A model generated the notes under the pieces. That model searched no databases, was not told where the DNA came from, and worked only from the letters and a program-made list of their open reading frames with translations. Of a stretch of 61,569 nucleotides of DNA, positions 1-61,569 are shown piece by piece. Made by a program: the position numbers and the translations under genes. Every line of letters begins with the position of its first letter. Position 1 is the first letter of the stretch. Source of the DNA: Pseudorhodobacter sp. E13 (lineage in GTDB: Bacteria > Pseudomonadota > Alphaproteobacteria > Rhodobacterales > Rhodobacteraceae); assembly GCF_003991405.1 (NCBI RefSeq), contig NZ_RPEN01000146.1:1-61569 (forward strand), read 5' to 3'.

Positions 1-87
1 TTCGTCTGGACAAAGTCGGCGCAAGACATCCTTACCCGCGAACGCCGCGCGCTGGACAAACTCGATGAAATTCGCGGAAATCGGTAA
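1..87 (+). CDS. C-terminal end of an unidentified protein (partial)
   Basis: An open frame enters from the left edge and closes at TAA 85-87, giving 28 residues that end in a charged helix-like tail (LDKLDEIRGNR). Too little is visible to assign a family. The codons look like the neighbouring genes, and the frame is followed by about 118 bp of non-coding, comparatively AT-rich sequence before the RTX gene. It could be chance, since only 29 codons are seen. Confidence 0.4.
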   Translation, partial: FVWTKSAQDILTRERRALDKLDEIRGNR

Positions 88-205
88 CAAGCGTCAGACT
101 CAGAACACTAGCTTTGGCAGCATTTTTGTGCCATGATAAAGGCGGATAAATACAATCACGTCAAATCGTTAACAGCAAAATTGGTTAACGCGCGAGACGA
201 AGATT

Positions 206-1321
206 TTGTCTGTAATCGAAAGGGCAATCGCCGTGCTGGGACTTTTGGGTTTATTTGGTGCGCTTTTCGGCGGCTTTGTCGCAGATGGCTTTTTGGCAGC
301 TACGCAAAAAGCAAACGGCGACGAAACTGACAATGAGGATGCGACGGATCAGACCACGGACGCGGATGGCGACGCCGAGGAGGCTGTCGACCTGCTGCAT
401 ATGGTGATGCCGTCTTACATCCCCACCGCGCATGTTGACGTGCCAGACCCTTCTGCAACGCCCGATCCTGAAACCGAAAGCAGTGATATTCCGCCGCCTC
501 CGCCAGTAGATATCGAGCTGACGGGTGAGGATGGCGATGATGTTTTGACTGGAAACGCCGGAGCAGATACCGTTGTTGGTGGTGCAGGTAATGATTTGCT
601 TGGTGGGCGTGATGGTGACGATTTGATCGAAGGCGGTTCGGGCGAAGATTACATCGACGGCGGGGCGGGCAATGATACCGTTTCGGGCGGGGATGATAAT
701 GACGTCATGCGCGGCCATGATGGCGATGATGCCATGCGTGGCGGTGCCGGGAATGATTCACTCACCGGCCATATGGATGATGATGCCATTTACGGTGATG
801 ATGGAGACGACACACTTCTGGGCGGTTCCGGTGACGATACGCTGGATGGTGGTAATGGGGATGACTGGCTGGCAGGCGGTTTCGGCAATGATGCGCTGCA
901 CGGCGCGACCGGGTCAGACACGCTGGACGGCAACAACGGCAATGACACGCTTTGGGGGTTCGACCCGAACGATCCCAGCGGCGATGATGTCGACTTCCTG
1001 AATGGTGGCGAAGGTGACGATACCCTGATGATCGGCGCGGGCGATTATGCCCATGGCGGCATGGGTGCTGATACTTTCACCATCGGCGACTGGATCGGTG
1101 AAGGGGAATATGCACATATCACCGATTACAACCCGGACGAGGATGACATCGTGGTGCTTTATGATGCAGCCGCACATCCCAATCCGCTGGTGGAACTCGT
1201 GACGGAAGAAGGGTCGGATGATGCCACGGTGCTGCTGGACGGCATCGCTCTGGCCACCATTGCAAATGGGGCGGGCCTCAGCCTTGATGCGCTGACCTTG
1301 CTGCCGTCTAACAGCCTGTAA
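206..1321 (+). CDS. RTX-type calcium-binding protein with N-terminal membrane anchor
   Basis: This 371-residue acidic protein has a hydrophobic segment at about residues 8-32 (signal anchor or uncleaved signal), an Asp/Glu- and Pro-rich linker (about 38-105), and then tandem nonapeptides of the GGxGxDxLx type (GGAGNDLLG, GGSGDDTLD) from about 107 to 245. These repeats form the Ca2+-binding parallel beta-roll of hemolysin-type proteins. The last ~100 residues contain the usual FTIGDW / I.DYNPDEDDIVV-like capping region of secreted RTX proteins. The start is a TTG at 206; no in-frame ATG lies near it, so the exact start is uncertain. No protease or lipase domain is present, so it is probably a surface or exported structural Ca2+-binding protein rather than an enzyme. 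No type I secretion genes are adjacent. Confidence 0.85.
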   Translation: MSVIERAIAVLGLLGLFGALFGGFVADGFLAATQKANGDETDNEDATDQTTDADGDAEEAVDLLHMVMPSYIPTAHVDVPDPSATPDPETESSDIPPPPPVDIELTGEDGDDVLTGNAGADTVVGGAGNDLLGGRDGDDLIEGGSGEDYIDGGAGNDTVSGGDDNDVMRGHDGDDAMRGGAGNDSLTGHMDDDAIYGDDGDDTLLGGSGDDTLDGGNGDDWLAGGFGNDALHGATGSDTLDGNNGNDTLWGFDPNDPSGDDVDFLNGGEGDDTLMIGAGDYAHGGMGADTFTIGDWIGEGEYAHITDYNPDEDDIVVLYDAAAHPNPLVELVTEEGSDDATVLLDGIALATIANGAGLSLDALTLLPSNSL

Positions 1322-1325
1322 ACCG

Positions 1326-2225
1326 CTAACCCCTGCCGTTTTGAAAAAACGGCAGAAAGGCCGAAAGAACTGCCGCCGGGTTTTCCTCCATGACGAAATG
1401 CCCACTTTCACAGACTGCAGAAGTCACCTCCGTGGCCCAGTTGCGCCAGATTTGCGCAGGGTCGCCGGTGCGCGCGGGAAAGCCATGGTGCCCATACAGA
1501 AAATGCAACGGGGCTGTAATGCGGCGGCCTGCATTGCGATCTTCTTCATCATGGCGCCGGTCGGTAAAGGCCCCGGCCCGGTAATCCGCGCACATGGCAT
1601 GAACCCGCGCCGGGTCGCGCGCTTGGGCACGATAGCTTTCCAGCGCTTCCGCCGGAAAAACCTCCAGCGATTTGGACAGTGTCCAACTCGCCAAGGTCCA
1701 ATCGACATAGGCAACCGGATCGGCATTGATCATCCGCTCTGGCAAAGGCGCAGGCTGGGCCAGAAAGGTCCAGTGATAGGCTGCCATCGCCATCTCTGCC
1801 CCCCATGCTGCCCAATAATCAGCCGTGGGTGCAATCTCGATGATCCCCAGCCGTGACACCAAAGCCGGATGATCCAACGCCAGCCGATAAGCCACGCGCG
1901 CACCCCGGTCATGCCCCAGAACCATGGCTTGCGGGATCGACAGCGCCGCCATCAAACCCGCAATATCGCGGGCCATCTGCCGCTTGGAATAGGCGTGATG
2001 CCCGGCATCATCGGCGGGCGCATCGCTTTGCCCATAGCCGCGCAAATCAGGGATGATGACCTGAAAGGCCTGCGCCAGTTGCGGGGCCACCTTGGCCCAA
2101 CACATCCCGTTCTGCGGATAGCCGTGCAAACAGATCAACGGTTGCCCCTGCCCCGCCACCTGCACCGACAGGCGCAGATCACCACAGTCGACCATCATCC
2201 GCTTAAACCCGGCGATCTCGGCCAT
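1326..2225 (-). CDS. Alpha/beta hydrolase of the fluoroacetate dehalogenase family
   Basis: The 299-residue protein has an alpha/beta-hydrolase fold with an oxyanion HGYPQ motif (34-38) and the nucleophile motif GHDRGAR (nucleophile Asp106, Arg107, Arg110). The carboxylate/halide-binding residues of haloacetate dehalogenases are also present: His151-Trp152 in YHWTFLAQPAPLPE and Tyr215 in DYRAGA. The catalytic base is His276 in SGHF. From memory it resembles the fluoroacetate dehalogenase RPA1163 of Rhodopseudomonas palustris along its whole length. One departure is that the catalytic acid, Asp after the fifth strand in that enzyme, is Glu130 here. It would hydrolyse a 2-haloacid or an epoxide-like ester; the true substrate is unknown. 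It ends convergently 4 bp from the RTX gene. Confidence 0.85.
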   Translation of the reverse strand: MAEIAGFKRMMVDCGDLRLSVQVAGQGQPLICLHGYPQNGMCWAKVAPQLAQAFQVIIPDLRGYGQSDAPADDAGHHAYSKRQMARDIAGLMAALSIPQAMVLGHDRGARVAYRLALDHPALVSRLGIIEIAPTADYWAAWGAEMAMAAYHWTFLAQPAPLPERMINADPVAYVDWTLASWTLSKSLEVFPAEALESYRAQARDPARVHAMCADYRAGAFTDRRHDEEDRNAGRRITAPLHFLYGHHGFPARTGDPAQIWRNWATEVTSAVCESGHFVMEENPAAVLSAFLPFFQNGRG

Positions 2226-2258
2226 TCTAAACCTCCTCAGGGGTGCAGACCCAGGGCC

Positions 2259-2765
2259 TTAAACCCACGGCTCGGGTTGTCTGTCATAGGCAATATAAAG
2301 CGGATGCTTTGGCTGTCCAAATTTCGTCAGACCCAACTGATAGAGCGGCACCCCCAAGGGCCGCAACAAGCCCTCCACCGCCACACCCCGGTCTAGATGG
2401 GCACCATGGCTGCCCCATGCGCAAACCAACCGGTCCGCCCATGCCGCCGCCGCCAAAATCGCCGCATCATTGCCCGCGCCCACCGGGTCCGCCTGCGCCC
2501 GCATCACCCGCGGGTCCGTGGCCCGATAGGCAAAGATATTCACCACCCGAAACGCACCATAGCCCAAAGCCCGCGCCCGCCGCTCGCAGCGTTCCACCGT
2601 CGGGTCATTCTGCACCTCGGTCGCGGTCGAAGGGTTCAACATCACAAACGCAATCTTGCCCCCCTCCACATCCCAAACCCGCGTCAGGGCATAGCGATAG
2701 GCCTCACAGTCGGAATACTCGGCCACGCTTTCCGCATCGCCTTTGGTGAACCGCTTGATAATCAT
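2259..2765 (-). CDS. DUF1643 domain-containing protein
   Basis: The protein of about 168 residues matches the DUF1643 family: an N-terminal YSDCExYRYxLTRVW segment, the family motif VMLNPSTATEVQNDPTVERCERRA, and a later VNIFAYRATDPR. Function is unknown; members are sometimes found near mobile or phage DNA but also as stand-alone chromosomal genes, as here. The start is taken at 2765 (MIIKRF) because homologous proteins begin close to that point; an ATG four codons upstream (2777) is also possible. It lies 33 bp downstream of the hydrolase's start and on the same strand. Confidence 0.8.
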   Translation of the reverse strand: MIIKRFTKGDAESVAEYSDCEAYRYALTRVWDVEGGKIAFVMLNPSTATEVQNDPTVERCERRARALGYGAFRVVNIFAYRATDPRVMRAQADPVGAGNDAAILAAAAWADRLVCAWGSHGAHLDRGVAVEGLLRPLGVPLYQLGLTKFGQPKHPLYIAYDRQPEPWV

Positions 2766-2826
2766 TCCCGCCCCCATCTTCCGCCTGCAACCCTACGAAA
2801 TCCGCAACGCAAACAGAACCACCCTC

Positions 2827-2899
2827 ATTTCATCTATTCAAAAATATCCCGGGGGTCATTGCATTGCAGCGCAATGCAATGTAGGGGGCAGCACCCCCC
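2827..2899. repeat. Composite intergenic repeat element (copy A)
   Basis: The element consists of a TTCATCTATT..AAAATATCCC box followed by GGGGGT. Next comes a perfect 11-bp inverted repeat (2857-2867 with 2871-2881, loop AGC) and then a GGGGG/CCCCC hairpin (2884-2898). The same order with a different hairpin stem recurs at 25169-25245, and parts of it occur near 11166-11240 and 52026-52050. It sits between the 5' end of the DUF1643 gene and the 3' end of pnp. Confidence 0.7.
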
Positions 2900-2943
2900 T
2901 TCTTACCAAAAAGGCTTATGCCGTAGGCATTCCGCCGGATACG

Positions 2944-2977
2944 AAAAAGGCCCCGGCGTTTCCACCGGGGCCTTTTC
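2944..2977 (-). terminator. Rho-independent terminator of pnp
   Basis: The inverted repeat GGCCCCGG...CCGGGGCC has an A-tract on one side and TTTT on the other. Read on the minus strand it gives a GC stem followed by TTTTT, 17 bp after the pnp stop codon. It may act in both directions. Confidence 0.85.
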
Positions 2978-2993
2978 CATTAATCCCGAAAGA

Positions 2994-5126
2994 TCACGCT
3001 TCGGCAGCAGCCTCGGTGATCTCTTCGCCGGTTTCCTGGTCCACCATCTTCATGCCCAGGCGAACCTTGCCGCGATCGTCAAAGCCCAGCAGCTTTACTT
3101 TCACTTCCTGACCTTCTTTCAGCGCCTCATTCGGGTGCTGCAAACGCTTGTTGGCGATTTGGGACACATGGACCAAACCGTCACGCTTGCCAAAGAAGTT
3201 CACGAAGGCGCCGAAATCGACCAGTTTCACAACCTTACCGGTGTAAACCTTGCCTTCTTCCGGCTCTGCCACGATCGACCAGATCATGTCATAGGCCTTC
3301 TTGATCGCATCGGCGTTGTTGGATGCGATCTTGATCACGCCATCATCGTTGATATCAACCTTGGCACCCGACACTTCGACGATCTCGCGGATCACCTTGC
3401 CACCCGAACCGATCACTTCACGGATCTTGTCGGTGGGCACGGTCATGGTTTCGATCTTCGGTGCATAAGCGCTGAACGCCTGTGCCGAGGTCAACGCCTT
3501 GGCCATTTCGCCAAGAATGTGCATCCGGCCATCCTTGGCCTGTGCCAGCGCTTTTTCCATGATCGCGGGTGTGATGCCTGCAACCTTGATGTCCATCTGA
3601 AGGCTGGTGATGCCGTTTTCGGTGCCAGCCACCTTGAAGTCCATATCGCCAAGGTGATCTTCGTCACCCAGGATATCGGACAGGATCGCGAACTTGCCAT
3701 CCTCTTCCAGAATCAGACCCATCGCCACGCCAGCAACCGGGGCTTTCAGCGGCACGCCTGCATCCATCATGGACAAGGAGCCACCGCAAACCGATGCCAT
3801 CGAGGAGGAACCGTTGGATTCCGTGATCTCGGACACCACGCGGATGGTGTAGGGGAAATCAGTTGCCGCAGGCAGAACGGCCTGAAGCGCGCGCCATGCC
3901 AGCTTGCCGTGACCAATCTCACGACGGCCGGGGGGGCCAAAGCGGCCCACTTCGCCCACCGAATAGGGGGGGAAGTTATAGTGCAGCAGGAAGTTCGACT
4001 TCGACGTGCCAGTCAGCGCGTCAATGAACTGCTCATCCTCGCCGGTGCCCAAAGTGGTGACAACCAGACCTTGGGTTTCGCCACGGGTGAAAAGCGCCGA
4101 CCCATGGGTGCGCGGCAGGATACCGGTTTCCGACACGATCGGGCGGATGGTGGTGGTATCACGGCCATCAATGCGCGGTGCGCCGTTGATGATATCGCCG
4201 CGCAGCACGCTTGCTTCCAGCTTCTTGATCGCGGCGCCAAGGTTGTCGTCGGCAAGATCTTCTTCCGACAACGCGGCCTTGATCGCGTCAACAGCGGCAG
4301 AGATTGCGGTGGTGCGCTCTTGCTTGTCGCGGATGGCGAAGGCGGCGCGCATGTCTTTTTCACCAGCGGCTTTCACGCGGGCATAAAGCTCCGAGTAATC
4401 CGGCGGGGTGAAATCAAAGGGTTCTTCCGCGCACTCTTCTGCGAAATCCATGATCAGGTCGATCACGGGCTGGATGCTGTCATGCGCGAATTTCACCGCA
4501 CCCAGCATTTCGGCTTCCGACAGCTCATAGGCTTCGGATTCCACCATCATCACGGCGTCTTTGGTGCCTGCCACAACCAGATCGAGCCGCTGCTCGGGGT
4601 TGTTGCGCAGGTTCATCATGTCGTCGCAGGACGGGTTCAGCACATATTCGCCATCGACAAAACCAACACGCGCACCGGCAATCGGGCCCATGAAGGGCGC
4701 GCCGGAAATCGTCAGCGCCGCAGAGGCTGCGATCATCGCCAGCACGTCCGGCTCATTTTCCAGATCGTGCGACAGAACCGTGCAGATCACCAGAACTTCG
4801 TTTTTAAACCCATCGACGAACAGCGGGCGGATCGGACGGTCGATCAGGCGCGAGGTCAGGGTTTCTTTTTCCGACGGCCGCGCTTCGCGCTTGAAGAAGC
4901 CACCCGGAACTTTACCAGCAGCGTAATACCGCTCTTGGTAGTGAACTGTCAGAGGGAAGAAGTCCTGGCCCGGCTTTTGCGATTTCGCAAAGGTCACGTT
5001 GGCCATGACAGAGGTTTCGCCCAGCGTGGCGATGACCGAACCATCAGCCTGACGGGCCACTTTACCCGTTTCCAGCGTGAGCGTTTCACCGCCCCATTCG
5101 ATCGATTTTTTGGTTACATTAAACAT
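2994..5126 (-). CDS. pnp: Polynucleotide phosphorylase
   Basis: This 710-residue 3'-5' exoribonuclease degrades RNA phosphorolytically and is a core component of the degradosome. Two RNase PH domains are joined by an all-alpha linker; the second carries [10 protein letters not shown]-like and [18 protein letters not shown] motifs. A KH domain with [10 protein letters not shown] (568-577) and an S1 domain starting about residue 626 ([20 protein letters not shown]) follow. Length and domain order are complete. In many bacteria pnp follows rpsO; here the 246 bp upstream (5127-5372) lack rpsO, so pnp must use its own promoter or rpsO has moved. The ribosome-binding AGGAAA lies just before ATG 5126. 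Confidence 0.98.
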
Positions 5127-5372
5127 TCATCGTTTCCTATATGGAGGCATCCCGGCGTTCCGGGCCCCCCGTTGCATAGCGGCCCCATTGCCGCCGCCCC
5201 CTATCCTTTGCATGTGGCCGGGGGCAGGCCTCACGTCACAGATGTGGCGCGCATACAGGAAAACGGGCCGTTTGGGAAGGGGCGCGCGATGGCTGGGGCT
5301 GCGGGCGCGGCGAACACGCGTTCCATCCCGCCAATTCCGCGTGCAAGGCGTGGCATCAACGGGGGCCTGCCT

Positions 5373-5711
5373 TTACAGCGTGATCTTGCCCGCGTGCCAG
5401 CCGGTCAGAAACGCCTCGATGCTGGGGGCGAGCAGACTGTGCCTATCTTCCATTCCGTAAAAGGCCCAAAGGCCCGCCTGCCCTTCGCGGAAACAAAAAC
5501 AGATCCCATCCACGCCCGCGTAGCCGATCACCAGATCGGGGTGATCTTTGCTTTCGTATATGTCCTGAACCGGCAGAACCAATGGTGTGTAGCTTGCCGC
5601 ATCAAAGACGCCGTCCTGATAAGACTGGAAATATTCGGTGCAGGCCGGAGCCCAGCGCTTGGCGGTTTCTGGCGTAAGCGCTGGCCGATTTTCGTAAGGG
5701 GAATGGGACAT
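5373..5711 (-). CDS. Hypothetical protein, 112 residues
   Basis: A compact soluble protein without signal peptide or membrane segment. Its C-terminal part, VIGYAGVDGICFCFREGQAGLWAFYGMEDRHSLL followed by a helix, is reminiscent of SMI1/KNR4-like or small immunity-type folds, but I do not recognise the family. Codon use fits the neighbours and the start has plausible spacing. A 9-bp inverted repeat with a 6-nt loop (5734-5757) lies about 20 bp upstream of the start and could be a regulatory hairpin or operator. Confidence 0.65.
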   Translation of the reverse strand: MSHSPYENRPALTPETAKRWAPACTEYFQSYQDGVFDAASYTPLVLPVQDIYESKDHPDLVIGYAGVDGICFCFREGQAGLWAFYGMEDRHSLLAPSIEAFLTGWHAGKITL

Positions 5712-5733
5712 TCGCAGCCACTTTCTGACGGGT

Positions 5734-5757
5734 CTCGCAAGCGCTAAGGCTTGCGAG
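5734..5757. repeat. 9-bp inverted repeat upstream of 5711 gene
   Basis: CTCGCAAGC and GCTTGCGAG flank a 6-nt loop GCTAAG. It lies between the interrupted PNPOx gene's 3' end and the start of the 112-residue gene. No T-run follows on either strand, so it is more likely an operator or mRNA leader hairpin than an intrinsic terminator. Confidence 0.5.
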
Positions 5758-5792
5758 GATTTGCGTCAAGGCATTGGCCCCAAATGAACGGT

Positions 5793-6272
5793 TTAAAACA
5801 CCACGACCCCCTGATCGCCCACATCCGGTTTTTCATCGCTCAGCTTTGCCTTGGCCAATTCGTAGAAAAAGCTCAGGCTGCTGGTGGTGGTCAGCGACAG
5901 TTATGCCTCACGCGGGGTGAAGCACAGAAGGCGGACATCGGGGTCGGCTTTGCCGCCTTCGAACCAGCTATCGGCGACAAAGCTCCACACCTCATCCAGC
6001 GCTTCGCGGTCGGCAGAAAGGGCCAGCGTGCCGTCAATATCGGCATAAAGGCCTTGGTCATTGTCGGCGATAACAAGCTGCGCCTCGCAGGGGCCTGCGG
6101 CGACACCTTGGGCCAGATCGGTGCCTTGCGCCGTGATGAACCAGATTTTCCCCGGTATATCATCATCGACACGGGGCGACATGGCGACAAGCCGCCCCTT
6201 GCCCTTGAGGCCAAGCATGCCGGTGCGCACGTCCTCCATCCGGTCCCAGAACTCTGCTTTCAGGTCTTTCAT
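5793..6272 (-). pseudogene. Pyridoxamine-phosphate-oxidase-like general stress protein, interrupted by in-frame TAA
   Basis: The first 123 codons (6272 to 5904) encode a split-barrel flavin-binding protein of the PNPOx-like / general stress protein 26 family: FWDRMEDVRTGMLGL, GKIWFITA, ALVIADND-like strand, WFEGGKADPDVRLLCFTPREA. They end at a TAA (5901-5903). The same frame then continues without a further stop for 35 codons to TAA 5793-5795. This tail, beginning LSLTTTSSLSFFYELAKAKLSDEKPDVGD, is the C-terminal end I recall for this family. One base change (GAA to TAA) would explain it. The gene is therefore recently inactivated, truncated but functional, read through, or miscalled in sequencing. 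It lies downstream of the esterase operon on the same strand. Confidence 0.8.
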
Positions 6273-6350
6273 CGCGCTTACTCCTTTGCGTGGGCTTGCG
6301 GATATAACGCGACGGGGCGGGTTTCGTTCCCTTTGCGAAAGATGGTCGGC

Positions 6351-7277
6351 TTAGCCCAGCTTTCCATCCACCGCCTCTGCGAAACGGGCGCAGAGATAGG
6401 CCAAGGCACGTTGACCGGGTGCAGAGCGGGGGGCGAACACCTCTGCCCCGTGATAGGCACCGGGGGTGATCTGAAACGCGGTGGCGACACCAGCGGCGCG
6501 CAAACGGTCAAAATAAAGCGTATTCTCAGGGCAAAACAAATCGCAATCGCCCACCATGCCCACAGCGGGCGGCAGGCCAGACAAATCGGCGGCGCGGGCG
6601 GGCGCGGCATAGGCGCTGGCTGCGCCGCCCCCAAGATAAAGGCCCCACGCCAGACGGTTCTTGGCAAGGCTCCATGTCAGGGTAGACGGATCTGCGCCGG
6701 TGCCGGTGCAACGATCATCCAGCATCGCGGCAATCGGGAATTGGCAGGCAATGCGCGGCCCACCCTGATCGCGGACCAGAAGGCAGAGCGCGGCTGCCAA
6801 CCCGCCCCCCGCGCTTTGGCCCATCACCATGATCTGGTCGGCGCTACCGCCAAGCTGTTCGGCATGTTGCGCAGCCCAGTGCAGGACATCGCGGCAATCG
6901 TCCAGCGCTGCGGAAAACGCGGCCTGCAACGCGCGGCGATAGTGGGGGGCAATGATCACGCAGGGCCGCGTGGCCATAAGCCGGGCAAAAAGCGCATAGT
7001 CCTGCTGCGGCGTGCCGATTGCATAGCCGCCACCGTGCAGATGCAGCAGGATGGGCAGGCGGCCCTCGGCCTGTTTGGGGCGCAGAACCTCGGTGCGGAT
7101 GGTGCCGCCGCCGCGTCGCGGCACCTGAACCCGCTGATTGATCATGCCTTTCGGCACTTTCCAACCCGTGGCATAGGCCATCAGATGCATCATGCGCAGG
7201 CCCGTGACCGTATCGGGGATGGCTTTGACAAAGCGGTAAGCCGCCGTCTTTGCCGTGGGGTCGACCTGCGCCGCCAT
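6351..7277 (-). CDS. Alpha/beta hydrolase, hormone-sensitive-lipase-like esterase
   Basis: A 308-residue esterase of the HSL/GDXG group: oxyanion motif HGGGYA (81-86), nucleophile elbow GQSAGGG (Ser155), a probable acid near Asp246 (GDCDLF), and catalytic His276 (GAYHGAEVF). The elbow has Gln where most members have Asp (GDSAGG). It would hydrolyse short-chain acyl or aryl esters. Its ATG directly abuts the stop codon of the upstream DUF4336 gene (7278), so the two form a translationally coupled operon transcribed away from the TetR gene at 8054. That regulator is the obvious candidate for controlling it. Confidence 0.88.
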   Translation of the reverse strand: MAAQVDPTAKTAAYRFVKAIPDTVTGLRMMHLMAYATGWKVPKGMINQRVQVPRRGGGTIRTEVLRPKQAEGRLPILLHLHGGGYAIGTPQQDYALFARLMATRPCVIIAPHYRRALQAAFSAALDDCRDVLHWAAQHAEQLGGSADQIMVMGQSAGGGLAAALCLLVRDQGGPRIACQFPIAAMLDDRCTGTGADPSTLTWSLAKNRLAWGLYLGGGAASAYAAPARAADLSGLPPAVGMVGDCDLFCPENTLYFDRLRAAGVATAFQITPGAYHGAEVFAPRSAPGQRALAYLCARFAEAVDGKLG

Positions 7278-7979
7278 TCAGGCCAGACCCGCGCCAAGCC
7301 AGCGAAACGCCTGGCGCAAGACCGGCGTGGCCCCCGTTTGCAGCGGCGGGCCATGGGCGATAATCAAACGCTCTGGCTGCCATGCCAAAACCTGTGCCGC
7401 TGCTTTGCGAGCGGCGGGCCTGTCGCGAAAGGCCAGCCGGAATTTGCGCGGAACGGCAGGCGACGCTTCGGTCATCAGGTCCAGCCTGGCGACAAGGCGG
7501 CGCCACCCGCTGAACCAGTCGCGCGGCAATTGCTGTAGCAGGTCGGTGAAAATAGCCGTGCCGCTGGCGCGGTGGAAGAACACGACCTCGGTTGTGATGG
7601 CATTGCCCCAAAACACCACCTGATCCAGCGCCCCCTGCCAATCAGCAAGAGGCGCATCGGTCAATTCAGTCGCAAAGGGGATATCGGGGCGGGCCTGCGA
7701 AAGTTTTGGCGCGGCGTGAAAAGCAGCGCCCGGATAGGCCGTGCGCCATTCGGTCAGAAAGCTGTCATGTAGCGCATTGGGGGCCACCACATGCTGCAAC
7801 GGCCCAAGTGCGGACAGCGCTGCTGCAAGCCCGTCCGAAAGCGCGACAGGCGACCAGATAAACAGCCCGCCCTGCGGCAAGCGGATCACGGCCATGCGGG
7901 TTGGATAGCAAAAACCCAGCGCCGCCGTCAGCTTTGGCCCCTCAGCCAGCCAGATCTCTGGCCCGAATTTGGTCAGCAT
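7278..7979 (-). CDS. DUF4336 domain-containing protein
   Basis: The 233-residue protein has the DUF4336 layout: an N-terminal EIWLAEGP segment, HVVAPNALHDSFLTEW with a metal-binding-like Asn/His region, VVFFHRASGTAIFTDLLQ, and IIAHGPP near the C-terminus. The family is related to the metallo-beta-lactamase fold and has no assigned reaction. It is the first gene of the operon with the HSL-type esterase (stop and start abut) and is divergent from the TetR regulator. The two palindromes at 8021-8053 lie about 40 bp upstream of its start. Confidence 0.8.
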   Translation of the reverse strand: MLTKFGPEIWLAEGPKLTAALGFCYPTRMAVIRLPQGGLFIWSPVALSDGLAAALSALGPLQHVVAPNALHDSFLTEWRTAYPGAAFHAAPKLSQARPDIPFATELTDAPLADWQGALDQVVFWGNAITTEVVFFHRASGTAIFTDLLQQLPRDWFSGWRRLVARLDLMTEASPAVPRKFRLAFRDRPAARKAAAQVLAWQPERLIIAHGPPLQTGATPVLRQAFRWLGAGLA

Positions 7980-8020
7980 CGCCGCCCCTTTCGATCACGC
8001 AACAGATTGCCGGATCAAAT

Positions 8021-8053
8021 TTATACTCGTGTATAAATTATACAAGAGTGTAA
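8021..8053. promoter_or_regulatory. Double palindromic operator between the esterase operon and its TetR gene
   Basis: Two copies of a 6-4-6 palindrome lie side by side: TTATACtcgtGTATAA (8021-8036, perfect) and TTATACaagaGTGTAA (8038-8053, one mismatch). Their centres are 17 bp apart. The second ends exactly at the TetR ATG (8054). This arrangement is typical of an autoregulating TetR repressor that also shuts a divergent operon; binding itself is inferred. Confidence 0.8.
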
Positions 8054-8722
8054 ATGCTTGCGGTTGCACCGGCAAAAGCGCAATCTGCCGAAATTGGGCC
8101 ATGGCGGAACGGAGCGGCTTTGTCAGACGAAGGCCGAAAAGACAGATCGCGCAGCCAGATCCTTGATGCTGCCTATGCTGTGTTTGGGGATCTGGGCTAT
8201 GACGCGACCCGCGTTGCCGATATCGCCAAACGTGCGGGGCTGACACGCAAGACGGTCTATAATCTGTTCACCTCAAAAGAGGCGCTTGCCGAAGACCTGA
8301 TCGCCCGGAATGAAGCGATGGCCGAACCGCTTTACCGCGCCCGGATTGATGGCGGAGAGGATGCGCTGCACCTGCTTGAAACCATTTTGCTGGACAGTGC
8401 AGGCTGGTGTATCGCCAATCCCAATATCGCCCCCCTTGCCCTTGCCCCGAAAAAACGACCCGGATTGGCCCCGCCTGAGGGTAGGCCAAGCTTTCAGCGG
8501 ATCGTGCGCGACACGATTGCGCTGGGGCAAATGCAAGGCTTTGTTCGCAACGATGAAGATGCCGATTTCATGTCGATGCTGCTGCTGGGCATTTATGCGC
8601 AAGCGATGATCACGGTTCTGGCGGGCCACCCCTATGACCCCGATCAAATCCGCCGCATCATCCGGTTGCTGGTGCAGGGCATCGGGCCAAGGGTGGGGCG
8701 ACGGCACCTAACGCGCAAATAA
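8054..8722 (+). CDS. TetR/AcrR family transcriptional regulator
   Basis: The 222-residue repressor has an unusually long N-terminal arm (about 25 residues), then the TetR DNA-binding region. Helices begin at SRSQILDAAYAVFGDLGYDATRV, and the HTH (about 52-72) is VADIAKRAGLTRKTVYNLFTSKEAL. The ligand-binding domain occupies the rest. The start at 8054 directly follows the operator; AAGAG within the operator could serve as ribosome-binding site, so repressor binding and translation initiation signals overlap. A later start cannot be excluded. It is divergent from the DUF4336-esterase operon and is followed by a bidirectional terminator. The inducer is unknown, possibly an ester or its alcohol/acid product. 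Confidence 0.9.
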   Translation: MLAVAPAKAQSAEIGPWRNGAALSDEGRKDRSRSQILDAAYAVFGDLGYDATRVADIAKRAGLTRKTVYNLFTSKEALAEDLIARNEAMAEPLYRARIDGGEDALHLLETILLDSAGWCIANPNIAPLALAPKKRPGLAPPEGRPSFQRIVRDTIALGQMQGFVRNDEDADFMSMLLLGIYAQAMITVLAGHPYDPDQIRRIIRLLVQGIGPRVGRRHLTRK

Positions 8723-8754
8723 AAAAGGCCCCCGCCTGTGTCGAGGGCCTTTTC
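8721..8754. terminator. Bidirectional terminator between TetR and peroxiredoxin genes
   Basis: AAAAAAGGCCC...GGGCCTTTT forms a GC-rich stem with A/T tracts on both sides, between two convergent genes. It can end transcription of both. Confidence 0.85.
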
Positions 8755-8760
8755 GCTTCT

Positions 8761-9417
8761 TTACTTCGGCGCTTTGGCGTAGCGCAGATACGGCAGCTTG
8801 ATATCCAGCTTGCCGAATTTTTCTTCGGCGGCTTTGTCGTCCAGCGACAGGGCCACGATCACATCTTCGCCCGGCATCCAGTTGGCCGGTGTGGCAATGG
8901 CAACACCATCTGTGGCTTGCACCGCATCCAATGCACGCAGAATTTCGGCAAAGTTGCGACCCACGCTCATCGGATAGGTCATGGTCAGGCGGACCTTCTT
9001 GTCCGGCCCGATGATATAGACGCTGCGCACGGTGGCCGTGTTGGCAGGCGTGCGGTTCGCGCCGGGCAGGTAGTAATCGGCGGGCAGCATGTCAAAGGCT
9101 TTGGACACGGTCAGCGAGGTATCGTCGATGATCGGGAAATCGGCAGGCGCACCGGCAACGGCGGCAATGTCTTTTTTCCATTTCACATGCTCTTCCACCG
9201 AATCGACCGATACACCCATCACCTTGGTGTTGCGCTTGGCAAATTCCGGGGCAAGTTGGGCGACCGCGCCAAATTCGGTTGTGCACACCGGGGTGAAATC
9301 GCGCGGATGGCTAAAGATGATGGCATAGCTGTCACCGACCCAGTCATGGAACTTGATGGTCCCTGCCGTGCTTTCGGCGGTAAAATCGGGGGCGAGATCG
9401 TTGATGCGCACTGACAT
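8761..9417 (-). CDS. 1-Cys peroxiredoxin (Prx6 subfamily)
   Basis: The 218-residue protein reduces hydrogen peroxide and organic hydroperoxides. It has the peroxidatic motif HPRDFTPVCTTEF with Cys45, and no other cysteine in the chain, which places it among 1-Cys enzymes needing an external reductant. The long C-terminal dimerisation extension of the Prx6 group (PANWMPGEDVIV, LPYLRYAKAP) is complete. The start at 9417 is chosen because MSVRINDLAPDF is the family's normal N-terminus and GGAG lies 8 nt upstream. It is divergent from an aldehyde dehydrogenase, with a 16-bp palindrome between them. Confidence 0.93.
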   Translation of the reverse strand: MSVRINDLAPDFTAESTAGTIKFHDWVGDSYAIIFSHPRDFTPVCTTEFGAVAQLAPEFAKRNTKVMGVSVDSVEEHVKWKKDIAAVAGAPADFPIIDDTSLTVSKAFDMLPADYYLPGANRTPANTATVRSVYIIGPDKKVRLTMTYPMSVGRNFAEILRALDAVQATDGVAIATPANWMPGEDVIVALSLDDKAAEEKFGKLDIKLPYLRYAKAPK

Positions 9418-9452
9418 TGTAGTCTCCGGTTTGTTTGCGTTGGCCTTGACAT

Positions 9453-9468
9453 ATGCGATGTTTCGCAT
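9453..9468. promoter_or_regulatory. Palindrome ATGCGA-TGTT-TCGCAT in the divergent prx/ALDH region
   Basis: This perfect 6-4-6 inverted repeat sits 36 bp upstream of the peroxiredoxin start and about 150 bp upstream of the aldehyde dehydrogenase start, just after a TTGACA. It is a probable operator for a dimeric regulator; IclR-type sites have a similar look. No regulator gene is adjacent, so the protein is unknown. Confidence 0.5.
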
Positions 9469-9617
9469 GTTTGCACCCCCCTGCGACAGATTGGCCGCAA
9501 AAGAAAACCGCCTTCCGCAGCGTTGGGATAAGGCAAACCGTTTTCCCACACGCGCAGGCCTTGCAGGTCCGCCGTTCCGGTGCCACCTTGCACCCGAACC
9601 TGTATTCGGAGGCTAGC

Positions 9618-11063
9618 ATGCTCGACAAACGCCAATTCTACATCAACGGCAAATGGGTCGCCCCTGCTGCGCCACGGGATTGCAATGTGATCAACCCCTC
9701 GAATGAGGAGGTTTGCGCCGTCATCTCGCTGGGCGACAAGGCCGATACCGATGCCGCCGTGGCCGCCGCAAAAGCGGCGTTTGACAGCTGGTCGGTGACA
9801 CCCCCGGCAGAGCGGCGGCGTGTGGTCGCCGGTATTCTCGCGCAGTATGAGGCGCGGGCCGAAGAGATGGCGCAAGCGATCAGCATTGAAATGGGCGCCC
9901 CGATTGATATGGCGCGCAGCGATCAGGCGCCTTGCCTGCCGTGGCATTTGCAAAACTTTCTGACCGCCTTTGACGAAATGGAATGGGTGCGCCCGCTGGG
10001 CCCACACGCCCCCAATGACCGTATCGCGATGGAGCCGATTGGCGTCGTGGGGCTGATAACGCCGTGGAACTGGCCGATGAATCAGGTCACGCTGAAGGTG
10101 ATCCCGGCGCTGCTGGCAGGCTGCACCTGCGTGCTGAAACCGTCAGAGGAAAGCCCGCTGTCCTCGATGCTCTTTGCCGAGTTTTGCCATGATGCAGGCG
10201 TGCCTGCCGGGGTATTCAACCTTGTGAACGGCGATGGCATGGGGGTCGGGTCGCAGCTTTCCAGCCACCCGGATGTGGAAATGATTTCCTTCACCGGGTC
10301 GACCCGCGCTGGCCGTGCGATTTCGGTCGCGGCGGCAGAGACGCTGAAACGGGTGACGCTGGAACTGGGCGGGAAAGGCGCGAACCTGATCTTTGCCGAT
10401 GCCGATGAAAAGGCCGTAAAACGCGGCGTGCTGCATATGATGAACAACTCCGGCCAAAGCTGCAACGCGCCCAGCCGGATGCTGGTGGAACGCAGCATTT
10501 ATGACAAGGCCGTGGAAATTGCGGCAGAGGTCGCAAATGGCATCAAGGTCGGCCCCGCAGACCAGGAAGGACGCCATATCGGCCCGGTGGTGAACCGCCG
10601 CCAATGGGATCAGATTCAAGGCTATATCCAGAAAGGCATTGATGAAGGTGCGCGGCTGGTCGCGGGTGGCCCCGGCCTGCCGGAGGGGATGAACAAGGGC
10701 TTCTATGTGCGCCCGACCGTGTTTGCCGATGTGAAACCCGGCATGACAATCGAACGCGAGGAAATCTTTGGCCCCGTGCTGTCGATCATCCCGTTTGAAA
10801 CGGAAGAAGATGCAGTGCGTATCGCCAATGATACCCCCTACGGGCTGACGAATTACGTCCAGTCCGGCGACGGCCCACGCCGCAACCGCCTCGCCCGCCG
10901 CTTGCGGTCTGGCATGGTCGAGATGAACGGCAAAAGCCGCGGCGCGGGCTCGCCCTTCGGGGGCGTCAAAGCCTCGGGCCGAGCACGCGAAGGCGGGCAT
11001 TGGGGGTTAGAGGAGTTCTTGGAAGCCAAAGCGATATCCGGCTGGGATTCTGACGCCGAGTGA
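9618..11063 (+). CDS. NAD(P)-dependent aldehyde dehydrogenase family protein
   Basis: This 481-residue ALDH oxidises an aldehyde to the acid. Visible are TPWNWP (149-154, cofactor/oxyanion Asn151), FTGSTRAGR, the general-base motif LELGGK (Glu249), and the nucleophile in NNSGQSCNAPSR (Cys282). The length is normal. The start at 9618 follows a good GGAGG five bases upstream. The variant catalytic segment GQSCNAPSR is that of the betaine/aldehyde dehydrogenase-like 'DhaS/gamma-type' group rather than succinate semialdehyde enzymes, but substrate cannot be named. The next gene downstream, an N-demethylase-type flavoprotein, would release formaldehyde or another aldehyde, so a shared catabolic role is possible. 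Confidence 0.92.
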   Translation: MLDKRQFYINGKWVAPAAPRDCNVINPSNEEVCAVISLGDKADTDAAVAAAKAAFDSWSVTPPAERRRVVAGILAQYEARAEEMAQAISIEMGAPIDMARSDQAPCLPWHLQNFLTAFDEMEWVRPLGPHAPNDRIAMEPIGVVGLITPWNWPMNQVTLKVIPALLAGCTCVLKPSEESPLSSMLFAEFCHDAGVPAGVFNLVNGDGMGVGSQLSSHPDVEMISFTGSTRAGRAISVAAAETLKRVTLELGGKGANLIFADADEKAVKRGVLHMMNNSGQSCNAPSRMLVERSIYDKAVEIAAEVANGIKVGPADQEGRHIGPVVNRRQWDQIQGYIQKGIDEGARLVAGGPGLPEGMNKGFYVRPTVFADVKPGMTIEREEIFGPVLSIIPFETEEDAVRIANDTPYGLTNYVQSGDGPRRNRLARRLRSGMVEMNGKSRGAGSPFGGVKASGRAREGGHWGLEEFLEAKAISGWDSDAE

Positions 11064-11073
11064 AAAGGGGGGA

Positions 11074-11108
11074 GCTATTGAAAGGGGCATCGAACCCCTT
11101 TCAATAGC
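11074..11108 (+). terminator. 14-bp hairpin after the aldehyde dehydrogenase gene
   Basis: GCTATTGAAAGGGG and its exact complement flank a 7-nt loop, beginning 10 bp after the stop codon. There is no U-run after the stem, so termination may need Rho, or the stem may protect the mRNA 3' end. Confidence 0.55.
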
Positions 11109-11303
11109 GCTGCCGCGGCGCTTGAACCGGCAAATTCTCCTCTGGCGAGGGTTGGAGCCTCCGGCGGGGATATTTTTGCCGAAAAGAAAGCGATGGCGCG
11201 CTGCCATTTTCATCTATTTCTAAATATCCTCGCCGAAGGCTTCCACAGCACCGCTTGGTGCCACTATGTGATTTGACGACCGATCTTAGCATTCCATGGA
11301 AAT

Positions 11304-11338
11304 GCCGCCGGGGCGGGTTCGATGCCCGCCCCGGCGGC
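11304..11338. repeat. 14-bp GC-rich perfect inverted repeat
   Basis: GCCGCCGGGGCGGG and its complement flank the loop TTCGATG, about 110 bp upstream of the flavoprotein start. It is too far from the preceding gene to be its simple terminator. It may be a leader hairpin or an attenuator. Confidence 0.6.
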
Positions 11339-11445
11339 CCCGCCTTCCCGAAGGATGTGGCGCTATCTGACATTGAGTTGTCGCAAGGCCGACTCACCCA
11401 TGATCACCGCTCAGGTCTAAGCTTGCCGGAACGTCGGAGGCTGCC

Positions 11446-13416
11446 ATGACCCAACACCCAAAGCTTTTGTCCCCTTTGCAACTGCGAGGCCACAGCCTGC
11501 GCAATCGGATCGTTTTTGGGGCGCACACGGCGAATATGTCAAAGGATGGTTTGCCGGGCGCGCAATTCGGTGCGTATATGTTGGAACGCGCCCAAGGGGG
11601 GGCCGCGATGATCGTGGCGGAGCCGATGCCTGTGCATCGCACTGGGGTGCTGACACGTGGCAATTTCCGTCATGCGTCTGATGCCATCATCCCGCATTTC
11701 CGCGCCATAACCGAACCTGTCCGCGATGCGGGGGCCGTCATCTTGCAGCAACTTTACCACATCGGCGCGCATGGCGATTCCGATCTGTCATTCGCCCCGC
11801 ATTGGTCGCCCTCGGGCCATCCGTCGTATCATGACAGTGACGGCTCTCATGCCGTGACAGAGGCCGAGATCGAGGAGTTGATCGCGGCCCATATCGCTGC
11901 CGCCCGCCGATGCCGGGAAGCCGGCTTTCAAGGCGTCGAGGTTTGGGCGGCCTATCACTCACTGCTCGATCAGTTCTGGACGCCTTGGTCCAACACCCGC
12001 ACCGACCAATGGGGTGGTAGTTTGGAAAACCGCACCCGGCTGTCGCGCCGCATCATTGAGGGTATTCGCAAAACCTGCGGCGAAGATTTCATCATCGGGC
12101 TCGCGGTGTCCACCTCCGACAGTTACGATGTCATGCTCTCCACTGAATCCCTGTGCGAGATTGTGGCCCTGCATGATGCCAGCGGCGATGTCGATTATGT
12201 GACCTGCGGCCATGGTGGCTATCTGGATTTTGAACGCCTGATGCCGACCTTCCTGTTCCCGGAAAAGCTGACAGCGCCGGTGACAGAGCATCTGAAAGCC
12301 GCCGTCACCCATGCCAAGATCACGTCGGAGGCGCATATTCGCACGCCAGAGAACGCCGAAAATGTGATCGCTTCGGGGCAGGCGGATCTGGTGTCGATCG
12401 TGCGGGGGCAGATCGCCGATCCGCACTTGGCGCGAAAGACCGCCGAAGGGCGGGCCGAAGATGTGCGCGGCTGCATTTCCTGCAATCAGATGTGTTGGGG
12501 GCGGCGGTCGCGGGACTACTGGATTTCCTGCCTCATCAATCCCTCGGCGGGGCGCGAATGGGAATGGGGCTCGGAACCCTTTGCCAAGGCTGAAAGCCCC
12601 AAGGACATCCTTATCATCGGCGCAGGACCGGCCGGGTTGGAGGCCGCGCGGGTGGCGGCAGAACGTGGCCACCGCGTCCATATCCATGAGGCCAGCGCGC
12701 AGATCGGTGGGCAGTTCCGACTGGCCGGGATGCAGCCGCGCCGCGCGCAGATCCTTGACCTGATGGATTGGTACGAACGCCAGTTCACCAAACTCGGCGT
12801 GACGCTGCATCTGAATTCATACGTTGAGGCCGAAGACCTGCCCGCCGCCGATCATACGATCATCGCCACAGGCTCCTTACCCGACGAGTCTGGCCGCCAG
12901 CGGTGGAACCCCGCGCCTACGACCTTGCCGGGGGTGGAAAACGGCCATGTTTACGCCCCGGAACAGGTGATGCGGCGCGAGGCCAAGCTGGGCGATACGG
13001 TTGTGGTCTATGACGAAGGCGGCAATTGGCGCGGGGTCGGCACAAGCTGGCATCTGGCCGAACAGGGAAAGCGGGTGATCCATGTGACGCCGGATGCCTT
13101 TGTCGGCAAGGAAATCGCCCGCACTTCGGCCGATATGCCCGCGCGGCAGCGGTTGGCCAAGGCGGGCGCGCGCCTGATCACCGAACATTGCATCATACGC
13201 TGGCATGGCAATGGCATCACCCTGCGCAGCTTTCTGACGGGAGAGGAGGAAACCATCGCCGCATCCGCGCTTGTGATGGCAACCACCAATCAGGCCTTTG
13301 ACCCTTTCCCCGAAACCTTGCCGGGCCACAGCCTGCACCGGATCGGCGATTGCACCGCCCCGCGCACAGCACCCTATGCCTTTCATGATGGGCGCAAGCT
13401 GGGTTTGATGCTGTAA
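11446..13416 (+). CDS. FMN/[4Fe-4S]/FAD oxidoreductase of the TMADH/2,4-dienoyl-CoA reductase family
   Basis: The 656-residue protein has three parts. An N-terminal old-yellow-enzyme TIM barrel spans 1-340 (LLSPLQLRGHSLRNRIVFGAH, later GADLVSIVRGQIADPHLARK). A [4Fe-4S] cysteine cluster follows (Cys343, 346, 350, 362 in CISCNQMC...C), then FAD/NAD-binding Rossmann domains with IGAGPAG (391-397). This is the architecture of trimethylamine/dimethylamine dehydrogenase, stachydrine and dimethylglycine demethylases and dienoyl-CoA reductase. The residue patterns look closer to the N-demethylase branch than to FadH, but substrate cannot be decided. The start has GGAGG 7 nt upstream. An aldehyde dehydrogenase lies upstream. 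Confidence 0.88.
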   Translation: MTQHPKLLSPLQLRGHSLRNRIVFGAHTANMSKDGLPGAQFGAYMLERAQGGAAMIVAEPMPVHRTGVLTRGNFRHASDAIIPHFRAITEPVRDAGAVILQQLYHIGAHGDSDLSFAPHWSPSGHPSYHDSDGSHAVTEAEIEELIAAHIAAARRCREAGFQGVEVWAAYHSLLDQFWTPWSNTRTDQWGGSLENRTRLSRRIIEGIRKTCGEDFIIGLAVSTSDSYDVMLSTESLCEIVALHDASGDVDYVTCGHGGYLDFERLMPTFLFPEKLTAPVTEHLKAAVTHAKITSEAHIRTPENAENVIASGQADLVSIVRGQIADPHLARKTAEGRAEDVRGCISCNQMCWGRRSRDYWISCLINPSAGREWEWGSEPFAKAESPKDILIIGAGPAGLEAARVAAERGHRVHIHEASAQIGGQFRLAGMQPRRAQILDLMDWYERQFTKLGVTLHLNSYVEAEDLPAADHTIIATGSLPDESGRQRWNPAPTTLPGVENGHVYAPEQVMRREAKLGDTVVVYDEGGNWRGVGTSWHLAEQGKRVIHVTPDAFVGKEIARTSADMPARQRLAKAGARLITEHCIIRWHGNGITLRSFLTGEEETIAASALVMATTNQAFDPFPETLPGHSLHRIGDCTAPRTAPYAFHDGRKLGLML

Positions 13417-13487
13417 CGGTCGCGACCCTGTTGCCAGTGCCGGGCGCGCGAGATTAGGCTGCGGCTATTGAGCCAAAGGACTATGCC

Positions 13488-14105
13488 ATGCGCGCCACGT
13501 TTTTGACCTGCCTCGCCCTTGCCTTGCCGGGGTTCGGGCTTGCCGATTGCCCGACCAGCAAAGCCGACCTGACAAGCGGGGTATATCTCACCTCGGACAG
13601 CAGCGAATCCATCCGCTACCGCAGCGACCCGCAGGGACATGTGCTGGTGGAAAGCTTTCCGATGAAGGACTTTGTGTTCAGCTATCTGGCGACAACCATG
13701 TTCGGCATTTACCAGTTGCAAGAGGGCACCGCCTATCAAGGCGAAACCATGCCCGACAGCCTTGCCCGCATGACCTATGCGCTGCCAACCGGCAACCTGC
13801 CAGAGCCCAGCGCCGGGCTTGCCTTTCACAGCCCGGTGCAGGTGAATGACGACCCCGAGCAACCTGTGATGTTTGTCAGCGTGGGCCTGCCGCGCCCGGT
13901 GGCCTTTGGCGATTGCAGCTACGATACCTTGCCGGTTCTGGCCCGCATGGTCAGCAACACCGAGGATTACATCGCAAAGTTCGACTATATCCCGCAGCTT
14001 GGCTTTGCGGTGGAATGGGCCAGCGGCAGCTTTGCCGAAGGCGTCACCGTCAAACCCGGCCTGAAGCTGAGCCTGACAGCCCCTGAAGGCATGCCGCCGC
14101 CCTGA
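13488..14105 (+). CDS. Hypothetical secreted protein
   Basis: A 205-residue protein with a Sec signal peptide (MRATFLTCLALALPGFGLA, cleavage near residue 19-20 before DCPTSKADL). The mature part is mixed beta and carries two to three cysteines that could form a disulphide (DCPTS, GDCSYD). No known domain is recognised. It is likely periplasmic. It has its own short intergenic leader after the flavoprotein and ends convergently with the universal stress gene, with a copy of the dispersed 25-bp motif at its 3' side. Confidence 0.75.
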   Translation: MRATFLTCLALALPGFGLADCPTSKADLTSGVYLTSDSSESIRYRSDPQGHVLVESFPMKDFVFSYLATTMFGIYQLQEGTAYQGETMPDSLARMTYALPTGNLPEPSAGLAFHSPVQVNDDPEQPVMFVSVGLPRPVAFGDCSYDTLPVLARMVSNTEDYIAKFDYIPQLGFAVEWASGSFAEGVTVKPGLKLSLTAPEGMPPP

Positions 14106-14124
14106 ACCATCCCTGCGCCGCGCC

Positions 14125-14149
14125 TGATTTCATCTTGGCAAAAATACCT
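14125..14149 (+). repeat. Dispersed 25-bp intergenic motif
   Basis: This 25-bp sequence, with the core CTTGGCAAAAATACC, is identical on the opposite strand at 48795-48819. Here it lies between two convergent genes. It belongs to the same loose family as the TTTCGGCAAAAATATCCC motifs near 11190 and 52050. Confidence 0.8.
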
Positions 14150-14171
14150 AAAGCGCTTGGCCACAAGCGGA

Positions 14172-14627
14172 TCAGGTGATCTTTTCAAGCCGTTCCTTGG
14201 ACATATCGCCCGGCACAATCGTGATCGGCACCGGCAACCCGCCCGAACTGCGGCTAAGCGCTGTCACCAGCGGGCCGGGGCCGGATTTGTCATTGCCTGC
14301 ACCCAGAACCAGAATCCCGATTTCGGGGTCGTCGCGCACCTGCGCCAAGATCTCGACCAGCGGGTCCCCTTCGCGGATTACCAGTTCGGGGTTCACCCCT
14401 TGCTTGTCGCGCATCCATTTGGCGAACACCTCAAAATGCGCCTCGATCCGCTCCCGCGCCTCGGCCCGCATCAGATCGGCCACGCCCATCCAATGCTGAT
14501 ACTCCTCTGGCGGGATAACCGACAGAATCTGCACCCCTGCCCCGGTATGCGCCGCCCGTAGCGCGGCAAAACGCATTGCGTTCAGACATTCGCGGCTGTC
14601 ATCCAGCACCACCATAAACTTGCGCAT
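14172..14627 (-). CDS. Universal stress protein (UspA family)
   Basis: A 151-residue single-domain Usp with the alpha/beta core RKFMVVLDDSRECLNAMRFAALRA, a central strand IQILSVIPPEEYQHWMG and the C-terminal nucleotide-binding region ILVLGAGNDKSGPGPLVTALS, which approximates the G-2x-G-9x-G ATP-binding pattern. It probably binds ATP and modulates stress survival. The start is set at 14627 because GGGGG is then correctly spaced; the adjacent ATG (14630) is also possible. It is followed upstream by the M50 protease gene on the same strand, separated by 84 bp. Confidence 0.9.
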   Translation of the reverse strand: MRKFMVVLDDSRECLNAMRFAALRAAHTGAGVQILSVIPPEEYQHWMGVADLMRAEARERIEAHFEVFAKWMRDKQGVNPELVIREGDPLVEILAQVRDDPEIGILVLGAGNDKSGPGPLVTALSRSSGGLPVPITIVPGDMSKERLEKIT

Positions 14628-14711
14628 CATATCCCCCGCATTTGCCCGCAGATCATGGCGTATCTGGCCCCCGATTGGCAAGCGCTCTGGCCCGCCCTGC
14701 CCGTGGGGAAA

Positions 14712-15404
14712 TCAGGCCGTCCGTTCACCGCGCATCATCGCCAGATGCTGTTTGAAGGACGGGATAAAGAACAAAAGCCAGCCGGTTGTCATGAACAAGA
14801 ATACCAGACCGGGCCACCACAGCACCGAAAACACCAAGCCCACGGCCCCGGTGATCCGCAGCGCGGCCAAAGGTGGCATCAGACGGCGCAGCAAAAGGTG
14901 AAACAATTTGCCGCCATCCAACGGCTGCACCGGCACCATGTTGAAAAAGAACAGGGCAAGGTTCAGAAATCCGAATGTATCGACCCAATAGGCCAGCTCA
15001 TACTGCCAAAACTGCGCGGTGTCGTCCAAGGTCGCTGCCGCCCAGTTTGACGCCATCGAGGCCAGCGCCCACAGCACAAGGTTCACAATCGGGCCCATCG
15101 CCACGATCAGCTCATCCTGCTTATAGCTGCTGGGGCGGTGTTCGCAAAACCCGCCGCCACCAAAGATCACCACGCGGCGCACCTGCACGCCTTGCACGCG
15201 GCACCCCCAGGCGTGGCCCATTTCATGCAGGAAAATTGACAGCAGGATCAGCGCGACCATGACCAGCGCATCAATCGCGCCCTGCACCGTGCCCAAGGAA
15301 AACAGCACAAAGAACATCGCCAGCATGACGATGGATTGCCGGATCTCCACCGGAAAGCCGAAGCGGGTGTGAAACACGAAAACCGGGCGATCGTTCTGGA
15401 ACAT
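14712..15404 (-). CDS. Site-2 protease family (M50) membrane metalloprotease
   Basis: The 230-residue membrane protein has the zinc motif HEMGH (60-64) in the second hydrophobic segment and the partner motif NMVPVQPLDGG later, so Zn ligands His60, His64 and the Asp of LDGG are intact. About five to six transmembrane helices are visible. No PDZ or CBS domain is attached, so it is a minimal SREBP-type S2P that could cleave a membrane-bound regulator or small stress peptide. It precedes the aminotransferase gene's 3' end by 17 bp and is on the same strand, suggesting co-transcription with it. Confidence 0.9.
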   Translation of the reverse strand: MFQNDRPVFVFHTRFGFPVEIRQSIVMLAMFFVLFSLGTVQGAIDALVMVALILLSIFLHEMGHAWGCRVQGVQVRRVVIFGGGGFCEHRPSSYKQDELIVAMGPIVNLVLWALASMASNWAAATLDDTAQFWQYELAYWVDTFGFLNLALFFFNMVPVQPLDGGKLFHLLLRRLMPPLAALRITGAVGLVFSVLWWPGLVFLFMTTGWLLFFIPSFKQHLAMMRGERTA

Positions 15405-15421
15405 CGGGGGGCCTCTGGCGG

Positions 15422-16288
15422 TTAGGAACCTGCGCTATGCGCCCAATCCCAATACAGGCTGCGGGCCCTGCGTGTCACGGGGCCAATTGCATATTGCGTG
15501 TCATCAAAGGCTTTTACAGGTGTTACCTTGGCAAAGTTGCCGGAAAGAAACACCTCATCCGCCGCATGGAAATCCTCAAAGCTCAGGACGGTTTCCACCA
15601 CCTCCAGCCCGTCGGCGCGCAGGTTGGCGATGTGGCGGGCGCGGGTGATGCCGGACAGAAAGGTGCCATTGGCGATGGGCGTGAACAGCACGCCATCGCG
15701 CACCATGAACACATTGGCCGTTGCGGTTTCGGCCACATTGCCCATCGCATCAGCGACCAAGGCATTGCCAAAGCCCTTGGAATTCGCCTCTACCAGCATC
15801 CGGGCATTGTTGGGGTAAAGGCAGCCTGCCTTGGCGTTGCATACGTTATCTTCCAGCACCGGGCGGCGGAAACGGGTGCGCGTCAGCGTGGTCGCGGCCT
15901 CGGGGTCTGGCATCGGCACCTCCTCCAGCGCGATGGCAAAGCCGGTGGCGCCGATTTTCGGCGCGACCCCAAGGTCAGACCCGTCCAGCGCCCAATACAT
16001 CGGGCGCACATAGACCGCCTGCCCCGCGCCATAGGCGCGCAAGCCGTCGCGGATGATCGCTTCCATCTCGGCGGGGTCCAGCGTTGGGGTAATCATCAGC
16101 GCCTGGGCCGAGGCATTGGCCCGCGCGCAGTGTTTTGCCAGATCGGGCACCACGCCATCAAACTGCCGCGCCCCGTCAAAGATGGAAGAGCCTTGCCACA
16201 TGCCATGATCCGATGCGCGCATCACCGGCACATCGCCGTCATGCCATTTGCCCTCAAAATAGGTGCGGATATTCTTGCCGAATGCCAT
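15422..16288 (-). CDS. Class IV aminotransferase, branched-chain type
   Basis: A 288-residue fold-type IV PLP enzyme. Recognisable are the N-terminal FEGKWHDGDVPVMRASDHGMWQGSSIFDGAR, the PLP lysine Lys153 in NAKAGCLYPNNARM, and GNVAETATANVFMV plus FLSGITRARH. The family includes branched-chain aminotransferases, D-amino-acid transaminases and aminodeoxychorismate lyase; the FEGKW start and NARML segment suggest the branched-chain group. The start at 16288 is chosen from the strong AGGAAAGG upstream and alignment with relatives; an upstream in-frame start at 16393 has no such signal. Confidence 0.85.
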   Translation of the reverse strand: MAFGKNIRTYFEGKWHDGDVPVMRASDHGMWQGSSIFDGARQFDGVVPDLAKHCARANASAQALMITPTLDPAEMEAIIRDGLRAYGAGQAVYVRPMYWALDGSDLGVAPKIGATGFAIALEEVPMPDPEAATTLTRTRFRRPVLEDNVCNAKAGCLYPNNARMLVEANSKGFGNALVADAMGNVAETATANVFMVRDGVLFTPIANGTFLSGITRARHIANLRADGLEVVETVLSFEDFHAADEVFLSGNFAKVTPVKAFDDTQYAIGPVTRRARSLYWDWAHSAGS

Positions 16289-16551
16289 GGACTGCCCTTT
16301 CCTGCCCGATAGCGCAGAGTTAACCACCGCGCCCGCCCATGGTCCAGCCCTTGCAAGCCGATCTGGCCGGGTGGCGCGGGATATGGCCTTCAACCAGCGG
16401 CGGAAATGCCGAACGCAAAATTCCCCGCCGCGGTCGTCATTCTGTGAACCGGTGGTTTATTTGTCGCGGAGGGGGCAATTTACCTTTATATTCCCCTTTT
16501 CTGCGGTGCAGCATGTTATAGGCTTTCCTGAACCGACACAGGAATCCCACT

Positions 16552-16866
16552 ATGGCCAAGCGCAGCTCTTCCGCCGACCCGATCAAGAATGTGATGCAAA
16601 TGAGCATGATGCTGATGGAGGCGCAGGCCGTCATCTCCATGCGGCTGATGGGCATGATGGGGCTTTGGCAGGTCTCGCCGCAAGAAAATACCCGGATGGT
16701 CACCGAAAAGGTCGAAGCGATGGTGCGGTCTGCCACGGATGCGGGCCGCGTGACGATGCGCGGCGGATCCCCCGATGAGATTACCGCCGCCGCGATTGCA
16801 CCGATGCGCCGCGCCACCCGCGCCAATTCCAAACGGTTGAAAAAGGGCGGGCTGAAAACGCCTTAA
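16552..16866 (+). CDS. Small methionine-rich helical protein
   Basis: This 104-residue protein begins with a Met-rich amphipathic segment (KNVMQMSMMLMEAQAVISMRLMGMMGLW) and ends in a basic tail (RRATRANSKRLKKGG). The whole chain is predicted helical and looks phasin-like, but I cannot name the family. A ribosome-binding AGGAA precedes the ATG and an extended -10-like TGTTATAG lies about 50 bp upstream. Its stop codon overlaps the 3' end of the convergent Hsp70-type gene by 4 bp. Confidence 0.7.
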   Translation: MAKRSSSADPIKNVMQMSMMLMEAQAVISMRLMGMMGLWQVSPQENTRMVTEKVEAMVRSATDAGRVTMRGGSPDEITAAAIAPMRRATRANSKRLKKGGLKTP

Positions 16867-18119
16867 GCAAAGCGCCTGGCGGCATCCAGCGCAAGCCCGG
16901 TGCCAACGCTGCCCAGCATATCGCCTGTGGCAACCCGTGCAGCTGGCAGATGCGCGCGCACAAGCTGGTGCAACACGGGCAAGCTGGACGACCCGCCGGT
17001 CATGAACACGGTGCCGATTTGATCGGGGCGCAACCCGGCTTGGGCCAGAACGACATCAATCGCCCCGGCAATCCGGTCCACCGGCTTTTCCACTGCGGCT
17101 TCGAACATCGCGCGGCTGGCCCCGCTGTCCACCCCGATCACATCGGCCAGATGGATGGGCGTAGCAAGCGTGTCGGTCAGCATGATCTTGGCCGCCTCTA
17201 CCGCCATGGCGATGGAGTGGCCGCGCCGTTCCTCAAGCACCCGGATCAGGCGATCCAGCAGCGCAGGCTCTGCCGCGTCATAGCGGATTTGCCGCAACTC
17301 GGTCAGCGCGCGTCCGGCATAGAGGAAGTTGATGCGGTGCCATGTGGCAAGGTCATGGTAGTAATGCAAAGGCATCGGCGTCTTGCCCTTGTTGATCAAG
17401 GAGCCCAGCCCCAGAACCGGCATCACCTGCGCCAGCGACAACAACCTGTCAAAATCCGTGCCGCCGACGCGGATACCGTGGCTTGCCAAAATGTCGCTGT
17501 CGCGTTCGGCGCGGCTGCGCTGTTTCGGCGACACCCGCAGGATCGAAAAATCCGAAGTGCCGCCGCCGATATCGACGATCAGCACAAGTTCTTCGGTTTG
17601 AACCGTGGCCTCATAATGCAGCGCGGCGGCGACGGGTTCATATTGAAATTCGACGTGATCGAAACCGACACTGCGCGCGATGTCGGCCAGCACATCTTGC
17701 GCGGCGCGGTCGCCTTCGGGGTCGTCATCGACAAAATGCACGGGCCGGCCCAGAACGGCGTGGCGGGTGCCGGGCTGCGCTACCTCCAGCTTGGCGCGCA
17801 TATGGCCGAAAAAGCGGCCCAAAATCTCGGTAAAGGCCAAGGCGCGATTGCCGACGCGGGTTTTCTCATGGATCAGGGAGGAGCCGAGCGTGCTTTTCAA
17901 CCCGCGCATCAGGCGGCCATCTTCGCCCCCGATATAGGCCGCAATCGCTGCGCGTCCGAACAGCGGCGCGGCACCGTCACTGTCCCAGAACACCGCAGAG
18001 GGCAAGGTGACAGCGCTGCCTTCCAGCGGGATCAGACGGGATTGGCCTGCGTCCAGCACCGAAACGGTGGAATTTGAGGTGCCGAAATCGACGCCACAGA
18101 CCTGCGCGTTCTGTTTCAT
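16863..18119 (-). CDS. Hsp70-like ATPase, YegD type
   Basis: The 418-residue protein has the actin/Hsp70 ATPase signatures: phosphate-1 GVDFGTSNSTVSV (9-21), phosphate-2 VDIGGGTSDFSILRV, and the adenosine motif TVFMTGGSSSLPVL near the C-terminus. It stops after the nucleotide-binding domain, so there is no substrate-binding domain of DnaK; this is the YegD-like short Hsp70 group of unknown client. The start is set at 18119 (MKQNAQVCGVDFG); an ATG eight codons upstream exists. Confidence 0.88.
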   Translation of the reverse strand: MKQNAQVCGVDFGTSNSTVSVLDAGQSRLIPLEGSAVTLPSAVFWDSDGAAPLFGRAAIAAYIGGEDGRLMRGLKSTLGSSLIHEKTRVGNRALAFTEILGRFFGHMRAKLEVAQPGTRHAVLGRPVHFVDDDPEGDRAAQDVLADIARSVGFDHVEFQYEPVAAALHYEATVQTEELVLIVDIGGGTSDFSILRVSPKQRSRAERDSDILASHGIRVGGTDFDRLLSLAQVMPVLGLGSLINKGKTPMPLHYYHDLATWHRINFLYAGRALTELRQIRYDAAEPALLDRLIRVLEERRGHSIAMAVEAAKIMLTDTLATPIHLADVIGVDSGASRAMFEAAVEKPVDRIAGAIDVVLAQAGLRPDQIGTVFMTGGSSSLPVLHQLVRAHLPAARVATGDMLGSVGTGLALDAARRFA

Positions 18120-18192
18120 TGGGTGCCCCGTGCCATGCTGCAAAGCCGCGGTGGTTAGGCGGGCTGGCCGCTTGTGTCAAGGCACCCTTGGC

Positions 18193-18681
18193 TCAGCCCG
18201 CCTCGGCCAGCAGGGCTGCAAGGTCCAGCCGCCAGTTTCCCATCTTCAACGCGCCGTTTGCATCCCGTGGCCAGTCAGCGCGGGGGCGGTCGCGGTAAAG
18301 TTCGACGCCGTTGCCATCGGGGTCTGTGAGATAGACGGCTTCTGACACGCCATGATCGGCCGCACCGTCCAGCGTGATCCCGGCGGCCAGCACCCGTTTG
18401 ACAGCAGCGGCAAGGCTGGCGCGGTCGGGCAGCAGAATGGCGGTGTGATACAGCCCGGTATGGCCGGGGGGTGGCGGGTCGCCGCCAAGGCTTTCCCATG
18501 TGTTCAGCGCGATATGGTGGTGATACCCGCCCGCGCCCAGAAACACCGCCTGATCGCCATAGCGTTGCTGCACCTCAAAGCCCAGAACCCCGTGGTAAAA
18601 GGCCAAGGCGCGGTCAATATCCGCCACTTTCAGGTGGATATGGCCGATCTGGGTTGTGGCGGGCAATTGGGTATCGGTCAT
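18193..18681 (-). CDS. VOC family protein (glyoxalase/extradiol dioxygenase-like)
   Basis: A 162-residue vicinal-oxygen-chelate protein with paired beta-alpha-beta-beta-beta modules: IGHIHLKVADIDRALAFYHGVLGFEV at the start and GVSEAVYLTDPDGNGVELYRDRP in the second module. Candidate metal ligands are His15 (GHIHLKV), a His in the YHTAILLPD strand and Glu in VELYRD. The pattern HLKVxDIDRALxFY is that of CatE/catechol 2,3-dioxygenase-like VOC proteins. Substrate is unknown. The start at 18681 follows GGAGG and matches relatives. Confidence 0.85.
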   Translation of the reverse strand: MTDTQLPATTQIGHIHLKVADIDRALAFYHGVLGFEVQQRYGDQAVFLGAGGYHHHIALNTWESLGGDPPPPGHTGLYHTAILLPDRASLAAAVKRVLAAGITLDGAADHGVSEAVYLTDPDGNGVELYRDRPRADWPRDANGALKMGNWRLDLAALLAEAG

Positions 18682-19156
18682 CGGAGCCTCCGTTTCAGAA
18701 GGCCAAGATAAGCGCCAAAGCAGGCTGTGCATAGCAGCGCCCGCCGCACAGCTTTGGTGCGAAGGCGCAGAACCCCCGCCGCCGAGCGGCCATGAAAAAA
18801 CCCTTTCCCGGCGAGGGGAAAGGGGGGAACAGGTCAAGCACACCGGCAACTGCCGCAGGTATGAGAGCGCAACAACACACGCATCCCAGTGGCATCAGGG
18901 TCCGGTCACACCAATAAAATTACCGGGGACCATGATACCGGGTAAAAACCCCCTTGGGCCCAGCTGGACCCAAGGGGGAGAAAGGGAAGCCGGCTCAACC
19001 TGCTTGCGCAGGGGGGACCGAACCGGCACGGCCCAAAATTTGCCGTAAGTTCAAGATAACTTGCGCCCATTCGCTTTGCCTGTGCAAAATGTGCAAGCCT
19101 GACAACTTTAACGATTTTTTAACGCAAAGCCGCCACGGGCCCGGCTTTGCGTGCCG
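18682..19156. other. Gene-free 475-bp region with two hairpins
   Basis: Between trpS and the VOC gene (both minus strand) there is no credible ORF. It contains an inverted repeat next to the trpS stop (about 19121-19151), a nested hairpin with a GCAA tetraloop (CCTGC/GCAGG inside GCCGG/CCGGC, about 18990-19040), and a strong minus-strand terminator (18943-18980). A small RNA processed from or encoded beside the trpS 3' UTR is possible. I see no conserved core of SRP RNA, tmRNA or RNase P. Confidence 0.5.
18943..18980 (-). terminator. Minus-strand intrinsic terminator
   Basis: CCCCCTTGGG and CCCAAGGGGG flank a 10-nt loop; on the minus strand the stem is followed by TTTTT. It lies 177 bp beyond the trpS stop, so it ends either a long trpS 3' UTR or a separate small transcript. 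Confidence 0.8.
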
Positions 19157-20203
19157 TCACAGCATGCGCGAGCGGATCATCCCGACGATATCATACACCT
19201 CATCGACGATCGGGCGGGCGATGGCATTGGCGCGGACGGAGCCTTCGCCCAGAATCCGGTCAATCTCGGCCGTGTCTTGCATCAGGCGATTCATCTCGGT
19301 GGTGATCGGGCCCATGACAGACACCGCCAGATCGGCCAACGCGGGTTTGAAGCTGCCAAACTGCGCGCCGCCATGGTCGGCCAGAACCTGCGCGGGGGTG
19401 ATATTGGCCAGCGCGGCATAGATATTCACCAGATTGCGTGCGTCAGGGCGGTCTTTCAGCCCGTCCAACTCGCTGGGCAGCGGTTCCGGATCGGTCTTGG
19501 CCTTGCGGATTTTCTTGGCAATCGTGTCGGCATCATCCGTCAGGTTGATGCGGCTTTGATCCGATGGGTCGGATTTCGACATTTTCTTGGTGCCGTCCCG
19601 CAGGCTCATGACGCGGGTTGCCGCCCCTTCGATCACCGGTTCGGTGATGGGAAAGAAATTCACGCCGAAATCATTGTTGAACTTGGCGGCGATGTCGCGG
19701 CACAGCTCCAGATGCTGTTTCTGATCTTCGCCCACCGGCACATGCGTGGCCTTATAGGCCAGAATATCAGCAGCCATCAGCGCGGGGTAAGCAAACAGCC
19801 CCAAGGAGGCATTTTCCGAGTTCTGACCCGCCGTCTTGTCTTTCCACTGGGTCATCCGCCCCATCCAGCCCATCCGCGCCACGCAGTTGAAAATCCACGC
19901 CAATTCGGCATGGGCGCTGACCTGACTTTGGTTGAACAGGATAGAGCGCGCGGGGTCGATGCCCGCCGCGATGAAACCTGCCGCCGCTTCGCGCGTTTGT
20001 TGGCGCAGCTTGACCGGGTCTTGCCAGACGGTGATCGCGTGCATATCGACGAGGCAGTAAATCGTCTCGATCCCCTCATCCTGCTTTTCCACGAACCGCT
20101 TCAGCGCGCCAAGGTAATTGCCAAGGGTCAAACCGCCTGAAGGCTGGATGCCCGAAAAGATGCGCGTTGCGAAGGCGTGAGGCGTTTGGACCGGCTCGGC
20201 CAT
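19157..20203 (-). CDS. trpS: Tryptophanyl-tRNA synthetase
   Basis: The 348-residue class Ic synthetase charges tRNA-Trp. It has the HIGH-type motif PSGGLTLGN (21-29, the usual Thr-variant of TrpRS), the [29 protein letters not shown] tryptophan-site region and KMSKS (207-211). Length is complete. Start 20203 is chosen since [23 protein letters not shown] matches family N-termini; a longer frame to 20266 lacks support. It is divergent from the rhomboid gene with an 88-bp gap. Confidence 0.97.
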
Positions 20204-20291
20204 GGGGAATACTCCATCTGGAAACTTTGCTGCTTCTCGCTTACCCTTGGCGCAAAGGGGCGTCAATCAACTGCCCCAAGCTTGAGGCCCT

Positions 20292-20978
20292 ATGCAGACT
20301 GATCCAAACGCCGCCCCGCTGAACCCGCTGCCGCCCGTTGTCTGGCTGCTGGCCCTGCCGATCATCGCGATGGAGGTGGTGTTCAACCTTGCCAGCGCCG
20401 GCTTTGTGGGCGGGGCCACCGGGGTTGGCTGGCGGCTGGATGCGATGCAACGCTTTGCCTTCGCGCCCGATTTCATGCGCGAGATGATCGCGAACGGCTA
20501 TTACCCGCCGGAACATCTGATGCGGCTGATCAGCTATCCGCTGGTGCATGGCAACTTTACCCATGCGCTGTTTGTCGTGGTGTTCCTGCTGGCGCTTGGC
20601 AAGATGGTGGGCGAGGTGTTTCGCGCCTGGGCCGTGCTGGTGGTGTTTTTCGGCGCGGCTTTGGCGGGGGCGCTGGCCTACACCGCGCTGCCGATGATCC
20701 ATACCGCGCTTTTGGGCGGCTATCCGGCGGTTTATGGCTTGATTGGCGCCTTCACCTTTTTGCTGTGGACCAACCTTGCTGGCTCCGGCAGCAGCCAATA
20801 CCGGGCCTTTTCCCTGATCGGGTTTTTGATGGGCATCCAGTTGCTGTTTGGTCTACTGTTCGGCGGCGGATGGGATTGGGTTGCGGAACTGGCCGGGTTC
20901 TTTACCGGCTTTTTGCTGTCATTTGTGGTCAGCCCCGGCGGCTGGGCGCGGGTGCGGCAGAAAATCCAGCAGCGCTAA
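20292..20978 (+). CDS. Rhomboid-family membrane protein without catalytic residues
   Basis: The 228-residue protein has six transmembrane segments and rhomboid landmarks: LVHGNFTHALF (TM2 region, His86 and His91 of the HxxxxHxxxN motif retained), GGYPAVYGLIGA in TM4 and VAELAGFFTGF in TM6. At the aligned catalytic positions the serine of GxSGxxxGL is Tyr144, the histidine of AHxxG is Glu199, and the oxyanion Asn is Val95. It is therefore most likely an inactive rhomboid (pseudoprotease) that binds or escorts membrane proteins. Many database entries for such proteins will still say serine protease. Confidence 0.85.
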   Translation: MQTDPNAAPLNPLPPVVWLLALPIIAMEVVFNLASAGFVGGATGVGWRLDAMQRFAFAPDFMREMIANGYYPPEHLMRLISYPLVHGNFTHALFVVVFLLALGKMVGEVFRAWAVLVVFFGAALAGALAYTALPMIHTALLGGYPAVYGLIGAFTFLLWTNLAGSGSSQYRAFSLIGFLMGIQLLFGLLFGGGWDWVAELAGFFTGFLLSFVVSPGGWARVRQKIQQR

Positions 20979-20990
20979 GGGGCCAAAACG

Positions 20991-21018
20991 CAAAAGGCCC
21001 CGCCGGATGGCAGGGCCT
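20991..21018 (-). terminator. Terminator of efp
   Basis: On the minus strand the stem GGCCCTGCC/GGCGGGGCC is followed by TTTTGCGTTTT, about 20 bp after the efp stop. It can also act on the convergent rhomboid transcript. Confidence 0.75.
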
Positions 21019-21038
21019 GTGCAGGGGTTCAACCAGTA

Positions 21039-21605
21039 TCAATCCTTGGCGCGTTCGACGTAGGAATTGTCTTCGGTGTTGATCACGATACGGGTGCCAA
21101 CACCGATATGCGGCGGCACCATCACGCGAATCGATTCATCACAGGTGGCGGGCTTGTAGGAGGACGAGGCCGTCTGGCCCTTCACCACCGGTTCCGTCTC
21201 GGTCACTTCGACCACCAGCTTTTGCGGCAATTCAATCGCGATGCAGACGCCGTTGAAGGTTTTCAGGAACACTTCCAACCCGTCTTTCAGGAACACGGCG
21301 GTATCGCCAATCACGTCCTCTTGCACGGTGATCTGGTCATAGCTTTCCGGCTCCATGAAATGGTAGCCCTCGCCATCGGCATAAAGGAAGTTGTATTTCC
21401 GCTCATCCACATGGGCGCGTTCCACCTGCTCGGTCGTGCGCCAACGCTCTGTCACCTTCACCCCATCCGAGATGCAACGCATGTTGACGGAGGTGGTCGG
21501 CGTGCCTTTGCCGGGGTGGAAGTTTTCAGCAGTCAGAACGACATACAGCTTGTCGTTCATTTCAACGACATTGCCCTTACGCAGCGAGGAGGCGATGACT
21601 TTCAC
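21039..21605 (-). CDS. efp: Elongation factor P
   Basis: This 188-residue factor rescues ribosomes stalled on polyproline. All three beta-barrel domains are present, with the C-terminal signature [25 protein letters not shown]. The domain I tip loop is HPGKGTP with Lys33, the equivalent of the E. coli lysine that receives beta-lysine. The enzyme for that step, epmA, is encoded divergently 103 bp away, which supports the beta-lysylation pathway here rather than rhamnosylation (Arg) or 5-aminopentanol. Confidence 0.97.
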
Positions 21606-21708
21606 GCGAATTTCCTTGTAGTTATGGCACCATGCGCCTAATGCGCTGGCCGTTGGCGACAGGCCTTAGCCTATCTTGGCCGAAATCTCCAGATGAAAGG
21701 CGCAAAAC

Positions 21709-22755
21709 ATGACGAATCCGCAGAATTGGTGGCATCCGGCACGGCATGAGGGCCGCCGCCCCGCGCTGCTGGCGCGCAACCGGATTCAGGCGGCGCTGCG
21801 CGGCTGGATGGCCGAACAGGATTTCGTGGAGGTCGACCCCTGCGCCCTTGTCATCAGCCCCGGAAATGAGACGCATCTGCATGCCTTTGAAACCGATGCC
21901 ATCGGCAATGATGGTGTGGCACAGCGGATGTATCTGCACACCTCACCGGAATTTGCGATGAAAAAGCTGCTGGCGGCGGGGGAGCAACGGATTGCAGCCT
22001 TTGCCCATGTCTGGCGCAACCGCGAGCGTGGCGCGCGGCACAGCCCGGAATTCACCATGCTGGAGTGGTATCGCGTCGGCGAAGCCTATGATCAGTTGAT
22101 GCAGGATTGCGCCGATTTCGCGCGGCTGGCGGTGCAGGCTGCGGGCAGCAGGGTGCTGCACTACAAAGGCCACACCTGTGACCCGGCCTTGCCCTTTGAA
22201 CGCCTGTCGGTGGCGGATGCGTTTCAGCGCCATGCGCAGATCGACCTGTTGCCGACGCTTGGCCCCGATGGCGCGACAGACCGCGCGGGCCTTGCAGATC
22301 AGGTGGCGGCGCAAGGCATCCGCTTTGCCCCCGATGACACTTGGTCGGACCTGTTTTCGCGCGTACTGGCGGAACGGATCGAACCCAAGCTAGGTCAAGG
22401 CCGCCTGACCATGCTGGACCGTTACCCGATTGCCGAAGCCGCCCTCGCCCGCCCCTGCGCCGATGACCCGCGCTGCGCCGAACGGTTCGAGGTGTATGCC
22501 TGCGGGGTGGAACTGGCCAACGGCTTTGGCGAATTGACGAATGCAGCCGAACAGCGCCGCCGCTTCATCGCGGAAATGGATGCGAAAGAACGGCTCTATG
22601 CGACCCGCTACCCGCTGGATGAGGCATTTCTGGACGCGCTGGCGCTGATGCCCGATGCCTCGGGAATCGCTTTGGGCTTTGACCGGCTGGTGATGCTGGC
22701 CACCGCCGCCCCGCATATTGATGATGTGATCTGGGCCCCGGTGGCGCAAGGCTGA
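21709..22755 (+). CDS. epmA: EF-P--(R)-beta-lysine ligase
   Basis: The 348-residue class II lysyl-tRNA-synthetase paralogue lacks the anticodon-binding domain. Class II motifs are visible: motif 2 FAHVWRNRERGARHSPEFTMLEWYR and motif 3 GIALGFDRLVMLAT. The segment VYACGVELANGFGEL binds lysine. It activates (R)-beta-lysine and attaches it to EF-P Lys33. The partner aminomutase epmB is not in this window. It is divergent from efp; the shared 103-bp region holds both promoters. Confidence 0.95.
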   Translation: MTNPQNWWHPARHEGRRPALLARNRIQAALRGWMAEQDFVEVDPCALVISPGNETHLHAFETDAIGNDGVAQRMYLHTSPEFAMKKLLAAGEQRIAAFAHVWRNRERGARHSPEFTMLEWYRVGEAYDQLMQDCADFARLAVQAAGSRVLHYKGHTCDPALPFERLSVADAFQRHAQIDLLPTLGPDGATDRAGLADQVAAQGIRFAPDDTWSDLFSRVLAERIEPKLGQGRLTMLDRYPIAEAALARPCADDPRCAERFEVYACGVELANGFGELTNAAEQRRRFIAEMDAKERLYATRYPLDEAFLDALALMPDASGIALGFDRLVMLATAAPHIDDVIWAPVAQG

Positions 22756-22849
22756 CACTGCGGCAGGTTTGGCTTGGGGGGCGAATCCCCCTTGGCAGAC
22801 AGGCCGGGCTACCATGCCACATAAAAGAAAAACCCTTTGGGCCGCCGCT

Positions 22850-22890
22850 TGAAAAAAAAAACGGGCTAGCAGTTTCCTGCCAACCCGTTG
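22850..22890 (-). terminator. Terminator of the tRNA-Lys transcript
   Basis: On the minus strand ACGGGTTGGCAG...CTGCTAGCCCGT forms a stem followed by at least nine T residues, beginning just after the tRNA CCA end. Confidence 0.9.
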
Positions 22891-22897
22891 AATCTTA

Positions 22898-22973
22898 TGG
22901 TGAGCCGGTCGGGATCCGAACCCGAGACCTACTGATTAAAAGTCAGTTGCTCTACCAGCTGAGCTACCGGCCC
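22898..22973 (-). tRNA. tRNA-Lys (anticodon TTT)
   Basis: This 76-nt tRNA is read on the minus strand. The acceptor stem GGGCCGG pairs with CCGGCTC, the D-arm has AGCTCAGCTGGTAGAGC, and the anticodon arm ACTGA-CTTTTAA-TCAGT gives anticodon TTT with A37. The T-arm is GGTTCGGATCC and CCA is encoded. A37 of this tRNA is a known target class of MtaB, encoded 1 kb away at 23913. Confidence 0.98.
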
Positions 22974-23076
22974 ACGATGGGTGCTACCTAGAAACTCTCG
23001 CGCTGGGGGTCAAGCGCAAAAAAGCATAATTTCTGACTCTCTGGCAAAAACTTCTCAAGCGGCGTATATGCGCGGA

Positions 23077-23916
23077 ATGAATCGGAAAACCATCTCTCAC
23101 GGTCTCGCATTCCTGAAGATGCACGGACTGGGCAATGATTTCGTTGTGATCGACTCGCGCGGGGGCGAGCCGGTGGTGACGCCTGCGCTGGCGCGCGCGC
23201 TGGGGGATCGTAATCGCGGTGTCGGGTTCGACCAGCTTGCCGAAATCCGCGATGCCGATGGTGCCGATTTCACCTTGGATTTCTGGAACGCCGATGGCAG
23301 CCGCGCCGGGGCCTGCGGCAATGCTACGCGCTGCGTGTCCGATCTGGTGATGCGGCAGACCGGGGCGGATGGCGTAAGCCTGCTGACCACGCGCGGCGGG
23401 CTTTCGGCCCTGCGCCGTGCCGATGGTCTGGTGTCTGTCAACATGGGCCCGCCGCAACTGGACTGGGCCGATATTCCCCTGTCCCATGCCGCGGACCCTT
23501 TGCACCTGCCGCTGCCCGGCGATCCGGTCGGCGTCGGCATGGGCAACCCGCATTGCGTGTTCTTCGTCCCCGATGCCGAGGCTGTGGCGCTGGAAACAGA
23601 CGGCGCACGGTTTGAGGTGGACCCGCTGTTCCCGCAAAAAACCAATGTCGAGTTTGTCTCGGTGGTCGGCCCTGACCATCTGCGCATGCGGGTCTGGGAA
23701 CGCGGCGCAGGCGTCACGCTGGCTTGCGGGTCCGGTGCCTGCGCGGTCGCCGTGGCCGCCCATCTGCGCGGGATCACGGGGCGCCGCGTTCGTCTTGATG
23801 TGGATGGCGGCACGCTGGAAATCGACTGGCGCGACGATGGCGTCTGGATGACAGGCCCTGTCGCCCATGTGTTCGATGGCACCCTCACCCCCGAATTTCT
23901 GGCCGCCCACGCATGA
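23077..23916 (+). CDS. dapF: Diaminopimelate epimerase
   Basis: The 279-residue cofactor-free epimerase converts LL- to meso-diaminopimelate for lysine and peptidoglycan. Both catalytic cysteines are present: Cys80 in [12 protein letters not shown] and Cys217 in LACGSGACA. The N-terminal [15 protein letters not shown] is typical. The start is placed at ATG 23077; ATG 23068 in the same frame is an alternative, as neither has a strong ribosome-binding site. It overlaps mtaB by 4 bp (ATGA), so the two are coupled. The tRNA-Lys gene lies divergently about 100 bp upstream. Confidence 0.95.
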
Positions 23917-25166
23917 GCGCGCCTGTCTTTTCTACCCTTGGCTGCCGCCTGAACGCCTATGAAACCGAGGCGATGAAGGAACTTGCCGCCGCCGCTGGCT
24001 TGGAAGGTGCCGTGATCGTCAACACCTGCGCGGTGACTGCCGAAGCGGTGCGCAAGGCCAAACAGGAAATCCGCAAACTCGCGCGTGAAAACCCCGGCGC
24101 TGCGGTCATCGTGACAGGCTGTGCGGCGCAAACCGAACCCGAAACCTTTGCCGCCATGCCCGAAGTCACCCGCGTGGTGGGCAATACCGAAAAGATGCAG
24201 CCCGAAACCTGGGCCACCCTGCGCGCGCCCGATCTGATTGGCCAAACCGAAAAGGTGATGGTTGATGACATCATGTCAGTGCGCGAAACCGCGGGCCACC
24301 TGATCGACGGCTTTGGCCGTCACCGCGCTTATGTGCAGGTGCAAAACGGCTGCGATCACCGCTGCACCTTCTGTATCATTCCTTACGGGCGCGGTAATTC
24401 CCGCTCTGTCCCCGCAGGTGTGGTGATCGATCAGATCAAACGGCTGGTCGACAAGGGCTTTCATGAGGTGGTGCTGACGGGGGTAGACCTGACCTCCTGG
24501 GGCGCCGATCTGCCCGCAACCCCGCGGCTGGGCGATCTGGTGATGCGCATCCTGCGCCTTGTGCCAGACCTGCCACGCCTGCGCATCAGCTCCATCGATT
24601 CGATTGAGGCCGATGACAATCTGATGGCCGCCATCGCGACCGAGCCCCGCCTGATGCCGCATCTGCACCTCAGCTTGCAGGCCGGTGATGACATGATCCT
24701 CAAACGCATGAAACGCCGCCACCTGCGCGACGATGCCATCCGCTTTTGCCAAGAGGCCCGCAACCTCCGCCCCAATATGATCTTCGGGGCCGATATCATC
24801 GCAGGCTTCCCGACAGAAACCGAAGACATGTTCGAAAACTCGCTGAAACTGGTCACTGATTGCGACCTGACCTTCCTGCATGTCTTTCCCTATTCAGCCC
24901 GCAAAGGCACCCCCGCCGCCCGCATGCCCGCCGTCGAAGGCCCCGAGATAAAATCACGCGCCGCCCGCCTGCGCGCCGCTGGCGATGCGGCCTTGCAGCG
25001 CCACCTCACGGCGCAAATCGGCTCATCACACCGCATCTTGATGGAATCGCCTCGCATGGGCCGCACCGAACAATTCACCGAAGTGCAGTTCACCTCCGAT
25101 CACCCCGAAGGCCAGATCGTCACAGCCCGGATCACCGGCAAAACCGATACCAGCCTCACAGCCTGA
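23913..25166 (+). CDS. mtaB: tRNA t6A37 methylthiotransferase
   Basis: The 417-residue radical-SAM enzyme converts t6A37 to ms2t6A37 in ANN-decoding tRNAs, notably tRNA-Lys(UUU). The N-terminal UPF0004 domain supplies Cys11, Cys39 and Cys70 for the auxiliary Fe-S cluster. The radical-SAM motif is CDHRCTFC (Cys147, 151, 154). [19 protein letters not shown] and [13 protein letters not shown] follow, and a TRAM domain lies at the C-terminus. [12 protein letters not shown] and [11 protein letters not shown] favour MtaB over MiaB and RimO. Translationally coupled to dapF. Confidence 0.93.
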
Positions 25167-25168
25167 TC

Positions 25169-25250
25169 CCGTTCACCTATTTGAAAATATCCTCGGGGGG
25201 TCAGCTTTGCGACAGCAAAGCTGTTCGGGGGGCAGACAGCCCCCCGCCCC
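25169..25250. repeat. Composite intergenic repeat element (copy B)
   Basis: TTCACCTATTTGAAAATATCC is followed by CGGGGGGT, a perfect 9-bp hairpin (25202-25210 with 25215-25223, loop GACA), and then GGGGGGC-AGACA-GCCCCCC (25227-25245). The order matches copy A at 2827-2899 while the middle hairpin stem differs completely. It lies between convergent mtaB and the LacI-type gene. Confidence 0.75.
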
Positions 25251-25265
25251 CGGCGGCAGCTGGCC

Positions 25266-26297
25266 CTAAACCCGGATCGTATCGCCCAATTGCAACGTGG
25301 GGGTCAGTTCCACCCGTTCGCCACCCACCACACCACCGGGGCGCAAACCTGCGATGATCTGGGCCGCTGTGGTGCCAATCTCCAACCGGCAGGCATCCAT
25401 CGTCGCCAAACGGCGCGGCAGGCCTTGCAGCAATTCCACCCCGTTGAATCCGGCCAGCCCAAGGCGGTTGGGCACGTCGATGCCCTGATCAAGGCAGTAA
25501 AGCAAGCCACCCGCCCCGATCATATCATTAGAATAATACAGAAAATCGAGGTCCGGGTTGCGTGCCAGAATCGCTTCTGTCATCTCGCGGCCCTTCAGCA
25601 ATGCCGAGCCGCCGGAATAAAACTCGCGATCCGCCAAAGTGATGCCCGCGGCGGCAAGCCCTTCTTCCAGGCCTTCCAGCCGTTTGCGGGCGCGGTGGTC
25701 ATAGGGCATCATCGTGCCTAGGAATCCGATCTTCTTATACCCGGCTTTCAAGATCGCTTCGGCCATCTGCAAGCCTGCGCGCCGATGCGAGATGCCGACC
25801 ACGCTATCCACCGCCTCGCCATCGACATCCATCGCCTCGACAATCGGAATGCCCGCATTCTCCAGCATCGCGCGCGCGGCGTCAGAATGTTCCAACCCGG
25901 CCAAAATCACGCCCGAGGGCCGCCAGGACAGCATTTCATACAGCACGGATTCCTCGCGCTCTGGCTGGTAATGCGTCACCCCGACAACAGGCTGCAAACC
26001 GGTGTCTTCCAACACGCGGCTGATCCCTGTCATAACTTCCGGATAGACCATGTTGGACAAGGACGGAATGATCACCGCCACCAGATTGACGCGCTGGCTG
26101 GCCAAGGCCCCTGCAATCTTGTTGGGCACATACCCCAGTCTACGCGCCGCTTCCAACACCCGCTCACGCGTGGGTTCGGACACATCGCCCCGGCTGCGCA
26201 GCACCCGGCTGACGGTCATTTCCGAAACGCCCGACGCCTCGGATACATCGCGCAGTGTCAGAGGGCGTTTTTGGTCTGGATTGGACGATTGGGTCAA
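25266..26297 (-). CDS. LacI family transcriptional regulator
   Basis: The 343-residue repressor has an N-terminal HTH (about 14-36: LTLRDVSEASGVSEMTVSRVLR) and hinge helix region (PNKIAGALASQRVNLVAVIIPSLSN), followed by a periplasmic-binding-protein-type effector domain. It most resembles the GntR (gluconate) subgroup of LacI regulators. It lies 113 bp downstream of the ManD-type gene on the same strand, so it may be both the last gene of that operon and separately expressed. A TGTTACCGCTAA site upstream of it could be autoregulatory. Confidence 0.92.
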   Translation of the reverse strand: MTQSSNPDQKRPLTLRDVSEASGVSEMTVSRVLRSRGDVSEPTRERVLEAARRLGYVPNKIAGALASQRVNLVAVIIPSLSNMVYPEVMTGISRVLEDTGLQPVVGVTHYQPEREESVLYEMLSWRPSGVILAGLEHSDAARAMLENAGIPIVEAMDVDGEAVDSVVGISHRRAGLQMAEAILKAGYKKIGFLGTMMPYDHRARKRLEGLEEGLAAAGITLADREFYSGGSALLKGREMTEAILARNPDLDFLYYSNDMIGAGGLLYCLDQGIDVPNRLGLAGFNGVELLQGLPRRLATMDACRLEIGTTAAQIIAGLRPGGVVGGERVELTPTLQLGDTIRV

Positions 26298-26332
26298 AGT
26301 CGGAAAGCCTTGTGATATCTGCCTTGTTTAAC

Positions 26333-26344
26333 TGTTACCGCTAA
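26333..26344. promoter_or_regulatory. Possible LacI/GntR-type operator
   Basis: TGTTACCGCTAA, 36 bp upstream of the regulator start, matches the left half of the gluconate-type GntR operator TGTTACCGGTAACA well and the right half poorly. It may serve autoregulation. This is weak evidence, since the site is only partly palindromic. Confidence 0.4.
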
Positions 26345-26410
26345 ATTTTCGGCTTGTCCAAGCTTCCGTTCTTTGTGCCCCCGCCCCGCTTTGCACCGGC
26401 TTTGACCGGC

Positions 26411-27637
26411 CTAATAGTTCCACAGCGTGCCATCGCCCAGACGCACAACCGGGTGGCTGCCGGGTTTGTAGCTGTATCGCGCGGCCTCGGCCTCATCAAA
26501 ATCCACACCCAGACCGGGCGCATCGCTGACATAGACCATTCCGTTTTCCATCCGGTGGTTTGAGGGAAACAGCGCATCGCATTCCGGCGTGCCCAGCACC
26601 AGATACTCCTGAATCCCGAAATTCGGCGCCCATGCGTTCAGATGGGCCTGCGCGGCCATGCAAAGCGGCGAATGACTGGGCGCGCCGTGAAACCCGGTGC
26701 GCACATGGTGCAGCCCTGCCAGATCGACGATCCGCTTCACATGGGTAATCCCGCCCGCATAGGTCACGGCGACACGGATGAAGTCGATCAGTTCTTGCTC
26801 GATCAGCTTGTTACACTCCCAGATAGAGTTGAACACTTCGCCAATCGCGATCGGCACGGTGGAATGCTGACGCAGCAGGCGCAGTGCGTCCTGATCTTCG
26901 GCCGGGGTCGGATCTTCCAGCCAATACAGGCCCACGGGTTCCACCGCCTTGGCGAATTCCGCAGCCTCACGCGGCAACAAGCGGTGATGCACATCATGCA
27001 GGATTTTCAGATCGGGGCCAAAACGCGCCCGTATCTCGGCCAGCGCGCCGGGCATGTAGCGCATGTAGCGGTCGGTATCCCAAACCTCGACCTTGGGTCG
27101 GATGCCGCCGAAATCGGTGATGTAATGCTTCCCCTCGCCCTTGGTTTCGGGCACCGCATAACTGGCAGAGGCCATGCCCGGAATACCGCATTGCACGCGC
27201 ACGGCCTTGTAACCCTGTTCGACATAATGGGCGATGCTGTCCATCAGATCGTCCAGATCAGACCCGGTGGCATGGGCATAGACCAGCGCGCCGTCGCGGC
27301 TTTTGCCCCCGAAAAGCTGATAGACCGGCATATTCGCCAGCTTGCCCTTGATATCCCACAGCGCCATGTCGATGGCCCCGAACGCCGCCATCGCGATGGG
27401 GCCACGGCGGAAATAGGCACCGCGATAGAAAAACTGCCAGATGTCTTCGCTGTTGCGCGGGTCCATCCCGATCAGGTTCGGGATCAGGTAATCTTGCAAA
27501 TAGGCCGCAGGCAGGGTTTCGCGATTGTTCAGCGTGGCATCGCCCAGCCCGTAAACCCCCTGATCGGTCATGATTTTCAGGGTGACGTAATTCTTGCCGG
27601 GGCCGCCGACAAAGACCTTTGCATCGGTGATTTTCAT
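26411..27637 (-). CDS. ManD-type dehydratase of the enolase superfamily (D-mannonate/D-gluconate)
   Basis: A 408-residue enolase-superfamily enzyme of the D-mannonate dehydratase (ManD/RspA) group. Probable metal ligands are Asp215 (in HDVHHRL, with acid/base His217), Glu241 (LEDP) and Glu267 (IGEVF). Arg147 and Tyr160 sit where ManD enzymes have their second acid/base pair, and RTGFHGAPSHSP supplies further active-site histidines. It would convert D-mannonate or D-gluconate to 2-keto-3-deoxygluconate. Members differ in activity, so substrate is inferred. AGGAG lies 7 nt before the ATG. It is 27 bp downstream of the Gfo/Idh gene, so they form one operon. Confidence 0.9.
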   Translation of the reverse strand: MKITDAKVFVGGPGKNYVTLKIMTDQGVYGLGDATLNNRETLPAAYLQDYLIPNLIGMDPRNSEDIWQFFYRGAYFRRGPIAMAAFGAIDMALWDIKGKLANMPVYQLFGGKSRDGALVYAHATGSDLDDLMDSIAHYVEQGYKAVRVQCGIPGMASASYAVPETKGEGKHYITDFGGIRPKVEVWDTDRYMRYMPGALAEIRARFGPDLKILHDVHHRLLPREAAEFAKAVEPVGLYWLEDPTPAEDQDALRLLRQHSTVPIAIGEVFNSIWECNKLIEQELIDFIRVAVTYAGGITHVKRIVDLAGLHHVRTGFHGAPSHSPLCMAAQAHLNAWAPNFGIQEYLVLGTPECDALFPSNHRMENGMVYVSDAPGLGVDFDEAEAARYSYKPGSHPVVRLGDGTLWNY

Positions 27638-27664
27638 GGGCCTGCTCCTGTCTGACTGGGTTTG

Positions 27665-28804
27665 CTAGGCAAGGTGGGAAATATCGGTCCCGGCATTGCC
27701 CTGGCGCAGAATGTCGATGATCTGTTGGTATTGGCTGCCTTCCTTGAAGGTCGGATAGGGTGCCACTGGCTTGCCCTGAATATCTTGCACAAAATCGCGG
27801 GCGAGGATGTGCCAGCATTGCTCTGTCTCACCTGCGACCTGTGGCACGCTGTCGGCAATTTCCTGCGGCAGAGGCAAGGCCTGCCAGTCTTTGCCCGCAC
27901 CCCAATGGTAAAGCTGCCCGCTGCCATAATGGCCCTTGAGGTAGATCGCGCCTTTGGTGCCGTAAAACACGATATGATCTTCGTGAAAACGCGGCACCAA
28001 CCCGCCATGTTTGAACAGCACCGACACCGGCTGTTCGGCCAACGGGCTCTCTATCCGGGCGAGGACGCTATAGGACCATTCGACATCGCTTTCGCCCCAT
28101 TGCAGCGCCGGGTCTGTCAGGTCTTTGGGGATATGGTTGCGGCGGGTGGCAAAATTATGAACCCCGTCAACAATCGGGGCGCGGCGCAGATCATCGCGCA
28201 AATCGCCCGCAATCGTCAAAATCTTGTCGCCGACCACCGAGGCGACGATTGACAGGGTATGCGTGAAGTTGTTGTTCAACCGCCCGCCGCCATCGGCGCG
28301 GCGATGCGACCAGCCAAAGGGAATCTCGCGCTCCAGATTGAAATGCGAGATGCATTCCACCTCGGTCGGCTGGCCAATGGCACCTGCGGCCACAAGTTGT
28401 TTTGCGTGCAAAACGCTGGGCGTATAGCGGAAGCTGGCGGCATAGGCGGTTTTGACACCACGCGCCTGCGCCAGTTGATAAAGCTCTGCCGCGGTTTCGC
28501 CGCTATGGGTCATCGGCTTGTCGCAGAACACATGCGCGCCAAAGGCGATCGCCTGTTTGATCGGCGCGTAATGCGCACCGCCGGGCGTCGCGATGGAGAC
28601 GATATCGGGGCGGCAATGATCCAATGCGGCTTGCCAATCGGTGCCGGCGAAAGGAATGCCCGACCTTGCGGCAACCTCTTGCACCACATGCGGCGTGCGC
28701 CCGACCAGCCCCACCACCTGCGCCCCCGCCGCACGAAAGGCGGCGACATGGCCTTCGCCGGCAAAGCCTGTGCCGTAAACAAGGGTCTTTAGGCCTGCGG
28801 TCAT
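27665..28804 (-). CDS. Gfo/Idh/MocA family sugar oxidoreductase
   Basis: The 379-residue NAD(P)-dependent dehydrogenase has an N-terminal Rossmann fold (LVYGTGFAGEGHVAAFRAAGAQVVGLVGR). The catalytic-lysine motif is FCDKPMTHSGE (family consensus EKP, here DKP), and a C-terminal alpha/beta domain with MVP-like FRYTPSVLHAKQL follows. It would oxidise or epimerise a sugar or sugar acid before the ManD step. It heads the operon with manD, opposite the TRAP transporter operon. An operator (28822-28837) lies in its leader about 20 bp upstream of the ATG. Confidence 0.9.
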   Translation of the reverse strand: MTAGLKTLVYGTGFAGEGHVAAFRAAGAQVVGLVGRTPHVVQEVAARSGIPFAGTDWQAALDHCRPDIVSIATPGGAHYAPIKQAIAFGAHVFCDKPMTHSGETAAELYQLAQARGVKTAYAASFRYTPSVLHAKQLVAAGAIGQPTEVECISHFNLEREIPFGWSHRRADGGGRLNNNFTHTLSIVASVVGDKILTIAGDLRDDLRRAPIVDGVHNFATRRNHIPKDLTDPALQWGESDVEWSYSVLARIESPLAEQPVSVLFKHGGLVPRFHEDHIVFYGTKGAIYLKGHYGSGQLYHWGAGKDWQALPLPQEIADSVPQVAGETEQCWHILARDFVQDIQGKPVAPYPTFKEGSQYQQIIDILRQGNAGTDISHLA

Positions 28805-28821
28805 GGCATGCTCCGAAATAG

Positions 28822-28837
28822 TGGTCTACTAGTATGC
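28822..28837 (+). promoter_or_regulatory. Operator O1 in the sugar-acid divergent region
   Basis: TGGTCTACTAGTATGC contains the 8-bp palindrome TACTAGTA. It matches operator O2 (28941-28956, opposite strand) at 14 of 16 bases. It lies in the leader of the Gfo/Idh-manD operon. Confidence 0.7.
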
Positions 28838-28920
28838 TACTTTCAGCCAACCTGTTTGACAATTGGCTAAATGCGGCGCGGCTGGCCGCAGGCAATTCAC
28901 AAGGGCCGCGCGCGAAAAGC

Positions 28921-28956
28921 TTGACTCAGTGAAATGCCCTGAATACTAGTATACCA
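28921..28956 (+). promoter_or_regulatory. dctP promoter overlapped by operator O2
   Basis: TTGACT (28921-28926) as -35 is followed after 17 bp by TACTAG/TAGTAT as -10. The -10 lies inside operator O2 (28941-28956; minus strand TGGTATACTAGTATTC, 10-bp palindrome ATACTAGTAT). A bound protein there would block the TRAP promoter. The half-site GGTATAC resembles FadR-subfamily GntR sites such as UxuR; this is inference. Confidence 0.6.
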
Positions 28957-29073
28957 ATTGACCGCGTTTTTCAGCCCCTGCCGTTCCGGCCCGCTGCAAG
29001 CCCGGTCAAGAAAAACGTCCTGCGCCGCACGAGGGGGCCAAGCGCAGGCATATCTGATCGGGAGGGATCACCT

Positions 29074-30066
29074 ATGAAACATATGAATTTCCGCGACAAT
29101 CTTCTGTGCGCTGCTGTTGGCGGCACGATGCTGCTGGCAGGCACGACCGCTTCGGCGCTGGACCTGCGCGGCTGGAACATCCACGTCGAGGATTATCCGG
29201 TCTCCATCGCGATGGAATCCTTTTTGGCCGAAGTGACCGAGAAAACCGGTGGCGAGATCACGGGCACCATCTATCACAACGGCGTTCTGGGCGACCAGCC
29301 GGACGCGATTGAACAGGTGCGCCTTGGCGCGATTGATTTCGGTGAATTCAGCCTTGGGCCGATGGGTCAGGCTATTCCGGAAACCAACGTGGTTTCCCTG
29401 CCGTTCATTTTCAGCTCTATCCCCGAAATGTATAAGCTGATGGACGGCGAAGTCGGTGAGGCAATCGGCAAAGGCATGATCGCCAAGGGCATGGTGCCCT
29501 TGGGTTGGTATGATGCTGGTGCGCGGTCCTTCTATAACTCCGTGCGTCCGATCAACACGCCTGCGGATGTTGAAGGCCTGAAAGTGCGGGTCATGAGCAA
29601 CGATCTGTTCGTCGGCATGGTCGAATCCATGGCGGGCAACGCAACGCCGATGGCTTTTGGCGAAGTGTATCAGTCGATCAAGACGGGGGTTGTCGATGGT
29701 GCGGAAAACAACCCGCCGTCTTACGAATCGACCAACCACTTTGAGGTCGCGAAATACTACTCCCTGACCGAGCATCTGATCATCCCGGAATGCCTGTGCA
29801 TGAGCTTGGCGACCTGGGAAAAACTGACGCCGGAACAGCAGGCCATCGTGAAAGAAGCAGGCCACGCCAGCGCATTGAAGCAGCGCGAACTGTGGCAGGC
29901 ACGCGAAGCGGCCAGCATGGAAAAAGTTGTGGCCGGTGGCACCATCGTCAACACCATCGCTGACAAGGGCCCGTTCCAGCAAGCCATGGCCCCGGTTTAC
30001 GACAAGTTCCTTGCCGCGAACCCGGATCTGGTTGGCCTTGTGGATATGATCCGCAACGCAAAATAA
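29074..30066 (+). CDS. dctP: TRAP transporter substrate-binding protein, uronate-type DctP
   Basis: The 330-residue periplasmic receptor has a signal peptide ending near SALA-LD. The SBP signatures are present: GLKVRVMSNDLFVGMVESMAGNATPMAFGEVY with the carboxylate-binding arginine, and TGVVDGAENNPPSYESTNHFEVAKYYSLTEH. The latter form (ENNP..E..H) is common in receptors for hexuronates and related acid sugars, which suits the ManD/Gfo genes opposite. It is first in dctPQM and is followed by a hairpin (30086-30113) that could raise its level relative to the permeases. Confidence 0.93.
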   Translation: MKHMNFRDNLLCAAVGGTMLLAGTTASALDLRGWNIHVEDYPVSIAMESFLAEVTEKTGGEITGTIYHNGVLGDQPDAIEQVRLGAIDFGEFSLGPMGQAIPETNVVSLPFIFSSIPEMYKLMDGEVGEAIGKGMIAKGMVPLGWYDAGARSFYNSVRPINTPADVEGLKVRVMSNDLFVGMVESMAGNATPMAFGEVYQSIKTGVVDGAENNPPSYESTNHFEVAKYYSLTEHLIIPECLCMSLATWEKLTPEQQAIVKEAGHASALKQRELWQAREAASMEKVVAGGTIVNTIADKGPFQQAMAPVYDKFLAANPDLVGLVDMIRNAK

Positions 30067-30085
30067 GCTTGACTTGACGATCCGA

Positions 30086-30113
30086 AGGTCCGCCCCTGTC
30101 AGGGCGGGCCTTT
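30086..30113 (+). terminator. Intra-operon hairpin after dctP
   Basis: GGTCCGCCC and GGGCGGGCC flank CTGTCA and are followed by TTT. It lies between dctP and dctQ, so it is likely a partial terminator or 3' stabiliser giving more receptor than permease. Confidence 0.7.
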
Positions 30114-30162
30114 GCCGCAAAACTGCTGTTTTCTGCCGATCATCCCCGAAAAATAGGAGCCT

Positions 30163-30696
30163 ATGATTGTGGTGCAGTCTGTGAAGGTCACAAGGCTTGA
30201 AGCTGCCGTGACAGTGTTAAGCAATATCTGCATCGGGGTTGCCTCGGTCGCGATGGTTGTCTTGGTCGTGACCTTTGGCTGGCTGGTGTTTGGCCGCTAT
30301 GTGCTGAACGTCACGCCGACATGGGTCGAACAACTCGCGCTTTTGCTGATTTGCTATATCGCCTTTCTGGGGGCCGCCGCCGGGATCAAGGAAGATACCC
30401 ATCTGGGGGTGTCCCTGTTCCGTGACATGATGCCCAAGAAGGTGCAAAAATACCTGATGGTCATCATTGACCTGATGCTTGCGATTTTTGGGGCGGTGAT
30501 GCTTTACGCAGGCATCACCCTGATGATTTTTGGCTGGGACACGCTTTTGCCCATGCTTGAAATTCCCGAAAGCTTCCGCACCCTTGCGATCACCAGCTGT
30601 GGCGGGTTGATCTTTCTGTTTGCTGGCAGTCGCGGTGTTCTGCGCATTCTGCGTTTCCAGAACTGGCAACCTGACCCCCAAGAATTGGATATCTGA
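30163..30696 (+). CDS. dctQ: TRAP transporter small permease DctQ
   Basis: A 177-residue inner-membrane protein with four transmembrane segments and the DctQ pattern FGWLVFGRYVLNVTPTWVEQLALLLICYIAFLGAAAGIKEDTHLGV, containing the conserved WxEE-like (here WVEQ) and HLGV motifs. It bridges the receptor and the large permease. AGGAG precedes the ATG. It is followed three bases later by dctM. Confidence 0.93.
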   Translation: MIVVQSVKVTRLEAAVTVLSNICIGVASVAMVVLVVTFGWLVFGRYVLNVTPTWVEQLALLLICYIAFLGAAAGIKEDTHLGVSLFRDMMPKKVQKYLMVIIDLMLAIFGAVMLYAGITLMIFGWDTLLPMLEIPESFRTLAITSCGGLIFLFAGSRGVLRILRFQNWQPDPQELDI

Positions 30697-30699
30697 CCC

Positions 30700-31980
30700 A
30701 TGGGCCTATTGATCCTTATGTGTGTCTTCGGCCTCCTTGTGGTGGTCGGAATGCCCGTGGCCTTTGCGATGGGCATCGCTGCGGCTTCGGCCTTCTGGTA
30801 TGAAGGCTTCCCCATGCTGATCACCTTTCAGCGCGCGACAGCCGGAGTGTCGGTGTTTTCGCTGCTGGCGATTCCCTTCTTCGTCTTTGCGGGCGAAATC
30901 ATGCTGCATGGCGGGATAGCAAAGCGGCTGGTCAAGCTGGCCGCGGCGCTGGTCGGGCACCTGAAAGGGGGCCTTGCCATGGTCAACATCTTCTCATCCA
31001 TGCTGTTTGGCGGGATTTCCGGCTCTGCCGTGGCCGATATTTCGGCGCTTGGTTCGCTGCTGATCCCGGTGATGAAAGAGCGCGGCTATCGCCCGGATTT
31101 CGCGGTGAACGTGACGGTTACATCCTCGATCGCGGGGATTGTGATTCCGCCCAGCCATAACATGATCATCTTTGCGGTGGCGGCAGGGGGCGGGATTTCG
31201 GTGTCCAAGCTGTTCCTTGCGGGGGTTATTCCCGGCATCCTGATGTGTGTTTGCTTGGCGGTGGCGGCCTATATCCTGTCGATCAAGCACAAATACCCGG
31301 CAGAGCCGTTCCCCGGCTGGGGCGAGGTGGGGCGCAGTGCCGCCGATGCCATCCCCGGCTTTATCACCGCTGTCATCATTGTGGGCGGCACGCTGTCGGG
31401 TGTGTTCACGGTTACCGAATCCGGGGCCTTTGGCGCGCTTTATGCCTTGTTCCTGACCAAGTTCTACTATCGCTCGCTGACATGGGAGGCGTTCAAGCTG
31501 TCGGTTACGGGGGCGGTGCGCACCACGGCGATGGTGATGATCCTGATCGCCTTTGCCTCGTCCTTTGCCTATTTGCTGGCGCTGTATCAGGTTCCGGCAA
31601 AGCTGAGCGCGGTGCTGATCACGATTTCGGATAACCCGATCATGATCTTGCTGATGATCAACGTCATCTTGCTGATCCTTGGCATGATCATGGATATGGC
31701 CGCACTGATCCTGATCTGCACGCCGATCTTCCTGCCCATCGCCAAAGGGTTGGGCATGGACCCGACGCAATTCGGCATCATGATGCTGGTGAACCTGGGT
31801 CTGGGCCTGTGCACGCCGCCGGTTGGCACCTGCCTGTTTGTCGGCTGTGCCGTGGGGCGCATCAAGATCGAAGAAGCGCTAAAGACGATCTGGCCGTTCT
31901 ATCTGGCTATTCTGGTGGCGCTGATTCTGGTGACTTATGTGCCCGCAGTCTCGCTCTGGCTGCCTTCGGTTCTGGGCTAA
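30700..31980 (+). CDS. dctM: TRAP transporter large permease DctM
   Basis: The 426-residue permease has about twelve transmembrane segments and family motifs AIPFFVFAGEIMLHGGIAKRLVKLA, FGGISGSAVADISALGSLLIPVMKERGY, and GIVIPPSHNMIIFA near the substrate and sodium sites. LGLCTPPVGTCLFVG lies near the end. It performs Na+-coupled uptake of the organic acid delivered by DctP. The third gene of dctPQM, ending at a strong bidirectional terminator. Confidence 0.95.
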   Translation: MGLLILMCVFGLLVVVGMPVAFAMGIAAASAFWYEGFPMLITFQRATAGVSVFSLLAIPFFVFAGEIMLHGGIAKRLVKLAAALVGHLKGGLAMVNIFSSMLFGGISGSAVADISALGSLLIPVMKERGYRPDFAVNVTVTSSIAGIVIPPSHNMIIFAVAAGGGISVSKLFLAGVIPGILMCVCLAVAAYILSIKHKYPAEPFPGWGEVGRSAADAIPGFITAVIIVGGTLSGVFTVTESGAFGALYALFLTKFYYRSLTWEAFKLSVTGAVRTTAMVMILIAFASSFAYLLALYQVPAKLSAVLITISDNPIMILLMINVILLILGMIMDMAALILICTPIFLPIAKGLGMDPTQFGIMMLVNLGLGLCTPPVGTCLFVGCAVGRIKIEEALKTIWPFYLAILVALILVTYVPAVSLWLPSVLG

Positions 31981-31994
31981 GCCCGAACGTAAGA

Positions 31995-32041
31995 CAAAAA
32001 AACACCCGGCCCTGATCGCTCAGGACCGGGTGTTTTGTTTT
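31995..32041. terminator. Bidirectional terminator between dctM and icd
   Basis: AACACCCGG-C-CCTGA / TCAGG-A-CCGGGTGTT with loop TCGC has one internal mismatch. Seven A residues precede it and TTTTGTTTT follows. It serves both convergent transcripts. Confidence 0.95.
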
Positions 32042-32047
32042 CGGGGC

Positions 32048-34270
32048 TTAGCCCAGAATACGGCGCATGGTGGCCGAGGGGCGCATCACGCTGTCGGTTT
32101 TCTGTGCATCGGTCAGGAAATAGCCGCCCAGATCGGCGGGGCTGCCCTCTGCCGCTTTGATTTCAGCCAAAATCGTGTCTTCGTTTTCTTCCAGCGCCTT
32201 GGCGATGGGGGCGAAATGGGCGGTCAGGGCCGCGTCCTCGTTCTGGCTGGCCAGTGCCTGCGCCCAATACAGCGCAAAGTAGTAGTGGCTGGCGCGGTTG
32301 TCGGTTTGGCCAACCTTGGGCGCGGGGGATTTGTTGTTATCCAGCACGCCTTGGGTTGCCCGGTCCACCGCAATGCCCAAGATGCGGGCTTTGTCATTCG
32401 CCTTGGTTTCGGCCAGAAACTTCAGGCTTTCCCCCAGCGCGCAGAATTCGCCAAGGCTATCCCAGCGCAGGTGGTTTTCTTCGGCCAATTGCTGCACATG
32501 CTTGGGCGCAGAGCCACCGGCCCCGGTTTCAAACATGCCGCCGCCCTGCATCAGTTTCACGATCGACAGCATCTTGGCCGAGGTGCCGAGTTCAAGAATC
32601 GGGAACAGATCGGTCAGGTAGTCGCGCAGCACGTTGCCGGTGATGGCGATGGAATCCTTGCCCGCACGGATGGTTTCCAGCGACAGACGGGTCGCGGCGC
32701 GCGGGGTCATGATCTGGAATTTGTCGGCCACGCCTGCTTTGGCAAGAATCGGGCGGACATATTTCAGCAGTTCCGCATCATGGGCACGGCTTTCATCCAG
32801 CCAGAAGATCGCTTGGCAGCCTTCGGCCTTTTGACGGCTGATCGCAAGCTGCACCCAATCCTCGATCGGGGCCTGTTTGGTAGAGGCAGAGCGCCAGATG
32901 TCACCCGCTTCGACGCTGTGCTCATGCAGAATGTCGCCATTCGCCAGCACGATGCGCACGGTCCCGGCGTGGGGAACTTCAAACGTGGTGGGGTGGCTGC
33001 CGTATTCTTCGGCCTTTTGCGCCATCAGGCCGACGTTTTGCACAGTGCCTGCGGTGCGCGGGTCCAGCGCGCCGGTTTCTTTGAAATACTTGACCGACTC
33101 ATCATAGACCGGCGCGTAAGAGCTGTCGGGGATGACGCAATTGGTATCGGCCGCCTTGCCATCCGGGCCCCAGCCCTTGCCGCCCGCACGGATCAGCGCG
33201 GGCATGGAGGCGTCGATGATCACATCAGAGGGCACATGCAGGTTGGTGATGCCCTTGTCGGAATTCACCATATACATCGGCGGGCGGTCTGCCATCACCG
33301 CATCAATCGCGGCCTGAATTTCGGCGCCGCCGTCCATCTCGGCCACTTGCGCCAGCAAGGCCCCAAGGCCGGAATTCGGGTTCACGCCAGCGGCGGCCAG
33401 CTTGTCACCGTATTTGTCAAACACCGGTTGCAGGAACACCTTGACCGCATGGCCAAAGATGATCGGGTCCGACACCTTCATCATCGTGGCTTTCAGGTGG
33501 ATGGAGAACAGCGTGCCTGCGGCTTTGGTCGCGGCGACCTGTTCGGCCAGAAACGCGTCCAGCGCGCGGGCCGACATGAAGGTCGCATCGACCACGGTGC
33601 CTGCGGTATATTTCACGCCGTCTTTCAGCACAGTGATGCTGCCATCGGCAGCCACCAGTTCAATACGGGCCGCACCTGCCTGATCGGCGGAAAGCGTGGC
33701 GGATTTTTCGTTCGAGAAGAAATCATTGGCCGACATGGTGGACACAACGGTCTTGCTGTCTTTGGCCCAGGCGCCCATCGAATGGGGATTGGCCTTGGCG
33801 TAGTTCTTCACCGCCACCGCGGCACGACGGTCCGAGTTGCCTTCGCGCAGAACCGGGTTCACCGCCGAGCCCTTGATCGCGTCAAACCGCGCGCGGATGG
33901 CTTTCTCGGCATCGGTGCTGGGGTCTGCCGGATAGTCGGGGATGGCATAGCCCTTGGCCTGCAATTCCTTGACCGCCGCCACAAGCTGCGGCACCGAGGC
34001 CGAGATATTCGGCAGTTTGATCACATTGGCGGTGGGCTGTTTCACCAACTCGCCCAGTTCGGCCAGATGATCCTCCTGACGCTGTGCTGCGGTCAGGTTT
34101 TCGGGAAAGGCCGCAATGATACGCCCTGCAAGCGAGATATCCTTGACCCCGACCGACACGCCTGCCGCCGCTGCGAAAGACTGGATGATCGGCAAAAGCG
34201 AAGCAGAGGCAAGTTGCGGGGCCTCGTCAACCTTGGTGTAAATGATATCGGGCGTTGCTGTGTCAGTCAT
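32048..34270 (-). CDS. icd: NADP-dependent isocitrate dehydrogenase, monomeric type
   Basis: The 740-residue enzyme of the monomeric IDH class (about 80 kDa) oxidises isocitrate to 2-oxoglutarate in the TCA cycle, making NADPH. Typical are the N-terminal [50 protein letters not shown], the central [17 protein letters not shown], and C-terminal [26 protein letters not shown]. Length is complete with no frameshift. It is a single gene with its own promoter upstream of 34270. Confidence 0.97.
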
Positions 34271-34407
34271 GGGTCCGGCCTATCTTTCATCTGGATTACG
34301 TGAGGTCATGAATTGGGCTTGCGATGCCCGAATTTCGCCGAAAAAGCAAGCAGCGCCCCCGGTTTGGGCCGTGTTATTTCCGCGCAGGCAAAAGGCGCGC
34401 TGCGCGG

Positions 34408-35091
34408 TCAGACCACTTTGACGGTCAAGGCGTCCAGCCCGGCGATGGTGGCCTGCATCACATCACCGCGTTGCACCGGCCCAACACCCGCAGGCGTGCC
34501 CGACAGGATGACATCGCCAGCCTGCAATTCGAAATACATCGACAGATAGGCAATCATTTCCGGCACTTTCCAGATCATCTGGTTCAGATCGCCTGTCTGG
34601 CGCAGCGCATCATTCACCGTCAGCGCCACCTGGCCTTCGGCCATGGGGCCAGTGACGGCAATGGGAACCAAGGGGCCAACCGGAGCCGAGTGTTCAAATG
34701 CTTTGCCAATCTCCCACGGGCGGCCCACCTTTTTCGCCTCGCCCTGAAGGTCGCGGCGCGTCATGTCCAAGGCCACGGCATAGCCCCAGACATGGCCCAG
34801 CGCATCCTCTACGCGGATATCGGCGCCACCCGATTTCAGCGCGACCAGAAGCTCAACCTCGTGATGCACATCGGCGCTGCGGGAGGGGTAGGGAAACTGG
34901 CCGGAGGCATCCAGATTGTCAGGGTTCTTCTGGAAAAAGAACGGCGCCTCGCGGGTCGGGTCATGGCCCATTTCAACGGCATGGGCAGCATAATTGCGCC
35001 CGATGCAATAGACCCTGCGCACCGGAAAGGCCCCGCCGTTTTTGGTTGGAATAGCAGCCTGTTCCGGCGCTGGAATCACATAATCAGCCAT
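34408..35091 (-). CDS. Fumarylacetoacetate hydrolase family protein
   Basis: The 227-residue FAH-fold protein carries VYCIGRNYAAHAVEMG, PFFFQKNPDNL, HHEVELLVALKSG (metal-binding Glu residues), GYAVALDMTRRDLQ and VILSGTPAGVGP. The family cleaves C-C bonds of beta-diketo acids (fumarylpyruvate, acylpyruvate) or isomerises aromatic-degradation products. The pattern GKAFEHSAPVGPLVP resembles fumarylpyruvate hydrolases. The substrate is unproven. It stands alone between icd and lolA, both on the same strand. Confidence 0.88.
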   Translation of the reverse strand: MADYVIPAPEQAAIPTKNGGAFPVRRVYCIGRNYAAHAVEMGHDPTREAPFFFQKNPDNLDASGQFPYPSRSADVHHEVELLVALKSGGADIRVEDALGHVWGYAVALDMTRRDLQGEAKKVGRPWEIGKAFEHSAPVGPLVPIAVTGPMAEGQVALTVNDALRQTGDLNQMIWKVPEMIAYLSMYFELQAGDVILSGTPAGVGPVQRGDVMQATIAGLDALTVKVV

Positions 35092-35183
35092 GGTGCCCCC
35101 CTTTGGTCCGCGTCAGATTGGGCGAGCGCCTTGCCGAAAGCAAGGGCGCGCCTGACCGCTAGGGGAATGGTTTGACGCGCAGC

Positions 35184-35804
35184 CTATTTGCGCTGATTTG
35201 TGGCGATGGTGATGTTGAACAGCGAGGATTTCAACTTCGCGCCCTTCTTCATCTCACCCAAGATCACCGTGGTTTCCGCGCCGCTGTCATCGCGGATGAC
35301 CCATTGGCGCAATTCGGTTGGCCCGGCGGTGAACACCAGTTCAATCGAGCCATATTCCGGGTGTTCCGGGTCTTGGGCGCGAACGCGGGTGGTGTTGCCA
35401 TCCTGCTTGTGGCCCACCACCATCTTGGCGCGGGTCAGATCGACGTTCTTGTCAAGAATGATGGACAAAGGCGTGCGCGACAGCGGGTATTGTTCGGGCG
35501 GCTGGTTGGATTTTGCGTCGAAAATCGCCACCTGCCCGCCGCCTGCCAGAACAAGGTTGCGATCTGGCGGGGCATATTCAAACCGCACGCGACCGGGGCG
35601 GTGGATGAAAATCTTGCCGGTGGAAATGGAACCGTCAGAGTTGATCTGCGTAAACTCCGCCTCGGCGGTTGTCAGCCCGTTCAGATAGCGCGACAGATCC
35701 TGAAGCGAGATTTTCTCGGCCGCGGCAGGCACGGCCAGCGCGGTAAAGAAGGCCATCGACGCGAAAGGCAGTGCCAGCGTTTTCAAAAAAGATCTGCGAT
35801 TCAT
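35184..35804 (-). CDS. lolA: Outer-membrane lipoprotein carrier protein LolA
   Basis: A 206-residue periplasmic chaperone with a twin-Arg-like/Sec signal (MNRRSFLKTLALPFASMAFFTALAVPAAA). A LolA beta-sheet follows: ISLQDLSRYLNGLTTAEAEFTQINSDGS, GRVRFEYAPPDRNLVL, and YPLSRTPLSIIL. It ferries lipoproteins from LolCDE to the outer membrane. Start 35804 begins the signal peptide; a longer frame to 36020 is not supported. It follows ftsK on the same strand, the usual order in this family of bacteria. Confidence 0.9.
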   Translation of the reverse strand: MNRRSFLKTLALPFASMAFFTALAVPAAAEKISLQDLSRYLNGLTTAEAEFTQINSDGSISTGKIFIHRPGRVRFEYAPPDRNLVLAGGGQVAIFDAKSNQPPEQYPLSRTPLSIILDKNVDLTRAKMVVGHKQDGNTTRVRAQDPEHPEYGSIELVFTAGPTELRQWVIRDDSGAETTVILGEMKKGAKLKSSLFNITIATNQRK

Positions 35805-35983
35805 CTGGTGGTTCCCACTCGTTGTGCTCTGACAGTCATATAAGCATGACGCGCCCAGCCTGCACCCCTTTTGACGCAAACGACACAAGGATGTGAGCGG
35901 TTCCCTGCCCATGACAGCATTTGTCATCACGACGAAAGCAGCGAAAGCGGCGCGCCAAAGCACAACCGCCCCCTGCCGCGTAG

Positions 35984-36001
35984 GGTGGGTGCCAACCCAC
36001 C
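35984..36001. repeat. Small palindrome GGTGGGT-GCCA-ACCCACC
   Basis: A 7-bp inverted repeat just beyond the ftsK stop, preceded by TAGG. There is no T-run. GGGTGGGT-type palindromes occur as dispersed intergenic repeats in many proteobacteria; this may be a single copy of one. Confidence 0.5.
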
Positions 36002-36016
36002 GCCCCCTGTCACACA

Positions 36017-39000
36017 TCAATGCTCGGGCAACAAAATCTCGCGTTTGCCGACATGGTTGGCAGCGGTGATAACCTGATTTTCTTCCATCTGTTCCACCAG
36101 TTTCGCGGCCTTGTTATAGCCGATCCCCAGTTTGCGCTGGATGTAGGAGGTAGAACATTTGCGATCTTTGGCGACCACGGCGACCGCTTGGTCATAAAGC
36201 TCATTCTCGCTGCTGTCGCCGGACCCAAGGCCCAGAACAAGGTCGATATCGCCTTCCTTGTCCTCGTCCACGCCTTCAACCACGCCCGACATATAGGCGG
36301 GCGGGCCAAAGGATTTCAGGTGGTTCACAACCTCCTCAACCTCTTCATCCGACACGAAGGGCCCGTGAATACGGGTAATTTTTGCCCCGCCTGCCATATA
36401 AAGCATATCGCCCATGCCCAGCAGTTGTTCGGCCCCCATTTCGCCCAGAATGGTGCGGCTGTCGATTTTCGACGTGACCTGAAAGGAAATCCGGGTCGGG
36501 AAGTTTGCCTTGATCGTGCCCGTAATCACGTCCACAGACGGGCGCTGTGTGGCCATAATCAGGTGGATGCCCGAGGCACGTGCCATTTGGGCAAGTCGCT
36601 GAATACAGGCTTCTATCTCTTTGCCGGCGACCATCATCAGGTCGGCCATCTCGTCGACGATGACGACGATATAGGGCAGGGATACGGGTGTATCCTCTTC
36701 GGTTTCAAACACTGGCTCGCCGGTATCTTCGTCAAACCCGGTCTGGATGGTGCGCTTGAACATCTCGCCCTTGGCCAGTGCTTCGCGCACACGGCCGTTA
36801 TAGCCTTCGATATTGCGCACGCCCATCTTGGACATCTTGCGATAGCGTTCCTCCATCTCGCCGACGACCCATTTCAAGGCGACAACGGCCTTTTTCGGGT
36901 CGGTCACAACCGGCGAGAGCAGGTGCGGGATACCGTCATAAACCGACAATTCCAGCATCTTGGGGTCGATCATGATCAGGCGACATTCTTCGGGCGACAG
37001 CTTATACAGCAGCGACAGGATCATGGTGTTGATCGCCACCGATTTCCCGGAACCCGTGGTCCCCGCGATCAGCAGGTGGGGCATTTTGGCAAGATTGGCG
37101 ACGATGGGTTCACCGCCGATATCCTTGCCCAAGGCCAGCGGCAGGCGCATGTTGCTGTCGCCAAAGTCGCGCGCGGCAAGGATTTCACGCAGCACAACCT
37201 TTTCGCGCCATGAATTCGGCAGTTCGATCCCGATGACGGAACGGCCCGGCACGGTGGACACCCGCGCCGACAGTGCCGACATTGACCGCGCGATATCGTC
37301 GGCCAAGCCGATCACCCGGCTGGCCTTCAGGCCCGGCGCGGGTTCCAGTTCATATTGCGTGACCACGGGGCCGGGGCGCACGGCGACAATCTCGCCCTTC
37401 ACGCCGTAATCATCCAGCACCGATTCCAGCATCCGGGCGTTTTCTTCCAGCGCTTCTTCGGACAGGGTGTGGCGCTGCACGGTGTCGGCGCTGGCCAACA
37501 GGCCAAGCGGCGGCAGTTCATAGGCCGGGTGCTGTTCTTCGAATTTCAGGCGCGGCTGTGCTTCGGCCATTGCCTGACGCGACGGGGTCACGGGCTTTTT
37601 GACCACCGGCTGCACGATGCGGCGCTGTTCGGGGGCGCTGGCGCGCTGCACAGGGGCCGAAACGCGGATGATTTCCGGCTCGGGTGCCGACGCATCGTCG
37701 AAATCATCCTCGGCATAGTGGTTTTCATAGGTGTCATCGCCCTGCGCCCAAGGGCCTTGGGTATCGGTAAAGACATTGCCATCGTCAGAGCTTTCCGGCT
37801 GCCAGTCCATCGCAGGCTCTGGCATCGGGGGGGCGGGTGGCAGTGCGGTGCGCGTGGCCGAAGTCACGGCCAGACGGGCCATGTTGCTGCCTGTGGCCGG
37901 GGCCATGACGGGCGGCTCTGGCGGCAAGGCCATGGTTTGCTTGTTGCGCGGCGTCGCAATCAGCGGCACCGGGCCGCGGCGGCCCATCACGGGCGGCTCT
38001 CGCCGGGCCAAGGCCGCTTGCACAGCGGTTTGCACCGACGGTTGTTGTTGCGCAGGTGTGCGCACGCGCGACCGGATCACATCATTGATCCGCGCCTTGA
38101 TGCGATCTTCCGAAGGGGCCTCGGCTGCGTGCTGCATCGGCATTTCGGGTTCCGGCTGGCCCACGGCGGCGCGGCGGATCATTTGCGGCACGCGCGACAG
38201 CAGGCTTGGCTTTTCAACCGGCCGTTCGGTTGCCCGTTCCATCGGCGGCTCGGCATAGCGGGCGGCGACCAAGGGCTGGGCGGCCATATGGTCCGGCGCG
38301 GCATGAAGTTTCGGTTCCGGCATCCGGCGCTGATTGGGGCGCAGGGCCTCGGGGCGGCCAAAGCCACCGGCACCGGGCTGAACCCGTTCGGCGCGCAGCG
38401 GGGCGGGGTTCATATCATCGGCAGCATAGACAACCGCATCATGGTCGCGCGCGCTCACGGCCATTTCGCGGCGATTGCGGTTCTTTTCGGCCAGATCCTG
38501 CGCCGCACGGGCGGCCCCGGCGGCGGATTTCCCGGCCAGCGACATCGCAAAAGCATAGGTGGTTACAGTGCCCAGCGCCACAAAGCGCCCGATCTTGCGC
38601 AATTCGCGCATGTCAAACCCGGTGACATAAAGCGCCATCGCCAGCAGGGCCGCGCCAAACAGAACCGACAGCAGCTTCAGGCCAAACCCCGCCCCAATCG
38701 GCAAAATCGCCAGCAGCGCGCCCAGAATGGTGTCACCAAACAGCCCACCCAGACCGATTGCGCTATGCGGCCAGTTCGGCCCCGGCACATGGGTCGCGGC
38801 AAAGACCGACCCCAGCGCCACAGCGATCACGGCAAAGACCACACGGCTAAGCGCGCGTTCCTCGCCCCGGTGGCTGACAAAGCGGATGCCCCAAGCGCCA
38901 AGGATCAACGGAATCCCCCAACTGCCCAAGCCCCCGATGATGAACAGCGTCGAGGCGATAGAGGCCCCGAAACGCCCAAGCCAGTTGTTCACCGGATCAT

Positions 39001-39175
39001 CGGTCGCCACCATCCAGCCCGGATCATTCGCGGAATAGGTGCCCAGCATCACCGCAAACAGCAACGCCAACACAATCAGCCCGATCCCCAGAAGCTCTCG
39101 GCCACGCCGTTCCAGCATTGCTGCGGTGTTCTGATCGACCAGCGGATCGCGTTGCCTGACCTGATAGGATGCCAT
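36017..39175 (-). CDS. ftsK: DNA translocase FtsK
   Basis: The 1052-residue motor couples chromosome segregation to division. The first ~200 residues hold four transmembrane segments, and a long Pro/Ala/Arg-rich linker runs to about residue 560. The RecA-like motor has Walker A GTTGSGKS (705-712, Lys711) and Walker [13 protein letters not shown]. The C-terminal gamma winged helix (about 985-1050: [33 protein letters not shown]) reads KOPS sites and activates Xer recombination. It is transcribed after the aminotransferase gene, with a 3-bp gap. Confidence 0.97.
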
Positions 39176-39178
39176 GAT

Positions 39179-40366
39179 TTACCGTCCTTGCCCGTAGAGA
39201 CAGTCGCGAAGCTGGGTCAGCCCGCGCTGCGTTTCTTCTTTTGGGGCGACCAAAGCCACCCGGATATAACCTGCGCCGGGGTTTTCCCCCGCGACATCGC
39301 GCGACAGGTAAGCGCCGGGCAAAACCCGGACCCCCGTTTCACGCCACAGTTTCAGCGCGGCCTGTTCACCGTCTTGCACCGGAAGCCACAGGAAGAACCC
39401 GGCTTGCGGCGGCTGATAGCCTTGCATGCCGTCAAAGATGCGGTCGGCAAGGGCGAATTTCTCGACATAGAGCGCGCGTGAGGCTTGCACATGCGCCTCA
39501 TCACTCCACGCAGCCTCTGATACTTTCTGAATCGGCAGCGGCAGCGGCGCACCGGCAAACGCGCGCAACTGCCGGATGCGGGTGATGGATTGGGGGCCAC
39601 CGGCCACAAAACCAGACCGCAGGCCCGGCAGGTTGGACCGTTTGGACAGCGAATGGAACGTCAGCGCGCGCTCGGGGTCGGCACCGGTGGCCTTGGCCAC
39701 GGCCAGCACACCGGGGGGCGGCGTGTCGCGATACACTTCGGCATAGCATTCATCGGCGAAAATCTGGAAATCATGTTTTTCGGCCAAGGCCAGAAGGTCG
39801 GCCCAGTAGTCACTGCTGGCCACGGCCCCTTGCGGATTGGCAGGTGAGCAGAGGTAAGCAATCGCCGTGCGGTCCAGAATGTCACGCGGCAGGCTGGCAT
39901 AGTCGGGCAAAAAGCCGCTGGCGGCAGTGGCAGGCACATACACCGGTTCTGCCCCCATTGCCAAAGCGGCCACGGCATAAACCTGATAAAACGGGTTTGG
40001 CATCAGCACGACAGGGCGCTTGCCGCCTTTGGTTTCGGGGCACAGCGCCACGGCGGCATTGAACAGCCCTTCGCGTGTGCCATTCAGCACCATGATCTGA
40101 CCGGGGGTCAGCGCCACGTCATAGCGCCTTTGCACCCAGCCTGCGATGGCGGCCAACAGCTCTGGCGTGCCGTCATTGGGCGGATAGATCGCAAAACCAT
40201 TCAGGTTTTCAGCCAAAATCGGGCCGACGAAATCGGGCATGGCGTGGCGCGGCTCGCCAATGGTCATGGCAATGGGCGTCCCACCCGAAGGATGGGAATC
40301 CAGAAGCGCCCGCAAGCGCGGAAACGCGTATTCTGGCAGGTTCGAAAACCGCTCAGGAAATGCCAT
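39179..40366 (-). CDS. Class I/II aminotransferase, DapC-like
   Basis: The 395-residue fold-type I PLP enzyme has YPPNDGTPELLAAI, the substrate/PLP Asn in SPANPQG, Asp in IFADECYAE, and the PLP lysine Lys242 in FHSLSKRSNLPGLRSGF. The pattern FHSLSKRSNLPGLR is that of succinyldiaminopimelate aminotransferases (DapC) of alphaproteobacteria, which would tie it to lysine synthesis, but related aspartate/alanine transaminases share it. It is immediately upstream of ftsK, probably in one operon. Confidence 0.88.
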   Translation of the reverse strand: MAFPERFSNLPEYAFPRLRALLDSHPSGGTPIAMTIGEPRHAMPDFVGPILAENLNGFAIYPPNDGTPELLAAIAGWVQRRYDVALTPGQIMVLNGTREGLFNAAVALCPETKGGKRPVVLMPNPFYQVYAVAALAMGAEPVYVPATAASGFLPDYASLPRDILDRTAIAYLCSPANPQGAVASSDYWADLLALAEKHDFQIFADECYAEVYRDTPPPGVLAVAKATGADPERALTFHSLSKRSNLPGLRSGFVAGGPQSITRIRQLRAFAGAPLPLPIQKVSEAAWSDEAHVQASRALYVEKFALADRIFDGMQGYQPPQAGFFLWLPVQDGEQAALKLWRETGVRVLPGAYLSRDVAGENPGAGYIRVALVAPKEETQRGLTQLRDCLYGQGR

Positions 40367-40522
40367 TACTGCCTCATATCGTCAGGGTCATCTCGCCCTG
40401 TTTGTCCCTAGGATAGCGAGGCTTTGCGCGCGGGTCCAGAAAAACGCTTTGTTTCAGTGCGTTTGGCGGCGGGGATTGTGTCTTTTTCGTCCCTCCCCCA
40501 CCACCCATAGGCGCGATATGGC

Positions 40523-41854
40523 TTACCCCAAGGCGCGTTCTGCTGCGAAACACAGGCGCAAAAGCTGCTCTTCTTGCCCCGGCCCGGCCATAAAGGTGAT
40601 CCCGCATGAAGGTTGCCCCGTTGGCATTGTGACAGCGCAGCCGCCGAACAGGTTGCCGATGCGGGTGTTGCGCAGGGCCATCAGGTTTTCGGTGACGTAA
40701 TAATCGTCATCCTCCATCAAACGCTGTGCATCGGGCGGCAGAATGGGCGAGGTGGGCAGGATGACCGCATCATAAGCGGCGGTTTTGCGCGCCCAGATTT
40801 GCCGCAGATCCAACAGCTTGCGCCATGCCGAGACATAATCGGGGGCGGAAAACTGCGCGCCCATGCGGAACCGGTCAAGGATGGGGCGGAACATCTTGTC
40901 GGGGTTCTGTTCGATCACCGCGCCCCAGATGCCATAGGCCTCGGCGGCATAAAGGATGGGGGCCAGCGACATGGCTTCGACCACTTCACCAATCTTGGCG
41001 GTTTCGATGCGCGCACCGGCGCGGGCCAGACGATCAACCGCGCCGTCAAAGCCGCGCGCGGGTTCTTCGCGCAGATCATCCATCGCCATGGTGTCCAGCA
41101 CCATCACCCGCGCGCCTTTCAGGCTGGTGCCCGTCAGGTCTGCGGGTTTTCCGCCTTCCATTGCGGCCAATAGCAGCGCGCAATCTTCGACGCTGCGGGC
41201 CAGCGGGCCAACCGTATCAAACCGGTCACACAGCGGCACCACACCTTTCAGCGACAAACGCCCCGAGGTGGTTTTCAACCCCACCAGATCATTCCACGCC
41301 GCCGGAATACGCACCGAACCGCCCGTATCCGACCCGATGCCCGCAGGCGCCAGCCCAAAGGCAACCGAGGCCGCCGCCCCCGACGACGACCCGCCCGGCA
41401 CCGCCTTGGGGTCATTCACATTTGGCGGCGTTGCGGTGATCGGGTTCAGGCCCAGCCCCGAAAAGGCAAGTTCCGACAAATGGGTTTTGCCCAAGCAGAC
41501 CAAGCCCTGCGCGGTTGCGGTTGTCAGCACTTCGGCATCGGTTTCAGGCACGCGCCCTGCCAGCAGCGCAGACCCCGCCTCGCAAGGCGCGCCAGAAGCG
41601 TCGAACAGGTCTTTCCACGAGATTGGCACGCCATCCAGCAAGCCGATGCGCTGCCCCGCCTTGGCCCTGTCGGCGGCGGCCATGGACATGGTGCGCGCGC
41701 GGCGGGGCGTGGTGCGGGAATAGATGCGCTTGGCCTCGGGGTGGCGTTCGATGGCGTCCAGAAACGCCTCGGTCAATTCAACCGGGTGTATCTTGCCCGC
41801 CTCGATCCCCCGGCCCAAATCCGCTGCCGTCATCCAAAGCCAATTGCCTGCCAT
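40523..41854 (-). CDS. Amidase signature family protein
   Basis: The 443-residue enzyme has the Ser-cisSer-Lys triad: Lys81 in ISWKDLF, cis-Ser156 in PGGSSSGAAASVAFG and nucleophile Ser180 in GSDTGGSVRIPA. The chain is complete with the usual IRNTRIGNLFGGCAVTMPTGQ-like end. It hydrolyses a carboxamide; GatA is unlikely because the gene is alone and the C-terminal region is short. Start 41854 is backed by GAGGCGGA upstream. It is divergent from the UbiH-type gene. Confidence 0.9.
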   Translation of the reverse strand: MAGNWLWMTAADLGRGIEAGKIHPVELTEAFLDAIERHPEAKRIYSRTTPRRARTMSMAAADRAKAGQRIGLLDGVPISWKDLFDASGAPCEAGSALLAGRVPETDAEVLTTATAQGLVCLGKTHLSELAFSGLGLNPITATPPNVNDPKAVPGGSSSGAAASVAFGLAPAGIGSDTGGSVRIPAAWNDLVGLKTTSGRLSLKGVVPLCDRFDTVGPLARSVEDCALLLAAMEGGKPADLTGTSLKGARVMVLDTMAMDDLREEPARGFDGAVDRLARAGARIETAKIGEVVEAMSLAPILYAAEAYGIWGAVIEQNPDKMFRPILDRFRMGAQFSAPDYVSAWRKLLDLRQIWARKTAAYDAVILPTSPILPPDAQRLMEDDDYYVTENLMALRNTRIGNLFGGCAVTMPTGQPSCGITFMAGPGQEEQLLRLCFAAERALG

Positions 41855-41953
41855 TGTCCGCCTCTTTGCTTCCTTTGGCAAACGGTAGCGGCAAGCCTGC
41901 GACTGGACAATGGGGCGCATGGACAAACCGCTGCGAAAGGCCATATTTGCGCC

Positions 41954-43180
41954 ATGGAACATGATGCAGATATCTTGATCGTGGGCGGCGGGCTGAACGG
42001 GCCCGCTTTGGCCTTGGCTTTGGCGCAGAACGGTTTGTCGGTGGTGGTGGTCGATGCCCGCCTTGCCCCGGCCCGCGCCACCCCCGGCTTTGATGGTCGC
42101 GCCTATTCGCTGGCGATTGCCTCCAAGCGGCTGTTGTCGGCCATTGGCGTCTGGCCGCGGATCGCCGATCAGGTGCAACCGATCCTGGAAATCAAGGCCT
42201 CCGACGGGCATGCAGGCGAAGGGGCCGCGCCCTATTTCCTGCATTTCGACCATGCCGAGATTGAGGAAGGCCCGATGGGCTTCATGGCCGAAGATCGCCA
42301 TCTTTATGCGGCGTTTCTGGCTGTGATGGCAGAGGCCCCGAATATCACCTTGCTGTCGGGCGAAACCGTTGTGGCGCAACGCCATGATGAGGCCAGCGTC
42401 TCGGTCACTTTGGCTTCGGGGCGTCTGCTTTCGGCGCGTTTGCTGGTGGGGTGCGATGGCCGCAGCAGCGGCACCGCCCAGCGCGCAGGCATTTCGCGCA
42501 GCGGTTGGGGCTATGGCCAGACTGCGCTGGTCACGGCGGTGGAACATGCGCTGCCACATCACGGCATCGCGCATCAGTTTTTCATGCCTGAAGGCCCGCT
42601 TGCCATTCTGCCGCTTCCCGGCAACCGTTCCTCGATCGTCTGGAGCGAGACTGACAGCCGCGCGGCCGCGATACATGCGCTGAATGATGCCGATTTTCTG
42701 GACGCGCTGCGCCCGCGTTTCGGGGATTTTCTGGGCCCGATCACGCTGGCGGGCACGCGGTTCACCTATCCGCTGTCGCTGACGCTTGCCAATAGTTTCA
42801 TCGCGCCGCGTCTGGCGCTGGTGGGTGATGCCGCGCATGGCGTGCATCCGATTGCGGGGCAAGGGTTGAACCTTGGGCTGCGCGATGTGGGGGCCTTGGC
42901 GCAGGTGCTGGTCGAGGCCGCGCGCCGGGGCGAGGATATCGGGGCCAGCAATGTGCTGGCGCGGTATCAGCAGTGGCGCCGGTTTGATACGACCAGCCTT
43001 GCGCTGGGGATGGATACCGTCAACCGGCTGTTTTCCAACGATAACCCGCTGCTGCGGCTGGGGCGTGACCTTGGCATGGGGGCGGTGAACGCGCTGCCGG
43101 GTCTGCGCCGCCGTTTCATCCGCACCGCCGCCGGGCTAGAGGGTGAATTGCCCCGTCTGTTGCAAGGGCAAGCGATCTGA
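41954..43180 (+). CDS. UbiH/UbiF/VisC/COQ6-family FAD hydroxylase
   Basis: The 408-residue flavin monooxygenase hydroxylates the ubiquinone ring. FAD-binding motifs are present: ILIVGGGLNGPALALALAQNG (GxGxxG), a DG-type segment VGCDGRSSGTAQRAG, and GD motif ALVGDAAHGVHPIAGQGLNLGLRDV, which is the family signature. Which ring position it hydroxylates (C5, C6 or C1) cannot be said. The start at 41954 fits the N-terminal Rossmann strand. It is divergent from the amidase with a 99-bp gap. Confidence 0.92.
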   Translation: MEHDADILIVGGGLNGPALALALAQNGLSVVVVDARLAPARATPGFDGRAYSLAIASKRLLSAIGVWPRIADQVQPILEIKASDGHAGEGAAPYFLHFDHAEIEEGPMGFMAEDRHLYAAFLAVMAEAPNITLLSGETVVAQRHDEASVSVTLASGRLLSARLLVGCDGRSSGTAQRAGISRSGWGYGQTALVTAVEHALPHHGIAHQFFMPEGPLAILPLPGNRSSIVWSETDSRAAAIHALNDADFLDALRPRFGDFLGPITLAGTRFTYPLSLTLANSFIAPRLALVGDAAHGVHPIAGQGLNLGLRDVGALAQVLVEAARRGEDIGASNVLARYQQWRRFDTTSLALGMDTVNRLFSNDNPLLRLGRDLGMGAVNALPGLRRRFIRTAAGLEGELPRLLQGQAI

Positions 43181-43184
43181 CAGC

Positions 43185-43352
43185 TTATTTGGCGGCTTTC
43201 TTGGCCTCGGCGGCGGCTTTCATCCGGGCGAGCAGTTCTGCCTTTGGGGCCGGGGCGCCATAGGGGTTCTTGGCGGTGCCTTTGGCATTATGTTCGGAAT
43301 GGCGCGGCGCGTTCTTGCCTTTTTTCACAGCGCCTGATGCGTTGTAATCCAT
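43185..43352 (-). CDS. Small basic Lys/Ala-rich protein, 55 residues
   Basis: A 55-codon frame with a strong AGGAG seven bases before ATG 43352. The protein begins MDYNASGAVKKGKNAPRHSE, has an NPYGAPAPKAELLARMK centre and ends in an Ala/Lys helix (AAEAKKAAK). It is very basic, without hydrophobic segment, so a nucleic-acid- or ribosome-associated role is conceivable. Codon use and the ribosome-binding site argue that it is real. It is convergent with the UbiH-type gene (4-bp gap) and 63 bp downstream of the enoyl-CoA hydratase gene. Confidence 0.75.
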   Translation of the reverse strand: MDYNASGAVKKGKNAPRHSEHNAKGTAKNPYGAPAPKAELLARMKAAAEAKKAAK

Positions 43353-43415
43353 GATGATCTCCTGTTAGGGCTTTTTCGCTTCTGCCTGAAAGCGGGCAGC
43401 GCCGCAAGCGCGCAG

Positions 43416-44033
43416 CTACGCCCAGATCATGCGTTTGATCGCTGTGGCATGGGCAGGGCTTGCCCCAACACTATCGGCGGCCAAGGCGTGCACAGTGTCA
43501 GGCAGCGCCTCGGCGTCGACCACGCGGTCGATCAGACCCCAAGACATTGCCTCCTCTGCCGTGATCTTTTGGCCCGCCATCAAGATCATCGCCGCCCGCG
43601 ACGGGCCGACAAGGCTGCGCAAGCGGGGCACATCGGATGGCTGCGGCAGGAACCCCAGCTTCATCACCGGATAAAACACCTTGCCCCCCGCCACCATCAC
43701 TCGCAGGTCGCAGGCCAGCACCATGCCCATCGCCCCGCCCGCCACAGTGCCGTTCAGCGCCGCAATCGTCAGGCAAGGCAGCGCGGCAATCGCACCGGAT
43801 AGCCGTTCCCAGACCGGGTTGGTCGCCAGCCCGGCATGCGCCTCTTCCAAATCCGCCCCGGCGGAAAAGACGCGGCCTGCACCTGTCAGCACCAGCGCCC
43901 GCGCGCCTTCGTGCCCGGCGCGTTCGGCAATCTCGGCCAGTTCTGTCAACATGGCGGCGGTCAGCGAATTCGCCTTTTCGGGGCGGTTAATGGTCGCCTT
44001 CCAGATGCCGCCCGAAACCTCTAGCCCGATCAT
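43416..44033 (-). CDS. Enoyl-CoA hydratase/isomerase family protein
   Basis: A 205-residue crotonase-fold protein, shorter than the typical 260. It has VSGGIWKATINRPEKANSLTAAM, the oxyanion segments VFSAGADLEEAH and LNGTVAGGAMGMVLACDLRV, and PQPSDVPRLRSLVGPSRAAMILMAGQKITAEEA. The C-terminal trimerisation helix is short. At the usual catalytic Glu positions there is no clear pair, so hydratase activity is uncertain and isomerase or hydrolase activity is possible. Its start overlaps the SDR stop (ATGA), so the two are coupled. Confidence 0.85.
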   Translation of the reverse strand: MIGLEVSGGIWKATINRPEKANSLTAAMLTELAEIAERAGHEGARALVLTGAGRVFSAGADLEEAHAGLATNPVWERLSGAIAALPCLTIAALNGTVAGGAMGMVLACDLRVMVAGGKVFYPVMKLGFLPQPSDVPRLRSLVGPSRAAMILMAGQKITAEEAMSWGLIDRVVDAEALPDTVHALAADSVGASPAHATAIKRMIWA

Positions 44034-44779
44034 GCGATCAGCCCGACGGCGCGGCGAACCGCTTCATCGCGCAAGGAAACCTCTTGGCCCAGCCAATCAT
44101 CCCCCCCCGGCCCGCACATCCACAGCATCAGCCGCGCGGGCCAATCGGCGGGGATATGCACAGCCGGGTCAAGCTGGCTGACCGGGTTGATACCGCTTGC
44201 CTTGATCTTCACCTGCATGTCGGTGGCCACCGTGCCCGGTGACATGCCCATGATCCGCAGGCCATGCGCGCCTTCCTCCAGATGGGCCGCGCGGGTCAGC
44301 ATCGCAGCCCCTGCCTTGGAGGCGCAATAGGCGCTCCACCCTTCCAGCGGGTTATGGGCCGCCCCAGAGGACACGGTGATGATCGTCCCGCCACCGCGCG
44401 CGCGCATCATCGGGATCGCGGCGCGCATGCCATAGAAAACCCCTTTCAGGTTGATGTCGATGGCGCGCGACCAATCCTCTACCCCGGCATCCGTCAGGCG
44501 GGCAATCGGTTCAATCGCGCCTGCGTTGCCGATCAGCACATCCAGCCCGTCGCAGGTTTTCGCGATCTGGGCAAAGGCCGCATCAACGGCCCCGGCATCG
44601 CCGATATCGCAAGGGATCGCCAAAGCGCCGCGCCCGATCTTTGCGGCCAAGGCGTCAATCTCGGCCCCCGAGCGCGCCAGCAACACGACCCGCGCGCCTG
44701 CATCGGCGAAAATCCGCGCTGTGGCGGCACCAATGCCCCGGCTGGCCCCAGTAATCGCTACGATCTTGCCTTGCATCAT
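44030..44779 (-). CDS. Short-chain dehydrogenase/reductase
   Basis: The 249-residue classical SDR has TGASRGIG (10-17), NAGAIE (85-90), SS at 137-138 and YCASK (Tyr151, Lys155). It is NAD(P)-dependent; substrate unknown. The start has two adjacent ATG codons (44779 and 44776). It is the first gene of a two-gene operon with the crotonase-fold protein, which hints at acyl-CoA or hydroxy-acid metabolism. Confidence 0.92.
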   Translation of the reverse strand: MMQGKIVAITGASRGIGAATARIFADAGARVVLLARSGAEIDALAAKIGRGALAIPCDIGDAGAVDAAFAQIAKTCDGLDVLIGNAGAIEPIARLTDAGVEDWSRAIDINLKGVFYGMRAAIPMMRARGGGTIITVSSGAAHNPLEGWSAYCASKAGAAMLTRAAHLEEGAHGLRIMGMSPGTVATDMQVKIKASGINPVSQLDPAVHIPADWPARLMLWMCGPGGDDWLGQEVSLRDEAVRRAVGLIA

Positions 44780-44862
44780 CTCTGTGCCCCTATTGCTTTC
44801 ACATTGGATTTTCGCGGCATTACAGGCCGAAAACGGCACCCTGACAACCACAAATCGCAACG

Positions 44863-44901
44863 GCCCAATACACAGGCCCAACACACAGGCCCAGCACACA
44901 G
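44863..44901. repeat. Tandem repeat, three 13-bp units
   Basis: Three consecutive copies of GCCCAAcACACAG (44863-44875, 44876-44888, 44889-44901) with single-base differences. They lie in the 211-bp region between the divergent SDR and DUF2125 genes and may bind a regulator or be simple slippage. Confidence 0.8.
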
Positions 44902-44990
44902 GATCGTGGCGGCTATCTGCCACCTGCCCCCTTGACCCCGCGCGGCGGCGGCCCGATGCTACCGCCAAGGATTTCAACGGAGGCACTTCC

Positions 44991-46511
44991 ATGACGATGC
45001 ATATTTTACGGACCACGTCCATTTCGGCGCTGGCCGCCTTTGCCTTTTCCCCGGCTTTCGCCGATGTCACCGCCGAACAGGTCTGGCAGAACTGGCAAAC
45101 ACTTGGCACGGCGTATGGCCAAACCTATACCACCGGGTCGGAATCCCGGTCCGGCGACACGCTGAAAATCACCGATATGACGATTGACATGACCGAGGGC
45201 GAAAACAAGGTTTCCGGCGTGATCCCAGAGGTGAATTTCCGCGAACTGGGCGATGGCCGGGTCGAGATTACCATGTCGGACGAGTATCTGATGAAGATGC
45301 AAACCGTCGGTGAGATGGGCAAGATGATGAGCAACAGCGTCAACATCGGCCAGAACGGCCTGACGATGATTGCCAGCGGCAGCCCCGATGCCATCAGCTA
45401 TGACATGAAGGCGGATTCCATCGTGGTGAACGCGCTTGATTTCATCATCGACGGCAAACCGCGCGAAATGGATATTGATCTCAACCTGTCCAAGCTGGCC
45501 GCTGTCTATCAGGTTACGCCCGGCGAACTGACAAATACCACCTCTACCTTCTCGGCAGAGGCGTTGTCGTTTCAGGCCATCGGTCAGGATGAAGAGGGGA
45601 AGGGCAAGTTTGATATCACCGGGCAGATGAACAACCTTGCCGGGGCATCCTCGAGCGTGCTGCCGAAAGCGGTGCCGGGTGCGGATTTTGCGGCCAAGAT
45701 GATGCAGGGCATGGTGACAGAAGGGTCGTTCACCTATGACAGCGGCAATTTCACGCTGAGCGGGAACGGCGATGACGGCAAGACCACGACGATTGACAGC
45801 CGGTCGAACGGCGGCAGCCTGAACATCTCGATGGACAAGGACCGCATCGCCTATGGGGCCGCGGGCAAGGCTGTGCAGCTCAAGGCGTCTGGCACCGCGA
45901 TCCCCTTCCCGGAAGTGACCGCCGCCTATGACGAAGCGGGGTTCAACCTGCTGATGCCGATTTCCAAATCCGACGAGGCGAAGGATTTTGCGCTGGAAAC
46001 CCGTCTGCAAGGGCTGACCGTATCAGACATGCTGTGGAGCATGATCGACCCCGGTGCCACCTTGCCGCGTGATCCCGCAACGCTGATCGTTTCGCTGAAA
46101 GGCAAGGCCAAGCCGCTTGCCGATATGATGGCAGGCGACCCCACCGCGATGATAGGCGGCAAGCCCCCGTTTGAGGTGGAAAAGCTTGATATCAGCGCGC
46201 TGCAACTGACCGTTGCCGGGGCCGAATTCAAAGGCGATGGCGCGCTGGCCTTCGACAATTCGCAACCGCCGATGCTGGGCGGTGTGGCCCCGATGCCAAC
46301 GGGCAAGCTGAACCTGTCCTTGACGGGGGCAAATGGGCTGTTGGGCAAGTTGCAGGCGCTGGGTCTGGTCGATCCGCAGATCACCATGACCTTTGGCATG
46401 ATGTCGGGCATGTTGGCAAAACCCGGCCCGACCCCGGACAGCCTGATTTCCGAAGTGGAGTTCAAGGAAGGTGGGCAGATCCTGACCAATGGCAATCCGT
46501 TGCCGTTCTGA
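44991..46511 (+). CDS. DUF2125 domain-containing exported protein
   Basis: A 506-residue protein with a signal peptide (MTMHILRTTSISALAAFAFSPAFA, cleavage before DVTAEQVW). The mature part is rich in beta strands and repeated amphipathic segments (KITDMTIDM, VSGVIPEVNFREL, VDPQITMTFGMM), as in DUF2125 (COG4093), an uncharacterised alphaproteobacterial periplasmic family that may resemble lipid-transfer AsmA-like proteins. GGAGG precedes the ATG. It is 114 bp upstream of pmbA. Confidence 0.85.
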   Translation: MTMHILRTTSISALAAFAFSPAFADVTAEQVWQNWQTLGTAYGQTYTTGSESRSGDTLKITDMTIDMTEGENKVSGVIPEVNFRELGDGRVEITMSDEYLMKMQTVGEMGKMMSNSVNIGQNGLTMIASGSPDAISYDMKADSIVVNALDFIIDGKPREMDIDLNLSKLAAVYQVTPGELTNTTSTFSAEALSFQAIGQDEEGKGKFDITGQMNNLAGASSSVLPKAVPGADFAAKMMQGMVTEGSFTYDSGNFTLSGNGDDGKTTTIDSRSNGGSLNISMDKDRIAYGAAGKAVQLKASGTAIPFPEVTAAYDEAGFNLLMPISKSDEAKDFALETRLQGLTVSDMLWSMIDPGATLPRDPATLIVSLKGKAKPLADMMAGDPTAMIGGKPPFEVEKLDISALQLTVAGAEFKGDGALAFDNSQPPMLGGVAPMPTGKLNLSLTGANGLLGKLQALGLVDPQITMTFGMMSGMLAKPGPTPDSLISEVEFKEGGQILTNGNPLPF

Positions 46512-46625
46512 CCGGATGTGAAATTGCGCGCGGGGCGGTCTTTGGGCCGCCCTCTTGCGTTCTGACTGCTTGCCTTGCGGGGCGTGGCGGATTACCTGCC
46601 GATACATAGCAACAAGGAGACCGCG

Positions 46626-47969
46626 ATGACCCGCTCGCTTGAAACGCTGACCGAGGCGCTGTTGACCGCCGCCAAACGCGCCGGGGCCGATGCCGCCGAT
46701 GCCATCGCGGTGGACGGGGTTGCCACGGCCATCGACATTCGCGCGGGCAAGCTGGAACAGGCGGAACGGTCCGAAGGGGTGGAGCTGGGGCTGCGGGTGC
46801 TGGTGGGGCAACGTCAGGCCTGCGTGTCGGTGTCCGATATCACCCCCGCCACGATTGCCGCCGTGGCGGAACGCGCGGTCGCCATGGCGCGGGAAGCGCC
46901 AGAGGACCCCTATGCCGGGTTGGCCGACCCATCGCAGCTTGCCCGCAACTGGGATATCGCCGCGCTGGAACTGTGCGACAACGCGCCCGAAGCCAGCGCC
47001 GCCGCGTTGGAAGCAGACGCCCGCCAAGCCGAAGCCGCCGCGATGGCGGTGCAAGGTATCGTGCAGGTCGAAGCCTCGGCCAGCCAGTCGCGCCGCCAGA
47101 TCCATATGGCCGCCAGCAATGGCTTTGCGGGGGGCTATGCGCGGTCGTCGCGGTCGGTTTCGGCGGTGGCCTTTACCGGGACAGGCATAGGGATGGAGCG
47201 GGACTGGGCCGCCGAAGGCCGTATCTTTGCCGCCGATCTGCCCGGCGCGGAGGAGATTGGCGCGCTTGCTGCGGCCCGCGCGCTGGAGCGTGTGGGCGCG
47301 CGCAAACCAAAAACGGGCGCGTTTCCCGTGCTCTATGATGAACGGATTTCCTCGGGGTTGATCGGGCATTTGCTGGGCGCGATCAACGGCTCCACCATTG
47401 CGCGGGGGTCGGGCTGGTTGCGCGATGCTTTGGGTCAGCAAATTCTGCCCAAGGGCCTGTCGGTGATCGAAGACCCGCATCGCCCGCGTATCGCAGGCAG
47501 CCGCGCCTTTGATGGCGAAGGTCTGCCGACCGCGCGCCGCGCCATTGTGCAGGACGGAGTGTTGATGGGCTGGGTGCTGGACCTTGCCACCGGGCGCAAG
47601 CTGGGGATGGACAGCACCGCCAATGCCGCGCGCGGCACGTCCTCGCCCCCATCGCCCGGCACGTCGAATATTGATCTGACCCAAGGGGTGAAAAGCCGCG
47701 CGGATTTGGTGGCCGAGATGGGGACGGGCTTGCTTGTCACCTCGTTGATCGGGTCGTCGATCAACCCCACCACGGGGGATTATTCGCGCGGGGCCTCGGG
47801 GTTCTGGGTGGAAAACGGGCAGATTGCCTATGCGGTGAATGAATGCACCATCGCGGGCAATCTGCGCGATATGCTGATGCGGATGACGCCAGCCAATGAT
47901 GCGCGGACGCATATGTCGACCCGCGTGCCGTCCTTGCTGGTCGAAGGGCTGACGATTGCCGGGGCATGA
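46626..47969 (+). CDS. pmbA: Metalloprotease subunit TldE/PmbA
   Basis: The 447-residue TldD/PmbA-family protein has ELGLRVLVGQRQACVSVSDI, VEASASQSRRQIHMAASNGF, FPVLYDERISSGLIGHLLGAINGSTIARGSGWL and SGFWVENGQIAYAVNECTIAGNLRDM. TldE lacks the HExxxH of TldD and acts with it in degrading peptides such as microcin precursors and CcdA. TldD is not in the window. AGGAG-type signal precedes the ATG. Its stop region overlaps the TTG start of the phosphatase gene by 14 bp. Confidence 0.93.
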   Translation: MTRSLETLTEALLTAAKRAGADAADAIAVDGVATAIDIRAGKLEQAERSEGVELGLRVLVGQRQACVSVSDITPATIAAVAERAVAMAREAPEDPYAGLADPSQLARNWDIAALELCDNAPEASAAALEADARQAEAAAMAVQGIVQVEASASQSRRQIHMAASNGFAGGYARSSRSVSAVAFTGTGIGMERDWAAEGRIFAADLPGAEEIGALAAARALERVGARKPKTGAFPVLYDERISSGLIGHLLGAINGSTIARGSGWLRDALGQQILPKGLSVIEDPHRPRIAGSRAFDGEGLPTARRAIVQDGVLMGWVLDLATGRKLGMDSTANAARGTSSPPSPGTSNIDLTQGVKSRADLVAEMGTGLLVTSLIGSSINPTTGDYSRGASGFWVENGQIAYAVNECTIAGNLRDMLMRMTPANDARTHMSTRVPSLLVEGLTIAGA

Positions 47970-48735
47970 CGCAGACCGTGACCTGCTGGTAGGGGCGGCG
48001 CGCGAAGCAGGGGCGATTGCCCTGCGCTATTTCAAGCGCGACCCGCAGACATGGGACAAAGGGGATGGCGCAGGCCCGGTGACAGAGGCCGATCTGGCGG
48101 TGAATGACATGCTGGCCCAGCGCCTGCGTGCCGCGCGGCCCGAGTATGGCTGGCTGTCCGAGGAAACCCCGGACGATACCGCCCGGCTGTCAGCGCGCCG
48201 GGTGTTCATTGTCGACCCGATCGACGGCACCCGCGCCTTTATCGACGGGCAAGACAGTTTCGCACATTCACTGGCGATTGTGGAGGATGGCACCGTGATC
48301 GCGGCGGCGGTGTATCTGCCTGCCAAGGACCGGATGTATAGCGCCGGGGGCACGAACGGCGCAGAGGTGAACGGGCGGCCCTTGCAGGCCAGTCTGGCCG
48401 CCAGCGCCACGGGGGCCACGGTGCTGACCTCCAAGCCCAATATGGCCCCGGCGCATTGGCCCGGCGGCGTGCCGGATATGCAGCGGTCTTTCCGCCCCTC
48501 GCTTGCCTATCGGCTGTGCCTTGTTGCCGAAGGGCGGTTTGACGCGATGCTGGCCTTTCGACCGACATGGGAATGGGACATTGCGGCGGGGGCGTTGATT
48601 GCGGCACAGGCGGGGGCCATGGTCAGCGATGGTGCGGGCGCGCCGCTGCGTTTCAACGCGCCCGACCCGCGGACGGCAGGGGTGATTGTGGCAGGTGCTG
48701 CGGTGCATGCGCAATTGCTGGCGCAGCGCGGCTAA
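47956..48735 (+). CDS. Inositol-monophosphatase-like / CysQ-like phosphatase
   Basis: The 259-residue Mg2+-dependent phosphatase has SEETPDD (68-74), DPIDGTRAF (87-95) and WEWDIAAGALIAAQAG (C-terminal metal Asp). These are the three metal sites of the IMPase/3'(2'),5'-bisphosphate nucleotidase group; CysQ-like activity on PAP is likely. The only in-frame start is TTG 47956, since TGA 47950-47952 closes the frame upstream. The ATG at 47966 that overlaps the pmbA stop is out of frame and stops after eight codons. GAAGGG lies 8 nt before the TTG. Translation is therefore coupled to pmbA through a weak start. Confidence 0.88.
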   Translation: MPGHDADRDLLVGAAREAGAIALRYFKRDPQTWDKGDGAGPVTEADLAVNDMLAQRLRAARPEYGWLSEETPDDTARLSARRVFIVDPIDGTRAFIDGQDSFAHSLAIVEDGTVIAAAVYLPAKDRMYSAGGTNGAEVNGRPLQASLAASATGATVLTSKPNMAPAHWPGGVPDMQRSFRPSLAYRLCLVAEGRFDAMLAFRPTWEWDIAAGALIAAQAGAMVSDGAGAPLRFNAPDPRTAGVIVAGAAVHAQLLAQRG

Positions 48736-48794
48736 GGCGTGTTTTGACGGTTTGCGCAAAGCGGGAACCATCGGTGCGTGTGCCTGACGGTTTC

Positions 48795-48819
48795 AGGTAT
48801 TTTTGCCAAGATGAAATCA
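48795..48819 (-). repeat. Dispersed 25-bp intergenic motif (second copy)
   Basis: Exact reverse complement of 14125-14149. Its end supplies the TGA stop codon (48817-48819) of the SGNH hydrolase gene, so the repeat overlaps the coding end by three bases. Confidence 0.8.
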
Positions 48820-49452
48820 AAGCGCGCGCAGGGCGTCCGCCACGGCGATGGCCAAGGCGGCATGGCCTTCGGGCGCGTAGTGGATACCATCGACCGGGCT
48901 GGTTTGCAGCACGGTGCCTGCATCCAGAAAGCCAAGGCCGCGCGCCTGAGCATAGCTGTGCAGCAGCCCTGCGAGCGCGCGGCTTTTCGCGGCCCCGCCG
49001 ATAAATTCTGCTGTCAGTGGCCCAAGTTCCTGCACCGGGGGCGGCGCGATAAGCAGAAGTTTCAAGCCGGGGTGGCGGCTGGCCATCTCTGGCCCCAAGG
49101 CCATATCGACCAAGCCCGCTATGCCTGCGACGATCCGGTCTGCCGAGGCCCCGAAGCGGGTTTTCACATCATTGGTGCCCAGCATCAGCACCATATAATC
49201 CAGCGGGCCGTGGCTGTTGAGCGCAAGGCGCAGGCCGATGGTGGCATTCATGTGATCGCCCATCATCGGATCGTCAAAGCACGTGGTGCGGCCGGGCAGC
49301 CCTTCCTCGACCAGATGCCAATCGGGGCCGAGCAGCGATGCCGCGCGGGTGGGCCAGCGGGTCGCGGCATCATAGCGCTGATAGACCCCGCGCGTGGTGA
49401 TGGGGGGCGTGCCATGGGTGTTGCTGTCGCCGAAGGTCATCAAGATGGGCAT
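48817..49452 (-). CDS. SGNH/GDSL-family hydrolase (arylesterase-like)
   Basis: The 211-residue esterase has block I FGDSNTHG (Ser10), block II Gly in GLPGRTT, block III GTNDVK and block V DGIHYAPEGH (Asp/His). It resembles aryl esterase/acyltransferase proteins such as MsAcT, given FGDSNTHGTPP and the GLPGRTTxxDDP segment. No signal peptide, so it is probably cytoplasmic. It is convergent with the CysQ-like gene and divergent from cnoX. Confidence 0.9.
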   Translation of the reverse strand: MPILMTFGDSNTHGTPPITTRGVYQRYDAATRWPTRAASLLGPDWHLVEEGLPGRTTCFDDPMMGDHMNATIGLRLALNSHGPLDYMVLMLGTNDVKTRFGASADRIVAGIAGLVDMALGPEMASRHPGLKLLLIAPPPVQELGPLTAEFIGGAAKSRALAGLLHSYAQARGLGFLDAGTVLQTSPVDGIHYAPEGHAALAIAVADALRAL

Positions 49453-49595
49453 GGGGCGGCTCCGTTCGCTTGCCTTGTCACGCTAATCGCGGGCGCGGGG
49501 CTTGCAAAGCCCCCTTGCAGCTTTGCTTTGCCCCTTGGCCTTTTGCCCCGCGATGCGCATATATGGGGCAACGGATTTGACCAAAGAGGGACGAC

Positions 49596-50507
49596 ATGCT
49601 GACATTTGGCGAGCAACTGGGCGGGGCAGAGGCCCAAGCGGATCTGATCATCGACGGGTCGGAGGCCACTTTCATGACGGATGTCATTGAAGGCAGCGCC
49701 GAAGTGCCCGTGATCGTGGATTTCTGGGCCCCGTGGTGCGGCCCTTGCAAGCAGCTTGGCCCAGCGCTGGAGGCGGCGGTGACAGCGGCCAAGGGCAAGG
49801 TGCGGATGGTCAAGATCAATGTGGACGAAAGCCCCAATATCTCGGCCCAGTTGCGCATCCAGTCCATTCCCACGGTTTACGCCTTTTTTCAGGGCAAGCC
49901 GGTGGACGGGTTTCAGGGCGCGCTGCCTGCGTCTGAGTTGAAGGCCTTTGTAGAAAAGGTTGGCGCCTTGGCAGGCGATGGTGGTTTGGCCGAAGCGATT
50001 GAGGCGGCGGAAGCAATGCTGGCCGAAGGCGCTGCCGCAGATGCCGCCGAAACCTTTGCCGCCATTCTGGGCGAAGAGCCGGAGAACCCGGTCGCCTTTG
50101 GCGGATTGCTGCGCGCGCATCTGGCCTTGGGTGAGGTGGAACAGGCCGAAGCACTGCTGGCCGCCGTTCCGGCCAAGATTGCAGGTGCCAAAGAGGTGGA
50201 AGCCGTGCGCGCCCAGATTGCCCTGTTGCATCAGGCGGCCAGCGCAGGCCCGGTGGCCGAATTGCGCGCCGTGGTAGAAGCAGAGCCCGACAACCACCAA
50301 GCGCGTTTCGACCTTGCGCAGGCGCTGCATGCAGCGGGCAAGGTCGAGGAGGCAGTGGAGATGTTGCTGGAGCTGTTCCGCCGCGATCGGGAGTGGAATG
50401 ATGGTGCCGCAAAGGCGCAGCTTTTCACCATTTTCGATGCCTTGACGCCGAAAGACCCGGTTGCGATCAAAGGGCGGCGCAGACTCTCGTCGATGATATT
50501 TGTCTAA
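49596..50507 (+). CDS. Thioredoxin-domain TPR protein, CnoX (YbbN) type
   Basis: The 303-residue protein has an N-terminal thioredoxin domain with active-site WCGPC (47-51, Cys48 and Cys51) and IPTVYAFFQG, then a helical TPR-like region (about 130-300) with repeated AEAMLAEGAAADAAETFAAIL-type helices. This is the CnoX/YbbN co-chaperone architecture that hands clients to GroEL or DnaK. E. coli CnoX lacks the CxxC pair, while this one keeps it, so it may also be a reductase. It is followed 26 bp later by the LON-domain gene. Confidence 0.92.
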   Translation: MLTFGEQLGGAEAQADLIIDGSEATFMTDVIEGSAEVPVIVDFWAPWCGPCKQLGPALEAAVTAAKGKVRMVKINVDESPNISAQLRIQSIPTVYAFFQGKPVDGFQGALPASELKAFVEKVGALAGDGGLAEAIEAAEAMLAEGAAADAAETFAAILGEEPENPVAFGGLLRAHLALGEVEQAEALLAAVPAKIAGAKEVEAVRAQIALLHQAASAGPVAELRAVVEAEPDNHQARFDLAQALHAAGKVEEAVEMLLELFRRDREWNDGAAKAQLFTIFDALTPKDPVAIKGRRRLSSMIFV

Positions 50508-50533
50508 ATGAAAACGCGGCCTAGCTGCTTGTC

Positions 50534-51187
50534 ATGAAACACATCCGCGACCTGCCCGACACCATCCCGATCTTTCCGCTGCCCGGCGCCTTGCTGCTGC
50601 CGCGCGCGCGTTTGCCGCTGCATCTGTTTGAGCCGCGCTATCTGCAAATGCTGGAAGATTGCATGAAAACGCCCGAGCGTCTGATCGGTATGATCCAGAC
50701 GCGCGATGTGCCTGCCTCTGTGGCCAAGCCCGAGGCGCGGCTGCACAGTATCGGCTGCGCGGGGCGGCTGACCGGGTTTTCGGAAACCGAGGACGGGCGT
50801 TATATGATCACGCTGGCAGGTGTGTCGCGTTTTCGTCTGCGCGAGGAGGTAACGGGCTTTACCCCCTATCGCCGCGCACGGGTGGAGTGGAAAGGGTTTG
50901 AGCGGGATCAAGGCGGCAGCGAAGATGATCCGGGCTTTGACCGTGCGGCCTTTATGGACCTGCTGCACCGCTTCTTTGACTCATTGGAACTGTCGACCGA
51001 TTGGGGCAGCCTGAAAGAGGCAGACAGCGAGTTGCTGATCAATTCTCTGTCGATGCTGTGCCCGTTTTCGCCCGAAGACAAACAGGCGCTGCTGGAAGCG
51101 CCGACGCTGACGACCCGTCGCGAAACCATGGTAACCCTGATCGAGTTCGCCTTGCGCGGCGGATCGGGTGAGGAGACGATACAATGA
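50534..51187 (+). CDS. LON N-terminal substrate-binding domain protein
   Basis: A 217-residue protein consisting of a Lon N-terminal (PUA-like plus helical) domain: [33 protein letters not shown], then [29 protein letters not shown]. No ATPase or protease domain is attached. The role is unknown, perhaps substrate or adaptor binding. It overlaps the Trm112 gene by 4 bp and belongs with cnoX and Trm112 in one operon. Confidence 0.92.
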
Positions 51188-51369
51188 CCCAAGACGCCCC
51201 TGTGATCGACCGCCGGATGCTGGAGGCGCTGGTTTGCCCGGTCAGCCAGACCACGCTGAGCTATGATGCCGAGGCGCAGGAATTGGTGTCAAAGCCGGCC
51301 AAGCTGGCCTTTCCCATTCGCAATGGTATTCCGATCATGTTGGTATCCGAGGCGCGCAAGCTGGAGTGA
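51184..51369 (+). CDS. Trm112 family protein
   Basis: A 61-residue zinc-finger-like protein: [42 protein letters not shown]. The family (YcaR/Trm112) carries a rubredoxin-type knuckle; here only one cysteine (VCPVS) remains, as in many bacterial members, so zinc binding is doubtful. In eukaryotes and archaea Trm112 activates methyltransferases. Coupled (ATGA overlap) to the LON-domain gene. Confidence 0.9.
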
Positions 51370-51437
51370 CGGGCAAGCTTGGGAACCTTTCGGCGCCTTG
51401 CGCGTTATAACATGCGGTGATGGGGCAAAGGATGGAT

Positions 51438-51881
51438 ATGACCAAAGCGCTGACCTATGCGATTTTCATCATTGGCGTGGCCGCCTTGGGCGGGTTGATC
51501 GGCGTATCCACCTTGCCGGGCGAATGGTATGCGGGGTTGCAAAAGCCAGCGTTCACCCCGCCGAACTGGGTGTTTGGCCCGGTTTGGACCACGCTTTATG
51601 TCATGATCGGTTGGGTGGGTGCGCGCAAATGGCTTTACGGCGGCGCTGCCCTGCTGTGGTGGGCGCAGATGGCGCTGAATTTCATCTGGTCGCCCGTGTT
51701 CTTTGGCTTGCAGATGCCCGGCGTGGCGCTGGTGATTATTGCGCTGATGTGGATTTTGATTGCGGTGTTCATCCAGCGTGAATGGGTGCGGGATCGGTTG
51801 TCGGCGCTGTTGTTTGTGCCGTATTTGGCTTGGGTGACGCTGGCCTCGGCCTTGAACGCAGGGATTGTGGTTTTGAACTGA
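51438..51881 (+). CDS. tspO: TspO/MBR family tryptophan-rich sensory protein
   Basis: A 147-residue protein with five transmembrane helices and conserved aromatic positions: LPGEWYAGLQKPAFTPPNWVFGPVWTTLYVMIGWVGARKW, WWAQMALNFIWSPVFFGLQ, and a final LPYLAWVTLASALNAGIVVLN. In Rhodobacter TspO binds tetrapyrroles and tunes photosynthesis gene expression in response to oxygen. The start at 51438 is preferred since AAAGGATGG is then spaced correctly; GTG/ATG codons up to 51417 are in frame. Confidence 0.9.
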   Translation: MTKALTYAIFIIGVAALGGLIGVSTLPGEWYAGLQKPAFTPPNWVFGPVWTTLYVMIGWVGARKWLYGGAALLWWAQMALNFIWSPVFFGLQMPGVALVIIALMWILIAVFIQREWVRDRLSALLFVPYLAWVTLASALNAGIVVLN

Positions 51882-51942
51882 GGCGATGACTTGGGGCGCT
51901 GGTGGGGAGCCCGCAAGCTGCGGGCAACGCCGGGAGTTGCAA

Positions 51943-52025
51943 ACCCCCAGACCCACGCCAAAAGCTGGGGGCTTCACACCCCCAGACCCACACCAAAGCT
52001 GGGGGTTTCACACCCCCAGACCCCC
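51943..52025. repeat. Tandem repeats, 35 and 34 bp plus partial third unit
   Basis: Units 51943-51977 and 51978-52011 and a partial 52012-52025 each begin ACCCCCAGACCC. In the two full units the CCCCCAG pairs with a later CTGGGGG to make a hairpin. They lie between convergent tspO and yaaA and are followed by a CGTGGGATATTTTTGCCG motif of the dispersed family. Confidence 0.85.
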
Positions 52026-52055
52026 GTGGGATATTTTTGCCGAAAAGAAAGCTGG

Positions 52056-52817
52056 TCAGGCTTTGCGGAGGAATACCGGGTTGTCCGGGGTGGAGCGGTG
52101 TGGCTGATAGGTGTAGCCGCCGGTTTTGAAATCCTTAAGGCTTTCCGGGTCGCTCAGGTGGTTTTCTGCGATGAAGCGGGCCATCGCGCCACGCGCTTTC
52201 TTGGCGAAGAAGCTGACGATTTTAGCCTCCCCGTTCTTGTCTTCCAGAAAGGTCGGGGTGATGACGGGCAGGGCCAGCGCCTTGGTATCGACCGCGCCGA
52301 AATATTCCACGGACGCGCAATTGACCAAGGCGCGCGCGTCTGTTTGGGCAGCGGCGGCGTTCAGGGCTGGGGCGAGCGTGGCGCGCCAATAGGCATAGAG
52401 ATCAGCGCCGCGCGGGTTTTTCAACTTGCTGCCCATTTCCAGACGGTAAGCCTTTATCGCGTCCAAGGGGCGGAGCAGGCCGTAGAGGCCCGAAAGGATG
52501 CGCAGGTGATCTTGTGCCCATGTCAGGGCATCGGGGTCGAGCGTCTTTGCTTCCAGCCCCGCATAGGTATCGCCTGCAAAGAACAGGGCGGCAGGTTTTT
52601 CGGGCGCGTCGGCAAAGCTGGCAAAGCGGTTGGCGTTCAGCTCTGCCAAGGGTTGCGAGATATCCATCAATTTGCGCAACCGATTGGCCGATAGCTTTTG
52701 CGCCACGCCTGCCAGAACCACCGCATCGGCGGCGAATTCCGGTTGGGTCGTGGTGAAGCCGGCGGGAAGGCTGGCCTTGTCATCAAGCCGTTTGGCGGGG
52801 GAAATCACTGTCAGCAT
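52056..52817 (-). CDS. yaaA: Peroxide stress protein YaaA
   Basis: The 253-residue DUF328/UPF0246 protein lowers intracellular free iron and DNA damage in H2O2-stressed E. coli and binds DNA. Signatures: MLTVISPAKRLD at the start, FAGDTYAGLEAKTLD, LRILSGLYGLLRPLDAIKAYRLEMGSKL, NCASVEYFGAVD, and FLEDKNGEAKIVSFFAKKARGAMARF. Length is normal. It follows recQ in the same direction with a 31-bp gap, so a DNA-damage operon with recQ is possible. Confidence 0.95.
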   Translation of the reverse strand: MLTVISPAKRLDDKASLPAGFTTTQPEFAADAVVLAGVAQKLSANRLRKLMDISQPLAELNANRFASFADAPEKPAALFFAGDTYAGLEAKTLDPDALTWAQDHLRILSGLYGLLRPLDAIKAYRLEMGSKLKNPRGADLYAYWRATLAPALNAAAAQTDARALVNCASVEYFGAVDTKALALPVITPTFLEDKNGEAKIVSFFAKKARGAMARFIAENHLSDPESLKDFKTGGYTYQPHRSTPDNPVFLRKA

Positions 52818-52848
52818 GCGGTTCTATCTATGTTTGGGCGGCGAAAGG

Positions 52849-54894
52849 TCAATCGCCCGCAATCACGGCCAGAAAGGCGGCGCCAAAGCGATCGGTCTTG
52901 GGGCCGCCCATGCCGGGAATACGGTCGAGATCGGCCAGAGAGCCGGGGCGTTTTTCGGCGATATGGCGCAGCGTGGTTTGGGTGCAGGACAGCGGCTTGT
53001 CGATGCCATCGGGGCCGCGCTGCAATTGCAGTTGCACCTCTGCCAGCCGGTCGAAGATACTGCCCGCGTCGCGCCCGGCAAGGCGCATGCGCTGGGGGTG
53101 CAACTGTTCGGTCGCAGCCCCGGTGATCACCGCCAGAAAGGCCGCGCCGTAGCTTTCCAGCTTTTTCGCGCCAATGCCGTTGATGCGGGCCATACCGTCC
53201 AGATCGGTGGGGCGCTGTTCGGCCATTTCGATCAGCGTGCGGTCGGGAAAGATGACATAGGCGGGCACGCGCGCGGCCTCGGCCAAGGCGCGGCGCTTGG
53301 CTTTCAGCGCCGAAAGCAGCGGCGCATCCTCCTCTGACACAAGGGTTTTGACCACGGGGCGGGCGGTGGCGGCCTCAATCGTATCCTTGCGCAGGGTGAT
53401 GCTTTCTTCGCCGCGCAGAATGGGGCGGGCGGCATCTGTCATGCGCAGCGCGCCATAGCGTTCGGTATCGGGGCGCACGAGATCGCGGCCCATCATCTGG
53501 CGGAACACCGCGCCCCAAGCGGGCTTTGACAGCTCACGCCCGACGGCGAAGGTGGGCAGTTGGTCATGCCCGCGCTGCACGACCTTGGCGGTGGCATTGC
53601 CGGTCAGAATGTCGATCAGATGGCCGGCGCCAAAGCTTTCGCCCGTGCGCAGGATGGCCGACAGCGCCTTGCGCACCGCATCGGTGGCATCAAACACCAA
53701 GGCGGGGCGGTCGCAGATATCGCAATTGCCGCAGGGCTTTGAGGTTTCGCCAAAATAGCGCAGCAGCACTTCGCGGCGACAGCCGGTCGCCTCGGCCAGC
53801 CCCAGCAGCGCGTTCAGCCGGGCATGGTCGGCGTCTTTGCGTTCCGGCGGGGCAAGGCCTTCGTCAATCTGGGAACGCCGCAGGCGGATATCATCGGGGC
53901 CGTAAAGGGTCAGCGTTTCGGCGGGGGCGGAATCGCGGCCCGCGCGGCCGATTTCCTGATAATAGCCTTCGATGCTTTTGGGCAGATCAGCATGAGCGAC
54001 CCAGCGGATATCGGGCTTGTCGATCCCCATCCCGAAGGCCACGGTGGCAACCACGATCAAGCCATCCTCACGCTGAAATCGCGCCTCGGTTGCGCGGCGG
54101 TCTTCGGCATCCATGCCACCGTGATAGGCGGTGGCGGGGTGGCCTGCCTCACGCAGGCCTTGGGCCAGCGTTTCGGTTTTGGCCCGTGTGCCGCAATAGA
54201 CAATGCCGGATTGGCCTTTGCGCGCGGCGGCAAAGGCGAGGATTTGCTTGCGCGGATTGTCCTTCACCTGAAAGGCAAGGTGGATGTTCGGGCGATCGAA
54301 GCCGCGCAGAAAGGTGGCGGGGGCTTCGCCATCGAACAGGCGTTCGATGATCTCGGTCCGGGTTTCTTCATCGGCGGTGGCAGTGAAGGCGGCTAGCGGC
54401 ACGCCAAGCGTTCGGCGCAATTCCCCGATGCGCAGATAATCGGGGCGGAAATCATGGCCCCATTGCGACACGCAATGCGCCTCATCCACCGCAATCGCGG
54501 AAACCCCCACGCGGCGCAGCATTTGCACCGCCGAAGCCGAGGCCAGCCGTTCCGGCGCGAGGTAAAGCAGTTTCAGCCGCCCTTCATCCAAGGCGGCGAA
54601 TACCTCTTCGGTTTCTTCATCGGTATTGCCAGAGGTCAGCGCGCCCGCCTCAACCCCTGCTGCGCGCAGCGCGCGCACCTGATCGCGCATCAGGGCGATC
54701 AGCGGGGAAATAACAACCGTCACCCCTTCGCGGCACAGCGCGGGAAGTTGGAAGCACAGCGATTTGCCGCCGCCCGTGGGCATGATGGCCAAAGTGTTGC
54801 GGCCTGCCAGCACGGCATCCACAATTTCGGCCTGTCCGGGGCGAAACGCGGAAAACCCAAAGACAGAGGCAAGAAGATCGGCGGGGGCGGGCAT
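52849..54894 (-). CDS. recQ: ATP-dependent DNA helicase RecQ
   Basis: The 681-residue 3'-5' helicase has Walker A TGGGKS (40-45), DEAH (137-140) with CVSQWGHDFRPDY, and arginine-finger motif VI region YYQEIGRAGRDSAPAE. The RecQ-Ct zinc region REVLLRYFGETSKPCGNCDICDRP and a winged helix follow. Two HRDC-like repeats lie at the end (LDGMARINGIGAKKLESYG and LDRIPGMGGPKTDRFG), against one in E. coli RecQ. yaaA lies downstream and the yggT gene upstream, all on one strand. Confidence 0.96.
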   Translation of the reverse strand: MPAPADLLASVFGFSAFRPGQAEIVDAVLAGRNTLAIMPTGGGKSLCFQLPALCREGVTVVISPLIALMRDQVRALRAAGVEAGALTSGNTDEETEEVFAALDEGRLKLLYLAPERLASASAVQMLRRVGVSAIAVDEAHCVSQWGHDFRPDYLRIGELRRTLGVPLAAFTATADEETRTEIIERLFDGEAPATFLRGFDRPNIHLAFQVKDNPRKQILAFAAARKGQSGIVYCGTRAKTETLAQGLREAGHPATAYHGGMDAEDRRATEARFQREDGLIVVATVAFGMGIDKPDIRWVAHADLPKSIEGYYQEIGRAGRDSAPAETLTLYGPDDIRLRRSQIDEGLAPPERKDADHARLNALLGLAEATGCRREVLLRYFGETSKPCGNCDICDRPALVFDATDAVRKALSAILRTGESFGAGHLIDILTGNATAKVVQRGHDQLPTFAVGRELSKPAWGAVFRQMMGRDLVRPDTERYGALRMTDAARPILRGEESITLRKDTIEAATARPVVKTLVSEEDAPLLSALKAKRRALAEAARVPAYVIFPDRTLIEMAEQRPTDLDGMARINGIGAKKLESYGAAFLAVITGAATEQLHPQRMRLAGRDAGSIFDRLAEVQLQLQRGPDGIDKPLSCTQTTLRHIAEKRPGSLADLDRIPGMGGPKTDRFGAAFLAVIAGD

Positions 54895-54900
54895 CAGCGA

Positions 54901-55188
54901 TCAGTAAAAGGCAGCGGCGTTATTGACCAGAATGATGCGCAATCCGTAAACCACCAGCAGCACGATCAGCGGTGCAAAATCAATGCCAAGCCCTTGGGGC
55001 AGAAACGCCCGCACGCGGCTGTAAACGGGTTCCAGCGTCCGGTTCAAGCCATCCCAGATTTGCGCGACAAGGGGCTGACGCAGGTTCAAGACCTGAAAGT
55101 TGATCAGCCAGCTCATGATGATATGGGCAAAGATGATGAATTGCGCGACTTGCAGGATCAGCATCAGGATCTGGAACAAAGAGGTCAT
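54901..55188 (-). CDS. YggT family membrane protein
   Basis: A 95-residue protein with two hydrophobic helices (FQILMLILQVAQFIIFAHIIMSWLI and FAPLIVLLVVYGLRIILV) separated by RTLEPVYSRVRAFLPQGLGIDF, the YggT pattern linked to division, FtsZ-ring or osmotic functions. The start at 55188 begins the first hydrophobic helix. Six bases separate it from recQ. Confidence 0.9.
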   Translation of the reverse strand: MTSLFQILMLILQVAQFIIFAHIIMSWLINFQVLNLRQPLVAQIWDGLNRTLEPVYSRVRAFLPQGLGIDFAPLIVLLVVYGLRIILVNNAAAFY

Positions 55189-55316
55189 GAATTGGGCTCC
55201 GGCCACTAGGGATAGTAGATAGGTAGTCTGCGCGCACACAAAGGGCAACCGTTTCCGCAGCGTTTCGCTTGACGCGCCTGCCGCGCTGCGGCATCCGGGC
55301 GCGGAAGGAGCCCGCC

Positions 55317-55850
55317 ATGTATCCCTATCTGCGTATGTTCAAAGAGTTGTGGAAATTCCGCAACGCCCCTGCCCTGTCTATTCTGGATGCCCATATCAGC
55401 CACCATCGCTGCTGGCCGCAAGATATCGACCCTTGGCGCGAGTTGAACAATGGCCGCACGCTGACGCTATATGATCTGGGGCGCATTCCTTTGGGGCAGC
55501 GCACAGGGTTGCACAAGGTTTTGCAGCGCAATCGTTGGGGCATGACGGTGGCCGGAAACAGCACCCGCTATCGTCGGCGGGTCCGGCTGTTTGACCGGGT
55601 GGAAATGCACAGCCGCTGCATCGGCTGGGATGACCGCTTCATCTATATGGAGCAAAGCATGTGGAAAGATGGCGATTGCACCAGCCATATCCTTATCCGC
55701 TCTGCCATCACCTCCAAATCCGGGATCGTGCCGCCGCAAGAGGCGCTGAAAGCCCTTGGCGCGCCACTTGAAAGCCCGGCCCTGCCTGAATGGGTGAAAA
55801 ACTGGGTGGATGCGGATGCCGGGCGGCCTTGGCCCCCTGTCAAAGGGTAA
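55317..55850 (+). CDS. Hotdog-fold acyl-CoA thioesterase
   Basis: The 177-residue protein resembles THEM6-type thioesterases. Features: PWRELNNGRTLTLYDLGRIPLG (the 4HBT helix with N-x-G-R), a WGMTVAGNSTRYRRRVRLFDRVEMHSRCIGWDDRFIYMEQSMWKDG strand set, and a short C-terminal tail. It would hydrolyse an acyl-CoA; the chain length is unknown. The start at 55317 is after a GGAG-type site. It is divergent from yggT and 97 bp upstream of the UMF1 gene. Confidence 0.88.
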   Translation: MYPYLRMFKELWKFRNAPALSILDAHISHHRCWPQDIDPWRELNNGRTLTLYDLGRIPLGQRTGLHKVLQRNRWGMTVAGNSTRYRRRVRLFDRVEMHSRCIGWDDRFIYMEQSMWKDGDCTSHILIRSAITSKSGIVPPQEALKALGAPLESPALPEWVKNWVDADAGRPWPPVKG

Positions 55851-55947
55851 TAGGCGCAGAAATCGCGTCTCGTTGCGTTACAACCCCGATGCGCGCTTGC
55901 GTCATGGGGCGGTTTCAGGCTTGATCGCCGAAAGCGGGGGGGTTGTG

Positions 55948-57285
55948 ATGACAAGCGCTAAGAAACGCATCTGGGGCTGGTATTTCTTTGATTGGGCCAG
56001 TCAGCCTTATAATACGCTGCTGATCACCTTTATCTTTGCCCCCTATATCAAGGATTTGCTGGGCGATGGCAGCCAGGCGCAGGCCGCGTGGGGCTATGGC
56101 ATCGGCGCGGCGGGCCTGTTCATCGCGATTTGCGCGCCCTTGCTGGGGGTGATTGCCGACAAGGCAGGCGGACGGATGCGGTTTATCTGGCTGTTCTCAC
56201 TGCTTTATGTCGTTGGTGCTTGGGGGCTGTGGTATGCGGCGCCCGACAATTTCAACCTGACGCTGGTGATGCTGTCCTTTGCCATCGGCATGATCGGGAT
56301 GGAGTTTGCGACCATCTTTACCAACGCCATGCTGCCCGATCTTGGTGCCCCGAATGAGATTGGCAAGATCTCTGGCTCTGGTTGGGCCTTTGGCTATATC
56401 GGCGGGTTGATCGCGCTGATCATCATGCTGTTGCTGCTGGCCGAAGGGACCACGGGCAAAACCCTGATCGGGATAGCGCCGCTGTTCGGTCTGGATGCCG
56501 AAGCGCGCGAAGGCACGCGCTCGGTCGGGCCGTTGACGGCGATCTGGTATGCAGTGTTCATGATCCCGTTCTTTTTATGGGTGAAAGAGCCGCCATCCAA
56601 GCCGCGCATGTCGATGATGGCCGCCGCCCGCACGGCATGGCCGGAACTGCGGGCCAATCTGGTGCATCTGCCAAAGCAGCGCAGCCTGTTTGCTTATCTC
56701 GGCTCGTCCATGTTTTACCGCGATGCGCTGAACGGGATGTATGTGTTCGGCGGCATCTATGCGGCGGGCGTGCTGGAATGGGAGGTAACGCAGGTCGGCG
56801 TTTTTGGCATCCTCGCCTCGCTTACCGGGGCCTTGTTTGCATGGATCGGCGGCAAGGCTGACAGCCGCTTTGGCCCCAAACCGGTGATTGTCGTTTGCGT
56901 TCTGGTGCTGACGGTGGTGGCGATCGGGGTTGTGATGATCTCGCGCTCATCGGTCTTTGGGGTGCCGGTTGATCCGACCAGCGCGCTGCCCGATATTGCC
57001 TTTTACATCATGGGCGCGGCGATTGGCGCGGCGGGTGGTGCGCTGCAATCGGCCAGCCGCACGATGATGGTGCGCCAGTCCGAACCTGACCGGATGACGC
57101 AATCTTTCGGGCTTTATGCGCTTGCCGGAAAGGCCACGTCTTTCCTTGCGCCCTTGCTGATCGGCTTTGTCACCGACATCACGGGCAGCCAGCAGTTGGG
57201 CATTTCCCCGCTCATCGGGCTGTTCCTTATCGGGCTTGTTCTGCTACTGTGGGTCAAACCAGAAGGTGCACGAAGCGTAGGGTGA
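55948..57285 (+). CDS. MFS transporter, UMF1 (Atg22-like) family
   Basis: A 445-residue permease with twelve transmembrane segments and the UMF1 start WGWYFFDWASQPYNTLLITFIFAPYI. GVIADKAGGRMRFIW (MFS A-motif), DLGAPNEIGKISGSGWAFGYIGG and DSRFGPKP follow. The family relates to vacuolar amino-acid exporters of yeast; bacterial substrates are unknown. The start is placed at 55948. TGATG at 57283-57287 couples it to mepA. Confidence 0.9.
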   Translation: MTSAKKRIWGWYFFDWASQPYNTLLITFIFAPYIKDLLGDGSQAQAAWGYGIGAAGLFIAICAPLLGVIADKAGGRMRFIWLFSLLYVVGAWGLWYAAPDNFNLTLVMLSFAIGMIGMEFATIFTNAMLPDLGAPNEIGKISGSGWAFGYIGGLIALIIMLLLLAEGTTGKTLIGIAPLFGLDAEAREGTRSVGPLTAIWYAVFMIPFFLWVKEPPSKPRMSMMAAARTAWPELRANLVHLPKQRSLFAYLGSSMFYRDALNGMYVFGGIYAAGVLEWEVTQVGVFGILASLTGALFAWIGGKADSRFGPKPVIVVCVLVLTVVAIGVVMISRSSVFGVPVDPTSALPDIAFYIMGAAIGAAGGALQSASRTMMVRQSEPDRMTQSFGLYALAGKATSFLAPLLIGFVTDITGSQQLGISPLIGLFLIGLVLLLWVKPEGARSVG

Positions 57286-58196
57286 TGCAGATGTTAAAGA
57301 CGTTTTCCGCCGTAATCCCACTGGTCTTGGCCTTGTCGCTGCCCGGTGCAGCACAGGCCGAGGCATTGGCAAACCAGCTTTTCGGGGCCAAAAAAGAGGC
57401 GTCAAACCAATCGGCGCAACCCATTGGCACCTATGCCAAAGGCTGCGGCGCCGGGCATGTGCAATTGCCCGAAAGCGGGCCGACATGGCAAGCGATGCGC
57501 CTGTCGCGCAACCGCAACTGGGGCCAGCCGGTGATGATTGATTACCTGCAAGACCTCAGCCGCGCTGCGGTGTCTGTGGGTTGGAAGGGCTTGTATATCG
57601 GCGATATCTCGCAACCGCGTGGCGGGCCGATGACCAGCGGCCATGCCAGCCATCAGATCGGGCTGGATGCCGATATCTGGATGCTGCCGCCCAGCCGGTT
57701 GAACCTCAGCCGGGCAGAGCGGGAGAAAATCGGCTCTATCCCCGTGCGGTCGCGCGATCAGCGGTCAGTGACAAAGAACTGGACGCGCAGCCACCATGCG
57801 CTGCTGAAGGCTGCGGCGTCGGACAGCCGCGTGGATCGGATATTCGTGGCGGCGGCGGTCAAGCTGGAAATGTGCAAAACCGCCAAATCCTCGGACAAGG
57901 CTTGGTTGCAAAAGATCCGCCCGGTCGCAGGGCATGACACGCATTTCCATGTGCGGCTGAAGTGCCCGGCCGGTGCCTCTGCCTGCGAAACGCAAAAGCC
58001 GACGGTTTCATCGCTGTCCAAAGGTGGCAATGGCTGTGACGATACCTTGCTGTGGTGGGTGACGGATTACCTGAACCCGCCCAAAGCCACGGCCAAAACC
58101 CCCAAAAAGAAAGCGGCCCCCCGCAAGCGCGGCGCGCGGCAATACACAATGGCGGACCTGCCGAACCAATGCAAAAGCGTTCTCGCCTCGCGCTGA
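57285..58196 (+). CDS. mepA: Penicillin-insensitive murein endopeptidase
   Basis: The 303-residue periplasmic M74 LAS metallopeptidase cleaves D-Ala-mDAP cross-links. It has a signal peptide (cleaved near AAQAEALA), then zinc ligands His123 and Asp130 in GGPMTSGHASHQIGLDADIWM and His222 in GHDTHFHVRL, all intact. A basic Lys/Pro-rich C-terminal region follows (PPKATAKTPKKKAAPRKRG). ATG 57285 overlaps the transporter stop, and its end overlaps the next gene by 28 bp, so these three genes form a coupled operon. Confidence 0.94.
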   Translation: MQMLKTFSAVIPLVLALSLPGAAQAEALANQLFGAKKEASNQSAQPIGTYAKGCGAGHVQLPESGPTWQAMRLSRNRNWGQPVMIDYLQDLSRAAVSVGWKGLYIGDISQPRGGPMTSGHASHQIGLDADIWMLPPSRLNLSRAEREKIGSIPVRSRDQRSVTKNWTRSHHALLKAAASDSRVDRIFVAAAVKLEMCKTAKSSDKAWLQKIRPVAGHDTHFHVRLKCPAGASACETQKPTVSSLSKGGNGCDDTLLWWVTDYLNPPKATAKTPKKKAAPRKRGARQYTMADLPNQCKSVLASR

Positions 58197-59068
58197 TTGC
58201 GGGGCTGACTTTGGTGCTTGCCCTCGAAGGCAGTGCGGCATCCCTGTCTGCGGATAATTTCATCGCTGCGACGGTCTGGCGCAGCACCGACCCAAAGCTG
58301 GGCGGCCTTTCGGGGCTGGAGCTTTCGGCCGATGGGCGGAGCTTTACCGCGATCAGTGATCGTGGCGGCTGGACCACAGGCAAAATCACCCGCGATGCGA
58401 CAGACCGCATCACCGGGCTGGAGGCGCGCGCGGTTGCTTTGATGAAAGACACTAACGGGCAGCCCTTTGAGACGCCGCGCGGCGATAGCGAAGGCTTGGC
58501 GGTTGGCCCCAAGGGTGAAATCTATGTCAGCTTTGAAGGCAAAGGTGCTGCGCGGGTCATGCGCTTTTCCGATCTTGCAAAACCGGGCAAAGACCTGCCG
58601 CGCGCGCAGGAATTCAAGCGCCTGCGCCTGAACGCGGCGCTGGAGGCTTTGGCCATTGACGCGCAAGGGCGGCTTTACACCTTGCCCGAAAGCCCGCGTG
58701 AGGCCGGGCCCTATACCGTCTTTCGCTATCAGAACGGCCGCTGGGACAGCCAGCTTTCCCTGCCGCGGGATGCAGAGTTTGAGGCGGTGGGCGCCGATTT
58801 CGGCCCCGACGGGCGGTTTTACCTGCTGGAGCGCGCCTTTCACGGCGTTTTCGGCTTTGCCAGTCGCGTGCGCAGTTTTGCGTTGGGTGCGGATGGGTTT
58901 GGCGATGCGCGGCTGGAAATGCAAAGCCACACCGGGCGGCATGACAATCTGGAAAGCATTGCCCTGTGGCGGGATGCGTCAGGGGGGCTTCGCATGACCC
59001 TGCTGTCGGATGACAATTTCTTTTGGGCGCAGCGCACCGAAATCGTCGAATATCGCGTGCTTCCTTGA
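58169..59068 (+). CDS. Esterase-like activity of phytase family protein
   Basis: A 299-residue exported protein (signal peptide LALIAGLTLVLALEGSAASLSA) with a beta-propeller-like fold. GLSGLELSADGRSFTAISDRGGW, GDSEGLAVGPKGEIYVSFEG, NAALEALAIDAQGRLYTLPE and HDNLESIALWRD mark the phytase-like/DUF4394-type domain named 'esterase-like activity of phytase'. The catalytic activity is untested; a phosphoesterase with Ca2+ is possible. The start lies inside mepA. Confidence 0.88.
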   Translation: MQKRSRLALIAGLTLVLALEGSAASLSADNFIAATVWRSTDPKLGGLSGLELSADGRSFTAISDRGGWTTGKITRDATDRITGLEARAVALMKDTNGQPFETPRGDSEGLAVGPKGEIYVSFEGKGAARVMRFSDLAKPGKDLPRAQEFKRLRLNAALEALAIDAQGRLYTLPESPREAGPYTVFRYQNGRWDSQLSLPRDAEFEAVGADFGPDGRFYLLERAFHGVFGFASRVRSFALGADGFGDARLEMQSHTGRHDNLESIALWRDASGGLRMTLLSDDNFFWAQRTEIVEYRVLP

Positions 59069-59155
59069 CAAACCCAGGCCGCAGGGCGTAAGGCCCGCGC
59101 GTCCCTGATAAGCAGGGGCCAAGTCTCCGCGACCTTGATAAAACGGAATTATAAC

Positions 59156-59779
59156 ATGACCCGATCGCTGATCCCCGGCATTCTTGCCATGGCTGCCATT
59201 GTTGTGGCCTCTAATATCCTTGTGCAACATCTGTTCGGCCAATGGCTGACATGGGGCGCATTCACCTATCCGCTGGCCTTTCTGGTCACTGACCTGATGA
59301 ACCGCTTTTACGGGGCCGCTGCGGCGCGCCGGGTGGTTTTGGTGGGCTTTGCCGTCGGGCTGGTTTGCTCCGTCATCGGCACCCAGATCATGGGTGAGTT
59401 CGGGCCGCTGGTCACTTTGCGCGTGGCGCTTGGCTCTGGCCTTGCTTTCCTGACCGCGCAAATGCTGGATGTATCCATCTTTGACCGCCTGCGCAGTGGA
59501 AGCTGGTGGCGCGCGCCGCTGGCCTCGACGCTTGTGGGTGCCAGTGCCGATACCGCGATCTTCTTTACGGTGGCGTTTTCGGCGGGTCTGGTTTGGCTGG
59601 AACCCGGCAATGATGTGGCTTGGGCGAATGAGGCCTTGCCGCTGTTGGGCCTGGGGCCTGTTGCGCCGCTTTGGGTGTCTTTGGCGGTGGCCGATTGGGG
59701 CGTCAAGCTTTTGCTCGCTATTTTGGCATTGGTGCCTTTTCGCATGGCTGTGCAAAAATTTCACACAACACATGCGTAA
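59156..59779 (+). CDS. Queuosine precursor transporter (VUT family, YhhQ-like)
   Basis: A 207-residue membrane protein with six transmembrane segments: ILAMAAIVVASNILVQHLFG, WGAFTYPLAFLVTDLMNRFYGAAAARRVVLVG, and LASTLVGASADTAIFFTVAF. The VUT pattern YPLAFLVTDLxNRxYG is that of YhhQ/QPTR, which imports queuine precursors such as preQ0/preQ1. The 87 bp upstream hold GC-rich inverted segments, but no clear preQ1 riboswitch. It is followed by the small RNA/tiny-ORF unit at 59.8 kb. Confidence 0.9.
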   Translation: MTRSLIPGILAMAAIVVASNILVQHLFGQWLTWGAFTYPLAFLVTDLMNRFYGAAAARRVVLVGFAVGLVCSVIGTQIMGEFGPLVTLRVALGSGLAFLTAQMLDVSIFDRLRSGSWWRAPLASTLVGASADTAIFFTVAFSAGLVWLEPGNDVAWANEALPLLGLGPVAPLWVSLAVADWGVKLLLAILALVPFRMAVQKFHTTHA

Positions 59780-59785
59780 AAACTT

Positions 59786-59791
59786 TTGACA
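59786..59791 (+). promoter_or_regulatory. -35-like TTGACA before the tiny-ORF unit
   Basis: TTGACA lies 44 bp upstream of the extended Shine-Dalgarno. A good -10 at the normal spacing is not visible; the CCCCCTAT at about 59813-59820 could reflect an alternative (heat-shock type) sigma factor but the spacing is long. The promoter is tentative. Confidence 0.35.
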
Positions 59792-59834
59792 AACACAAAA
59801 TCTGTGGCAGGCTCCCCCTATCGGCAACGTATTT

Positions 59835-59851
59835 GAAAGGAGGTGATCCAG
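59835..59851 (+). promoter_or_regulatory. 17-nt perfect complement of the 16S rRNA 3' end
   Basis: GAAAGGAGGTGATCCAG is fully complementary to CTGGATCACCTCCTTTC, the alphaproteobacterial 16S rRNA 3' terminus as I recall it. The core GGAGG is 7 nt before a GTG start (59851). Normal Shine-Dalgarno sites pair over 4-7 nt. Confidence 0.85.
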
Positions 59852-59907
59852 TGTCTAGAGTGATGTTGGAGAGAGGTGTCGGGACAGTCAGGCGGGGTGT
59901 TTGCTAG
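59851..59907 (+). CDS. Tiny ORF of 18 codons, possible leader peptide
   Basis: A GTG start directly after the extended Shine-Dalgarno opens a frame reading MSRVMLERGVGTVRRGVC, closed by TAG 59905-59907. The peptide is basic and ends in RRGVC. No family is recognised. The very strong ribosome-binding site suggests that translation, or ribosome capture, matters more than the peptide amount. Downstream come GGGG-CAGT-CCCC and CGGT-AAA-ACCG hairpins, a CTCCTT at about 59964 that could pair with AAGGAG of the Shine-Dalgarno, and a terminator. ATG 59863 in the same frame is an alternative start. Confidence 0.6.
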   Translation: MSRVMLERGVGTVRRGVC

Positions 59908-59978
59908 GGGCAGTCCCCGGTAAAACCGAAGTTTGATTGGGCTTGTCATCCTAACTGGCCCATCTCCTTGGAACTCGG

Positions 59979-60006
59979 AAAGGGTTGCCCGCAAGGGTAA
60001 CCCTTT
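59979..60006 (+). terminator. Terminator with GCAA tetraloop closing the tiny-ORF unit
   Basis: AAAGGGTTGCCC and GGGTAACCCTTT form a 12-bp stem (one G-T pair) with a GCAA loop, followed by CTCCATTTT. It ends a transcript of about 150-200 nt starting near 59.8 kb, and lies before the convergent nagA 3' end. Confidence 0.8.
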
Positions 60007-60058
60007 CTCCATTTTACGGCCCTGCGCCATGCAACGGCCCCTGCAATGCCCGGCGGCG

Positions 60059-61180
60059 TTACAGGGCAACGCCCCCCCACCAGATCTGCGAAAGTTGCCA
60101 GTCGCGATTCAGATGCACCAGATCGGCGCGGCGGTCGGGGGCCAGATGGCCAAGACTGCCCCCCATCCCAATCAGCTTTGCCGGGGTGGATGTAACCATC
60201 GCCAGCGCCTTTTCCGGTGCCAGCCGCGCATCCTGCACCATGACCGACAACGCCTTGTCCAACCGCAAGTCGGCCCCGGCCAAAGTGCAATCTTCCAGCG
60301 TCAACCGCCCGGCATCGCGGCGGATACGCCTGCCCCCCAGCACCATTTCCGTATGGTCGGTGCCCGCAAAGGCCATGCAATCCGAAACCAGAAACAACCC
60401 GTCGGGCCGCGCGGCCATCGCCAGCCGCAAAACGGCAGGCGCGACATGAATACCATCGGCGATAAGGCCTGCGGGCAGGTCGCTATCCAGCACCGCCCCC
60501 GCAAGACCCGGCGCGCGCGCGGCCATTGGGGCCATAGCGTTGAACAGATGGGTCGCGCAGCCCGCCCCCGCCGCGATATAGGCCATCGCCTCGTCATAGC
60601 TGCACTCGCTATGGCCTAGGCTAACCAGAACCCCTGCCTTCACCAGCGCACGCACCTGATCCAGCGAGACCGAGCAAGGGGCCAGCGTGACCATGAGAAC
60701 GGGGAGTTTTTGCGCAGCCGCCAGCAGGATCGCCAGATCGTCGCTGCCCATCGGACGGATAAGTGCGGCGTCATGCGCGCCTTTGCGGCGCGGGTCCAGA
60801 TGCGGGCCTTCCAGATGCAGCCCCAGAAACCCCGGCACATTGGCCTGTGCCGCCTCGATCCCGGCTTGGATCACTTGGGCGGTGGCTTTGGGGGTATCGG
60901 TAATCAGCGTGGGCAGGACACCCGCACAGCCCAGCAGAATATGTGTGGCGCAAATCGCGGCAATGCGCCCGGCATCCGCTTGCCCATCCAGCATGATGCC
61001 GCCACCGCCGTTGACCTGCAAATCCACAAAGGCCGGGGCCAGAACCCCACCATCCAGCACCACATCGCCACGCAGTCCGGTTTGCACCCCCACAATCAGC
61101 CCATCCTCGACGATCAGGGCCAGATCGTCGTGCAATTGGCTGCCATCAAATACCTGCGCACCAGAAAAGACCTGTCGCAT
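60059..61180 (-). CDS. nagA: N-acetylglucosamine-6-phosphate deacetylase
   Basis: The 373-residue amidohydrolase converts GlcNAc-6-P to GlcN-6-P. Typical: APAFVDLQVNGGGGIM, HLEGPHLDPRRKGAHD (metal Glu and substrate His), VSLGHSECSYDEAMAYIAAGAGCATHLFNAM (metal His residues), GIHVAP and catalytic Asp in LVSDCMAFAG. The N-terminal metal site is VDLQVN rather than HxH, as in NagA. The start at 61180 (MRQVF) follows GGGGGAT; a TTG five codons upstream has no advantage. No nagB or transporter gene is next to it in the window. Confidence 0.94.
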   Translation of the reverse strand: MRQVFSGAQVFDGSQLHDDLALIVEDGLIVGVQTGLRGDVVLDGGVLAPAFVDLQVNGGGGIMLDGQADAGRIAAICATHILLGCAGVLPTLITDTPKATAQVIQAGIEAAQANVPGFLGLHLEGPHLDPRRKGAHDAALIRPMGSDDLAILLAAAQKLPVLMVTLAPCSVSLDQVRALVKAGVLVSLGHSECSYDEAMAYIAAGAGCATHLFNAMAPMAARAPGLAGAVLDSDLPAGLIADGIHVAPAVLRLAMAARPDGLFLVSDCMAFAGTDHTEMVLGGRRIRRDAGRLTLEDCTLAGADLRLDKALSVMVQDARLAPEKALAMVTSTPAKLIGMGGSLGHLAPDRRADLVHLNRDWQLSQIWWGGVAL

Positions 61181-61195
61181 CTGTTCATCCCCCAA

Positions 61196-61518
61196 GCCAA
61201 TTCGCCGGTCTATGCTGGTTGCCGTAGCGTAATTGCAACAGTGCCTGACTGCCAGTCTATGACGCCCTCAGGCCATCGCCAAAGCCATATTTAGGCCATA
61301 TTTCTGCCAGATTTTCAGATTTTCTCCAGCACGCCCGCCCGTTTTGGTTGCATTTTTGCCAGCATGTGCTGCCAATGCGTTTCTGAAAGGCCAGATTTGG
61401 GGGAAAAACTGACAATTTGCGGCACGGGTGAATGAAACCCCTAGAAATAGTAGTCTAAACTAGTGTTAGCCGCCTGACGGAAGATTCCCAACCGTGAACA
61501 GGTGTGTCACAATCGGGG
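61196..61518. other. Gene-free region upstream of nagA with short direct repeats
   Basis: This 323-bp AT-richer stretch holds two copies of GCCATATTT (about 61284 and 61295) and a tandem CAGATTTT-CAGATTTT (about 61307-61323), which may be regulator sites for nagA. A TAGTAGTCTAAACTAGTG stretch lies near 61450. No RNA gene or full ORF is seen. Confidence 0.5.
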
Positions 61519-61569
61519 CATGAGACGCAATGACATCTGCCTTTACCTCGGCCCCGCTGACCGTGCGCA
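61519..61569 (+). CDS. Start of an unidentified ORF at the window edge, possibly IS630-type transposase
   Basis: ATG 61519 opens a frame MRRNDICLYLGPADRA that runs off the end. LxLGPADRA is similar to the N-terminal 'PADR' segment of some IS630-family transposases as I remember them, but 16 residues are not enough. A second frame from ATG 61530 (MTSAFTSAPLTVR) is equally open. I cannot choose between them. Confidence 0.3.

Follow-up and report, generated by a model that had tools for sequence, protein, structure and literature searches.

A conserved tiny mRNA with a 17-nt Shine-Dalgarno sequence, presumably rreR, as a candidate 30S-responsive RNA switch

Near the end of the window, by which we mean the whole stretch of 61,569 nucleotides that was analyzed, a gene resembling queuosine-precursor transporters (Pfam Vut_1; 59156-59779) is followed directly, on the same forward strand, by a compact unit. 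The unit begins with promoter-like boxes at 59786-59813, namely TTGACA (59786-59791) and CAGGCT (59808-59813) separated by a 16-nt spacer; their placement is conserved, with the consensus TTTGaca...GTG.CA..cT in 140 sequences compared, and we infer that they are the -35 and -10 elements. An extended Shine-Dalgarno sequence, GAAAGGAGGTGATCCAG (59835-59851), offers 17 nt of complementarity to the 3' end that 16S rRNA has in Alphaproteobacteria. Its final G is already the first base of a GTG start codon (59851-59853), so that 16 nt lie upstream of the start, and this GTG, 7 nt past the GGAGG core, opens a frame of 18 codons, MSRVMLERGVGTVRRGVC, which ends at 59907 with its TAG stop included and is rreR-like. 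The elements named in a preliminary description of the locus are where it had placed them. Farther downstream lies CUGGCCCAUCUCCUU (59955-59969), a near copy, or mimic, of the 16S tail that includes CTCCTT at 59964-59969, and then an intrinsic terminator (59978-60007) with a T-rich tail and the GCAA loop described before, whose stem has 13 bp in the model rather than the 12 bp first given. Downstream of the related loci a terminator-like hairpin was found in 282 of the 287 searched, some of these being weak or misplaced. Because promoter-like boxes and a terminator are both present, a short transcript is supported. The most likely explanation of the unit is a stand-alone small mRNA, some 180 nt long and served by a promoter and a terminator of its own, as part of an overall reading that we hold to be probable by a little.

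The preliminary description held that no standard gene explains this unit; we take it instead to be rreR, a small gene of 18 amino acids known from the Rhodobacter/Roseobacter lineage and described together with rreB. In the account of Hahn et al. 2017 (RNA Biol 14:1353, doi 10.1080/15476286.2016.1256534), which PMC7298713 and PMC7217052 cite, rreB and rreR are small mRNAs that reportedly carry a 17-nt Shine-Dalgarno sequence complementary to the 16S end and a GTG start, the rreR ORF having 18 amino acids in the Rhodobacter/Roseobacter lineage and 14 in Bradyrhizobium, and the rreB mRNA is said to co-sediment with 30S subunits and to be translated weakly. The two genes are reportedly defined by at least 16 nt of complementarity to the 16S 3' end directly before the start codon. 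Measured against the alphaproteobacterial 16S end, the unit in the window has these 16 nt plus the first base of the GTG. Its ORF length of 18 codons is shared by 176 of 184 related sequences. Bradyrhizobium loci have 14 codons and those of Rhodobacterales type 18. The window's unit and rreB/rreR have in common what is presumably a small stand-alone mRNA, a 17-nt Shine-Dalgarno sequence, a GTG start and, in the Rhodobacter/Roseobacter lineage, an ORF of 18 amino acids. The gene is therefore already known: it is a conserved alphaproteobacterial gene for a tiny mRNA that would grip the small ribosomal subunit unusually tightly. What the present analysis contributes is a candidate two-state mechanism, built on a helix P1 and the 16S mimic.

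The 17-mer of the extended Shine-Dalgarno sequence is unique in the 3.88 Mb assembly, where 4.5e-4 occurrences on both strands would be expected by chance, and within the window the next-longest match to the anti-16S string has only 9 nt, so we reject a chance match. The pairing partner is presumably the alphaproteobacterial 16S 3' end, CTGGATCACCTCCTTTC. We used this general end rather than the organism's own, since a search that was positive in 9 of 14 control genomes detected a 16S gene neither in the assembly of the window nor in any of 12 relatives. In 146 aligned relatives, positions -13 to -6 of the Shine-Dalgarno sequence are invariant and those on to -1 almost invariant; the exception, position -5, is A in 103, G in 40 and C in 3, and the G keeps a G.U pair with 16S. 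Model energies put the 17-nt pairing at -31.0 kcal/mol compared to -10.7 kcal/mol for a 7-nt site. These energies, together with what is reported of rreB/rreR, are consistent with the earlier suggestion of a ribosome-binding small RNA.

The unit is single-copy and conserved, a point that the preliminary description proposed to check. Searched in 248 genomes, each standing for one genus, a 33-nt pattern with up to 3 mismatches allowed was found in 168, while the reversed pattern used as a control gave 0. The same pattern is present in 6 of the 9 genomes of the window's own genus; 13 of 61 relatives contain an exact 22-mer, and 24 of the 289 genomes examined from the class an 18-mer. The genomes G480 and G353 each match the unit twice, the others listed once or not at all. 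When genomes carrying names were scanned, at least 118 stretches matched; among the 80 matches listed, 74 bore alphaproteobacterial names, 4 were named only as Proteobacteria or Pseudomonadota and 2 were gammaproteobacterial, and the named loci include Ruegeria, Defluviimonas and a Dinoroseobacter MAG. Most of the family genomes examined possess such an RNA, whose affinity for the 16S tail would be maximal.

What is conserved in the ORF bears on the simplest alternative, namely that this is an ordinary small-protein gene whose product is the 18-amino-acid peptide, with the Shine-Dalgarno sequence and the folds only setting the level of translation. Among 184 distinct related sequences, selected with a nucleotide pattern that spans just the first codons, frame, start and length are kept: 176 have 18 codons, ending at one place in three different stops (TAG 75, TGA 70, TAA 31), and 183 start with GTG. 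Codon 7 is GAG in 183 of the 184 and codon 6 is TTG in 173, and the two alternative frames are open over the same span in about half of the 18-codon sequences (+1 in 97 of 176, +2 in 94 of 176). Calculated from 130 of the 173 distinct ORFs, pN/pS amounts to 0.87 for codons 2-5, 0.45 for codons 6-12 (LERGVGT) and 1.02 for codons 13-18. The low value in the middle segment would fit selection on a peptide, but the synonymous sites of codons 6-12 are constrained as well (pS of 0.24 versus 0.52), as RNA pairing would cause, and the last third of the peptide appears free of constraint. From the length and stop counts and from pN/pS by segment we conclude that translation to a fixed stop seems to be kept, but not the end of the peptide; toward the N-terminus, much of the conservation seems to act at the level of the RNA. 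Passages of PMC7217052 describe the 14-amino-acid peptide of Bradyrhizobium japonicum and the 18-amino-acid peptide of Dinoroseobacter shibae as having been made and studied, but table both as unstructured. Moreover, apart from MS the peptides of other lineages have little in common. We therefore regard the small-protein reading as unlikely, though it is the best of the alternatives.

The 185-nt RNA folds with -80.3 kcal/mol (z -5.21), which none of 200 dinucleotide shuffles equaled. In place of the two small hairpins of the preliminary description, the minimum free energy (MFE) fold contains long-range pairings, 59837-59845 with 59961-59969 and 59848-59852 with 59954-59958. The Shine-Dalgarno sequence would thus be closed by the near copy of the 16S tail, in agreement with the proposed pairing of CTCCTT with the Shine-Dalgarno sequence. 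Taking a site as closed when it is under 0.2 unpaired, we find the predicted site closed in 93% of the main (Rhodobacterales-type) group, from which 45 sequences were sampled, versus 26% of 135 shuffled controls, and in 10 of 10 sequences of the group with 14 amino acids (controls 50%). In two further groups, labeled MSH and MSS, it is closed less often than in controls (13% versus 36% and 0% versus 16%), and a mixed set of other sequences differs little from controls (47% versus 37%). The pairing of the Shine-Dalgarno sequence with the mimic is a prediction of the model, the near-invariance of the former leaving no room for covariation. The motif C[AG][CT]CTC was found past the ORF in 160 of 181 relatives of the main group, compared to a mean of 21.7 and a maximum of 28 in shuffles; in the 3' parts of MSH (4 of 52) and MSS (1 of 17) it was at shuffle level. 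A second complementary element, YTGGA within the ORF, which can pair with UCCAG of the Shine-Dalgarno sequence, is enriched in the main group (175 of 181) and in MSH (36 of 52). Such pairing is not general, since no enrichment was seen in the ORFs of MSS (3 of 17) or of the 14-amino-acid group (0 of 10, with 10 of 10 after the ORF).

Could the mimic serve other mRNAs instead? One could imagine a small RNA that acts in trans, using the CCUCC in its 3' element to bind the Shine-Dalgarno sequences of other transcripts, with its own Shine-Dalgarno sequence as the lock. The strong enrichment of the motif in the main group would suit such a role, and the small RNAs SisA-D of Caulobacter are said, in a passage of PMC12559287, to use an anti-Shine-Dalgarno motif. 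However, the element is missing from the 3' parts of MSH and MSS and is buried in both of the folds predicted here, so that we rate this reading as somewhat less likely again than a small-protein gene, although the mimic may act on other mRNAs.

The preliminary description also imagined a stress sensor in which CTCCTT opens or closes the Shine-Dalgarno sequence; the closing is borne out by the model, in the proportions given above, and the opening by heat is not. An RNA thermometer, freeing the paired Shine-Dalgarno sequence on heating, is very improbable, since the predicted probability that the site is unpaired rises only from 0.001 at 37 C to 0.004 at 50 C, and because the modeled site is still closed at 50 C, a switch driven by the ribosome fits better than a heat sensor.

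Equally improbable is a leader or attenuator RNA that controls a neighboring gene through translation of the peptide, in the earlier version by sensing a charged tRNA at an RRGVC end. A short ORF followed by a terminator, next to a conserved neighbor, might recall such an arrangement, but the terminator ends the unit, the peptide end (codons 13-18) is not conserved, and the conserved neighbor is upstream. The next downstream ORF in the window runs the opposite way, and among 47 evaluable loci the downstream ORF is co-directional in 21, so that its strand is not fixed (30 more loci, with an ORF overlapping the unit, were set aside). Of the 74 main-group loci with enough DNA, 68 have the transporter gene directly upstream in the same orientation, and so does none of the 80 loci that belong to the MSH, MSS and 14-amino-acid groups; among the 25 main-group loci listed, 71-127 nt separate the end of the transporter match from the start codon. 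This adjacency is conserved in the main group for no evident reason.

We return to the ribosome-driven switch, for which the central element is helix P1. Its 5' arm, GAGU in codons 3-4 (59858-59861), would pair with ACUC (59973-59976) just before the terminator, an assignment that rests on covariation and on the model. In a covariation test of our own design, with a tree-based null and an unanchored alignment of 155 sequences (14,878 column pairs), the only significant pair with E up to 0.05 was 59860-59974, that is, the first base of codon 4 and a base shortly before the terminator. The pair is GC in 107 sequences, AT in 46 and GT in 2. On a tree made without the P1 columns 16 of its 19 changes are double, and on a tree of the neighboring transporter protein (55 loci; 34 of 52 nodes supported above 0.8) all 8 of 8 changes are double. 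An anchored run, from which 9 of the 155 sequences without the CTCC anchor were left out, gave the same pair, and the other pairs up to E 2 were not base pairs; the anchor pattern favors C or T at column 107, without tying it to column 28. On the sequences compared, our analysis thus shows conservation of the unit, of the ORF length and of the 16S mimic as well as covariation within P1.

Other lineages offer P1 candidates made of other bases: UCAUUGUC/GACAAUGG, CAAUGUC/GACAUUG, CACCG/CGGUG, GUGAGAUU/AAUCUCAC and AUGAGAUU/AAUCUCAT, some of them not adjacent to the terminator call. When the pairing of a sequence's own arms was ranked against pairing with arms from other groups, the rank was 0.88 for the main group, 0.99 for MSH, 0.82 for MSS, 0.63 for the 14-amino-acid group and 0.75 for the mixed set, and shifting the 3' segment by 20 or 40 nt abolished the excess for own arms. 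The own-arm rank within groups was only 0.58-0.60 for most and 0.75 for the mixed set. In a first self-versus-cross pairing test of the main group, codons 2-7 (rank 0.51), the Shine-Dalgarno sequence and codons 6-13 showed no signal; an empty segment invalidated one row (energies near +594). In the same test, codons 13 to the stop pair much better with their own following stretch than with those of others (rank 0.83), which hints at another hairpin, variable in sequence and perhaps covarying, at the stop codon.

How could P1 and the closed resting fold belong to one RNA? P1 crosses the pairing of the Shine-Dalgarno sequence with the mimic, and the folding model makes it depend on the state of that site. 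Among 164 main-group sequences (19 of 183 having been left out by quality and length filters, and 32 of the 164 offering no 4-bp P1 candidate), P1 has a probability above 0.5 in 2 when folding is unconstrained and in 112 when the Shine-Dalgarno sequence is held unpaired. For the 45 sampled sequences the numbers are 1 and then 37, compared to 5 and then 32 of 135 controls with shuffled interiors. In the window's RNA, freeing the site yields in the model exactly P1, together with the mimic paired at 59963-59967 to GGAGA (59868-59872) inside the ORF. For MSH and MSS, P1 is predicted without the trigger in 29 of 41 and 8 of 12 sequences, and in the 14-amino-acid (Bradyrhizobium-type) group it is predicted in 1 of 9 even with the site free. 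Since MSH and MSS are untriggered and the 14-amino-acid group gives no support, we limit the switch to the window's group, P1 itself being wider.

We thus propose the following picture. At rest, the 3' mimic would lie on the Shine-Dalgarno sequence and keep the site closed, until a free 30S subunit, the presumed trigger, invades; it could do so because the 17-nt pairing outweighs the cost of opening the site, 10.9 kcal/mol in the model. Once the 16S tail occupies the Shine-Dalgarno sequence, the released mimic is predicted to re-pair with codons 6-8 and P1 to form where the mRNA channel of the 30S subunit would be. With P1 in that position, the subunit would presumably be held but slow to start. 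Occasional translation would then read a peptide whose sequence hardly matters, and the RNA would bind and report, or buffer, free 30S subunits, its purpose presumably being titration or sensing. Such a switch would explain why an extreme Shine-Dalgarno sequence need not give high expression. The comparisons suggest refolding on capture of the ribosome, and, taking sequence and model together, we consider a 30S-responsive switch in the rreR small mRNA slightly better than an even bet; the sensing or buffering of free 30S as its purpose is our hypothesis. As the two folds cross, a pseudoknot may also hold both helices at once. The observation made in the preliminary description is confirmed, and its interpretation is partly supported. 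Since the predicted P1 fold is tied to the bound tail, it makes directly testable the idea that an RNA lets bacteria sense or buffer their free 30S subunits. Extended Shine-Dalgarno sites that pair with more of the 16S tail than usual, close to the start codon, are also described in Staphylococcus aureus, where they affect start selection; however, the passages of PMC13009471 that describe them concern ordinary mRNAs and contain nothing resembling a compact, self-closing unit.

When 59000-60800 was scanned permissively against Rfam, the one informative match was to RF01867 (CC2171, a Caulobacter small RNA), with 28.4 bits and E 0.0012, model positions 1-159 lying at 59827-60006. The same model, over positions 1-159 and with E up to 0.01, matches 53 of 61 family genomes. 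All of these matches are below the gathering cut-off of 75 bits, which neither the window nor any of the 61 genomes (0 of 61) exceeds, while among 14 control genomes Caulobacter vibrioides and Deinobacterium chartae have matches, one of them over the cut-off. Thus the match to a known Rfam element, which the preliminary description had set as counting against its reading, exists throughout the family, but below the cut-off. The window has the full-length architecture of the family, including the long-range helix after the start and the terminator. It shares with CC2171 the order of elements, an identical GAAAGGAGGUGAUCCAGUGUCU in the alignment and a long-range helix running from just past the start codon to just before the terminator. 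It differs in the sequence of P1, the arms of which Infernal left unaligned in the window, and Rfam files CC2171 as a small RNA rather than an mRNA. CC2171 is named in a part of the Rfam 15 paper among the families refolded with R-scape, and it appears in a table of predicted small RNAs of Mesorhizobium huakuii; these two passages, from the only papers on this RNA among those retrieved for CC2171/RF01867, draw no link to rreB or rreR. If the unit is indeed a riboswitch for the 30S subunit, then rreB, rreR and CC2171 would be one family, and an uncharacterized Rfam family would be linked to a described small mRNA. This wider proposal, in which 30S is the ligand, its capture drives a second, maintained fold, and free 30S is reported or buffered across Alphaproteobacteria, we put forward tentatively, as possible but rather doubtful.

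Two minor observations concern similar sequences elsewhere. The loci L089 and L121, one of which is labeled SAR92 (gammaproteobacterial), contain what looks like a shorter version of the unit, in which CACTGGGAGCC and a terminator-like hairpin come within 35 nt after AAAAGGAGGTGATCCAGTGTCTA; in an exact search of 114 genomes of the gammaproteobacterial class only the starting genome matched. At L082, L110 and L122, the first two of which are Azospirillum, the extended Shine-Dalgarno sequence is found with an ATG start before longer ORFs, which resemble small exported proteins (MSHGASPVVAALFGLA...).
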